A model generated the notes under the pieces. The model did not search any database. It worked only from the letters and a program-made list of their open reading frames with translations, and was not told the DNA's origin. This document shows positions 1 through 37,852 of a DNA stretch of 37,852 nucleotides, piece after piece. Both the position numbers and the translations under genes were made by a program. This DNA comes from Nitrobacter sp. 62-13 (GTDB lineage: Bacteria > Pseudomonadota > Alphaproteobacteria > Rhizobiales > Xanthobacteraceae), in NCBI RefSeq assembly GCF_001896955.1, contig NZ_MKRN01000179.1, forward strand, positions 3,381 to 41,232. Reading direction: 5' to 3'. How positions within the stretch are numbered: the first letter of the stretch is position 1; every line of letters starts with the position of its first letter.

Positions 1-942
1 AAGGCTCAGGCTGATATTGCTCAAGCTCCAGCGATTGCCGCGCTGCTGGTCGTCGACCACCAGCCTGCCGTTCTTCAGACCGATCTCATTCAGATTCTGT
101 CCGTCGAGCCCTGTCAGGCTGAGGCTGTCGAGCCAGTTCAATCCCGCCAAAAGCGTGCCGGCGTTGTTGTTGCGCCCCTCGGGCGTCACCGGCGCAGCGG
201 TCTGGGATTCGCTCGATTGAGCGGCCGGCTGTGACGGCGCAACATCGGAAGGGGCAATGCCGAACGGCGGCGGGGGCACGGATGGCCGCGCTGAGGCGAC
301 ACCCGTGGCAAGCGGTTTGGCGTTATCGCCCGCCGAAACGATAACCTGGCCGTCCGGTGTGATGCGGACCGCGAGTTCGGCATCGACCAGATTGAGACTT
401 TCGGCACGCAGTTGCCCGGTCAGAAGCGCCATGCCGGACAGTTTCACCTCGGCTTTCGGCGCGCTGGCGACGATCACGTGATCGCGGTCGCGGACGACGA
501 CGTCACGAACGCGAACCGCGATACGAATTCTGCCGGCGCGCTCGATCTGCGTGCCGCCGATTTCCACGGTGTTGCCGTGCCCGATGTTTTCCTCGATCGC
601 CGCAACGAGCCACGGCGTCATCATGTCGAGGTTGACGGGGCCTGCACCGAGACGCCACCAGAGCGCGCCAAAGCCGCCGGCGAATACGATCGCCAGTACA
701 CCAACGGTGATTGCGAGCCGTCTGACCCAGCGTTCGCCTGCCAGCCAGCTTTTGAACCGCCCTAGGCGATCGCCCAGCCTGTGAAATCCGGAATCCGAAC
801 GCGACAGCAACCTGCGCACGCGGCGGCTTTGGACCTCGTCGTGGTCCTCATTCCAGTCGGTATCTTCCCCTTGCGAGACTGGCCCTTGCGAGACTTGGTC
901 GCCGCCGCGCTTTGGTATTGGAATCGGCGTCTTCCTTGTCAT
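1..942 (-). CDS. AsmA/YhdP-like (DUF3971-type) envelope protein, N-terminal part
   Basis: Only the N-terminal 314 codons lie in the window; the reading frame runs off the left edge without a stop. The protein has a charged cytoplasmic tail of about 75 residues, one membrane segment (about 76-95, ITVGVLAIVFAGGFGALWW), and then a periplasmic region opening with NLDMMTPWLVAAIEENIGHG. Later it has regularly spaced beta-strand segments such as LNWLDSLSLTGLDGQNL. This layout matches the large AsmA-like proteins (YhdP/TamB superfamily), which are about 1000-1300 residues long and are linked to lipid transport between inner and outer membrane. It is divergent from bcp. The start is uncertain: the frame stays open upstream and another ATG at 1062 has a better Shine-Dalgarno (AAGGG), but the extra codons include two rare TTA codons, so I prefer 942. 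Family assignment is by pattern, not by search. Confidence 0.7.
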   Translation of the reverse strand, partial: MTRKTPIPIPKRGGDQVSQGPVSQGEDTDWNEDHDEVQSRRVRRLLSRSDSGFHRLGDRLGRFKSWLAGERWVRRLAITVGVLAIVFAGGFGALWWRLGAGPVNLDMMTPWLVAAIEENIGHGNTVEIGGTQIERAGRIRIAVRVRDVVVRDRDHVIVASAPKAEVKLSGMALLTGQLRAESLNLVDAELAVRITPDGQVIVSAGDNAKPLATGVASARPSVPPPPFGIAPSDVAPSQPAAQSSESQTAAPVTPEGRNNNAGTLLAGLNWLDSLSLTGLDGQNLNEIGLKNGRLVVDDQQRGNRWSLSNISLSL

Positions 943-1235
943 TGCCTCGTCGTGCCGGCCAGGACCGGAGCAGTCGCCGTCATCGGTCCGTGCGTCCCTC
1001 CCGGGCGAACGCTCCCGTAACGGCACGTGTGCCAATCCGCGATGTAACATGTCACGCGTCATCCGGCCCTTGATGATCGCCGAGCAGAAAGCGGGACGGA
1101 AAGTTCGTCGAATCCCTTGTAAACATACCCCGCGATCGGCGGAAATGCACAGCGACCACGACATGGCCGGGTCGCCATGGCATCTCCGGGAGTCGACCGG
1201 ATACTGAACGCGGGAAAGCGACGAAAGGAAGGCGT

Positions 1236-1871
1236 ATGTCCAAGAAGATACGCAAGAAATCCTCTAAGACAGCGGACCCCAAGCCTGCCCGCCCGACAAC
1301 CGACGGCCGAGCAAAACCAACCCGAAAAGCCTCGCCGTCGTCCAAGCCGGCAGCGCGCAAAAAGCCCGAAGTGCGGCCGGCGGCGTCACCGCCCGCACCT
1401 CATGCCTCAGAACTTGCGGAGGGCTCACGGGCGCCGCCATTCACCCTTCCCCGGGATGGCGGCGCTCGCGTTTCCCTCGCCGACTTCGTCGGAGGGAAAC
1501 TGGTGATCTTTTTCTATCCACGCGCCAATACGCCGGGCTGCACGCGAGAAGCGATGGATTTCACCCGTCTGTCGAAAGAGTTCGCGGCTTGCGGCACGAC
1601 GGTGCTGGGCGTATCGGCCGATCCGGTAAAAACGCAGGAATCGTTCCGAACCAAGCACAAGCTGGCCATTCCTCTCATGTCGGATGAAACGCACGCGATG
1701 CTGGAAGCCTATGGCGCGTGGGGCGAAAAATCCATGTACGGGAAGGCTTTCCTCGGCATCATTCGCACGACAGTTCTGGTGACTGCGGACGGCCGGATCG
1801 CCCGGATCTGGCGGCGGGTCAAGGTCGACGGGCACGCCGAAGAGGTGCTTGCAGCGGCGCGCGGCCTGTAA
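1236..1871 (+). CDS. bcp: peroxiredoxin, Bcp/PrxQ type, with Lys/Pro-rich N-terminal extension
   Basis: A thiol peroxidase of the AhpC/TSA family that would reduce hydrogen and organic peroxides in the cytoplasm. The thioredoxin-fold domain spans about residues 58-211. The peroxidatic cysteine is C102 in the motif YPRANTPGCT. Typical Bcp proteins have a resolving cysteine five residues later (GCTxxxC), but here that position is Met107, so this is a 1-Cys type or uses another cysteine such as C119. Residues 1-55 are an extension rich in Lys, Pro, Ala and Arg with no signal peptide character; canonical Bcp is about 155 residues, so this one is about 55 longer. The start has a strong Shine-Dalgarno (AAGGAAGG). 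It is transcribed toward the M23 peptidase gene but separated from it by about 100 bases. Confidence 0.9.
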   Translation: MSKKIRKKSSKTADPKPARPTTDGRAKPTRKASPSSKPAARKKPEVRPAASPPAPHASELAEGSRAPPFTLPRDGGARVSLADFVGGKLVIFFYPRANTPGCTREAMDFTRLSKEFAACGTTVLGVSADPVKTQESFRTKHKLAIPLMSDETHAMLEAYGAWGEKSMYGKAFLGIIRTTVLVTADGRIARIWRRVKVDGHAEEVLAAARGL

Positions 1872-1970
1872 CAGCGCACCATCATTTTCCGAAAATTAAC
1901 CATGAACGGTTCAAATCAGCCTCGAAGTTGAGCCGACTGGAACCTGATTCAGGCCGGCGCGGGAGTGCCG

Positions 1971-3302
1971 ATGTCGTACCGTTCCAGTCAGTATGCCGAG
2001 TCCTCGCAGCATCGCGCGCACGATCATCACCGACACCCGTCTCGCCAGGCAGCGTCTGCCGCCTCGTCGTCGAGGGAGAAGGAAACCCAGCGCGGTTACA
2101 CCCTTGCCCATGCCGGCAGGCAGGTCCGATTCGGGCCCGTGGTGTTCTGGATCGTCGTGGGAACCGTCACCCTGCTCGGAATCTGGTCCGCGGCCACCGC
2201 GACCTACTTTGCATTCCGCGACGATGTGCTGACACGGCTCATCGCGCGCCAGGCCGACATGCAATACGCCTATGAAGACCGTATTGCCGAATTGCGCGCG
2301 CGTGTCGATCGCACCACGAGTCGTCAATTGCTCGATCAGGAACAGTTCGACAGAAAGCTTGAAGAGATCGTGCGTCGTCAGGCCGTGCTTGAATCCCGCG
2401 CAGCCGCCCTGAGCGCCTTGCCGGATGTTTCAACAACAGGCTCGATCAAGGGAACGCTCCGGAAGACGGAAAAGGACGCCGATGCAGGCTCGCCGGGATC
2501 CGCAAAACCCACCCCGATCAACGATACCGCCACCGTCGACGCGCCGTCCGACCTTCGCAAGAGGCCGGTGCGTTTCGAGAAAACCACAGGCCAGGTCAAC
2601 AAGCTGATGCGGCTTGAATCGTCGCTCGATCGCGTCGAGAGCCGTCAGGTCGCGGAACTGAATGCGGCTGAAAATCGCATGGAATCGCGGGTGCGCCGGT
2701 TGCGTGGGGTGTTCTCCGATCTCGGACTCAGCATGGCGAAGATGGAAGCCGCAGCGCCGCGCTCTGGCACCGGCGGTCCTTATGTTCCCGTCAAGCTGCG
2801 GTCTGATGCGGATTCGTTCGAGCGCCAGCTCACCCGTGTCAACCTGACCCGGGCGCAGATCGACCGCCTCAACGGCGCTCTCGCCCTCGTTCCCTATCGC
2901 AAGCCGGTGGTCGGCGAGATCGAATTCACCTCCGGCTTCGGCGTGCGCGTCGATCCGTTCGTCGGGCGTCCGGCGATGCACACCGGTCTCGATTTCCGCG
3001 CGGCGATGGGAGATCCCGTGCGCGCGACGGCGAACGGAAAGGTCGTCTCCGCCGGTTGGGGCGGCGGCTATGGGCGAATGGTCGAGATCGATCACGGCAA
3101 CGGCCTGTCGACCCGTTACGGTCACCTCTCCGCGATCAACGTCAGCGTCGGCCAATCCGTCAAGATCGGGCAAGTGGTTGGCGAAGTCGGATCGACCGGG
3201 CGCTCGACGGGCCCTCACCTGCACTACGAAACGCGGATCGACGGGGAAGCTGTGGATCCCCAGAAATTTCTCCGGGCCGGCATGCGGCTGAACGAGGGTT
3301 AG
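1971..3302 (+). CDS. M23 family metallopeptidase (murein endopeptidase), membrane-anchored
   Basis: A 443-residue peptidoglycan DD-endopeptidase candidate. A His/Ser-rich cytoplasmic tail (about 1-45) is followed by one membrane segment (about 52-78, with VVFWIVVGTVTLLGIW). A long periplasmic coiled coil follows (about 85-150 and 200-260, with heptad-like DRIAELRARVDR), then the M23/LytM domain (about 315-440). The zinc-binding motifs look intact: MHTGLDF (His and Asp ligands) and GPHLHYE (catalytic and ligand His). It should therefore be an active hydrolase, unlike degenerate EnvC/NlpD-type activators. I choose ATG 1971 because GGGAG sits five bases before it; the GTG at 1965 lies inside that site. 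No clear cotranscribed partner. Confidence 0.92.
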   Translation: MSYRSSQYAESSQHRAHDHHRHPSRQAASAASSSREKETQRGYTLAHAGRQVRFGPVVFWIVVGTVTLLGIWSAATATYFAFRDDVLTRLIARQADMQYAYEDRIAELRARVDRTTSRQLLDQEQFDRKLEEIVRRQAVLESRAAALSALPDVSTTGSIKGTLRKTEKDADAGSPGSAKPTPINDTATVDAPSDLRKRPVRFEKTTGQVNKLMRLESSLDRVESRQVAELNAAENRMESRVRRLRGVFSDLGLSMAKMEAAAPRSGTGGPYVPVKLRSDADSFERQLTRVNLTRAQIDRLNGALALVPYRKPVVGEIEFTSGFGVRVDPFVGRPAMHTGLDFRAAMGDPVRATANGKVVSAGWGGGYGRMVEIDHGNGLSTRYGHLSAINVSVGQSVKIGQVVGEVGSTGRSTGPHLHYETRIDGEAVDPQKFLRAGMRLNEG

Positions 3303-3506
3303 TCGGGAACGACCAGGCCCCGCCTCGTCTGAAGGCCTCAAAGCGGTATCGCGCGGGGCTTTTCGCGATTTCCGAGCATGCCCGCAAGCCTGTGCATCTC
3401 CCCGTTTGTGCTTGCAGATTCGAGCCGCCATGGGCATACCGCGGAAACAATTCGCTGGTCCGTGACTTAACCCGATGTCCTCCGTGATACAGAGGCGGAA
3501 CGAGAA

Positions 3507-3728
3507 ATGACCGACCGACCCGCCCAGAGACCTGACCGGATCGATGCGAAGACCAGCAAGACGGTCGCCGACGCGATCGGCGTGCGGCTGCGGACCGATG
3601 TCCCGGCGGAGATGACGGAACTTCCCGTCCGACTCCAGATTCTGCTGGACCAACTGCGCGCGCAAGACGCCACAGCCGAGGAGGCTTCCCGCCCACCTCC
3701 CGTTTCCGGCATTTCAAACTGGTCGTAA
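3507..3728 (+). CDS. small protein, possible NepR-like anti-sigma factor
   Basis: A 73-residue soluble protein with no signal or membrane segment. Its centre reads AIGVRLR, nine residues, then LPVRLQILLDQL. This resembles the two-helix core of NepR anti-sigma factors (IGxxLR, about ten residues, then a VPDRF-LLxxL-type helix), which sequester EcfG in the alphaproteobacterial general stress response. The resemblance is by eye and the spacer is about one residue shorter than I expect. No ecfG, phyR or histidine kinase gene is nearby, so if real this is an orphan paralogue. The Shine-Dalgarno GAGG precedes the ATG at about 12 bases. It lies between the M23 peptidase and the ABC-F ATPase. The alternative is simply a conserved hypothetical protein. 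Confidence 0.55.
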   Translation: MTDRPAQRPDRIDAKTSKTVADAIGVRLRTDVPAEMTELPVRLQILLDQLRAQDATAEEASRPPPVSGISNWS

Positions 3729-3801
3729 GTTCGATCAGGCCCCTCGGCGCGAATGACCACAAACAGGTTGCGTTTGGCTGGCATAGCGGTGAAAAGCCAG
3801 C

Positions 3802-5682
3802 ATGCTTTCCCTCACCGATATTTCGATCCGCATTGCCGGACGGCTTCTGATCGACCACAGTTCCGTACAGATCGTGCCCGGCGCGCGCGTCGGCTTTGTC
3901 GGGCGTAATGGCGTCGGCAAATCCACCCTGTTCCATGCGATTCGCGGCGAACTCCCGACGGAAACCGGCACCATCGCCATTCCGCCGCGCTGGCGCATCG
4001 GCAGCCTTGCACAAGAAGCTCCCGACGGCCCCGAGAGCCTGATCGAGGTCGTGCTGAAGGCCGACGTCGAACGCCATGCGCTACTGCGCGAGGCGGAAAC
4101 CGCGCACGATCCGGGCCGAATCGCGGACATCCAGACCCGTCTCGTCGATATCGACGCCCATTCCGCTCCGGCGCGCGCGGCGTCGATCCTGAGCGGTCTC
4201 GGATTCTCGACCGCGGATCAGGCCCGGCCCTGCGCGGAATTCTCGGGCGGCTGGCGCATGCGCGTCGCGCTCGCGGCGACGCTCTTTGCCGCGCCCGACC
4301 TGCTGTTGCTGGACGAGCCGACCAACTACCTCGACCTCGAAGGGACGCTCTGGCTGGAAGACCACCTTGCGCACTACCCGCGCACGGTCATCATCATCAG
4401 CCACGACCGCGACCTGCTCGACACGTCCGTCGATCAGATTCTGCATCTCGATCGCGGCAAGCTCACCCTCTACAAGGGCACTTATTCCTCCTTCGAGGAC
4501 CAGCGCGCCACCCGCGAGCTGCTCGACGCCAAGCACGCCAGGCGGCAGGCCGACGAACGCAAGCGGCTTCAGGCCTTCGTCGACCGCTTCAAGGCCAAGG
4601 CCTCGAAGGCGCGTCAGGCGCAATCCCGCGTGAAGATGCTCGAACGCATGAAGCCGGTGACCGCGCTGGTCACGCAGGACGTGCGCGAGATTTCGTTTCC
4701 CGCACCCGACAAGCTGCTATCGCCCCCGATCATCGCCGTCGACGACGCCGTCGTCGGCTACGATCCCGAAGCGCCAGTTCTCAAACGCGTGACCTTGCGG
4801 ATCGACGAAGACGATCGCATCGCCCTGCTCGGCGCCAACGGCAACGGCAAATCCACTCTCGTCAAACTGCTCGCGGGAAAGCTGCAGCCATTTGACGGCA
4901 AGGTGGTGCGCGCCGACAAGCTGTCGATCGGCTACTTCGCCCAGCATCAGACCGACGAACTGGACCTCGACGGCTCGCCCTACGATCATGTGCGCCGGCT
5001 GATGCAAGGCGCGCCGGAAACGAAGATTCGCGCCCGCGTCGGCGCTATCGGCTTTTCCGGCAAGGCGGGAGACACCCTCGTGAGAAGCCTCTCGGGCGGC
5101 GAGAAGGCGCGCTTGCTGCTCGGGCTTGCGACATTCTTCGCGCCGAACATGATTATTCTCGACGAGCCGACCAATCACCTCGACATCGACAGCCGTGCCG
5201 CGCTCGCCGAAGCCATCAACGAATTTCCGGGCGCCGTCATCATGGTCTCGCACGACCGCTACCTGATCGAAGCCTGCGCCGACCGGCTGTGGGTGGTCGC
5301 CGACCGCACCGTCACTCCTTACGACGGGGACCTCGACGATTACCGCCGCGCGGTTCTGTCGGCGCGCGGCCTGCGCATGAGCGGCCGCGACCGCGGATCA
5401 TCGGCCGAGCGCGACGACGGCCGCGAGAAGCCGAAACGCGACAAGATCGAAAGACGCACGCCCCTCAAACAGAAGATCGCTGACGCCGAAGCCGAGATCG
5501 AGCGGATCACCGGCATCATCGCCAAAATCGACGTCGCCCTGGCCTTGCCGGACCTGTTCAAGCGCGACCCCAAACAGGCAGCGCAACTGGGCAAGGCGCG
5601 GGCGAGCGCAGCCAGCGCCTTGCAACGCGCCGAAGAGAAATGGCTGGAGGCCAGCGCGTCGTACGACGAAGCGACGAGTTAG
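3802..5682 (+). CDS. ABC-F family ATPase (Uup/YheS-like)
   Basis: A 626-residue soluble protein with two ABC nucleotide-binding domains and no membrane segments, typical of ABC-F ribosome-associated translation factors rather than transporters. Walker A motifs are GRNGVGKST (about 34-42) and GANGNGKST (about 344-352). Signature motifs are SGGWRMR and SGGEKAR, and Walker B motifs are LLLDEPTNYLD and IILDEPTNHLD. Between the domains is the charged linker (P-site tRNA interaction motif) with KHARRQADERKRLQAF. The C-terminal 90 residues form a coiled coil (KQKIADAEAEIERITGIIAKID), as in Uup and YheS. The family acts on ribosomes with empty or problematic E sites; the exact subfamily (Uup or YheS) is not decided here. 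It converges with the lipoprotein gene on the other strand. Confidence 0.93.
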   Translation: MLSLTDISIRIAGRLLIDHSSVQIVPGARVGFVGRNGVGKSTLFHAIRGELPTETGTIAIPPRWRIGSLAQEAPDGPESLIEVVLKADVERHALLREAETAHDPGRIADIQTRLVDIDAHSAPARAASILSGLGFSTADQARPCAEFSGGWRMRVALAATLFAAPDLLLLDEPTNYLDLEGTLWLEDHLAHYPRTVIIISHDRDLLDTSVDQILHLDRGKLTLYKGTYSSFEDQRATRELLDAKHARRQADERKRLQAFVDRFKAKASKARQAQSRVKMLERMKPVTALVTQDVREISFPAPDKLLSPPIIAVDDAVVGYDPEAPVLKRVTLRIDEDDRIALLGANGNGKSTLVKLLAGKLQPFDGKVVRADKLSIGYFAQHQTDELDLDGSPYDHVRRLMQGAPETKIRARVGAIGFSGKAGDTLVRSLSGGEKARLLLGLATFFAPNMIILDEPTNHLDIDSRAALAEAINEFPGAVIMVSHDRYLIEACADRLWVVADRTVTPYDGDLDDYRRAVLSARGLRMSGRDRGSSAERDDGREKPKRDKIERRTPLKQKIADAEAEIERITGIIAKIDVALALPDLFKRDPKQAAQLGKARASAASALQRAEEKWLEASASYDEATS

Positions 5683-5737
5683 CGTTTCGAGCAAAACATA
5701 ACGGAAAGGCTGGGACGGAAGCCCGCCGCGGCGAATT

Positions 5738-6319
5738 TCAGGTCGCTGCGCCCTTTTTCTTTTTCGCCCGACGCTCCGGCTTCGGTGGCGCGACCGGTTC
5801 CGGCGCTCTTTCGATCGAGGACAGACGCCCCGCCGTAAAGGTGTAGATTCCGGCGCGAGGCCCGTGCAGGAAAGTCAACACCGCAACACGATCGCCGTGC
5901 GGATTGTTGGAAAGACTGACATTGTCCGGCGCGCCGATCCCGCGCGTCACGTCGCATTCGGTGTGACCCAGCGCCACCGTTCCCGTTACGGGCGGCGTGG
6001 CCGCCGTCGTTGTCGGCTCCCCTGCCGCGCTGTTGGAAAGCGCGCTGGATTCGCCCGCGCCGATCGGCGGCGCCATGCCCGGACAAAGGCCGTCCGCGCT
6101 GATGAGGTCGTCCGGCGTCACCGGCTTGTTCGGCGTCAGCGGCGGCGTTTCGATCGAGACGTTCTTGATGAACAGCCTGCCGGATCGCGAAAACCAGTCC
6201 GCATCCTTGGACAGCAGGTCGGACGACAACATGTCCGATGCGCTGCCGCAGCCGGTGACGAGCGGCGCCACGAAAAGCAACGACATCAAGGCCCTTCGGC
6301 GAAATCTGGGCTGTCTCAC
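5738..6319 (-). CDS. outer membrane lipoprotein, possible BamE/SmpA-like domain
   Basis: A predicted lipoprotein of 193 residues. Starting at GTG 6319 gives a textbook lipoprotein signal: an Arg-rich n-region (RQPRFRRR), a hydrophobic core (ALMSLLFVAPL) and the lipobox VTGC with C24 as the lipidated residue. Upstream in-frame ATGs would only add a hydrophilic stretch before the signal, so I reject them. The middle is low-complexity (Ala, Thr, Pro). The C-terminal part contains GHTECDVTRGIGAPDNV followed by VLTFLHGPRAGIYTFTAGRLSSIE, which resembles the G-x-T-xxxV-xxxLGxP pattern and strand of BamE/SmpA-type small outer membrane lipoproteins. It ends in a Lys-rich tail. It is downstream of holC on the same strand after a 134-base gap. 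BamE-like is an inference; lipoprotein is well supported. Confidence 0.8.
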   Translation of the reverse strand: MRQPRFRRRALMSLLFVAPLVTGCGSASDMLSSDLLSKDADWFSRSGRLFIKNVSIETPPLTPNKPVTPDDLISADGLCPGMAPPIGAGESSALSNSAAGEPTTTAATPPVTGTVALGHTECDVTRGIGAPDNVSLSNNPHGDRVAVLTFLHGPRAGIYTFTAGRLSSIERAPEPVAPPKPERRAKKKKGAAT

Positions 6320-6431
6320 GATGAACTCTGTTCCCAACCGATCCTGGAGACTCGTCCGAACACCAATTTGAGGCATGACCATGGCTGGCCCACAGCCAAT
6401 ATCAGAAAGCCTCAAATATTAATAAATTACA

Positions 6432-6453
6432 ATATATATCGACATATATATCG
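6432..6453. repeat. two tandem 10-bp AT-rich direct repeats
   Basis: ATATATATCG occurs at 6432-6441 and again at 6444-6453, a period of 12 bases, directly after the holC stop codon. The surrounding 40 bases are almost pure A/T in a GC-rich chromosome. On the minus strand this lies about 115 bases before the lipoprotein start and could hold its promoter, but no clear -35/-10 pair is evident. Confidence 0.7.
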
Positions 6454-6906
6454 CTATTGGCGGCGCTGCCAGCGTCCCCGTTCGTCCGCCTGCCAGTAAG
6501 TCACGTCGAATCCGCGCGACTTGCATTCGGCCCATACGGTTCGCGCCGCCTCCAGGGCGACGCCGTCGTCGCCGTCGAAGACCAGCACCAGCCGCTCATA
6601 GGCTTCCGGGCTCTCCGGCAGCGGCGCATTATCGATCAGAAACATGACGGTTGCCCGGTTGGGATTGTGTCCGTCTATTGTCAGTACGATTGGTTGCTCG
6701 CTTGCATCCTTGATCCGCCAGGTTGCATGCGGCAGAAACGAATCGTCGCGATAGGTCCACAGGTGCGCGTCGAGCGCATCGGCGCGCTCCTCGGACGTTG
6801 TATGCACGACAGCCCGCCAGCCGCGCTCGAAGGTCTTTTCGAGCAGCGGCGGCAGAACGTTTTCAAGCGACATGTTCTGCAAATGATAGAACAGGACCTC
6901 GGTCAT
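6454..6906 (-). CDS. holC: DNA polymerase III chi subunit
   Basis: A 150-residue protein matching HolC (chi), the clamp-loader-associated subunit that links the replisome to single-strand binding protein. The N-terminal pattern [30 protein letters not shown] is typical, followed by [21 protein letters not shown] (the conserved LD..LWT-x-DDSFLPH motif) and FLIDNAPLP further on. Its length is close to the family norm of about 145-150. Its ATG overlaps the pepA stop (ATGA, 6903-6906), so translation is coupled to pepA; a pepA-holC pair is a common arrangement in proteobacteria. Confidence 0.95.
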
Positions 6907-8408
6907 CGCCGCGCTTCGTAGTACTCCGCAACCAGCCGGTCCAGGAGGCGGACGCCGAACCCGGAGCCCCAGCTCTGATTGATGTCGGATTTCGCAGCGC
7001 CCATCGCAGTTCCCGCTATGTCGAGATGCGCCCATGGCGTGTTGTCGACGAACCGCTGCAGAAATTGCGCCGCTGTGATCGAGCCGCCGAAGCGACCGCC
7101 GATGTTCTTCATGTCTGCGAACCTGGAGTCGATCAGCTTGTCGTATTCGGGCGCAAGCGGCATGCGCCAGACCCGCTCGCCGGTCTCGAGACCGACTTTG
7201 GTCAGCCGTTCCGACAGTTCGTCGTTATTGGAGAACAGTCCTGCATGTTCGGTGCCGAGCGCAACCATGATCGCACCGGTCAGGGTCGCGAGGTCGACCA
7301 TGATCTTCGGCTTGAATTTTTTCGCGACGTACCAGAGCACGTCGGCGAGAACCAGCCGGCCTTCCGCATCGGTATTGATGACCTCGATGGTCTGGCCCGA
7401 CATCGAGGTCACGATATCGCCGGGCCGCTGCGCATTGCCGTCGGGCATGTTCTCGACGAGACCGATCGCGCCGACGACGTTGACCTTCGCCTTGCGTGTC
7501 GCGAGCGCATGCATCAACCCGACGACGCAGGCCGCGCCGCCCATGTCGCCCTTCATCTCCTCCATATTGGAGGCCGGCTTGATCGAAATGCCCCCGGTAT
7601 CGAAGCAGACGCCCTTGCCGACGAAGGCGACCGGCGGCTCGCCCTTCCTGCCGCCGTTCCAGCGCATGACCACCGTCCGGCTGGATCGCGTCGACCCCTG
7701 CCCGACGCCCAGCAGCGCGCCCATGCCGAGCTTGGTCATCGCCTTGATGTCGAGGACGTTGATTCCGACGCCGACCGTACGCAGCCGGCTGGCGCGACGC
7801 GCGAATTCCTCGGGATAAAGCACGTTCGGCGGCTCGTTCACGAGATCGCGCGCGATGATGACGCCGTCGACAACGTGATTGGCCGGAGCGAACGCCTTCT
7901 TGGCAGCGGCAACATCGGCGACCGCGATCGACACGTCGGCACGCAGCGCCGCCGTGTCGTCGCCGTCTTTCTTTTTGGTCTTGTAGCGATCGAATTTGTA
8001 GGCGCGCAACCGAATGCCAGAACCCAGCGACGCCGACTGATCAGGACTCATTGCTGCCGACGGCAATTCGGCAATGACCGTCACGGCGCCACTGTCGCCA
8101 TGAATCTTTCCGGCGAGGACGCCGCCGAACTTGAGGAAATCGCTGTCCTTGAGGGCGGACGCCTTGCCGGCACCGACGACGATCAGCCGATCAACCTTGA
8201 GGCCCTGCGGCGCGAGGATATCGAGGGTCGCGGCGCTTTTGCCCTTGAACCGATTGGCCGCCGCGGCTCGTTTGACGATTGCGGCCGATGGCCCGAGAGC
8301 CTTGCTCGCGGCGTGACCGAATTTCAGAGTCTCGTCGCAGAACACCACGAGGATACCGCGCGGCGCGGCCGAAAACGGAACAAAGCCGACCTTAACGGCG
8401 TCGGGCAT
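6903..8408 (-). CDS. pepA: leucyl (cytosol) aminopeptidase, M17 family
   Basis: A 501-residue hexameric, two-metal aminopeptidase that removes N-terminal residues from peptides. In some bacteria PepA also binds DNA. The N-terminal macro-like domain (about 1-170) is followed by the catalytic domain. Metal and catalytic residues are all present: K265 and D270 in [11 protein letters not shown]277, D288 in MKGDMGG, and D347, E349 and R351 in the family signature NTDAEGRL. Length matches E. coli PepA (503). The start is ATG 8408 with GGAGG eight bases upstream; a TTG three bases earlier is possible. It is divergent from lptF and cotranscribed with holC. Confidence 0.96.
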
Positions 8409-8778
8409 CAAAAAATCCTCCAGAAATTCAGGGGCGGCGCAGCGTCGAAAACCGGCTGGCTTGTGAAGGGCCGACTATGACCTGTCAAAGGCAACGCTGC
8501 CAAGGGTCCGCGATCCCGGATCAGCCATCCGCAGCCGTACTGGCTTCCAAATCCGCTCTCGGGCGCATGGAGGTCCCGCGGTCGTGACAGCAAGGTCACA
8601 TAGCTGGAATTTAACCATAATCGATGCCCATTGAGGCCCGGCCATTTTGTTGACAGATCAAAGGGATGGTACTGAAGGGCGAGTCAGGTAAAACATTGCC
8701 GGGGCTTGGGGCAGGCCTCCACTGGAATCGGGCGCGGCCGGTTATTCCGATCCGGAGGACGGGGGATCGTTCAGACCG
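8409..8778. other. divergent intergenic region pepA/lptF, 370 bases
   Basis: This gap must hold promoters for pepA (minus) and the lptF operon (plus). There is a TTGACA at 8650-8655 on the plus strand, but no good -10 hexamer 16-18 bases after it. I see no RNA gene, repeat or convincing small gene in the gap. Confidence 0.5.
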
Positions 8779-9948
8779 ATGGGGTCGATCGACAAGTATA
8801 TTTTTCGGACGACGCTGGCGTCGTTCGTCGTGGTCCTGGTCAGCCTGACGGGCGTGATCTGGATTACGCAGGCGTTGCGCGGCATCGACCTGATGACGAG
8901 CCAGGGTCAGACCATTCTGACGTTTCTCGGGATCACCAGTCTCGCGATCCCGGTGCTGGTGCTGATCATCTCGCCGATCGCGCTGATGATCGCGATTTCG
9001 CACACCCTCCACAAGCTTGCGACCGATTCTGAAATCATCGTGATGAACGCCGCAGGCCTGTCGCCGTTTCGGCTGTTCCGGCCTTTCATCTATGCCACCG
9101 TGGTCGTGGCTTTGCTGGTGGCGTTCATCGCGGCCTATCTCGCGCCCGACGGCATGCGCAGGCTGAAACGATGGGACGCCGAGATCACCGCCGACGTTCT
9201 AGCGAACGTTCTGCAGCCCGGCCGATTTGCGCAACTCGATCCGAATCTGACGATCCGGGTTCGGGAACGCCAGCCCGGCGGTCTGCTCGTCGGGATATTC
9301 ATCGACGATCGCCGCAATCCCAATGAACGGCTCAGCATCATTGCCGACCAGGGAACCGTGACGAAGAACGACCAGGGATCGTTCCTCGTCCTCGAGAACG
9401 GACACCTGGAGCGACTCGAATCCGGCAAGCACGAACCGAACATGGTGGCGTTCCGCCGCAATGCGTTCGACATGTCGAAATTCTCGAATCGCGGGCACGA
9501 CGTCGTTTACGGCATCCGCGAGCGTTACCTCTGGGAACTGATTGCGCCGGAGCCGGCAGATCCGCTGGTTCAGCAACTGCCGGGCCAGTTCCGGGCCGAA
9601 CTTCACGATCGCTTCACCGCACCGATCTATCCGTTCGCCTTCGCCGCGCTGACCTTTGCATTCCTCGGCACGCCGCGCACCACGCGCCAAAGTCGCAATT
9701 TCTCCATGGGAGCCGCGATTGCGGCCGTGTTCGGGCTGCGCATGGCAGGCTTTGCGCTTTCGGTCATGACCGTGAAGTCACCCATGGCAGCGCTTCTGCA
9801 ATATCTGCTTCTGTTCGGCGCAATCGGCCTCAGCATCCGCGTGATCGTCGCCGGAACCGTGCTCGAACCGCCGCCCGCGTTGATGGAGGCGATCAACAGA
9901 TCGAACGCACGGCTCCTCCGCCTGTTCGGGAGGCCGGCCGCCGCATGA
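8779..9948 (+). CDS. lptF: LPS export ABC transporter permease LptF
   Basis: An inner membrane permease of the LptB2FG transporter that extracts lipopolysaccharide and passes it to LptC/LptA. The 389-residue YjgP/YjgQ-family protein has the expected plan: membrane helices at about 12-32, 50-80 and 95-120, a periplasmic beta-jellyroll-like domain (about 125-270), then helices at about 285-305, 315-335 and 345-365. N-terminal motif MGSIDKYIFRTTLASFVVVLV and the conserved coupling segment SEIIVMNAAGLSPFRLFRP are typical. It starts a tight operon; its stop overlaps the lptG start (ATGA, 9945-9948). The Shine-Dalgarno is not strong (GGGGGA about 12 bases upstream). Confidence 0.95.
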   Translation: MGSIDKYIFRTTLASFVVVLVSLTGVIWITQALRGIDLMTSQGQTILTFLGITSLAIPVLVLIISPIALMIAISHTLHKLATDSEIIVMNAAGLSPFRLFRPFIYATVVVALLVAFIAAYLAPDGMRRLKRWDAEITADVLANVLQPGRFAQLDPNLTIRVRERQPGGLLVGIFIDDRRNPNERLSIIADQGTVTKNDQGSFLVLENGHLERLESGKHEPNMVAFRRNAFDMSKFSNRGHDVVYGIRERYLWELIAPEPADPLVQQLPGQFRAELHDRFTAPIYPFAFAALTFAFLGTPRTTRQSRNFSMGAAIAAVFGLRMAGFALSVMTVKSPMAALLQYLLLFGAIGLSIRVIVAGTVLEPPPALMEAINRSNARLLRLFGRPAAA

Positions 9949-11042
9949 GCATGTTGACGAACACATTGGGCCGCTATTTCGCCGGCCGCTTCATGGTGGC
10001 TGCGCTCGGCGTGTTCGCCAGCATCTTCCTGCTTCTCGTTCTCGTCGACTACATCGAAATGGTCCGCAGAACCTCCGGACTTGCCTCGGCGTCGGCCATC
10101 ATGGTCGCGGAAACATCGCTCTTCAGGGTGCCGCAGCTACTGGAGAAACTGACGCCGTTTTGTGTGCTGATCGGCGCCATGACCTGCTACCTGGCCTTGT
10201 CGCGGCGACTCGAACTCGTCGTGGCGCGCGCCGCAGGCATCTCCGCGTGGCAATTCATCTCGCCGGCGCTCGCGTCCGCGCTCGTCCTCGGCGTGCTCGC
10301 GACCACGGCCTACAATCCGATGTCCGCCAACCTGCGCGAACTGTCCAAGCGGATGGAAGCCGAGTTGTTCGGCAGCGCCCCCGCAGGAGGCCTGCAGGAC
10401 GCCTCCGGCTTCTGGATCAATCAGGTGACGCACGAGGGGCAAGCCATCATCAACGCCGCGCGCAGCGAGCAGCAGGGCGTCCGCCTGACCGGACTCACCG
10501 TGTTCAGATTCGACCCCGACTCCCGATTCCGGGAACGTATCGAGGCGCGCGAGGCGACCCTCGAGGAAGGCCGCTGGCTGTTCAAGGATGTTCGCCGCTT
10601 CACGCTCGACAGCCCTCCGGTCGAGCAGGAACGATTCGTCCTGCCGACCAGCCTCACTCCGGCCCAGGTACGGAACAGTTTTTCGACCCCTGAAACTGTG
10701 TCGTTTTGGCAACTACCGGCCTATATCAGGTCGTCCGAGAGTTCGGGATTTGCGACCGCCGGCTACCGGCTGCAATACCACAAACTCCTTGCACAGCCGT
10801 TTTTGCTGGCTGCGATGGTGATGCTGGCAGCGTCGGTGAGCCTCAGGTTCTTCCGCTTCGGCGGCGTGCAAAAGATGGTTTTAAGTGGCGTGGGATCGGG
10901 CTTTCTGCTCTATGTCCTGTCCAAGGTAACCGAGGATTTGAGCAAGGCCGAATTGATGAATCCGATTGCTGCGGCGTGGCTGCCTGTCTGCGTGGGCGGC
11001 CTCGCCGGCTTTTTGGTCTTGCTGTACCAGGAGGACGGGTAG
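9945..11042 (+). CDS. lptG: LPS export ABC transporter permease LptG
   Basis: The partner permease of LptF in the LptB2FG complex. The 365 residues show the same architecture: N-terminal helices (about 12-35 with VAALGVFASIFLLLVLVDYIEM, then about 60-90 and 100-120), a periplasmic domain (about 135-265) and three C-terminal helices ending in VGGLAGFLVLLYQEDG. The coupling segment SRRLELVVARAAGISAWQF is typical of the family. The start overlaps the lptF stop. The stop codon (11040-11042) shares its last base with the GTG start of lptD, giving translational coupling along the LPS transport genes. Confidence 0.95.
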   Translation: MSMLTNTLGRYFAGRFMVAALGVFASIFLLLVLVDYIEMVRRTSGLASASAIMVAETSLFRVPQLLEKLTPFCVLIGAMTCYLALSRRLELVVARAAGISAWQFISPALASALVLGVLATTAYNPMSANLRELSKRMEAELFGSAPAGGLQDASGFWINQVTHEGQAIINAARSEQQGVRLTGLTVFRFDPDSRFRERIEAREATLEEGRWLFKDVRRFTLDSPPVEQERFVLPTSLTPAQVRNSFSTPETVSFWQLPAYIRSSESSGFATAGYRLQYHKLLAQPFLLAAMVMLAASVSLRFFRFGGVQKMVLSGVGSGFLLYVLSKVTEDLSKAELMNPIAAAWLPVCVGGLAGFLVLLYQEDG

Positions 11043-13534
11043 TGGCTGCAATCGCCGCCCCCCGAAGACGCTTGCGCGCGTGCAAGCGGCGCGCCTCCCC
11101 GCGCCGCCGCCGGATCGGCATGCCCGCGATTCTGACCTTCCTGGCTCCGGCTGCGCTCGGCCTGCTCGCCATCGCCTCGCTGGGTATCGTCACAATCACA
11201 CCGGCCGCCGCCCAGAGTTTCACCTTCAATCCTCGCCCGACAAAGCCCAAGCCGCCGCCGGCTCAGAACAACGGGCAGATGCTCGTTCAGGCAACCGAGC
11301 TCGATTACGACTACAACAACTCACGCGTGTCGGCGGTCGGCAACGTGCAGATGTTCTACAACGGCACGAGCGTCGAGGCGGACAAGGTCATCTACGACCA
11401 GAAGACCAAGCGGCTCCATGCCGAGGGCAACATCCGCATGACCGACGCGGATGGCAAGGTCACCTACGCCAACATCCTCGATCTGAGCGACGACTACCGC
11501 GACGGCTTCGTCGACTCGCTGAGGGTCGACACCGCGGACGCGACGCGCATGGCGGCGAGCCGGGCCGATCGCACCAAGGGCAACTACACCGTCTTCGAAA
11601 ACGGCGTCTACACCGCCTGCGCTCCCTGCAGGGAGGATCCGAAAAAGCCGCCGCTGTGGCAGGTCAAGGGCGCCCGCATCATTCACAATCAAACCGAGAA
11701 GATGCTGTACTTCGAGGATGCCCGGCTGGAATTCTACGGCGTGCCGCTGGCCTATATGCCCTTCTTCTCCACGCCCGATCCGACGGTGAAGCGCAAGAGC
11801 GGCTTTCTGATGCCGTATGTGACCTCTTATGACAAATTCGGCGTCGGGGTCGAGGTCCCCTATTATTTCGCGCTCGCGCCGAACTACGATCTGACCCTAT
11901 CGCCGCGCATCACCACGCGGCAGGGCGTGCTGATGCAGGGCGAGTTCAGGCAGCGCCTCCTCGACGGCGCCTATCAAATCCGCGCTTATGGAATCGATCA
12001 GCTCGATCAAAAGGTGTTCGCCGGACAACCCGGCGATCGCCAGTTCCGCGGCGGTGTCGATACCCAGGGACAGTTCGCACTGAACGACAAATGGGTCTGG
12101 GGCTGGGACGGCGTCCTGGTGAGCGACTACTATTTCTTCTCCGACTACCGGTTGAAGCAATACAGCGACCCGCTGCAATCGTTCCTCAGCCTGCCGACCG
12201 AAGCGATCTCGCAACTTTATCTGACCGGTGTCGGCAACCGCAGCTATTTCGACGCCCGTGCGATCCACTATCTGAGCTTCTCGGGCAATCAGAGCCAGGT
12301 TCCGATTGTTGCGCCGGTCATCGACTATTCGAACGTCATCAACCATTCGGTCATCGGCGGAGAGTTCAGCTACAAGTTCAACTTCACCAATCTCACGCGC
12401 GATCAGGCCCAGTTCGATCCGATCTCGACGCTGGCGAACACCTCTTTCCTGTGTCTCCCGACATCAGCCGACCCGATGGCGCGGACGCCGAACAACTGCC
12501 TGCTGCGCGGCATTCCCGGCACCTACACACGCCTGACCGCCGAAGCGCAGTGGCGGAAGTCGTTCACCGATTCCTTCGGTCAGATCTGGACGCCCTTCGC
12601 TTCGCTTCGCGCCGATGCCATCAACGCCGACATCTCGAATCAGCCGGGCGTGTCCAACTTCATCCAGCCCGGCAACGCCAGTACGGTCCGCCTGATGCCG
12701 ACGGTGGGTCTCGAGTATCGCTATCCCTTCATCAACGTTCAGCCCTGGGGCACCACGACGATCGAACCGATCGCGCAAGTGATCATCCGCCCGAACGAAA
12801 GCTATGCGGGCAAGCTGCCGAACGAGGATGCACAAAGCCTGGTCTTCGACGCCAGCAATCTCTTCAGTGTCGACAAATTCTCCGGCTACGACCGCGTCGA
12901 AGGCGGCGGCCGCGCCAATGTCGGCGTGCAGGCGACAACACAGTTCGATCGCGGCGGCTCGATCAACGTCCTGTTCGGCCAATCCTATCATCTGTTCGGG
13001 CTGAACTCGTTCGCCGTCACGGATATCACCAATACCGGCGTCGATTCCGGGCTGCAGCGCGCGCAATCCGACTATGTAACGAGCGTCAACTATTCACCCA
13101 ACAGCATCTTCACGTTCAGCACGCGCGCGCGTTTCGATGACGCGACATTGAGCGTCCAGCGCTTCGAGGCCGAAGGCCGCGCCAGCTTCAACCGTTGGTC
13201 CGCGAGCGTGTTGTACGGCGACTATGCAGCGCAACCGGACCTCGGATATCTTACACGCCGTCGGGGCATTCTGGGCTCCGGTTCCGTCAAGATCGCATCG
13301 AACTGGGTCGTCCAGGGTGCGGCACGCTGGGATCTGGAAGCCAACGAGATCAATCAGTATACAATAGGTGCGGGCTATGTGGACGATTGCTTCGTCCTCG
13401 GCCTCAACTACGTTACGTCATACACCTATACCGCAGGAACCACGCCGCCCCAGCTTAACCATGCTTTCATGCTTCAACTTGGCTTGCGGACACTGGGCCA
13501 GACCCATGGGGGAAGCGGAGCAGGCGTCCGGTAA
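11042..13534 (+). CDS. lptD: LPS assembly outer membrane protein LptD
   Basis: An outer membrane beta-barrel that inserts lipopolysaccharide into the outer leaflet with LptE. The 830 residues comprise an Arg-rich n-region, a signal peptide core (about 28-52) with cleavage near AAA-QS (57/58), an LptA/OstA-like beta-jellyroll (about 70-190, GNVQMFYNGTSVEADKVIYD), and then the barrel. A cysteine pair CAPC (193-196) and a C-terminal Cys in DDCF could form the disulfides known to be needed in E. coli LptD. GTG 11042 is chosen because AGGAGGA lies six bases upstream and it overlaps the lptG stop; ATG 11120 would also leave a signal peptide. The same frame is open back to 10706 inside lptG, which I treat as noncoding. 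Confidence 0.94.
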   Translation: MAAIAAPRRRLRACKRRASPRRRRIGMPAILTFLAPAALGLLAIASLGIVTITPAAAQSFTFNPRPTKPKPPPAQNNGQMLVQATELDYDYNNSRVSAVGNVQMFYNGTSVEADKVIYDQKTKRLHAEGNIRMTDADGKVTYANILDLSDDYRDGFVDSLRVDTADATRMAASRADRTKGNYTVFENGVYTACAPCREDPKKPPLWQVKGARIIHNQTEKMLYFEDARLEFYGVPLAYMPFFSTPDPTVKRKSGFLMPYVTSYDKFGVGVEVPYYFALAPNYDLTLSPRITTRQGVLMQGEFRQRLLDGAYQIRAYGIDQLDQKVFAGQPGDRQFRGGVDTQGQFALNDKWVWGWDGVLVSDYYFFSDYRLKQYSDPLQSFLSLPTEAISQLYLTGVGNRSYFDARAIHYLSFSGNQSQVPIVAPVIDYSNVINHSVIGGEFSYKFNFTNLTRDQAQFDPISTLANTSFLCLPTSADPMARTPNNCLLRGIPGTYTRLTAEAQWRKSFTDSFGQIWTPFASLRADAINADISNQPGVSNFIQPGNASTVRLMPTVGLEYRYPFINVQPWGTTTIEPIAQVIIRPNESYAGKLPNEDAQSLVFDASNLFSVDKFSGYDRVEGGGRANVGVQATTQFDRGGSINVLFGQSYHLFGLNSFAVTDITNTGVDSGLQRAQSDYVTSVNYSPNSIFTFSTRARFDDATLSVQRFEAEGRASFNRWSASVLYGDYAAQPDLGYLTRRRGILGSGSVKIASNWVVQGAARWDLEANEINQYTIGAGYVDDCFVLGLNYVTSYTYTAGTTPPQLNHAFMLQLGLRTLGQTHGGSGAGVR

Positions 13535-13620
13535 TTGCGGGGCGTCGGCACTGTGGAGTGGCAGGCTGCGCCGGCTGATGTGAACCCCAACCGGTTGACA
13601 AGAGATCTCTAGCGACCGAC

Positions 13621-14580
13621 ATGAAAATTACCCTGATCTTCCGGCCGTTTTGCCGCCTCGCTATATTCGCAGTTCTTCTGTCGGCGTGCCTGAACTCGCC
13701 GCTGCACGCGCAGTCCGTGGCAGTCATGGTCAATGGCGAGCCGATCACCACTTTCGATATCGAACAGCGCAGCCGCCTGATTCAAATATCCACGCACAAA
13801 ACCCCGCCCCGGCAGCAGGTGATCGACGAGTTGATCGATGAAAAGGTGAAGATCAAGGAAGCCAAGAAATACGGCGTCAACCCGACGTCATCGGACATCG
13901 ATCAGGCCTACGCCAGCATGGGCGCGCGAATGCGCATGTCGCCCGACCAGTTGACGAAATCGCTCGCCTCGCAAGGGGTCCGCCCGGACACGATCAAGGC
14001 GCGCCTGAAGGCCGACCTTGTCTGGGGAAGCCTCGTGCGCGGCCGCTTCAAGGACAGCCTTCTCGTCAGCGACCGCGATGTCAACGATGCCCTGAAGGCC
14101 AGCGGCGGCGACCAATCGAAAACCGAAGGGTTCGAATATCAGATGCGTCCCGTCGTATTGATCGTTCCGCGCGGCGCAGCCGCTTCCGTGATGGAGGCGC
14201 GTCGCAAGGAGGCGGATTCGTTGCGTGAACGCATTCAATCCTGCGCGGATGCGGCTCACATTTTCAAGGCGATGCGGAACGCCACGATACGCGATACCGT
14301 GGTCAAGACGTCGGCCGATCTGCCGCCGCCTCTCCGGGATCTGCTCGACAAAACGCCCGTGGGACATCTGACCCCGCCGGAGATCACGCGGCAGGGCGTG
14401 GAAATGGTGGCTGTCTGCGAAAAGAAAGTGACCAGCGTGGATACTCCGAAGAAAAAGGAGATCCGCGAAAAGATGTTCGCCGCCAAGTATGAGAAGAAAT
14501 CCAAGGATTATCTGGACGATATTCGGAGATCCGCGATGATCGAGTATCGTCAGGGTGGCCCGGGGAAAAAAGGGGAATAA
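13621..14580 (+). CDS. surA: periplasmic peptidyl-prolyl isomerase/chaperone, SurA-like
   Basis: A 319-residue SurA-type chaperone for outer membrane proteins. The signal sequence (about 1-30, RLAIFAVLLSACLNSPLHA) contains LLSAC, a lipobox-like site at C23, as well as a normal signal peptidase I site near 30, so it could be lipidated or soluble. The SurA N-terminal chaperone domain follows: VAVMVNGEPITTFDIEQR, then IDELIDEKVKIKEAKKYG. A parvulin-like region (about 160-270) is short and weak, in place of the two clear parvulin domains of E. coli SurA (428 residues). Its place between lptD and pdxA matches E. coli (lptD-surA-pdxA-rsmA) and supports the call. It has no obvious Shine-Dalgarno. 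Confidence 0.88.
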   Translation: MKITLIFRPFCRLAIFAVLLSACLNSPLHAQSVAVMVNGEPITTFDIEQRSRLIQISTHKTPPRQQVIDELIDEKVKIKEAKKYGVNPTSSDIDQAYASMGARMRMSPDQLTKSLASQGVRPDTIKARLKADLVWGSLVRGRFKDSLLVSDRDVNDALKASGGDQSKTEGFEYQMRPVVLIVPRGAAASVMEARRKEADSLRERIQSCADAAHIFKAMRNATIRDTVVKTSADLPPPLRDLLDKTPVGHLTPPEITRQGVEMVAVCEKKVTSVDTPKKKEIREKMFAAKYEKKSKDYLDDIRRSAMIEYRQGGPGKKGE

Positions 14581-14600
14581 CAAGGACGTTCGCGTCCTTG
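14581..14600 (+). terminator. perfect 8-bp hairpin with UUCG loop after surA
   Basis: CAAGGACG, TTCG, CGTCCTTG forms a perfect 8-bp stem with a UUCG tetraloop starting at the base after the surA stop. No U-tract follows, so it is not a classical intrinsic terminator. It may protect the 3' end of upstream mRNA or lower expression of pdxA and rsmA. Confidence 0.55.
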
Positions 14601-14675
14601 CTACCGGCGAGAACACGCCCCAACATTGTGAGCGGCGGCATATGCTGTCGGAGGCCGCGCTGGAGCGACCACGTT

Positions 14676-15680
14676 GTGAAGCCTCTTGCACTAACCCTTG
14701 GCGAGCCGGCCGGCATCGGACCTGATATCGCGATCGCAGCGTGGCTCCGCCGCAAGAGCGATGCCGTTCCGCCGTTCTATCTTCTTGGCGACGAGGCATT
14801 CATCACGGCGCGCGCCAGGCTGCTCGGTATCGATATTCCCCTGGCGGACGCTGCTGACGGCGATGTCTCCCGGATCTTCGCAGAAGCGCTTCCGGTCATT
14901 GCTACCGGCCATCCGGCAACCGCGCGGCCCGGTCACCCCGACGACAACAGCGCGCCGGCGGCCATCGGGTCCATCCGTCAGGCGGTCAACGACGTCGTTG
15001 CCGGACGCGCAGCCGCGATCGTCACCAATCCCATCGCCAAGAGCGTGCTCTACCGTGCGGGCTTCACTCATCCCGGCCACACCGAGTTTCTCGCCGAACT
15101 GGCGGCGAGCGGCGGCAAGCCGCGGCAACCGGTGATGTTGCTGTGGTCGTCCGACCTTGCGGTGGTGCCCGTTACGATTCATCTTCCATTGCGCGAGGCG
15201 ATCGCGACGCTGTCGAGCCCGATGATCGTGGATACCGTCCATATCGTCGTTTCCGATCTGCAATCACGCTTCGGAATCGCCCGGCCCCGCATAGCGGTAT
15301 CCGGACTGAACCCTCACGCCGGAGAGGACGGTTCGCTCGGAACCGAAGATCAGACGATCGTCGCTCCCGCCGTCGCAACCTTGCGCGCGGAGGGGATCGA
15401 CATCAGGGGTCCGCTTCCCGCCGACACCATGTTCCATGAAGCGGCGCGACGGACCTACGACTGCGCAATCTGCATGTACCACGATCAGGCGCTGATCCCG
15501 GTCAAGACGCTGGCTTTCGATCGCGCGGTCAACGTCACGCTGGGGCTGCCGTTCATCCGGACATCGCCCGACCACGGCACCGCATTCGACATCGCGGGCA
15601 CCGGACGCGCCGATCCGTCTAGCCTGATCGCGTCGCTGCGCCTGGCCGCACGAATGGCGGACTCCACGCATTCGGCATGA
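14676..15680 (+). CDS. pdxA: 4-hydroxythreonine-4-phosphate dehydrogenase
   Basis: PdxA oxidises 4-phosphohydroxy-L-threonine with NAD in the DXP-dependent route to pyridoxal 5'-phosphate. The 334-residue protein opens with [17 protein letters not shown], the standard PdxA N-terminus. It carries the metal-binding His region [24 protein letters not shown], and [16 protein letters not shown], then [16 protein letters not shown]. All diagnostic motifs are present and the length matches the family (about 330). GTG 14676 is chosen because it gives the canonical N-terminus; GGAG lies about ten bases upstream. Its stop overlaps the rsmA start (ATGA, 15677-15680). Confidence 0.95.
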
Positions 15681-16312
15681 GCACGATCGACGATCTCCCT
15701 CCGCTGCGCGACGTCATCAAACGTCATGCGCTGTCGGCGCGCAAATCCCTGGGACAAAACTTCCTGCTCGATCTGAACCTCACGGCACGGATCGCGCGAG
15801 CTGCCGGCCAACTCGAAGATGCGACCGTCGTCGAGGTCGGCCCTGGTCCCGGCGGGTTGACCCGTGCGCTGCTTGCCGCGGGCGCCAAACATGTGATCGC
15901 CATCGAGCGTGACGAGCGTGCGGTCGGGGCGCTGGAAGAAATCTCGGACCGCTATCCCGGGCGTCTCACGATCGTCAACGCGGATGCGATGCAATTCGAC
16001 CCGCGTCCGCTGCTCGGAACCACGCGCGCGAAAATCGTCGCCAACCTGCCCTATAACATCGCAACAGCGCTTCTGATCGGCTGGCTGAGCGTCGAGCCAT
16101 GGCCCCCCTGGTATGACGCGATGGTGCTGATGTTCCAGCGCGAAGTCGCCGAGCGGATCGTCGCCCGCGAAAACGAGGAAGCATATGGCCGTCTCGGCGT
16201 GCTGTCGAACTGGCGCGCTGAGACCAAAATCCTGTTCGACATCGCGCCTGCGGCTTTCGTGCCGCAGCCTCAAGTCACCTCTTCCGTCGTTCGCCTCGTG
16301 CCTCGCGACTAG
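15677..16312 (+). CDS. rsmA: 16S rRNA dimethyladenosine transferase RsmA (KsgA), ends at premature amber stop
   Basis: RsmA dimethylates two adjacent adenines in helix 45 of 16S rRNA, using S-adenosylmethionine. The Rossmann methyltransferase domain is intact: [10 protein letters not shown] at the N-terminus, the SAM motif [11 protein letters not shown] (about 54-64), the acidic ribose-binding residue in [17 protein letters not shown], and the catalytic NLPY motif. Codon 212 (16310-16312) is TAG, so translation should stop after 211 residues. In the same frame the remaining 71 codons of the C-terminal domain follow undamaged (see next feature). Normal length is about 270-285. A CAG-to-TAG change is the simplest origin. 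Consequences could be loss of function, partial activity or stop-codon readthrough; a base-call error is also possible. Known from E. coli: loss of KsgA is viable and confers kasugamycin resistance. Confidence 0.9.
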
Positions 16313-16528
16313 CCAGAGGATTGTGAGCGCCGGTTGCTCGAACAGGTCGCCGCCGCCGCCTTCGGACAACGCCGCAAGATGCTGCGGCAAAGTCTGAAAT
16401 CGCTGCCCGCCGATCCGGCGTTGTTGACCGCTGCCGCCGGCATCGACCCGACCCGGCGAGCCGAGACCGTTCCGATATCCGGCTTTGCCGCAATGGCACG
16501 CGAATTGGCGGCACAGCGTCGAGCGTAA
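16313..16528 (+). pseudogene. rsmA: C-terminal domain of RsmA, cut off by in-frame TAG
   Basis: This is the continuation of the rsmA reading frame after the TAG at 16310-16312, with no frame change. It encodes [19 protein letters not shown] followed by [12 protein letters not shown], then [15 protein letters not shown] and a normal C-terminus ending at a TAA (16526-16528). The [13 protein letters not shown] and RAE motifs are hallmarks of the KsgA C-terminal helical domain that docks on the 30S platform. A TTG at 16334 could in principle restart translation, but no good ribosome binding site is evident. The lack of further damage suggests the stop is very recent, read through, or a sequencing error. 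Confidence 0.85.
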
Positions 16529-16536
16529 TCCTCCAA

Positions 16537-18051
16537 TCAGGATTTGGTCGAAGCCGGCGCCACTACGATGCGATATGTCAGCGGTCGTGACGAATAGCCA
16601 AGATATGTTCTGAAAAATGTTACGTTCGTCGTGCTACCAGCGTTTCCGGCAAACGACTTGGCCGCGACCTCGCAAGAGGCGTCGTCCTCGCTGCAGACCA
16701 TGACCCGTGCCGCAATGGGTGGTGCACTTCTTTCATCGGGAGGATCGCTTAACGGCCGGGCTCCAGGAAGATAGTAAAATAAGCCTTGAACGGCCTGCTC
16801 GCTACCGGCAATCAACACAGCTGGCGAACTGGCGAGACGCATGATTTCCTCGGCGAGCTGACGATAATGCGCGTTATGAGCGGTGCGCCGCGGGTTGAGA
16901 TGCTCACGCGCCACTAGCGGCGAAGCAACAACAGCCAGAAGCGATATCGCAAGCGCCGTCACGCAGCTGCGAGCGGCAGCGATGACCGTCACATTGAGCC
17001 GCGGCGAGCCGAACAATACCACGGGTAGCAGCGCCCAATTCGGAAACGTCCATATCGAAGTCAGACGATGAGACCACGCAAGATTGGCCACCGCCGGCAA
17101 TATCAACGGGACGACGAGCAGAAGCAGAGCCTGACGACGCCCTGGATCGCTTGGCCAGATCGTGTCCCGCATCGTCGCTCGGTCCGGCCTTAGTATCGTA
17201 AAGAAGATAAGGGGTACGACGATATAGCCTGCGGTGCCGACGAGATAGTATGCGGAAGTCTTGAACGCTGTACCGAATGGAACTGAAACCAGCACGCTCC
17301 TCGCCATGAAATTTTCCGTGGCGTGATTATGTTCGGTGAGCAACCAATGGATGTGTGGCGCTATCACTCCCAATGCCGCGGCGGCCATTATGAATGGCGT
17401 GCCGGATCGCCAAAACCGCCTGACGTCCTCTCCGGCAATTGACGCGACGGCGATGCCCGCGATTAGATAGACCCCCCAATATTTTCCCAGGAACGTCAGG
17501 CCGGCGAATGCTCCCGCGAGAACCGCATCCGTCCACCTCACGTCGCGCCGCGCGCGGAGATAGAACAACACAGCCGCTGACCAGAACGGCATCATCACCG
17601 TGTTGGCATTGAATCGTGCCGCCAGGAACGTATAGAACGGGACGAGGATCAGCGCCGTGAGACCGACAAGCGCGCGCTCCTTGTTTAAATGATCCCGCAT
17701 GACCGTCCAGGTAACGGCCAGCGTCACGACGATATTAACGGTCGCCAGAAGATACGCCACCCAATCAGCGCGTGGAAATATGGAAAACCACGCGCGGAAA
17801 ATCCACGCCGTCATCGGCGGATGCTTGTAGCCGAACGCAAAGGTCTGCGCCCAGACCGACTCCTCGCTGAGATCGTAGTGAATGTCGACGGTCGCGTTCG
17901 CGACCGAGAAATACAGCATCCACAGCACGGCATAGACCGCCAGCGTGATGCGGAACAGCCGACCGCTGCTATTCCGCCGCACGAAATCGGCGACAGCCTG
18001 CACCAGGCGTCCATCCCAGATCGCGATAAGCCGGACACTCGTGACTGTCAT
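16537..18051 (-). CDS. GT-C (PMT/ArnT-type, family 39-like) membrane glycosyltransferase
   Basis: A 504-residue polytopic protein with about 10-12 membrane segments. The first extracytoplasmic loop contains ANATVDIHYDLSEESVWAQ and then YKHPPMTAWIFR, resembling the acidic catalytic loop and the H/YPPL-type motif of lipid-linked-sugar transferases (PMT_2 domain). A soluble periplasmic C-terminal domain (about 400-504) follows. These enzymes transfer sugars from polyprenyl phosphate to lipid A, proteins or cell wall; the acceptor cannot be told from sequence. I choose ATG 18051 because the 40 upstream codons lack hydrophobic or conserved content. It is divergent from the alcohol dehydrogenase (99-base gap) and converges on rsmA. 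By eye its DNA is somewhat more AT-rich than its neighbours, hinting at a later arrival. Confidence 0.82.
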   Translation of the reverse strand: MTVTSVRLIAIWDGRLVQAVADFVRRNSSGRLFRITLAVYAVLWMLYFSVANATVDIHYDLSEESVWAQTFAFGYKHPPMTAWIFRAWFSIFPRADWVAYLLATVNIVVTLAVTWTVMRDHLNKERALVGLTALILVPFYTFLAARFNANTVMMPFWSAAVLFYLRARRDVRWTDAVLAGAFAGLTFLGKYWGVYLIAGIAVASIAGEDVRRFWRSGTPFIMAAAALGVIAPHIHWLLTEHNHATENFMARSVLVSVPFGTAFKTSAYYLVGTAGYIVVPLIFFTILRPDRATMRDTIWPSDPGRRQALLLLVVPLILPAVANLAWSHRLTSIWTFPNWALLPVVLFGSPRLNVTVIAAARSCVTALAISLLAVVASPLVAREHLNPRRTAHNAHYRQLAEEIMRLASSPAVLIAGSEQAVQGLFYYLPGARPLSDPPDERSAPPIAARVMVCSEDDASCEVAAKSFAGNAGSTTNVTFFRTYLGYSSRPLTYRIVVAPASTKS

Positions 18052-18150
18052 CGCCAACCCTGACTCATTCGAGCACGGCGCGATGAGCCCCGGCAGTTGC
18101 AAGAAACGGCGTGATATAATGGTACGCGCTCTTTCGAGAGGAGGCCTACT

Positions 18151-19209
18151 ATGCCGGCGATGAAACGCCAATCACTCGTCAGGTTCGATGCGCCGCTGTG
18201 CGAAACGATGATCGATACCCCGACGCCGCAGGGCCGCGAGGTTCTGGTACGGGTCGAGCGCTGTGGCCTCTGCCATTCCGACCTGCATCTCCAGGACGGC
18301 TACATGGACCTCGGCAACGGCAAACGGCTGGATACGACCCGCGGCATGACGCTGCCCTTCACCCTCGGCCACGAGATTGCGGGGGTTGTCGACGAAGTCG
18401 GACCGGAAGCTCCGAGAGACATCGTGGGACGGAAGAAAGCGGTGTTCCCCTGGATCGGCTGCGGCGAGTGCCGGGATTGCCTGGCCGGAGACGAAAATCT
18501 CTGCGCCAGGAACCGTTTTCTCGGCGTTTCGATCGACGGCGGCTTCGCCACCCATGTGCTGGTGCCGGACGCAAAATATCTGCTCGACTACGATCCGTTG
18601 CCGGTCAACTTGGCGGCGACGCTGATGTGCTCCGGCATCACCGCCTATGGCGCGCTGAAGCGCCTGGTCGACCGGCCGCGCCGGCGCAACCTGCTGCTGA
18701 TCGGATTGGGCGGCGTCGGCATGATGGGGCTTGCCTTCGCGCAGGCCATGTTCAAGCAGAAGATATCCGTTGCAGATGTGAGTCCGGCAGCGCGAGCGAC
18801 TGCGCTCGCGAACGGCGCAGCGGTCGCCTACGACCCGTCGGAAGCCGACATCGCCAGGCGCATCGTCAAGGAGCACGACGGAGGCTTCGACGCTGTCGTC
18901 GATTTCGCCGGCAACGAGAAATCGATGAGCTTCGCGGTCTCAACCGTCGCCCGCGGTGGAAAGATCGTTGTCTCTGGGCTGATGGGAGGCAATTTCAACC
19001 TGCCGATCGTGCAGTGGATCTACAAGCGCATGACCATCGAAGGCTTTATGGTCGGCACGCTCGCGGAGGCACAGGAGCTGATGGCGCTGGCGCGATCCGG
19101 CAAGATCAAGCCCACCCCGATGCGGGAAGAGCCGATGGAAGACGCTCAGAAATGGATGGAGCAGTTGCGGGCCGGCAAGGTGGTCGGCCGCGTCCTGTTC
19201 AAGAACTGA
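18151..19209 (+). CDS. zinc-dependent alcohol dehydrogenase (MDR family)
   Basis: A 352-residue medium-chain NAD(P)-dependent dehydrogenase. Catalytic zinc ligands are C41 (CGLCHSD), H74/E75 (GHE) and the cysteine in TLMCSGITAYGAL. The structural zinc site is C104, C107, C110 and C118 (CGECRDCLAGDENLC). The Rossmann glycine motif is GLGGVGMMG. Both zinc sites look complete, so an active alcohol/aldehyde dehydrogenase is likely; the substrate is unknown. The start ATG has a strong Shine-Dalgarno (GAGGAGG, about 7 bases). The nearby glycosyltransferase and proline-rich protein do not suggest a pathway. Confidence 0.93.
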   Translation: MPAMKRQSLVRFDAPLCETMIDTPTPQGREVLVRVERCGLCHSDLHLQDGYMDLGNGKRLDTTRGMTLPFTLGHEIAGVVDEVGPEAPRDIVGRKKAVFPWIGCGECRDCLAGDENLCARNRFLGVSIDGGFATHVLVPDAKYLLDYDPLPVNLAATLMCSGITAYGALKRLVDRPRRRNLLLIGLGGVGMMGLAFAQAMFKQKISVADVSPAARATALANGAAVAYDPSEADIARRIVKEHDGGFDAVVDFAGNEKSMSFAVSTVARGGKIVVSGLMGGNFNLPIVQWIYKRMTIEGFMVGTLAEAQELMALARSGKIKPTPMREEPMEDAQKWMEQLRAGKVVGRVLFKN

Positions 19210-19410
19210 CGAGGATTCCTCCGACGCATGCTGACCGGCGAGCACACCGGAAGACATGATACGCCACTCGCAAAACGAGTATTTCTCGCGCATAGCGGCC
19301 TCAATTAAGCCTCAGCCCTTCCGGATTTGTGGCGCAATGCGACCCCAGTCTTTCCCGACAATTTGGCGAAGACGTCACCGCGTTCATCTCGTCATTACTT
19401 GGGGATGCTT

Positions 19411-20409
19411 ATGTCAAATCGTTCGGGGAAACTGCTCTCAGCCTTTTTTATCGCTTCGTTCGCGGGCAGCGTGCTCGCGGCCACCGTACACGGTCCGGCG
19501 CACGCGGACGATACCTGTCTTCCGGGTCCGAAAGCGACAACGCCGCGCGGAAGCCACTGGTACTATCGCATCGAGCACGGAACGAAACGCCACTGCTGGT
19601 ACCTCGGCGCAGAGCGCGGCAAGATCGCACAGAAACCCGCCGCAAAACCTCGACCGTCTGCTCCCGCACCGGACAAGCTGGCCGAGACGCCTGCGGCACC
19701 GCCCCTGCAGGCCTCCGTCGCCAACGCCCGCGCGGAACTCGACGACGCGGCGCGCGATCAAGCCAACGCCAGCTCTCCGCCGGCCGACACGACTTACACA
19801 AACGCGCACGACCAGGCGAGCACCGACCCCTCGCCAGCCGATACCGCTCCGTCGGCCGAGGCACAGACCGCCGATACTTCGCCGTCATCCGTGACCGCGC
19901 GTTGGCCGGATCCGGCGGACACTGCGGCCGCGCCAATCCAGATGGCGGAGCAACATCCGGCACCGGTGGAAACGATGACCCCCAACTCGCAGGTGCAGGA
20001 CAACCAGCCGCCGCCTGAGGCCGCAACTGCGCCAGCTCCGCAGTTGCTTGCCGAACGCAGCGAGCCCGGCCCCGCCGTCAGCATCGTCCGCGCGCCGGCA
20101 TCCGAAGCGACATCGTATTCGATGCTATTCCTACTGGGCGGCCTGGCCGGCGCCTTGGGTTTCGCGGGACTTCTCGGATTTGCGGTCGTCAAGTTGGGAA
20201 GCCTGAGCAGCATCATGCGCTCTCTTCCCCAACCTGAGTCGATCCGGGATGCGCTGGATAACGGGCACCTTCCGCCATGGCAACGGCAAAATCCTGATGT
20301 CGCGCCAACACCGGCCCGCGATCCGCTCCGCCTGCGCCGGGAGATCGAGGCGCAATCGCGCGATATTATGGAAATCCTGTCGCGAGCGTCTCGCGGAACG
20401 GCGACATAG
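19411..20409 (+). CDS. secreted/membrane-anchored proline-rich protein of unknown function
   Basis: I do not recognise a characterised family. The 332-residue protein has a signal peptide (about 1-32, LLSAFFIASFAGSVLA). A small conserved-looking module follows, with C36 and C62 and the motif GSHWYYRIEHGTKRHCWYLG (residues 47-66); similar HWYYR/CWYL modules recur in secreted proteins of Bradyrhizobium relatives. Next comes a long Pro/Ala/Thr-rich disordered region (about 75-230). One membrane segment (about 235-262, MLFLLGGLAGALGFAGLLGFAVV) leads to a C-terminal tail with LRREIEAQSRDIMEILSRA, which looks helical. A second ATG six bases upstream (19405) is possible; GGGG lies six bases before 19411. 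Confidence 0.75.
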   Translation: MSNRSGKLLSAFFIASFAGSVLAATVHGPAHADDTCLPGPKATTPRGSHWYYRIEHGTKRHCWYLGAERGKIAQKPAAKPRPSAPAPDKLAETPAAPPLQASVANARAELDDAARDQANASSPPADTTYTNAHDQASTDPSPADTAPSAEAQTADTSPSSVTARWPDPADTAAAPIQMAEQHPAPVETMTPNSQVQDNQPPPEAATAPAPQLLAERSEPGPAVSIVRAPASEATSYSMLFLLGGLAGALGFAGLLGFAVVKLGSLSSIMRSLPQPESIRDALDNGHLPPWQRQNPDVAPTPARDPLRLRREIEAQSRDIMEILSRASRGTAT

Positions 20410-20528
20410 CGAGCGTTTTCGAGCGAGGCATGTTCTCGGGGCTTGACCCTGAGAATGGATGCCGGTTCGCGTAGAAAACGTATCATCAAAATTACAGAAC
20501 CTCGCTTCTGATCCATCAGAAGCGAAAA
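20410..20528. repeat. modular intergenic repeat, copy A
   Basis: It fills the gap between the proline-rich protein gene and gmk. It contains GAGCGTTTTCGAGCGAGGCA, GGGGCTTGACCC, GGTTCGCGTAGAAAACG and, at the right end, an inverted repeat around CTTCTGA/TCAGAAG. The same order of blocks, diverged, occurs at 30346-30470, and the left half matches the copy at 22142-22200. It resembles repeats commonly seen between genes in Bradyrhizobium and relatives. Confidence 0.75.
20503..20524 (-). terminator. hairpin downstream of gmk, inside repeat copy A
   Basis: CGCTTCTGA (20503-20511) and TCAGAAGCG (20516-20524) form a perfect 9-bp stem with a 4-base loop. It lies 9 bases past the gmk stop on the minus strand and could terminate the gmk transcript, although no long U-tract follows. 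Confidence 0.5.
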
Positions 20529-20532
20529 GACT

Positions 20533-21192
20533 TTACGTCCCGAGTTGTTTTTGCAATTCGCGCACGAACGCCGTCAATCCGGTTCGGCGTTCGCGCTTGA
20601 GCCGCTCGGCCTTCAGGATCGAGTGCACCTCGGCAAAGGCTTCATCGACATTCTGGTTGATGACAATGTAGTCGTATTCCGCCCAATGGCTCAGTTCATG
20701 CGCGGCGCGGTCCATTCGTCCGCGAATGACATCGTCGGAATCCTGGGCGCGGGTGTGCAGACGTCTCTCCAGATCGGCAGCGGACGGCGGCAGAATGAAG
20801 ACGCTGACGACATCGGCCCGCGCTTTCTCGCGCAATTGCTGGGTGCCCTGCCAGTCGATGTCGAACAACACGTCGCGACCCGATGACAGCGCCGCCTCCA
20901 CCGGGACGCGCGGCGTACCGTAGCGATTGTCGAATACTCTGGCCCACTCCAGCAGTTCACCGCGCTGGACCATCTGCTCGAAAACCTTGTTGTCGACGAA
21001 CCTGTAGTCGCGGCCGTCGACTTCGCTTGGCCGCATCGGTCGCGTGGTGGCGGAGACCGAAAGAGTCAGGCCCCGGACCCGCTCGATCAACAATCGCGAC
21101 AGCGTGGTCTTGCCCGCACCCGAAGGCGACGACAGCACGAACATCAGGCCGCGCCGTTCAACTCCATCGAAGCTCTGACCGTGAGCAGCCAT
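20533..21192 (-). CDS. gmk: guanylate kinase
   Basis: Phosphorylates GMP to GDP with ATP, essential for guanine nucleotide supply. The 219-residue protein has the P-loop SSPSGAGKTT (21-30), the GMP-binding region SATTRPMRPSEVDGRDYRFV, the conserved FLLEWA-like segment ELLEWARVFDNRYGTP and the lid region ERRLHTRAQDSDDVIRGRM. Length is close to the family norm of about 205-220. The start ATG has GGAG seven bases upstream. It follows yicC by only three bases, so the two are cotranscribed; the yicC-gmk pairing is common in Proteobacteria. Confidence 0.96.
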   Translation of the reverse strand: MAAHGQSFDGVERRGLMFVLSSPSGAGKTTLSRLLIERVRGLTLSVSATTRPMRPSEVDGRDYRFVDNKVFEQMVQRGELLEWARVFDNRYGTPRVPVEAALSSGRDVLFDIDWQGTQQLREKARADVVSVFILPPSAADLERRLHTRAQDSDDVIRGRMDRAAHELSHWAEYDYIVINQNVDEAFAEVHSILKAERLKRERRTGLTAFVRELQKQLGT

Positions 21193-21195
21193 CGA

Positions 21196-22083
21196 TCACT
21201 CCAAATTCTGGACCTGTTCGCGAAACTGCTCGACGACGTTTTTCATCGCAAGGCCGATGTTGGTCAATTCGAGATCGTTCGACTTCGAGCAGCAGGTGTT
21301 CACTTCCCTGTTGAATTCCTGCGCGAGAAAATCGAGCCGTCGTCCGATCGGGCCGCCTCCCCCGATCAATTCCCGCGTCTGCGCAATATGCGAGGCAATT
21401 CGGTCGAGTTCCTCGCGGATATCAGCCCTCGCAGCGATCAGGACCGCTTCCTGATTGAGCCGATCCTGATCGAAGCGATCCGACGTCTCGAGAAGCGCCG
21501 CAATCTGCTCGGCGAGCCGCGCCTTCACCGCTTCCGGCCGGCGGCCGGGCGCGGCCTCCGCCTTTCTCGCAAGACGTTCGATCTCATCCATCCGCTGCGA
21601 AAGGATCTGGCCCAGCGCAACGCCCTCACGCTCGCGCATGTCGATCAGACTACGCAACGCCTGCTCGAAAGCCTCGGCGACGGCGGCTTTCGCTGCCTGT
21701 TCCTCCGCATCGTCAGCTTCCGGTTCAACGACTTCGAGAACACCCTTGATCGACAGCAAGCCGTCGACACTGGGTGCGACGGCATCGATCCTGCCGGACA
21801 AATCGCCTGCGACCTTCAGGATGGATGCCAGCACGTCCTCGTTGATGCGAACGACGGAAGCGGCATTGCTGCGCTTCACGGTCAGATTGGCGTAGACGGT
21901 GCCGCGCGACAACGCCTGCGCCGACCGCCTGCGTACGGTTGGTTCGATGTCGTCCCAGCCTGGCGGCAGCCGTGTCCGAAAGTCGAAACCCTTGGCGTTC
22001 ACCGATTTCAGCTCCCATTCGAACGCATAAGGCCCGCTGGCGCCGTGCCTTCGCGCAAAGCCGGTCATGCTCGACAACGCCAT
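21196..22083 (-). CDS. yicC: YicC family protein (endoribonuclease-like)
   Basis: A 295-residue protein with the N-terminal YicC domain (MALSSMTGFAR, then ELKSVNAKGFDFRTRLP) and the C-terminal DUF1732 domain (DRFDQDRLNQEAVLIAARADIREELDRI, then GRRLDFLAQEFNREVNT). Members of this family have been reported to have endoribonuclease activity and, in E. coli, to affect RNA stability. Length is normal (about 290). The usual motif NT-L-xSKS reads NTCCSKS here, a small variation. Cotranscribed with gmk. The intergenic repeat copy B lies just upstream and separates it from mltG. Confidence 0.93.
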   Translation of the reverse strand: MALSSMTGFARRHGASGPYAFEWELKSVNAKGFDFRTRLPPGWDDIEPTVRRRSAQALSRGTVYANLTVKRSNAASVVRINEDVLASILKVAGDLSGRIDAVAPSVDGLLSIKGVLEVVEPEADDAEEQAAKAAVAEAFEQALRSLIDMREREGVALGQILSQRMDEIERLARKAEAAPGRRPEAVKARLAEQIAALLETSDRFDQDRLNQEAVLIAARADIREELDRIASHIAQTRELIGGGGPIGRRLDFLAQEFNREVNTCCSKSNDLELTNIGLAMKNVVEQFREQVQNLE

Positions 22084-22141
22084 CGCGTAGTTCTCCGAAC
22101 AGTTTGGATCTGAAATTCGCGGGAACGGACGTTCCCACGTT

Positions 22142-22254
22142 AGAGCGTTTTCGAGCGAAGTGGAATTCGGTTCGCGTGAAGAAAACGCGTTAAATCAAGA
22201 ATCTAAAGCATGGTCCCGAAAAGTGGAAACCGGTTTTCGGATGTGATCATGCTC
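22142..22254. repeat. modular intergenic repeat, copy B
   Basis: Left module: AGAGCGTTTTCGAGCGAAGT through GGTTCGCGTGAAGAAAACG, with CGTTTTC/GAAAACG as an inverted pair. Right module: a second imperfect palindrome from AAGCATGGTCCCGAAAAGTG to CGGTTTTCGG and GATCATGCTC. The right module is the classic GCATG-CCGAAAAGTGG palindrome that I recognise as widespread in Rhizobiales intergenic DNA. It lies between mltG and yicC. Confidence 0.8.
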
Positions 22255-22373
22255 AATCAAGGAGGCTGCGGCTGGAGTCCGATTCAACCAGATCAGACCG
22301 GACTTAGATGGCTTTGCGGGTGAATGAAATCTGCCTCCCGAGTCAGACCCGACCTCCGCGCAGAGTACGACGC

Positions 22374-23660
22374 CTATCGTTGAATGGTATTCCGCGAAGG
22401 ATCTGCCGCGCCCTGCCGGGCCGGCCGGGTCCGCTTGCGCGGCGCGGGCTTTGCGGCGGGCGTTTCTTCCGTCGGCTCAGCATCCGCCGCTGGCGGCGCC
22501 GCTGCCGCCGGCGGCGATTGAGACGCAGGCTGCTGGGGCGATTGCGGCGGATCGTCCGCCGGCTCGACCGTATCGTTCTGAATCTGCTTTTCCATGGTCC
22601 GAAGCCGGGCGACGTTCTTCTGGTGCTGCTCGTAGGTCTCGGTGAAGCTGTGTCCGCCGGTCCCATCCGCGACGAAGAACAAATCGCGAGTCCGCGCCGG
22701 ATTTGCCGCAGCCTCAAGCGAGGCGCGGCCGGGGTTTGCGATCGGTCCGGGCGGCAGCCCGTCGATCACGTAGGTATTGTAAGGGGACGGCTGCGCGATC
22801 TCGCTGCGTCTGATCGGCCGACCCAGCGTCCCCTTGCCTCCCACCAGGCCATAGATGATCGTCGGATCGGACTGCAGCTTCATTTTCTGTTTCAGGCGAT
22901 TTGCGAACACCGCCGCGACCCGGCTGCGCTCATCCGCCCTGCCCGTTTCCTTTTCGATGATCGATGCGAGCGTGACGAGCTGCTCCGGTGTCTTGACCGG
23001 GGCATCGGGAGCGCGGCGCTCCCAGATTTCCGCGAGCACGCGCTTTTGCGCCTGTTGCATGCGCTGGACCACCTGCTCGCGACTCGTTCCTCGCGGGAAT
23101 TTATATGTCTCGGGCAGCAGCGTGCCCTCGCGCGGAATCTCGCGAATGGTCCCCGAGAAGATATCGTTTTCAGAAAGCCGCGCGACGATCTGTTCGGAGG
23201 TCAAGCCCTCCGGAATCGTCACGAGATGCTGCACCACCTTGCCTTCGACAATGGTGCCGATGACATCGCGCAGGCTGGCGTTCTTCTGGAACGCATATTC
23301 ACCCGGCTTGAGACCGGCGCTCGCTTTCAGCGCGAACACGCTTCCGTAAAACGCCAGGCGATTGTCGTCGATCACGCCTTCACGCTGGAGAATCTCCGCG
23401 ATGTCTTTCATGCCAGCCCGCGCCGGAATGTTGACGATCCTGTCTTCCTGCAGCGGTCCCGGCGCCTCGATCTTCTGCTTGCCGTAGATGTAGATTCCGC
23501 CAACGCCCAGCATCCCGATCAGCACGAGTGTGATAATCGCGTTGCCGGCTATCACCATCGGGCTGCGGGCGCGCGCGGAGCGCTTCGGCGGCGGCGGCAC
23601 CTGTTCGGGTTCGAGTGCGGCACGCGGGCTGCGCGGAGAAATGGGCGGCCTCTCAGTCAT
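22374..23660 (-). CDS. mltG: endolytic murein transglycosylase
   Basis: MltG cleaves nascent glycan strands in the periplasm and acts as a terminase of peptidoglycan polymerisation. The 428-residue protein has a short cytoplasmic tail rich in Pro and Arg, one membrane helix (about 36-58), a LysM-like domain (about 75-150, IPEGLTSEQIVARL) and the YceG catalytic domain. The catalytic glutamate is E236 in ASIIEKETG, followed by the typical RVAAVFANRLKQKMKLQSDPT and YNTYVIDGLPPGPIANPG. The last 70 residues are a Pro/Ala-rich tail not seen in E. coli MltG. ATG 23660 is chosen as it directly precedes the short tail; the longer frame has no conserved content. Downstream of fabF, as in many alphaproteobacteria. 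Confidence 0.95.
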   Translation of the reverse strand: MTERPPISPRSPRAALEPEQVPPPPKRSARARSPMVIAGNAIITLVLIGMLGVGGIYIYGKQKIEAPGPLQEDRIVNIPARAGMKDIAEILQREGVIDDNRLAFYGSVFALKASAGLKPGEYAFQKNASLRDVIGTIVEGKVVQHLVTIPEGLTSEQIVARLSENDIFSGTIREIPREGTLLPETYKFPRGTSREQVVQRMQQAQKRVLAEIWERRAPDAPVKTPEQLVTLASIIEKETGRADERSRVAAVFANRLKQKMKLQSDPTIIYGLVGGKGTLGRPIRRSEIAQPSPYNTYVIDGLPPGPIANPGRASLEAAANPARTRDLFFVADGTGGHSFTETYEQHQKNVARLRTMEKQIQNDTVEPADDPPQSPQQPASQSPPAAAAPPAADAEPTEETPAAKPAPRKRTRPARQGAADPSRNTIQR

Positions 23661-23837
23661 CGATGTAACCTGATCCTGTCGGTTCAATCGCGGCCAGCGA
23701 ATTCGTTGCCCCGGCCAACAGCATACGCCCGCAACATTTCCAAGAAAACCTGCCGCAACGGGATGCAAATGTCAGAAACGGACCACTAGGATTTAGCATC
23801 GAATGCGGCGAAACGGTGGATTCGTTCCCGTTACGCG

Positions 23838-25103
23838 TTAATCAACTACGCGCCGCACGATCACGGACGCGTTTGTGCCGCCGAATCCGAACGAGTTCGA
23901 CAGAGCGGTATTGATTTCCCGTTGTCGCGCCTTGTGCGGGACGAGATCGATCGCGCTTTCCACCGAGGGATTATCGAGATTGATCGTCGGCGGTGCGATG
24001 TTATCGCGAATCGCAAGGATGCTGAAAATCGCTTCAACCGCACCGGCCGCACCGAGGAGATGACCGATCGACGATTTGGTCGACGACATCGAAATCCTTG
24101 ACGCGGCATTGCCGAGCAGACGCTCCACTGCGCCCAGTTCGATTTCATCGCCGACCTGCGTCGACGTGCCATGGGCATTGATATAGTCGATATCCGACGC
24201 GGAGATCCCTGCGCGCTTCATCGCCGCGCTCATGCTGCGATATGCGCCGTCACCGTCCGGCGATGGCGAGGTGATGTGATAGGCGTCTCCCGACAGTCCG
24301 TAGCCGCTCACCTCGGCATGGATTCTGGCGCCGCGCCGCCGTGCATGTTCGTACTCCTCGAGCACAACGATACCGGCGCCCTCTCCCATCACGAATCCGT
24401 CGCGATCCTTGTCGTAGGGGCGCGAGGCTTTCCGGGGCGTGTCGTTGAAACCAGTGGACAGCGCGCGCGCCGCGCAGAAGCCCGCCATGCCGATGCGGCA
24501 GACCGGCGATTCCGCGCCGCCCGCCACCATGACATCGGCGTCGCCGAGCGCGATCAGGCGGCTGGCATCGCCGATCGCATGTGCGCCGGTCGAACAGGCC
24601 GTCACCACCGCGTGGTTCGGTCCCTTCAAACCATGTTCGATCGATACGTAACCCGAAGCAAGGTTGATCAGGCGTCCCGGGATGAAGAACGGCGACACCT
24701 TGCGCGCTCCCCGCTCCTTCATCAGGACCGCGGTGTCGGCGATTCCCGAGAGGCCGCCGATGCCCGAACCGATCAGGCTGCCGGTTGCGCAACGATCCTC
24801 CTCGGTCGCCGGATGCCAGTTCGCGTCGTCGAGCGCCTGCTTCGCGGCACTCATCGCGAAGATGATGAAGTCGTCGACCCTGCGCTGGTCCTTCGGCTCC
24901 ATCCACTGGTCGGGATTGAAGGTTCCATCGGTCCCGTCGCCGCGCGGAACGACGCAGGCGATTCGGCACGGCAGGTCGGTCGTATCGAAGGTCTCGATCT
25001 GCTTCGCGCCGCTCTCACCGCCGAGGATTCGTTTCCAGGTCGGCTCGACGCCGCAGCCCAGCGGCGACACCATGCCCATACCCGTGACGACGACGCGCCT
25101 CAT
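23838..25103 (-). CDS. fabF: 3-oxoacyl-ACP synthase II (KAS II)
   Basis: Condenses acyl-ACP with malonyl-ACP in fatty acid elongation. The 421-residue thiolase-fold enzyme has the nucleophile C170 (VTACSTGAHAIGDA), H311 (NAHGTSTQVGDEIE), K343 and H348 (KSSIGHLLGAAG), so the C-H-H triad is complete. It starts MRRVVVTGMGMVSPLG at ATG 25103 with GGAG about eight bases upstream. It lies 93 bases downstream of acpP, the standard fab cluster order. Confidence 0.97.
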   Translation of the reverse strand: MRRVVVTGMGMVSPLGCGVEPTWKRILGGESGAKQIETFDTTDLPCRIACVVPRGDGTDGTFNPDQWMEPKDQRRVDDFIIFAMSAAKQALDDANWHPATEEDRCATGSLIGSGIGGLSGIADTAVLMKERGARKVSPFFIPGRLINLASGYVSIEHGLKGPNHAVVTACSTGAHAIGDASRLIALGDADVMVAGGAESPVCRIGMAGFCAARALSTGFNDTPRKASRPYDKDRDGFVMGEGAGIVVLEEYEHARRRGARIHAEVSGYGLSGDAYHITSPSPDGDGAYRSMSAAMKRAGISASDIDYINAHGTSTQVGDEIELGAVERLLGNAASRISMSSTKSSIGHLLGAAGAVEAIFSILAIRDNIAPPTINLDNPSVESAIDLVPHKARQREINTALSNSFGFGGTNASVIVRRVVD

Positions 25104-25196
25104 TGAAAAACTCCAGCCTCCTTGCCAGCCATAAGGAAAAGCCGGTGGACCGTTCGGCCACGGTCCGTCCGGCTTCATCAAGACCGCGCGAGAGCG

Positions 25197-25436
25197 TCAG
25201 CTTTTCGCGTTCTTCTCGAGGAACTTGGTGGCATCGCCAACGGTCAGAATCGTCTCTGCCGCGTCGTCGGGAATTTCGCAGCCAAACTCTTCCTCGAAGG
25301 CCATCACGAGTTCGACAGTATCGAGACTGTCGGCGCCGAGATCGTCGATGAAGCTGGCATTATCGACAACTTTCTCGGGCTCTACGCCAAGGTGCTCGAC
25401 CACGATCTTCTTAACCCGCTCGCCAATCTCGCTCAT
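25197..25436 (-). CDS. acpP: acyl carrier protein
   Basis: A 79-residue acidic four-helix carrier protein that holds growing acyl chains on a 4'-phosphopantetheine arm. The attachment serine is S37 in the motif [10 protein letters not shown]. Length and the ending [12 protein letters not shown] are typical of alphaproteobacterial AcpP. It is flanked by fabG upstream and fabF downstream. The 273-base gap before it probably holds its own promoter, in keeping with its high expression in bacteria. Confidence 0.98.
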
Positions 25437-25595
25437 TATTAAACCTCGCGTTGTTCAATTGGACCCGACTGCAAAACGAGTCATTGTGGAGCGTTAACTC
25501 GTCACGTTTCTGTCGCTATCGCAGTCGTGTAGAATTCGGTCTGTTCCGCCTTGAGCGGGTGCGGACCGGCAAACGACGGCGGCCTCCGCACCGCC

Positions 25596-25622
25596 AATAT
25601 ACAGGGTTTCAAATTCCTGCAA
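25596..25622 (-). promoter_or_regulatory. possible acpP promoter
   Basis: On the minus strand TTGCAG (25622-25617) and TATATT (25601-25596) are 15 bases apart, about 160 bases upstream of the acpP start. Spacing is short for sigma-70, so this is tentative. Confidence 0.3.
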
Positions 25623-25709
25623 TGGCGTTCTTCGCCCACCCGTTATTCGTCCGGTTATCACACATCGAAAGCTTTGACTACAAGCCCCGGCGGATGGGCC
25701 AAAAACCCC

Positions 25710-26447
25710 TCAAATCATTGCCATTCCGCCGTTGACATGAATGGTCTGTCCGGTCACGTACGCCGCTTCGTTCGAGCTCAGATAGACCGCCGCCGCGGCG
25801 ATATCCTCCGGCGTCCCCAGCCTCGCCGCCGGGACTTTCGTCAATATCGCCTCGCGCTGCTTGTCGTTCAGCGCGTCGGTCATCGGCGTTGCGATAAATC
25901 CGGGTGCAATACAGTTTGCCGTCACCCCCCGCTTCGCATATTCCGCACCCAGCGTCTTGATCATGCCGATCAGCCCCGCCTTCGATGCGGTGTAATTCCC
26001 CTGGCCCGGATTGCCGGTTACGCCGACCACCGAGGTGATCGCGATGATGCGGCCGAAGCGCTTGCGCATCATCAGTTTGGTCGCGGCGCGGGCCAGACGG
26101 AACGTCGCGGTCAGATTGATCCGAATGACATCATCCCAGTCCTCGTCGCGCAACTGCACGAACAGGTTGTCCCGCGTGACGCCGGCGTTGGCGACGAGGA
26201 TGTCGACCTGCCCCATGGCCTTCTCGGCATCGGGCACCAGCGCCTCGACCTCGGCCGTCTCGGACAGGTTGCAGGGCAGCACATGGACCCGCTCGCCAAG
26301 CGAGCCTGCCAGCGCTTCCAGCACCTCGCGCCGGGTGCCGGAAATTGCGACCGTTGCGCCCTGCGCATGCAGCGCCTTCGCGATGGCGCCTCCGATGCCA
26401 CCGGTCGCGCCGGTCACGAGCGCGGTCCTGCCGCTCAAATCGAACAT
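25710..26447 (-). CDS. fabG: 3-oxoacyl-ACP reductase
   Basis: NADPH-dependent reduction of 3-oxoacyl-ACP in the fatty acid cycle. The 245-residue short-chain dehydrogenase has the cofactor motif TGATGGIGG (about 12-20), NNAG-type VANAG (about 85-89), and the catalytic tetrad N111, S139, Y152 and K156 (NYTASKAG). Length is exactly typical. Shine-Dalgarno GGGAGGA precedes the ATG. It follows fabD by 19 bases, so the two are cotranscribed. Confidence 0.97.
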   Translation of the reverse strand: MFDLSGRTALVTGATGGIGGAIAKALHAQGATVAISGTRREVLEALAGSLGERVHVLPCNLSETAEVEALVPDAEKAMGQVDILVANAGVTRDNLFVQLRDEDWDDVIRINLTATFRLARAATKLMMRKRFGRIIAITSVVGVTGNPGQGNYTASKAGLIGMIKTLGAEYAKRGVTANCIAPGFIATPMTDALNDKQREAILTKVPAARLGTPEDIAAAAVYLSSNEAAYVTGQTIHVNGGMAMI

Positions 26448-26466
26448 CGCGTCCTCCCTGTCTCGC

Positions 26467-27426
26467 TTATGCCGACCGCGCGGCGTCGAGCGCTTCCCTG
26501 GCCGGCGCGATATCGTTCGGTCCGCCGACGGCTACGCCGACAGCCCCATCCGCGATGCGCTTGACCAGCCCGCTCAGAACCTTGCCGGCTCCGATCTCGA
26601 AAAAGCGCGTTACTCCGTGTCCTGCCATATAGGCAACCGACTCGCGCCAGCGTACGGTCCCTGTGACCTGCTCGACAAGGCGACGGCGAATCTCATCCGG
26701 ACTCGTAATAGGCGCAGCCAGCACGTTGGATACGACCGGCGCGGCCGGCGCGTTGATGGTTACGTCCGCCAACGCCTCCGCCATGACATCGGCTGCGGGC
26801 TGCATCAGCTTGCAGTGAAACGGCGCGGACACCGGCAGCAGCATCGCGCGCCTGGCGCCCCGGCTCTTGGCGATCTCGACCGCACGGTCGACCGCCGCCT
26901 TGTCGCCCGACACGACGACCTGGCCGCCCCCGTTATCGTTCGCGGCCTGGCAGACCTGACCCTGCGCGGCTTCGTCGGCGACCGCCACGGCGGCCTCGTA
27001 GTCGAGACCCAGCAGCGCGGCCATCGCGCCGACACCGACCGGAACCGCCTTCTGCATGGCAAGACCACGCGTCCGCAACAGTCGCGCCGTGTCGGCTATG
27101 CTCAGGCTTCCCGCAGCCGCCAGAGCCGAGTATTCCCCGAGCGAATGTCCGGCCACGAAGGCGGCATCGCGAGCCACCGAAAATCCCGCCTCGGCCTCGA
27201 GCACGCGGAGCGCAGCGATGGAGACCGCCATCAATGCCGGCTGGGCGTTCTCCGTCAGTTGCAGGGTTTCGGCGGGTCCGTCCCAAATGACAGTGGTCAG
27301 TTTCTCGCCGAGAGCGGCATCCACTTCGTCGAAAACGGCTTTTGCGACCGGAAAAGCCTCGGCGAGGGCCTTGCCCATGCCCACGGCCTGAGACCCCTGG
27401 CCGGGAAAGGTAAATGCCGCCGTCAT
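26467..27426 (-). CDS. fabD: malonyl CoA-ACP transacylase
   Basis: Transfers malonyl from CoA to ACP, supplying extender units. The 319-residue protein has FPGQGSQ at the N-terminus, the nucleophilic S95 in GHSLGEYSAL, an arginine in LRTRGLAMQ that positions malonate, and the catalytic H204 in APFHCKLM. Length is normal (about 310-320). ATG 27426 has AAGGGGG seven bases upstream. First gene of the fabD-fabG pair, divergent from rpsF. Confidence 0.97.
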   Translation of the reverse strand: MTAAFTFPGQGSQAVGMGKALAEAFPVAKAVFDEVDAALGEKLTTVIWDGPAETLQLTENAQPALMAVSIAALRVLEAEAGFSVARDAAFVAGHSLGEYSALAAAGSLSIADTARLLRTRGLAMQKAVPVGVGAMAALLGLDYEAAVAVADEAAQGQVCQAANDNGGGQVVVSGDKAAVDRAVEIAKSRGARRAMLLPVSAPFHCKLMQPAADVMAEALADVTINAPAAPVVSNVLAAPITSPDEIRRRLVEQVTGTVRWRESVAYMAGHGVTRFFEIGAGKVLSGLVKRIADGAVGVAVGGPNDIAPAREALDAARSA

Positions 27427-27540
27427 TCGATTGCCCCCTTGAATCCGGGGCGAGAGACACCGCAAGCCGGATGATGTCAAGACAGGCGCGCGAATGCCGA
27501 TTCGGACGAAACCGGTAAGCGAGGAACCGGACCGCTTCCC

Positions 27541-27567
27541 TTGCCTTTGGGCCGAAATCCGTATAAG
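27541..27567 (+). promoter_or_regulatory. possible rpsF operon promoter
   Basis: TTGCCT (27541-27546) and TATAAG (27562-27567) resemble an alphaproteobacterial housekeeping -35/-10 pair with a 15-base spacer. It would give a leader of roughly 200 bases, fitting a regulated ribosomal protein mRNA. Tentative. Confidence 0.3.
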
Positions 27568-27710
27568 TCCGCGCCATCCGTGGATCCCGGCCGGGAGCTG
27601 AACGGACGGTCCCAGCAATTTCACCTGCCCAATTTCACGTTGTCAGGCGATATTGATGCGGCAGGGCCTGTCGGCCCGTCGTCCCGTGCTTCCGCCTTCT
27701 GAGCTTATCC

Positions 27711-27732
27711 CGAGTCCTTTCCGAAGGTCTCG
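27711..27732 (+). promoter_or_regulatory. hairpin in rpsF leader, possible S6:S18 autoregulatory element
   Basis: CGAG and CCTT (27711-27719) pair with AAGG and CTCG (27724-27732), separated by one T-T mismatch and closed by a TCCG loop, 48 bases before the rpsF start. Many bacteria repress rpsF-rpsR through an S6:S18 binding leader that presents a CCG trinucleotide. A CCG in this loop and another CCG cluster just downstream are suggestive, but the full motif was not verified. Confidence 0.35.
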
Positions 27733-27779
27733 AAGGGCTTGCCGCCGGGGTTCGCGCCAACGTTTAGGAAAGGACATCC

Positions 27780-28223
27780 ATGCCTCTCTATGAGCATGTT
27801 TTTCTCGCGCGTCAGGATGCGAGTTCCCAGCAGGTCGAGGAACTGACCAACCAGATCACCGGCGTGATCACCGGATTGGGCGGCAAGGTCACCAAGACCG
27901 AGAACTGGGGAGTTCGCTCGCTCACCTATCGCATGAAGAAGAATCGCAAAGCGCATTTCGTGCTGCTCAACATCGACGGCCCCGCCGCAGTGGTCAACGA
28001 GATCGAGCGCCAGGAACGCATCCACGAGGATGTCATCCGTTATCTGACCGTGCGCGTCGAGGAACACGAGGAAGGCCCCTCGGCGATGATGCGCAAGGCC
28101 GATCGCGACCGTGAGCGCGACGATCGCGGTGGATTCCGGGGTGACCGCGAAGGCGGCGGTTTCCGCGGCGACCGCGGTCCGCGCCGTCCGCGCGACGATG
28201 CCAGCGCAGTGGTTGAGGAGTAA
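27780..28223 (+). CDS. rpsF: 30S ribosomal protein S6
   Basis: A small-subunit protein that binds 16S rRNA together with S18 on the platform. The 147 residues begin [20 protein letters not shown] and contain [31 protein letters not shown], both typical of S6. The C-terminal 40 residues (about 103-147) are an Arg/Gly/Asp-rich tail with [18 protein letters not shown], as in other Rhizobiales S6 proteins. AGGA lies five bases before the start. First gene of rpsF-rpsR-DUF2232-rplI. Confidence 0.98.
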
Positions 28224-28228
28224 GAATC

Positions 28229-28468
28229 ATGGCTGATGCAGGTGCACGCCGTCCGTTTTTCCGCCGCCGCAAGACCTGCCCGTTCACGGGTTCGAATGCG
28301 CCGAAAATCGACTACAAGGATTCCAAGCTGCTGATGCGTTACGTCTCCGAGCGCGGCAAGATCGTGCCGAGCCGCATCACGGCGGTATCCGCCAAGAAGC
28401 AGCGCGAGCTCGCGCGTGCGGTCAAGCGCGCGCGCTTCCTCGGGCTGCTTCCTTACGTCATTCGCTAA
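28229..28468 (+). CDS. rpsR: 30S ribosomal protein S18
   Basis: The S6 partner on the 30S platform. The 79 residues have [15 protein letters not shown] at the N-terminus and [21 protein letters not shown], then [19 protein letters not shown] at the C-terminus, the standard S18 signatures. It begins five bases after the rpsF stop. Followed by a GC-rich hairpin. Confidence 0.98.
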
Positions 28469-28476
28469 TCCGGCGA

Positions 28477-28498
28477 GCGGCGGCTTTTACGCCGCCGC
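28477..28498 (+). terminator. GC-rich hairpin after rpsR
   Basis: GCGGCGGC and GCCGCCGC form a perfect 8-bp stem with a TTTTAC loop, nine bases past the rpsR stop. There is no U-tract, so it may pause, partially terminate or stabilise the upstream mRNA rather than end transcription before DUF2232 and rplI. Confidence 0.55.
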
Positions 28499-28594
28499 CC
28501 GTCATCTTTCATAAGGTTTCCGGGTCATTTCCGGTCGCCGATGGTTGGGGTTCAAAAATGAACCTCTAACCGCTCGAAGGGAGCGGGACAGCTG

Positions 28595-29581
28595 ATGATT
28601 ATAAACCTCCTCATCGCAGCCGCAGCCGGCTGCGCTTCGGCGCTGATGTTCGCCTCGATCATTTCGGGAGCGCTCATCTCGCTGCTGCTGTTCTATCTTG
28701 CCCCGCTGCCGCTGATGGTCGCGGCGATGGGATGGGGACCGACCAGCGCGGCGATCGGCGGCGCTCTGGCCGGCGTCAGCCTGGGCGCCATGTTCGGCCC
28801 GCCCTATTCGGCTGCCTTCGTGCTGACAGTCGCGCTGCCGTCGTGGTGGCTGGGGCACCTGGTCCTGCTCGGCCGCCCGGTCGCGGCGGATGCGCCGCCG
28901 GACGGGACGGCCGCAGCGCCGGCGGGAGCGCCACCAATCGACTGGTATCCGCTCGGACGCATTCTGGTCTGGCTCGCGTGCTTCGCCGCCCTGACCACGA
29001 CCGCCGCCCTGCTCACGCTCGGCACCGACGCATCGACGATTACAGAGACGCTGCGTCACGGGTTGCTGCGCATCGCCAACGTTCAAGACACCGGATCAGG
29101 CGATCGGGCTTCCGAAGTCGTCGACGCGTTTGTGGCGATCGCGCCTGCCGCCGCAGCCACGATTGCGATGACGACGCTGACGCTCAATGTGTGGCTCGCG
29201 GCCAAGGTCACCGCCACCTCCGGCCGGCTGCGACGCCCCTGGCCTGACATGAAGACAATAACGCTTCCGCCGATGGTGCTGGTTGCGATGACGGTGGCGC
29301 TGGCGCTGTGCTTCGTCGGCGGACTGCCGGCGATCCTGGCCCAGATCGTCACCGCGTGCCTGATGATGGCGTATGCGCTTATGGGTTTCGCCGTGCTGCA
29401 CACGATCACCCTCGCGCAACGCGCTCGCGGACTGTGGCTGACCTGTGTTTACGCGGTCGTGCTGGCGTTTATCTGGCCGGTGATCGCCATCGTGGGTATC
29501 GGCATCGCCGATGCGATTTTCGGTTTTCGCCAACGCTACATGCAGCGGCACATGCCTCCGCCGCTCGTACCTCGATCGTGA
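28595..29581 (+). CDS. DUF2232 family integral membrane protein
   Basis: A 328-residue polytopic membrane protein with about eight hydrophobic segments (for example about 2-25, 25-45, 50-75, 120-145, 185-205, 225-250 and 280-305). The Gly/Ala-rich helices and the position between rpsR and rplI are characteristic of the alphaproteobacterial DUF2232 (YybS-like) family. Its biochemical role is unknown; weak resemblance to S components of ECF vitamin transporters has been considered for such proteins, but nothing here proves it. Shine-Dalgarno GGGAG is about 12 bases upstream. It ends 41 bases before rplI. Confidence 0.88.
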
Positions 29582-29622
29582 ATTCAACACAAACGCGCTT
29601 ACTCCGAACAAGGGGATCGAAC

Positions 29623-30231
29623 ATGGAAATCATTTTGCTGGAACGCGTGGCCAAGCTCGGCCAGATGGGCGATGTCGTGAAGGTGAAGGATGGTTTCGCC
29701 CGCAACTTCCTTCTCAAACGCGGCAAGGCCCTGCGTGCGACCGCCGACAACCGCGCCAAATACGACGGCATGAAAGCCGAGCTGGAAGCCAACAATATCA
29801 AGGCCAAGGGCGAAGCCGCGAAAGTCGCCGAGAAGATCGACGGCCGCGACATCGTCATCATCCGCCAGGCCTCGGAGACCGGTCAGCTGTTTGGTTCGGT
29901 CACGGTACGCGACATCGTGGCCGCGCTGGCCGCGGATGGCATCACCGTCAACCGACCCCAGGTCTGGCTTGATGCGCCGATCAAGGCGATCGGGCAGCAG
30001 AAGCTGACGGTCGCGGTCCATCCCGAAGTTGAAGCTTATATCACGGTGACCGTCGCCCGCAGCGCCGACGAGGCCGAGCGCATCAAGCGTGGCGAGGACA
30101 TCAGCACCCGGCAGGAGGATCGCGACGCCGCCGCGGAAGCGATCGCCGCTGCCGGCGAATTCTTCGATCCGGAAGCGCAGCATGACGACGTCGCCGAAAC
30201 CGAAGAAGAGCCGAGCGCCGAGGAAAAATAA
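29623..30231 (+). CDS. rplI: 50S ribosomal protein L9
   Basis: L9 binds domain V of 23S rRNA at the base of the L1 stalk and helps maintain reading frame. The 202-residue protein begins [19 protein letters not shown] and has [17 protein letters not shown], the L9 signature, then the long connecting helix and the C-terminal domain ([16 protein letters not shown], then [12 protein letters not shown]). An acidic 45-residue C-terminal tail extends past the usual 150 residues, as in related species. AGGGGA precedes the start. The frame is open upstream, but only this start gives the family N-terminus. Confidence 0.97.
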
Positions 30232-30299
30232 ATCAGGCGCGGGTTTGGTGTAGGCGGAATCAGCAACCGTCATGCCGGACAGCACCGGTTCACAAAGCA

Positions 30300-30330
30300 A
30301 AACGGCCGGCACGCACAGTGCCGGCCGTTT
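30300..30330 (+). terminator. perfect 13-bp hairpin terminator after rplI
   Basis: AAACGGCCGGCAC (30300-30312) pairs exactly with GTGCCGGCCGTTT (30318-30330) around a GCACA loop, 68 bases past the rplI stop. Only a short run of T follows, but the A/T ends of the stem make it a good bidirectional terminator for the rpsF operon and for clpA from the other side. Confidence 0.85.
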
Positions 30331-30345
30331 GATTGTTAGCGGTTA

Positions 30346-30470
30346 TCGCCTTTTCTAGCGAAGCACGTCCTTGGGCTTGACCCGAGCAGAAATACTGTTC
30401 GCCTGACGATAACCGTCAAACCAAAATCATGGAGCCTCACTTCTGAGTCTATCAGAAACGAGGCTCCAAC
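30346..30470. repeat. modular intergenic repeat, copy C
   Basis: Block order matches copy A: CTTTTCTAGCGAAGCACGTC, GGGCTTGACCC, GTTCGC, then CAAAATCATGGAGCCTC and a TTCTGA/TCAGAA inverted pair. It is more diverged than copies A and B. Its right end forms the hairpin described next, beside the clpA stop. Confidence 0.7.
30431..30467 (-). terminator. two-part hairpin downstream of clpA
   Basis: GGAGCCTC (30431-30438) pairs with GAGGCTCC (30460-30467), and inside it TTCTGA (30441-30446) pairs with TCAGAA (30452-30457). It lies six bases past the clpA stop on the minus strand and is part of repeat copy C, so the repeat may serve as the clpA terminator. Confidence 0.6.
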
Positions 30471-30472
30471 CT

Positions 30473-32860
30473 TCAGACCTTGAGCGGCTCCTTCGAGATA
30501 CCGTCGCCGGGCTTGGGCTTGCGCTTGCGGGCGCCGCCCGGAAGGTTCTCGGGCCTGGGCGTGACCGGCTCCTCGACAAACTCGAAACCGATCTTCTCGA
30601 GATCCACGCCCGCGACTGCTTCGTCCTTGACCACAACGACGCGGACATGGCCGCCGCCCTTGAGCTTGCCGAACAGCACTTCGTCCGCCAGCGGCTTCTT
30701 GATGTGCTCCTGGATCACCCGCGCCATTGGCCGGGCGCCCATCTGCTCGTCATACCCATGCTCGATCAGCCAGGCCTTGGCGGAGTCGGAGAGCTCGATC
30801 GTCACGAAGCGATCAGCCAGTTGGGCTTCGAGCTGAAGCACGAACTTCTCAACCACCATGCCGATCACCTCGGTGCTGAGATGGCCGAACGAGACGGTGG
30901 CATCGAGCCGGTTGCGGAACTCAGGCGAGAACTGCCGGTTGATGGCTTCGCGATCGTCCCCTTCCCGCTTATTGCGCGTGAAGCCGAACGCGGCCTTGGC
31001 CATGTCAGAGGCGCCTGCGTTGGTGGTCATGATCAGGATCACGTTACGGAAGTTGACCTGCTTGCCGTGGTGATCGGTGAGCCGGCCGTGGTCCATGATC
31101 TGCAACAGCACATTGTAGACATCCGGGTGTGCCTTCTCGATTTCGTCGAGCAGCACCACGGAATGCGGATGCTGATCGACGCCATCGGTCAGCAGGCCGC
31201 CCTGATCGAAACCGACATAGCCGGGAGGCGCGCCGATCAACCGCGAAACGGTGTGCCGCTCCATGTATTCGGACATGTCGAAGCGTAGCAGCTCGACGCC
31301 AAGCGCCTCCGCAAGCTGTTTTGCGACCTCGGTCTTGCCGACGCCGGTCGGGCCGGAGAACAGGTAGGAGCCGATCGGCTTCTCCGGTTCGCGCAGTCCG
31401 GCGCGCGCCAGCTTGATCGACGCCGTCAAGGCTTCGATCGCGCGATCCTGACCGAACACGACGCGTTTGAGCGTCTGCTCGAGATGCTTGAGAACCTCGG
31501 CATCGTCCTTCGACAGGCTCTTGGGCGGAATCCGGGCCATGGCCGCGATCGTGGTCTCGATTTCCTTGATCCCGATCGTCTTCTTGCGCTTGTTCTCGGA
31601 AACCAGCATCTGCGCCGCGCCGGACTCGTCGATCACGTCGATCGCCTTGTCGGGCAGCTTGCGGTCGTGAATGTAGCGCGACGACAGCTGCACCGCCGCC
31701 TCGATGGCATCGTTGGTGTACTTCAGCTTGTGATAATCCTCGAAGTACGGCTTCAGTCCCTTCAGGATGGCGATCGCATCCTCGACCGACGGTTCGTTGA
31801 CGTCGATCTTCTGGAACCGGCGCACCAGCGCGCGGTCCTTCTCGAAGTGCTGCCGGTATTCCTTGTAGGTGGTCGAACCCATGCAGCGGATCGTTCCCGA
31901 CGCCAGCGCCGGCTTGAGCAGGTTGGACGCGTCCATCGCGCCGCCGGAGGTCGCACCGGCGCCGATCACGGTGTGGATCTCATCGATGAACAGAACCGCA
32001 CTCGGATGCGCTTCGAGTTCTTTGAGTACCTGCTTCAACCGTTCTTCGAAGTCGCCGCGATAGCGGGTGCCGGCCAGCAGCGTTCCCATGTCGAGCGAGA
32101 AGACGGTCGAGGCCGCCAGCACCTCGGGAACCTCGCTATCAACGATGCGCTTCGCCAGGCCTTCCGCGATCGCGGTCTTGCCGACGCCGGCGTCGCCGAC
32201 AAAGAGCGGGTTGTTCTTCTGGCGGCGGCACAGCACCTGGATCGCTCTGTTGATCTCGGCGTTCCGCCCGATCACCGGATCGATCTTGCCGTCGCGCGCT
32301 TTCTTGTTGAGGTTGACGCAGTAGGTTTCGAGCGCATCGCCCTTCTTCTTGGCGTCGTCGCCGCTCTTGGTTTCGGTCTCTTCATCGACGCCGCGCACCG
32401 GACGCGCCTCGGACACGCCGGGACGTTTGGCAATGCCATGGCTGATGTAGTTCACCGCGTCATAGCGCGTCATATCCTGCTCCTGCAGGAAATAAGCGGC
32501 GTGGCTTTCGCGCTCCGCGAAGATCGCGATCAGCACGTTGGCGCCTGTCACCTCCTCGCGGCCGGACGACTGCACATGGATCACCGCACGCTGGATGACG
32601 CGCTGGAAGCCGGCTGTCGGCTTGGCATCGTCGGAGGCGTCCGCCACCAGATTCTCGAATTCGGTTTCGAGATAGTTCACCAGGCTGCCGCGCAGCTTGT
32701 CGAGATCGACGCTGCAAGCCCGCATCACCGCTGCGGCATCTGAATCGTCCACCAGCGACAATAAAAGGTGCTCGAGCGTGGCATACTGGTGATGCCGCTC
32801 ATTTGCGATTGCGAGCGCCCGATGCAGGGATTGTTCCAGGCTTTGAGAAAAAGTTGGCAT
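30473..32860 (-). CDS. clpA: ATP-dependent Clp protease ATP-binding subunit ClpA
   Basis: An AAA+ unfoldase that feeds substrates to ClpP. The 795-residue protein has the N-terminal Clp_N repeat domain (about 1-145, where ClpS docks), AAA module 1 (Walker [10 protein letters not shown] at about 217-225, Walker [16 protein letters not shown]), and AAA module 2 (Walker [10 protein letters not shown] at about 501-509, Walker [11 protein letters not shown]). The Clp D2-small domain follows ([19 protein letters not shown]). A 40-residue Lys/Pro-rich tail ends the protein. It lacks the long middle coiled coil of ClpB, which separates it from that paralogue. It sits downstream of clpS, the standard arrangement, with AGAGGA before its ATG. 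Confidence 0.97.
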
Positions 32861-33117
32861 TCCGCGTCCTCTAGGGTCTCTTGGCCATCATGATCGCCAT
32901 CGCCCTGTCAGGCAACAACAACCTTCGACAATGATATAGTAATACACTACCCGAGGGGAAGTGCCGGTCCAGCGCAGAAATCGTATCGAGGTTGTTCCGA
33001 GTTTCGCAAGTCGCCCGAATGAACGACGCGCGGATCGCGAACCCCACGCGGGCTCGCCTCCACCAAAATTCCGCCGAGTGCGCGAGGATTCGTTTCGATT
33101 TCGCGGAACGGGAGCGG

Positions 33118-33450
33118 CTATTTTTTTTCCATCACGCATTGCAGCGGATGCTGGTGCTTGCGCGCAAAATCCATCACCTGCGTCACTTTGGTCTCGGCAA
33201 TCTCATAAGTGAACACGCCGCATTCGCCTATGCCGTGATGGTGGACGTGCAGCATGATCTGGGTGGCGGCCTCGACATCCTTCTGAAAGAACTTCTCAAG
33301 GACATGAACGACGAATTCCATTGGGGTGTAATCGTCGTTCAATATCAGCACGCGGTAGAGATTGGGACGTTTGGTCTTCGGTTTGACCTTGGTGATGACC
33401 GCACCGGCCGGATCATCCCGACCATCGGCACGACCTTCGTCGTCACTCAT
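33118..33450 (-). CDS. clpS: ATP-dependent Clp protease adaptor ClpS
   Basis: ClpS delivers N-end-rule substrates to ClpA. The 110-residue protein has the core [27 protein letters not shown] and [20 protein letters not shown], all typical; the [10 protein letters not shown] motif and the following Met/Val residues form the N-degron pocket. A short charged N-terminal tail (about 1-28) matches the segment needed for ClpAS complex function. ATG 33450 gives [10 protein letters not shown]; the frame is open further upstream with an ATG at 33492, and no strong Shine-Dalgarno marks either, so the start is moderately uncertain. A 257-base gap separates it from clpA, so clpA may have its own promoter. 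Confidence 0.95.
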
Positions 33451-33924
33451 CCGCGTTGCAGAAGAAAAACGGACATCCGCCACACGCAGCATGGACGTTC
33501 CAGATGTCTGAATGGCTGGCAGCTTCAACATGGCTCAAGCGTTCGATATCTCCGCGGGATCAACAACGGCCAGCGGACAAAGCCTCCCGGCGGCCGTCAA
33601 TCCAGGCAAGTTTCACGGCCGCTGGCGTCCGGATCGCCATCGGCTGGGTGTTCGAATGCATTAAGTATGGGTCGGTATTCGGCTCACCGCAAGATCACAA
33701 TCGAGGCCGAAATAGCCCTCCGGCGCGAAGCCAGGATTAACGAGTTCCTGCCGACCTCGGAAAATCATCGATATGACGCTTTAACCTCCATTCACGACGA
33801 TGGCGATCTTCCGGCCCGTCCTCGCAATTTGTGCGGCTATTTACCTGCTTTCTCAGGACAACTTTACCACCCATTTAGCCCTGCGGCTCGAAATGCGGCT
33901 GAAACCAACGGATCGGTGACAGCC
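33451..33924. other. intergenic region clpS/TadG-like gene, 474 bases
   Basis: A divergent gap between clpS (minus) and the von Willebrand A gene (plus). It contains a 50-codon open frame (33512-33664, plus strand) without homology I recognise and no good ribosome site. I see no RNA gene, repeat or clear promoter. Confidence 0.45.
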
Positions 33925-35652
33925 ATGTCTGGGACCTCAATTCGCAAACAGATTCGCAGTTCGGCTACCTGCTTTGGTCGAGACCTGCGAGGTAATATAG
34001 CACCAATTTTTGCAATCGCCCTCCTGCCGATACTCGGCTTCGTCGGGGCCGCCGTCGACTACACCCGGGCCAATGCGGCGCGCTCCTCAATGCAGGCCGC
34101 GATGGATTCGGCGGTACTGATGGTCTCAAAGGACGCCGCGGCCAGCCCGACCATGACGTCTCAGCAGATCACGGACGCCCTGCAGAAATATTTTTCAGCG
34201 CTTTATCATGACGGCAATGCATTTGGTGTCACGGTGAGTGCCGTCTACACACCGAGCACCTCAACGGCGGCGGCAACGATTCTCGCTTCCGGGCATGGCG
34301 CTATCAAAACCGACTTCATGAAGGTCGCGGGTTTTCCGCAGCTCACTTTCGGAACCAGTTCCACATCGACCTGGGGCAATTCGCGGATGCGCGTCGCGAT
34401 GGTGTTGGACAACACCGGATCGATGTCGTCCAATGGCAAGATGTCCGCGCTTCAGACCGCTGCGAAGGACATGATCGATTCTCTATCCGCGTTCGCCAAA
34501 ACCACCGGCGACGTCTATATTTCGATCGTTCCGTTCGCAAAGGACGTCAACGTTGGAACATCCAACATCAATGCAGCATGGATCAACTGGTCCGAATGGC
34601 TTGGCGAACCTCCGATTCTCGACACCACGAAAACGGGTTCCAAGCCGAGCAACTGGAACACCACCATTGCCAACTCAAACTGCCCGTTTACGAACAGCAA
34701 TCAGGGCTTCACGTGCATGGATCGACCTGCGACTTTGAGCGGGGCGAAGAGCACAAGCACGATTCCATCGAGCGGAACCTACGCCGGCTACATCTGTCCC
34801 AGCGTCGATAGCGGCAAGAAAATTCCCGGCAAGACAGGCGTTTTCTACAACGGCTGCTACACGACGGTGACGACGCCGGGTCAAACCATCGCCACAGGCT
34901 CGGGCGCAAGTTGCGGATCGACCAGCAACTGCTCGTGCTCGGGGTGGGGCAGCAACAAGGTTTGCAGCACGCCGACCACCTACTCGCACCTTTGGCGTGG
35001 CGATGGTACCGCGGCAACGGCGGCGGCCGCCCCGCAGCCCTCGGCCGCGCAATCCGCCGGCGGCTGGACAGGTTGCGTCAACGACCGCGACCAGGACTAC
35101 GACATTTCAAATGTCGCGCCCTCCACCGTCGTGGGTGTTGATACAGCGCCCTCCACGAAGTTCTATGCCGAGCAGTGGACCGACTGTCTTCCGGCCACGA
35201 TCACGCCCATGAGTTCTCAGTGGAGCGACCTGAAAGACCAGATCGATGCGATGACCCCCAGCGGAAACACCAACCAGAGCATCGGCCTTGCCTGGGGCTG
35301 GCAGTCCCTCAGCACGACGAACGGCCCGATCGCCGCTCCCATCAAGGACACGACGCACATCTATCAGGACTACATCGTCCTCTTGTCCGATGGTCTGAAC
35401 ACGCAGAACCGCTGGTACACGAGCGCGTCGAGCATCGATACGCGGCAAGCCTCGTTATGCCAGAAGGTCAAGGATGCCGGCGTGACCGTGTTCACGATCC
35501 AGGTCAATATCGGCAGCAAGGATCCCACGTCGACAGTGCTGCAGAACTGCGCCAGCAATGGCAATTTTCAAATGATCACGTCGTCTACCCAGACAGCTGA
35601 CGCGTTCCAGAACATTCTCACGCAAATCTCGCAGCTTCGCATCGCGAAGTAG
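33925..35652 (+). CDS. TadG-like pilus-assembly/von Willebrand factor A domain protein
   Basis: A 575-residue surface or periplasmic protein. The N-terminal TadE/TadG-like segment (about 22-50, GNIAPIFAIALLPILGFVGAAVDYTRAN) anchors it in the inner membrane, followed by an extended pilin-like helix (SSMQAAMDSAVLMVSKDAA). A vWA domain begins at about residue 157 with the metal-site motif DNTGSMS (162-168). A Ser/Thr/Cys-rich insertion (about 220-400, several Cys) splits the vWA fold, and IVLLSDGLNTQNRW with ISQLRIAK closes it. TadG proteins act in tight-adherence (Flp) pili; Bradyrhizobium relatives also carry solitary copies. No tad genes are adjacent. ATG 33925 fits the normal start, although the frame is open upstream to 32992. 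Confidence 0.85.
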   Translation: MSGTSIRKQIRSSATCFGRDLRGNIAPIFAIALLPILGFVGAAVDYTRANAARSSMQAAMDSAVLMVSKDAAASPTMTSQQITDALQKYFSALYHDGNAFGVTVSAVYTPSTSTAAATILASGHGAIKTDFMKVAGFPQLTFGTSSTSTWGNSRMRVAMVLDNTGSMSSNGKMSALQTAAKDMIDSLSAFAKTTGDVYISIVPFAKDVNVGTSNINAAWINWSEWLGEPPILDTTKTGSKPSNWNTTIANSNCPFTNSNQGFTCMDRPATLSGAKSTSTIPSSGTYAGYICPSVDSGKKIPGKTGVFYNGCYTTVTTPGQTIATGSGASCGSTSNCSCSGWGSNKVCSTPTTYSHLWRGDGTAATAAAAPQPSAAQSAGGWTGCVNDRDQDYDISNVAPSTVVGVDTAPSTKFYAEQWTDCLPATITPMSSQWSDLKDQIDAMTPSGNTNQSIGLAWGWQSLSTTNGPIAAPIKDTTHIYQDYIVLLSDGLNTQNRWYTSASSIDTRQASLCQKVKDAGVTVFTIQVNIGSKDPTSTVLQNCASNGNFQMITSSTQTADAFQNILTQISQLRIAK

Positions 35653-35668
35653 CCTGCGCGACGATCAA

Positions 35669-35699
35669 AAAAAGCCCGGCCACACTGGCCGGGCTTTTT
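35669..35699. terminator. bidirectional intrinsic terminator
   Basis: AAAAAGCCCGGCCA (35669-35682) pairs with TGGCCGGGCTTTTT (35686-35699) around a CAC loop. With A and T runs at both sides, it terminates both the vWA gene (plus) and the phasin gene (minus, stop at 35723). Confidence 0.92.
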
Positions 35700-35722
35700 C
35701 ATTTGGGGATAATCCTGCGATA

Positions 35723-36061
35723 TCAGCGAGCGGCCGGGACGAACTTCGCGGCAAAATCCTCGAACGGCTTGAAGGTCTGCTTGGCGAGATCAGCGTAAAG
35801 CTCGCCGATCTTCTGCGACTCCGCAACGAACGTCTCGTAGGTCTTCTTGGCGTATTCGGTCTGCGCCTCCACGACCTTGTCCAGCGATCTCACGCCGGCG
35901 AGTTTCTCGGTGAATGCGTTGCCGTCTTCCAATGACTTCCGCGTGTAGTCGCTGAACGCCAGGGCGATCGCCTGAACGCCTTTCTGGAAGCTGCCCGCCG
36001 CTGCGACTGCGGCGTCGAGTTGCTCTTTTCCGTGCTGCTGAACTTCGTCGATCTTCATCAT
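35723..36061 (-). CDS. phasin family protein
   Basis: A 112-residue amphipathic helical protein of the phasin family, which coats polyhydroxyalkanoate granules and controls their number and size. Features seen: KIDEVQQHGKEQLDAAVAAAGSFQKG, then AFSDYTRKSLEDGNAFTEKL, and ESQKIGELYADLAKQTFKPFEDFAAK, a typical phasin pattern with no signal or membrane segment. GAGGA lies seven bases before ATG 36061. Two palindromes, probable PhaR operators, lie 67-108 bases upstream, so expression is likely derepressed when polymer accumulates. No pha biosynthesis genes are in the window. Confidence 0.9.
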   Translation of the reverse strand: MMKIDEVQQHGKEQLDAAVAAAGSFQKGVQAIALAFSDYTRKSLEDGNAFTEKLAGVRSLDKVVEAQTEYAKKTYETFVAESQKIGELYADLAKQTFKPFEDFAAKFVPAAR

Positions 36062-36440
36062 GATGGATTCCTCACCGGGGTTGGTAATACGAGCCGGGGA
36101 CATCCGGCCTCTCGACATCAGATATAATGCACTGCACAATAAAAGCAACTGTTTTTGTGCGACGCACAATCGGCGATTCGACGCAAATCAGACAGATGCC
36201 ATCAAGGGTTGCTTAACCTTTTGGAAACTCCGCCCCCCTAGGCTGAATTCCGGTATCCTGGGCGTTCCGGTGGAAGATCAAAAAAACACCGTTGAACCAG
36301 GCTCTTAGCCAGAACGGCAAACCTGATCTGCCACCTCGCCTTGAGACCGGGTTCGCGCTGCACGCTCAGATCAGAGTGTCGGGCACAATTTTGCCTCACG
36401 AACCGGTGACTAAAGTCGAAAAATGGGGACGGGGACGTTC
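36062..36440. other. divergent intergenic region phasin/dac, 379 bases
   Basis: Holds two palindromic operator-like sites for the phasin gene (separate entry) and the promoter of the carboxypeptidase gene, which I could not place. No other gene or RNA recognised. Confidence 0.5.
36128..36169 (-). promoter_or_regulatory. two palindromic sites upstream of phasin, probable PhaR operators
   Basis: TGCACTGCA (36128-36136) and TTGTGCGACGCACAA (36155-36169) are palindromes whose centres lie 30 bases apart, about three helical turns. PhaR regulators of alphaproteobacterial phasin genes bind TGC/GCA-type palindromes, so these fit, but the regulator was not tested. A TATAAT-like box (TATAATGC, 36123-36130, plus strand) overlaps the first site. 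Confidence 0.5.
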
Positions 36441-37852
36441 ATGCTTCGCACAACCTTGGCTTCCGCCCGCGTCATGCGAGCTGGCGCATTCGGACTGGCA
36501 GCGATCGCCGCCGTTGTTTTTACGACCGACCACGCCGACGCACGCCGCGCCCGTCATCACCATCGCCATCACGCTCACCACGAGGCGCGGCAAAGCTACA
36601 ATCCGCGTTTTGCCTCGATCGTCGTCGACGCCAATTCGGGCGAGACGCTTTCATCCACAAATCCCGACAGTCTTCGTCATCCGGCATCGCTGACCAAGAT
36701 GATGACGCTCTATCTGCTGTTCGAGCGCCTGGATTCGGGGAAGATGACTCTCGACACCGAAATGCCGGTCTCGGCGCACGCCGCGGCACAGGATCCGACG
36801 AAGCTCGGTTTGCGGCCGGGTCAGACCATCCGCGCCGAGGACGCCATCAAGGGGCTGGTGACGAAATCCGCCAACGACGCAGCAGTTGTAATCGCCGAAG
36901 CGATCGGCGGCGACGAAGGCGACTTCGCCAGGATGATGACGCGGAAGGCGCGCGCGCTCGGCATGACCCGAACGGTCTATCGCAACGCGTCAGGTCTTCC
37001 CGACGACGACCAGGTCACCACTGCACGGGACCAGGCAACACTTGGCCGTGCATTACAGGACCGCTTTCCGCGCTATTATCGCTACTTCGCGACAAGGTCG
37101 TTCACGTTCCGCGGCCGCACCATTCGCGGTCACAATCATCTGCTCGGCAGCGTCGATGGCGTCGACGGCATCAAGACGGGATATATCCGTGCGTCCGGCT
37201 TCAATCTCGTCACCAATCTGAAGCGCGGCAATCGCCATCTGGTGGGCGTCGTCCTCGGAGGCCGCAGCAGCGGTTCGCGCGATGCGACCATGCGCAGCCT
37301 GCTGGCCGAAAATCTCGACAAGGCCGCGACGCACCGGACAGTCGCCGCCATTACCGAGAGCAACACAGCCGACGCCAATGCGAGGGTAGCCGAGGATCAG
37401 GCGCGCTCACGGCCCACGGAAATGACGCAGGTCGACGGCGCGATCCAGACTGCGTCGGCTCCGCCCGAACCCGTCGCGCTGCCGCCTGAACGTCCCACCC
37501 GTCTGGCCCGCTCACTGATAGCAGCCTCGACCGCCGCTCTGCCTGCGAAGCGGACCAGGTCCGAGCCCGCTCCGTTGACCAGCGGAGTCATCGCGACCCA
37601 ACCGATCGACGCCGTTCCCGGCTCGACCGAACCGATGAAACCGGTGCGGGTGAAGACGGTACAGGTCAGGGCCGGATCGGTCAGGTTGGCCTCGGCCGAG
37701 CCGACGGCAGCGGTGCCGCCGGTCGACGGCGCCACCGGAACCGCTCGCGACATAGCGCCGGAAACATCGGGTTCTGTCGGAACGCGAGCCAGCATGCCGC
37801 CGCAGCCCGCCAACTTCGGCACCGGACAAGGCATCCTGGGCGTGCTGCCGGC
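36441..37852 (+). CDS. D-alanyl-D-alanine carboxypeptidase (S11 family), 3'-truncated by window edge
   Basis: A penicillin-binding protein of the DacA/DacC type that trims the terminal D-Ala from peptidoglycan stem peptides. The 470 codons seen contain a signal peptide (about 1-34), a His-rich stretch RRARHHHRHHAHHEAR (35-50), and the serine-transferase motifs SLTK (S83, K86), SAN (S143-N145) and KTG (K245-G247), all intact. After about residue 290 a long Pro/Ala/Thr-rich linker runs off the right edge; family members of this kind often end in a SPOR domain, which cannot be checked here. ATG 36441 has GGGGA about 5 bases upstream. Open to the end of the window with no stop. Confidence 0.94.
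   Translation, partial: MLRTTLASARVMRAGAFGLAAIAAVVFTTDHADARRARHHHRHHAHHEARQSYNPRFASIVVDANSGETLSSTNPDSLRHPASLTKMMTLYLLFERLDSGKMTLDTEMPVSAHAAAQDPTKLGLRPGQTIRAEDAIKGLVTKSANDAAVVIAEAIGGDEGDFARMMTRKARALGMTRTVYRNASGLPDDDQVTTARDQATLGRALQDRFPRYYRYFATRSFTFRGRTIRGHNHLLGSVDGVDGIKTGYIRASGFNLVTNLKRGNRHLVGVVLGGRSSGSRDATMRSLLAENLDKAATHRTVAAITESNTADANARVAEDQARSRPTEMTQVDGAIQTASAPPEPVALPPERPTRLARSLIAASTAALPAKRTRSEPAPLTSGVIATQPIDAVPGSTEPMKPVRVKTVQVRAGSVRLASAEPTAAVPPVDGATGTARDIAPETSGSVGTRASMPPQPANFGTGQGILGVLP

Follow-up and report, generated by a model that had tools for sequence, protein, structure and literature searches.

The window, a 37,852-nucleotide stretch from the draft genome of Nitrobacter sp. 62-13, contains an rsmA (ksgA) gene whose reading frame is interrupted by an in-frame TAG at 16310-16312 on the forward strand. 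Frame reading and alignments to solved chains place this codon at the junction of the catalytic and C-terminal parts of the predicted protein. The stop is tentatively explained as a young single-base nonsense allele that is real in the sequenced cells, a reading that comes close to an even chance. An error in the consensus sequence is a nearly equal explanation, and it counts against the allele that the evidence for it comes from one gapped draft assembly.

The rsmA frame and its interruption

The rsmA frame opens with ATG at 15677, and 211 sense codons, the last of them encoding VRLVPRD, precede the internal TAG. Beyond the stop, 71 in-frame codons lead to a TAA at 16526-16528 without a frameshift, and reading of the frame confirmed the initial annotation on this point. 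The upstream part (15677-16312, forward strand, including the TAG) encodes the SAM-binding catalytic domain, and the corresponding motifs were found in it as a ten-residue segment and NLPYNIAT, which are taken here to be the GxGxG-type and NLPY motifs. The Pfam profile RrnaAD (PF00398) matched the part ahead of the stop with 143.6 bits (profile positions 3-192 of 263) and the whole frame with 164.1 bits (positions 3-262 of 263), one TAG lying within the latter match.

The undamaged continuation (16313-16528, forward strand, 71 codons and TAA) corresponds to the C-terminal domain. When searched minus its first codon, this tail had no Pfam match at E 0.001. It matched the C-terminal end of the solved RsmA chains 3tpz, 7afo, 1qyr and 8eyt (E about 4e-6) and aligned over its length with 12 relatives, and is therefore not a chance open frame. 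The identification of the gene as rsmA, already made in the initial annotation, was thus upheld both by the profile match over the whole frame and by the solved chains.

The part ahead of the stop matched 39 distinct solved sequences at E 0.001, Erm and mitochondrial relatives among them, and the best two matches spanned query residues 5-209 and 8-210. In chain 7afo_Y, presumably E. coli RsmA, residue 197 pairs with residue 210 of the window's protein and the match to the tail starts at residue 207, indicating that the stop falls between the two RsmA domains. A further solved chain named RsmA, 6ifv_A (215 residues), was matched up to query residue 211; judged from its size, it is presumably the catalytic domain alone. 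Under the standard code the catalytic and C-terminal domains are not in one chain here, being separated by the TAG.

The genome contains one copy of rsmA, each half of the gene giving a single match, and on this ground a second intact copy elsewhere was rejected. Three further PF00398 matches in the genome are confined to profile positions 11-87 and probably represent other SAM methyltransferases. Upstream of rsmA on the same strand are an intact gene for a SurA-like chaperone (13621-14580; PF09312) and an intact pdxA (14673-15680; PF04166, 342.3 bits), which overlaps the rsmA start by four bases. The gene pdxA is adjacent to rsmA also in genomes G004, G002, G006 and G008.

Distribution of the stop and constraint on the gene

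Comparison with relatives, a check named in the initial annotation, showed that the stop is not common to them: the site was open in all eight other same-genus genomes. A wider comparison used 140 genomes from the order, an even draw from a larger group, with one genome per species. PF00398 was matched at E 1e-25 in 137 of these, and a stop inside the match was seen only in the window's genome (0/8 same-genus and 0/136 other matched genomes of the order). The 136 include at least four partial matches (G056, G068, G081 and G148), and in G068 and G148 the match stops before or at the position of the window's stop. Three genomes fell short of this threshold: in G052 the gene is divided between two contigs; G038 and G060 gave weak hits only, and rsmA may be missing or unassembled there.

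In addition, 109 other rsmA loci were collected, four genes being present twice; the named relatives were mostly Bradyrhizobium, Afipia and other Hyphomicrobiales. A motif test took 108 rsmA frames, including that of the window, and eight were found without the motif, namely the window's frame, that of locus L084, truncated by the contig end, and six full-length frames with a variant motif. Two loci additional to the motif-tested frames (L031 and L032) were intact. No stop ahead of the C-terminal domain was found in the 108 other loci that could be examined to that point, L084 being the exception. In genome G051 one TGA lies within the protein-level span and none within the PF00398 profile match. 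In G018 (contig C23) and G028 (contig C75) the rsmA match came in two pieces, with no stop and with equal open-frame length reported, a pattern that points to inserted sequence within the protein. Among the papers listed on truncated or stop-bearing ksgA/rsmA, on the C-terminal domain of the enzyme and on assembly stops, no title or opening of an abstract reported this rsmA allele.

The residue at the stop column was K, N, S or M in the eight other same-genus genomes; four additional loci had A or E. G006 and G002, the nearest two relatives by silent distance, both have K. Glutamine was absent there from all 12 aligned relatives; a broader count by motif found it in 3 of 87 other frames, drawn from a pool in which four genes occur twice. 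The proposal of the initial annotation that the TAG arose from CAG by a C-to-T change is thus unsupported.

The dN/dS ratio against G006 was 0.088 ahead of the stop (211 codons) and 0.139 behind it (65 codons), and the corresponding values against G002 were 0.081 and 0.079. A comparison of G002 with G006, leaving the window out, gave 0.085 and 0.145. Judged from these substitution ratios, selective constraint is similar on either side of the stop. The signs of a decaying pseudogene, more frameshifts and relaxed constraint, were looked for and not seen: there is no frameshift, and constraint behind the stop is like that ahead of it.

Changes on the branch of the window's own genome were counted by parsimony with G002 as outgroup. 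Behind the stop there were no clear and one ambiguous amino-acid changes, compared with seven clear and two ambiguous silent changes; ahead of it there were six clear and three ambiguous amino-acid changes and 19 clear and 13 ambiguous silent changes. Neutral change along the whole branch predicts about 19-25 amino-acid changes behind the stop, and a simple Poisson estimate from the parsimony counts sets the 95% upper limit for the fraction of the branch spent without constraint at 0.02-0.21 over the settings used. The stop is therefore very young, or absent from the organism, or does not terminate translation, and this evidence of age agrees equally well with a sequence error. The absence of other decay, from which the initial annotation had argued, was borne out; recent mutation, readthrough and base-call error were the right set of readings to offer, and the argument from age is now quantified.

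Assembly quality, UAG decoding and alternative explanations

The genome (G000) is a draft of 3.54 Mb in 215 contigs with 89.77% completeness, and is probably a metagenome bin. The window lies in its contig C179 and contains no N; the same base in the C179 record is that of the window's own source assembly and not an independent read. An 80-kb stretch of contig C197 has four runs of N, one of them within a gene. This run of 17 bases (C197, 18775-18791) lies inside a large frame (828 aa in G002) ahead of a release-factor-like gene, probably prfB, and it and the three others look like scaffold gaps, although in principle they could be sequence left out of the record. The gene concerned is split (C197, 16679-19118) and contains the N run, and the split need not be a frameshift.

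Both stretches were searched for other broken genes by comparison with syntenic relatives. A check of all frames of at least 90 codons returned many antisense frames with stops, which were left uncounted. A second check was restricted to frames that do not overlap, span 100 codons or more and have a third-position GC of 0.58 or higher; query frames with a match of at least 60% identity were kept and the others dropped. Matches in the window were obtained for 25 of 33 query frames with G004 and for 27 of 31 with G002, of which 22 and 24, respectively, were full length without a stop. In the C197 stretch, 26 of 63 (G004) and 42 of 59 (G002) query frames were matched, with 22 and 34 full length without a stop. 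The remaining matched frames were partial, antisense, affected by start-site differences or by the N run, rsmA itself, or one of two stop-bearing frames (C197, 9152-9754, and window 25183-25572) that were kept out of the gene count. The other stop-bearing alignments were judged to be antisense frames or shadows of longer frames, or to have their stops in the first 2%, reflecting start-site differences. Apart from those two frames, which were left out of the count, neither the window nor the 80 kb of C197 yielded a further gene established as broken. Among the matches listed for ABC transporter domains, part of the genome's 52 own matches, there was likewise no stop, which is a weak indication.

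These observations bear on the reading that the consensus is wrong, through a false base call or the assembly of mixed strains, and that the organism has a sense codon and a whole gene. The chance of this is put somewhat below even. The fragmented and probably metagenomic draft, the N runs typical of a gapped scaffold, the isolation of the stop and the full constraint on the tail all favor such an error; against it, no positive sign of one was found, there being no N in the window and no frameshift within rsmA. The undamaged and constrained tail would also be expected if UAG were read through usefully often, by a programmed or a tolerated mechanism, to produce full-length RsmA, and bacterial genes that keep in-frame stops under apparent purifying selection have been reported in general terms in the available text of PMC7918605. 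No relative shows the stop, however, and TAG is the normal terminator of 6 of the 23 window genes examined; one of the 23 is a glycosyltransferase-type gene private to this genome, described below. Release factor 1 (prfA) is also present, with 486.9 bits against a curated cut-off of 423.25. ARAGORN assigned a CTA anticodon to none of the 43 tRNA genes in the genome, 41 of which carry other anticodons and two of which have a two-letter reading, although with the genome about 90% complete a suppressor could be missed. The latter two are tRNA-like genes on the 7.6-kb contig C104 (L163, 90-163 and 269-341), arranged divergently and reported by ARAGORN with two-letter anticodons and no amino acid. 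Since ordinary genes end in TAG, the genome encodes RF1 and the tRNA genes found include no assigned reader of UAG, recoding of UAG in this genome is unlikely, and a change of the genetic code for TAG was rejected. Readthrough, put forward in the initial annotation, stands weakened by the same evidence and is considered improbable.

Two further explanations are less likely still. In one, the cell makes the catalytic part and also a C-terminal part from a start of its own, and the two assemble into a two-piece enzyme. An in-frame TTG at 16334, with AGAGGA 13 bases ahead, and an ATG at 16379 could serve as starts for the separate downstream product that the initial annotation held to be possible in theory; the start codon is weak and the spacing poor, however. 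Such a product could arise only from this TTG or from later starts, and it would lack the catalytic domain. Moreover, none of the 108 other loci that could be examined has a stop between the two parts, L084 being cut short by its contig end, and we know of no precedent for a two-piece RsmA. This explanation is regarded as exceedingly unlikely. The other, given just as little weight, is incipient true loss of the gene tied to an insertion directly behind it. Genomes G006, G002 and G008, all of the same genus, align with the window up to 16509-16515 and again from 18150-18166, and a segment of about 1.64 kb (16516-18150, edges approximate) that begins in the last, variable codons of rsmA is missing at the same place in all three. 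It carries a PMT_2 glycosyltransferase-type gene on the reverse strand, convergent with rsmA (16537-18171; PF13231, 107.6 bits; putative start at the first TTG of the open frame). This is followed on the forward strand by a zinc-type alcohol dehydrogenase-like gene (18151-19209; PF08240, PF00107), which comes directly after rsmA in the three genomes; in G004 a different sequence follows rsmA and the dehydrogenase gene is not adjacent. Relatives of the PMT_2 gene at E 1e-20 were found in none of the eight other same-genus genomes and in 10 of 32 genomes outside the genus, and a second copy, 68% identical, is present in the window's genome. The inserted segment has a GC content of 0.585 compared with 0.621 for the window, and the longest word common to 55-base stretches at its two ends is seven bases. 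Against a role in gene loss, the insertion alters only the last few, unconserved residues of RsmA, and the stop lies about 200 bases upstream in sequence that aligns unbroken.

Predicted consequences and comparison with known systems

According to the young nonsense allele, the favored explanation, a single-base change would have hit the genome's only rsmA copy very recently. RF1 would end translation at the UAG and yield a 211-residue product that keeps the catalytic domain and lacks the C-terminal domain, which would normally assist binding to the 30S subunit. The shortened product would be expected to fail in the dimethylation of both adenosines (A1518 and A1519) of 16S rRNA helix 45, and cells carrying this RsmA-null allele would be predicted to show slower late maturation of the 30S subunit and higher kasugamycin tolerance. 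We infer a real base, efficient termination and a null phenotype. A 16S match for helix 45 was not found in the genome, a weak negative result, as a control of the same search was positive in 9 of 14 genomes only. A real null allele would be unusual, given that rsmA was free of such a stop in each of the other 136 genomes with a match.

A bolder form of the allele explanation is very improbable. It holds that the stop is both real and kept, either in a lineage that lives without helix-45 dimethylation or in one where occasional UAG readthrough supplies RsmA and acts as a condition-dependent switch for kasugamycin tolerance and 30S quality control.

If the stop is real, it would be a naturally occurring null mutation in an rRNA-modifying enzyme that ranks among the most conserved, without parallel in the other matched genomes of the order sample, and would offer a natural experiment on the function of the RsmA C-terminal domain. 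If it is an error, it is a reminder that a lone stop in a draft genome should be backed by reads before biological claims are made.

The gene resembles that of RsmA/KsgA, the 16S rRNA (adenine1518-N6/adenine1519-N6)-dimethyltransferase, in that both parts match, one copy is present and pdxA is adjacent, and is unlike it in the TAG that cuts the frame between the domains. The in-frame stops with possible readthrough described in the available text of PMC7918605 share with it a lone TAG with purifying selection on either side. In the example given there, however, the stop is common to several genomes, whereas the window's stop is private to one draft genome.

The closest parallel is the ksgAE9 allele of Chlamydia trachomatis L2. 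As stated in the accessible part of PMC2807437, kasugamycin passage selected a KsgA shortened from 277 to 213 residues, which failed to make an E. coli ksgA mutant sensitive to the drug again; an E. coli ksgA deletion was 16 times more resistant than its parent. The two truncations are nearly identical in length and both lose the C-terminal part, so that by analogy the window's 211-residue product should be equally inactive; without this domain the enzyme has probably lost its activity. According to the same account (PMC2807437), the mutation in ksgAE9 was an insertion of two bases that appeared during passage with kasugamycin, and its function was tested, whereas the window's allele carries a stop and its effect is predicted from sequence.
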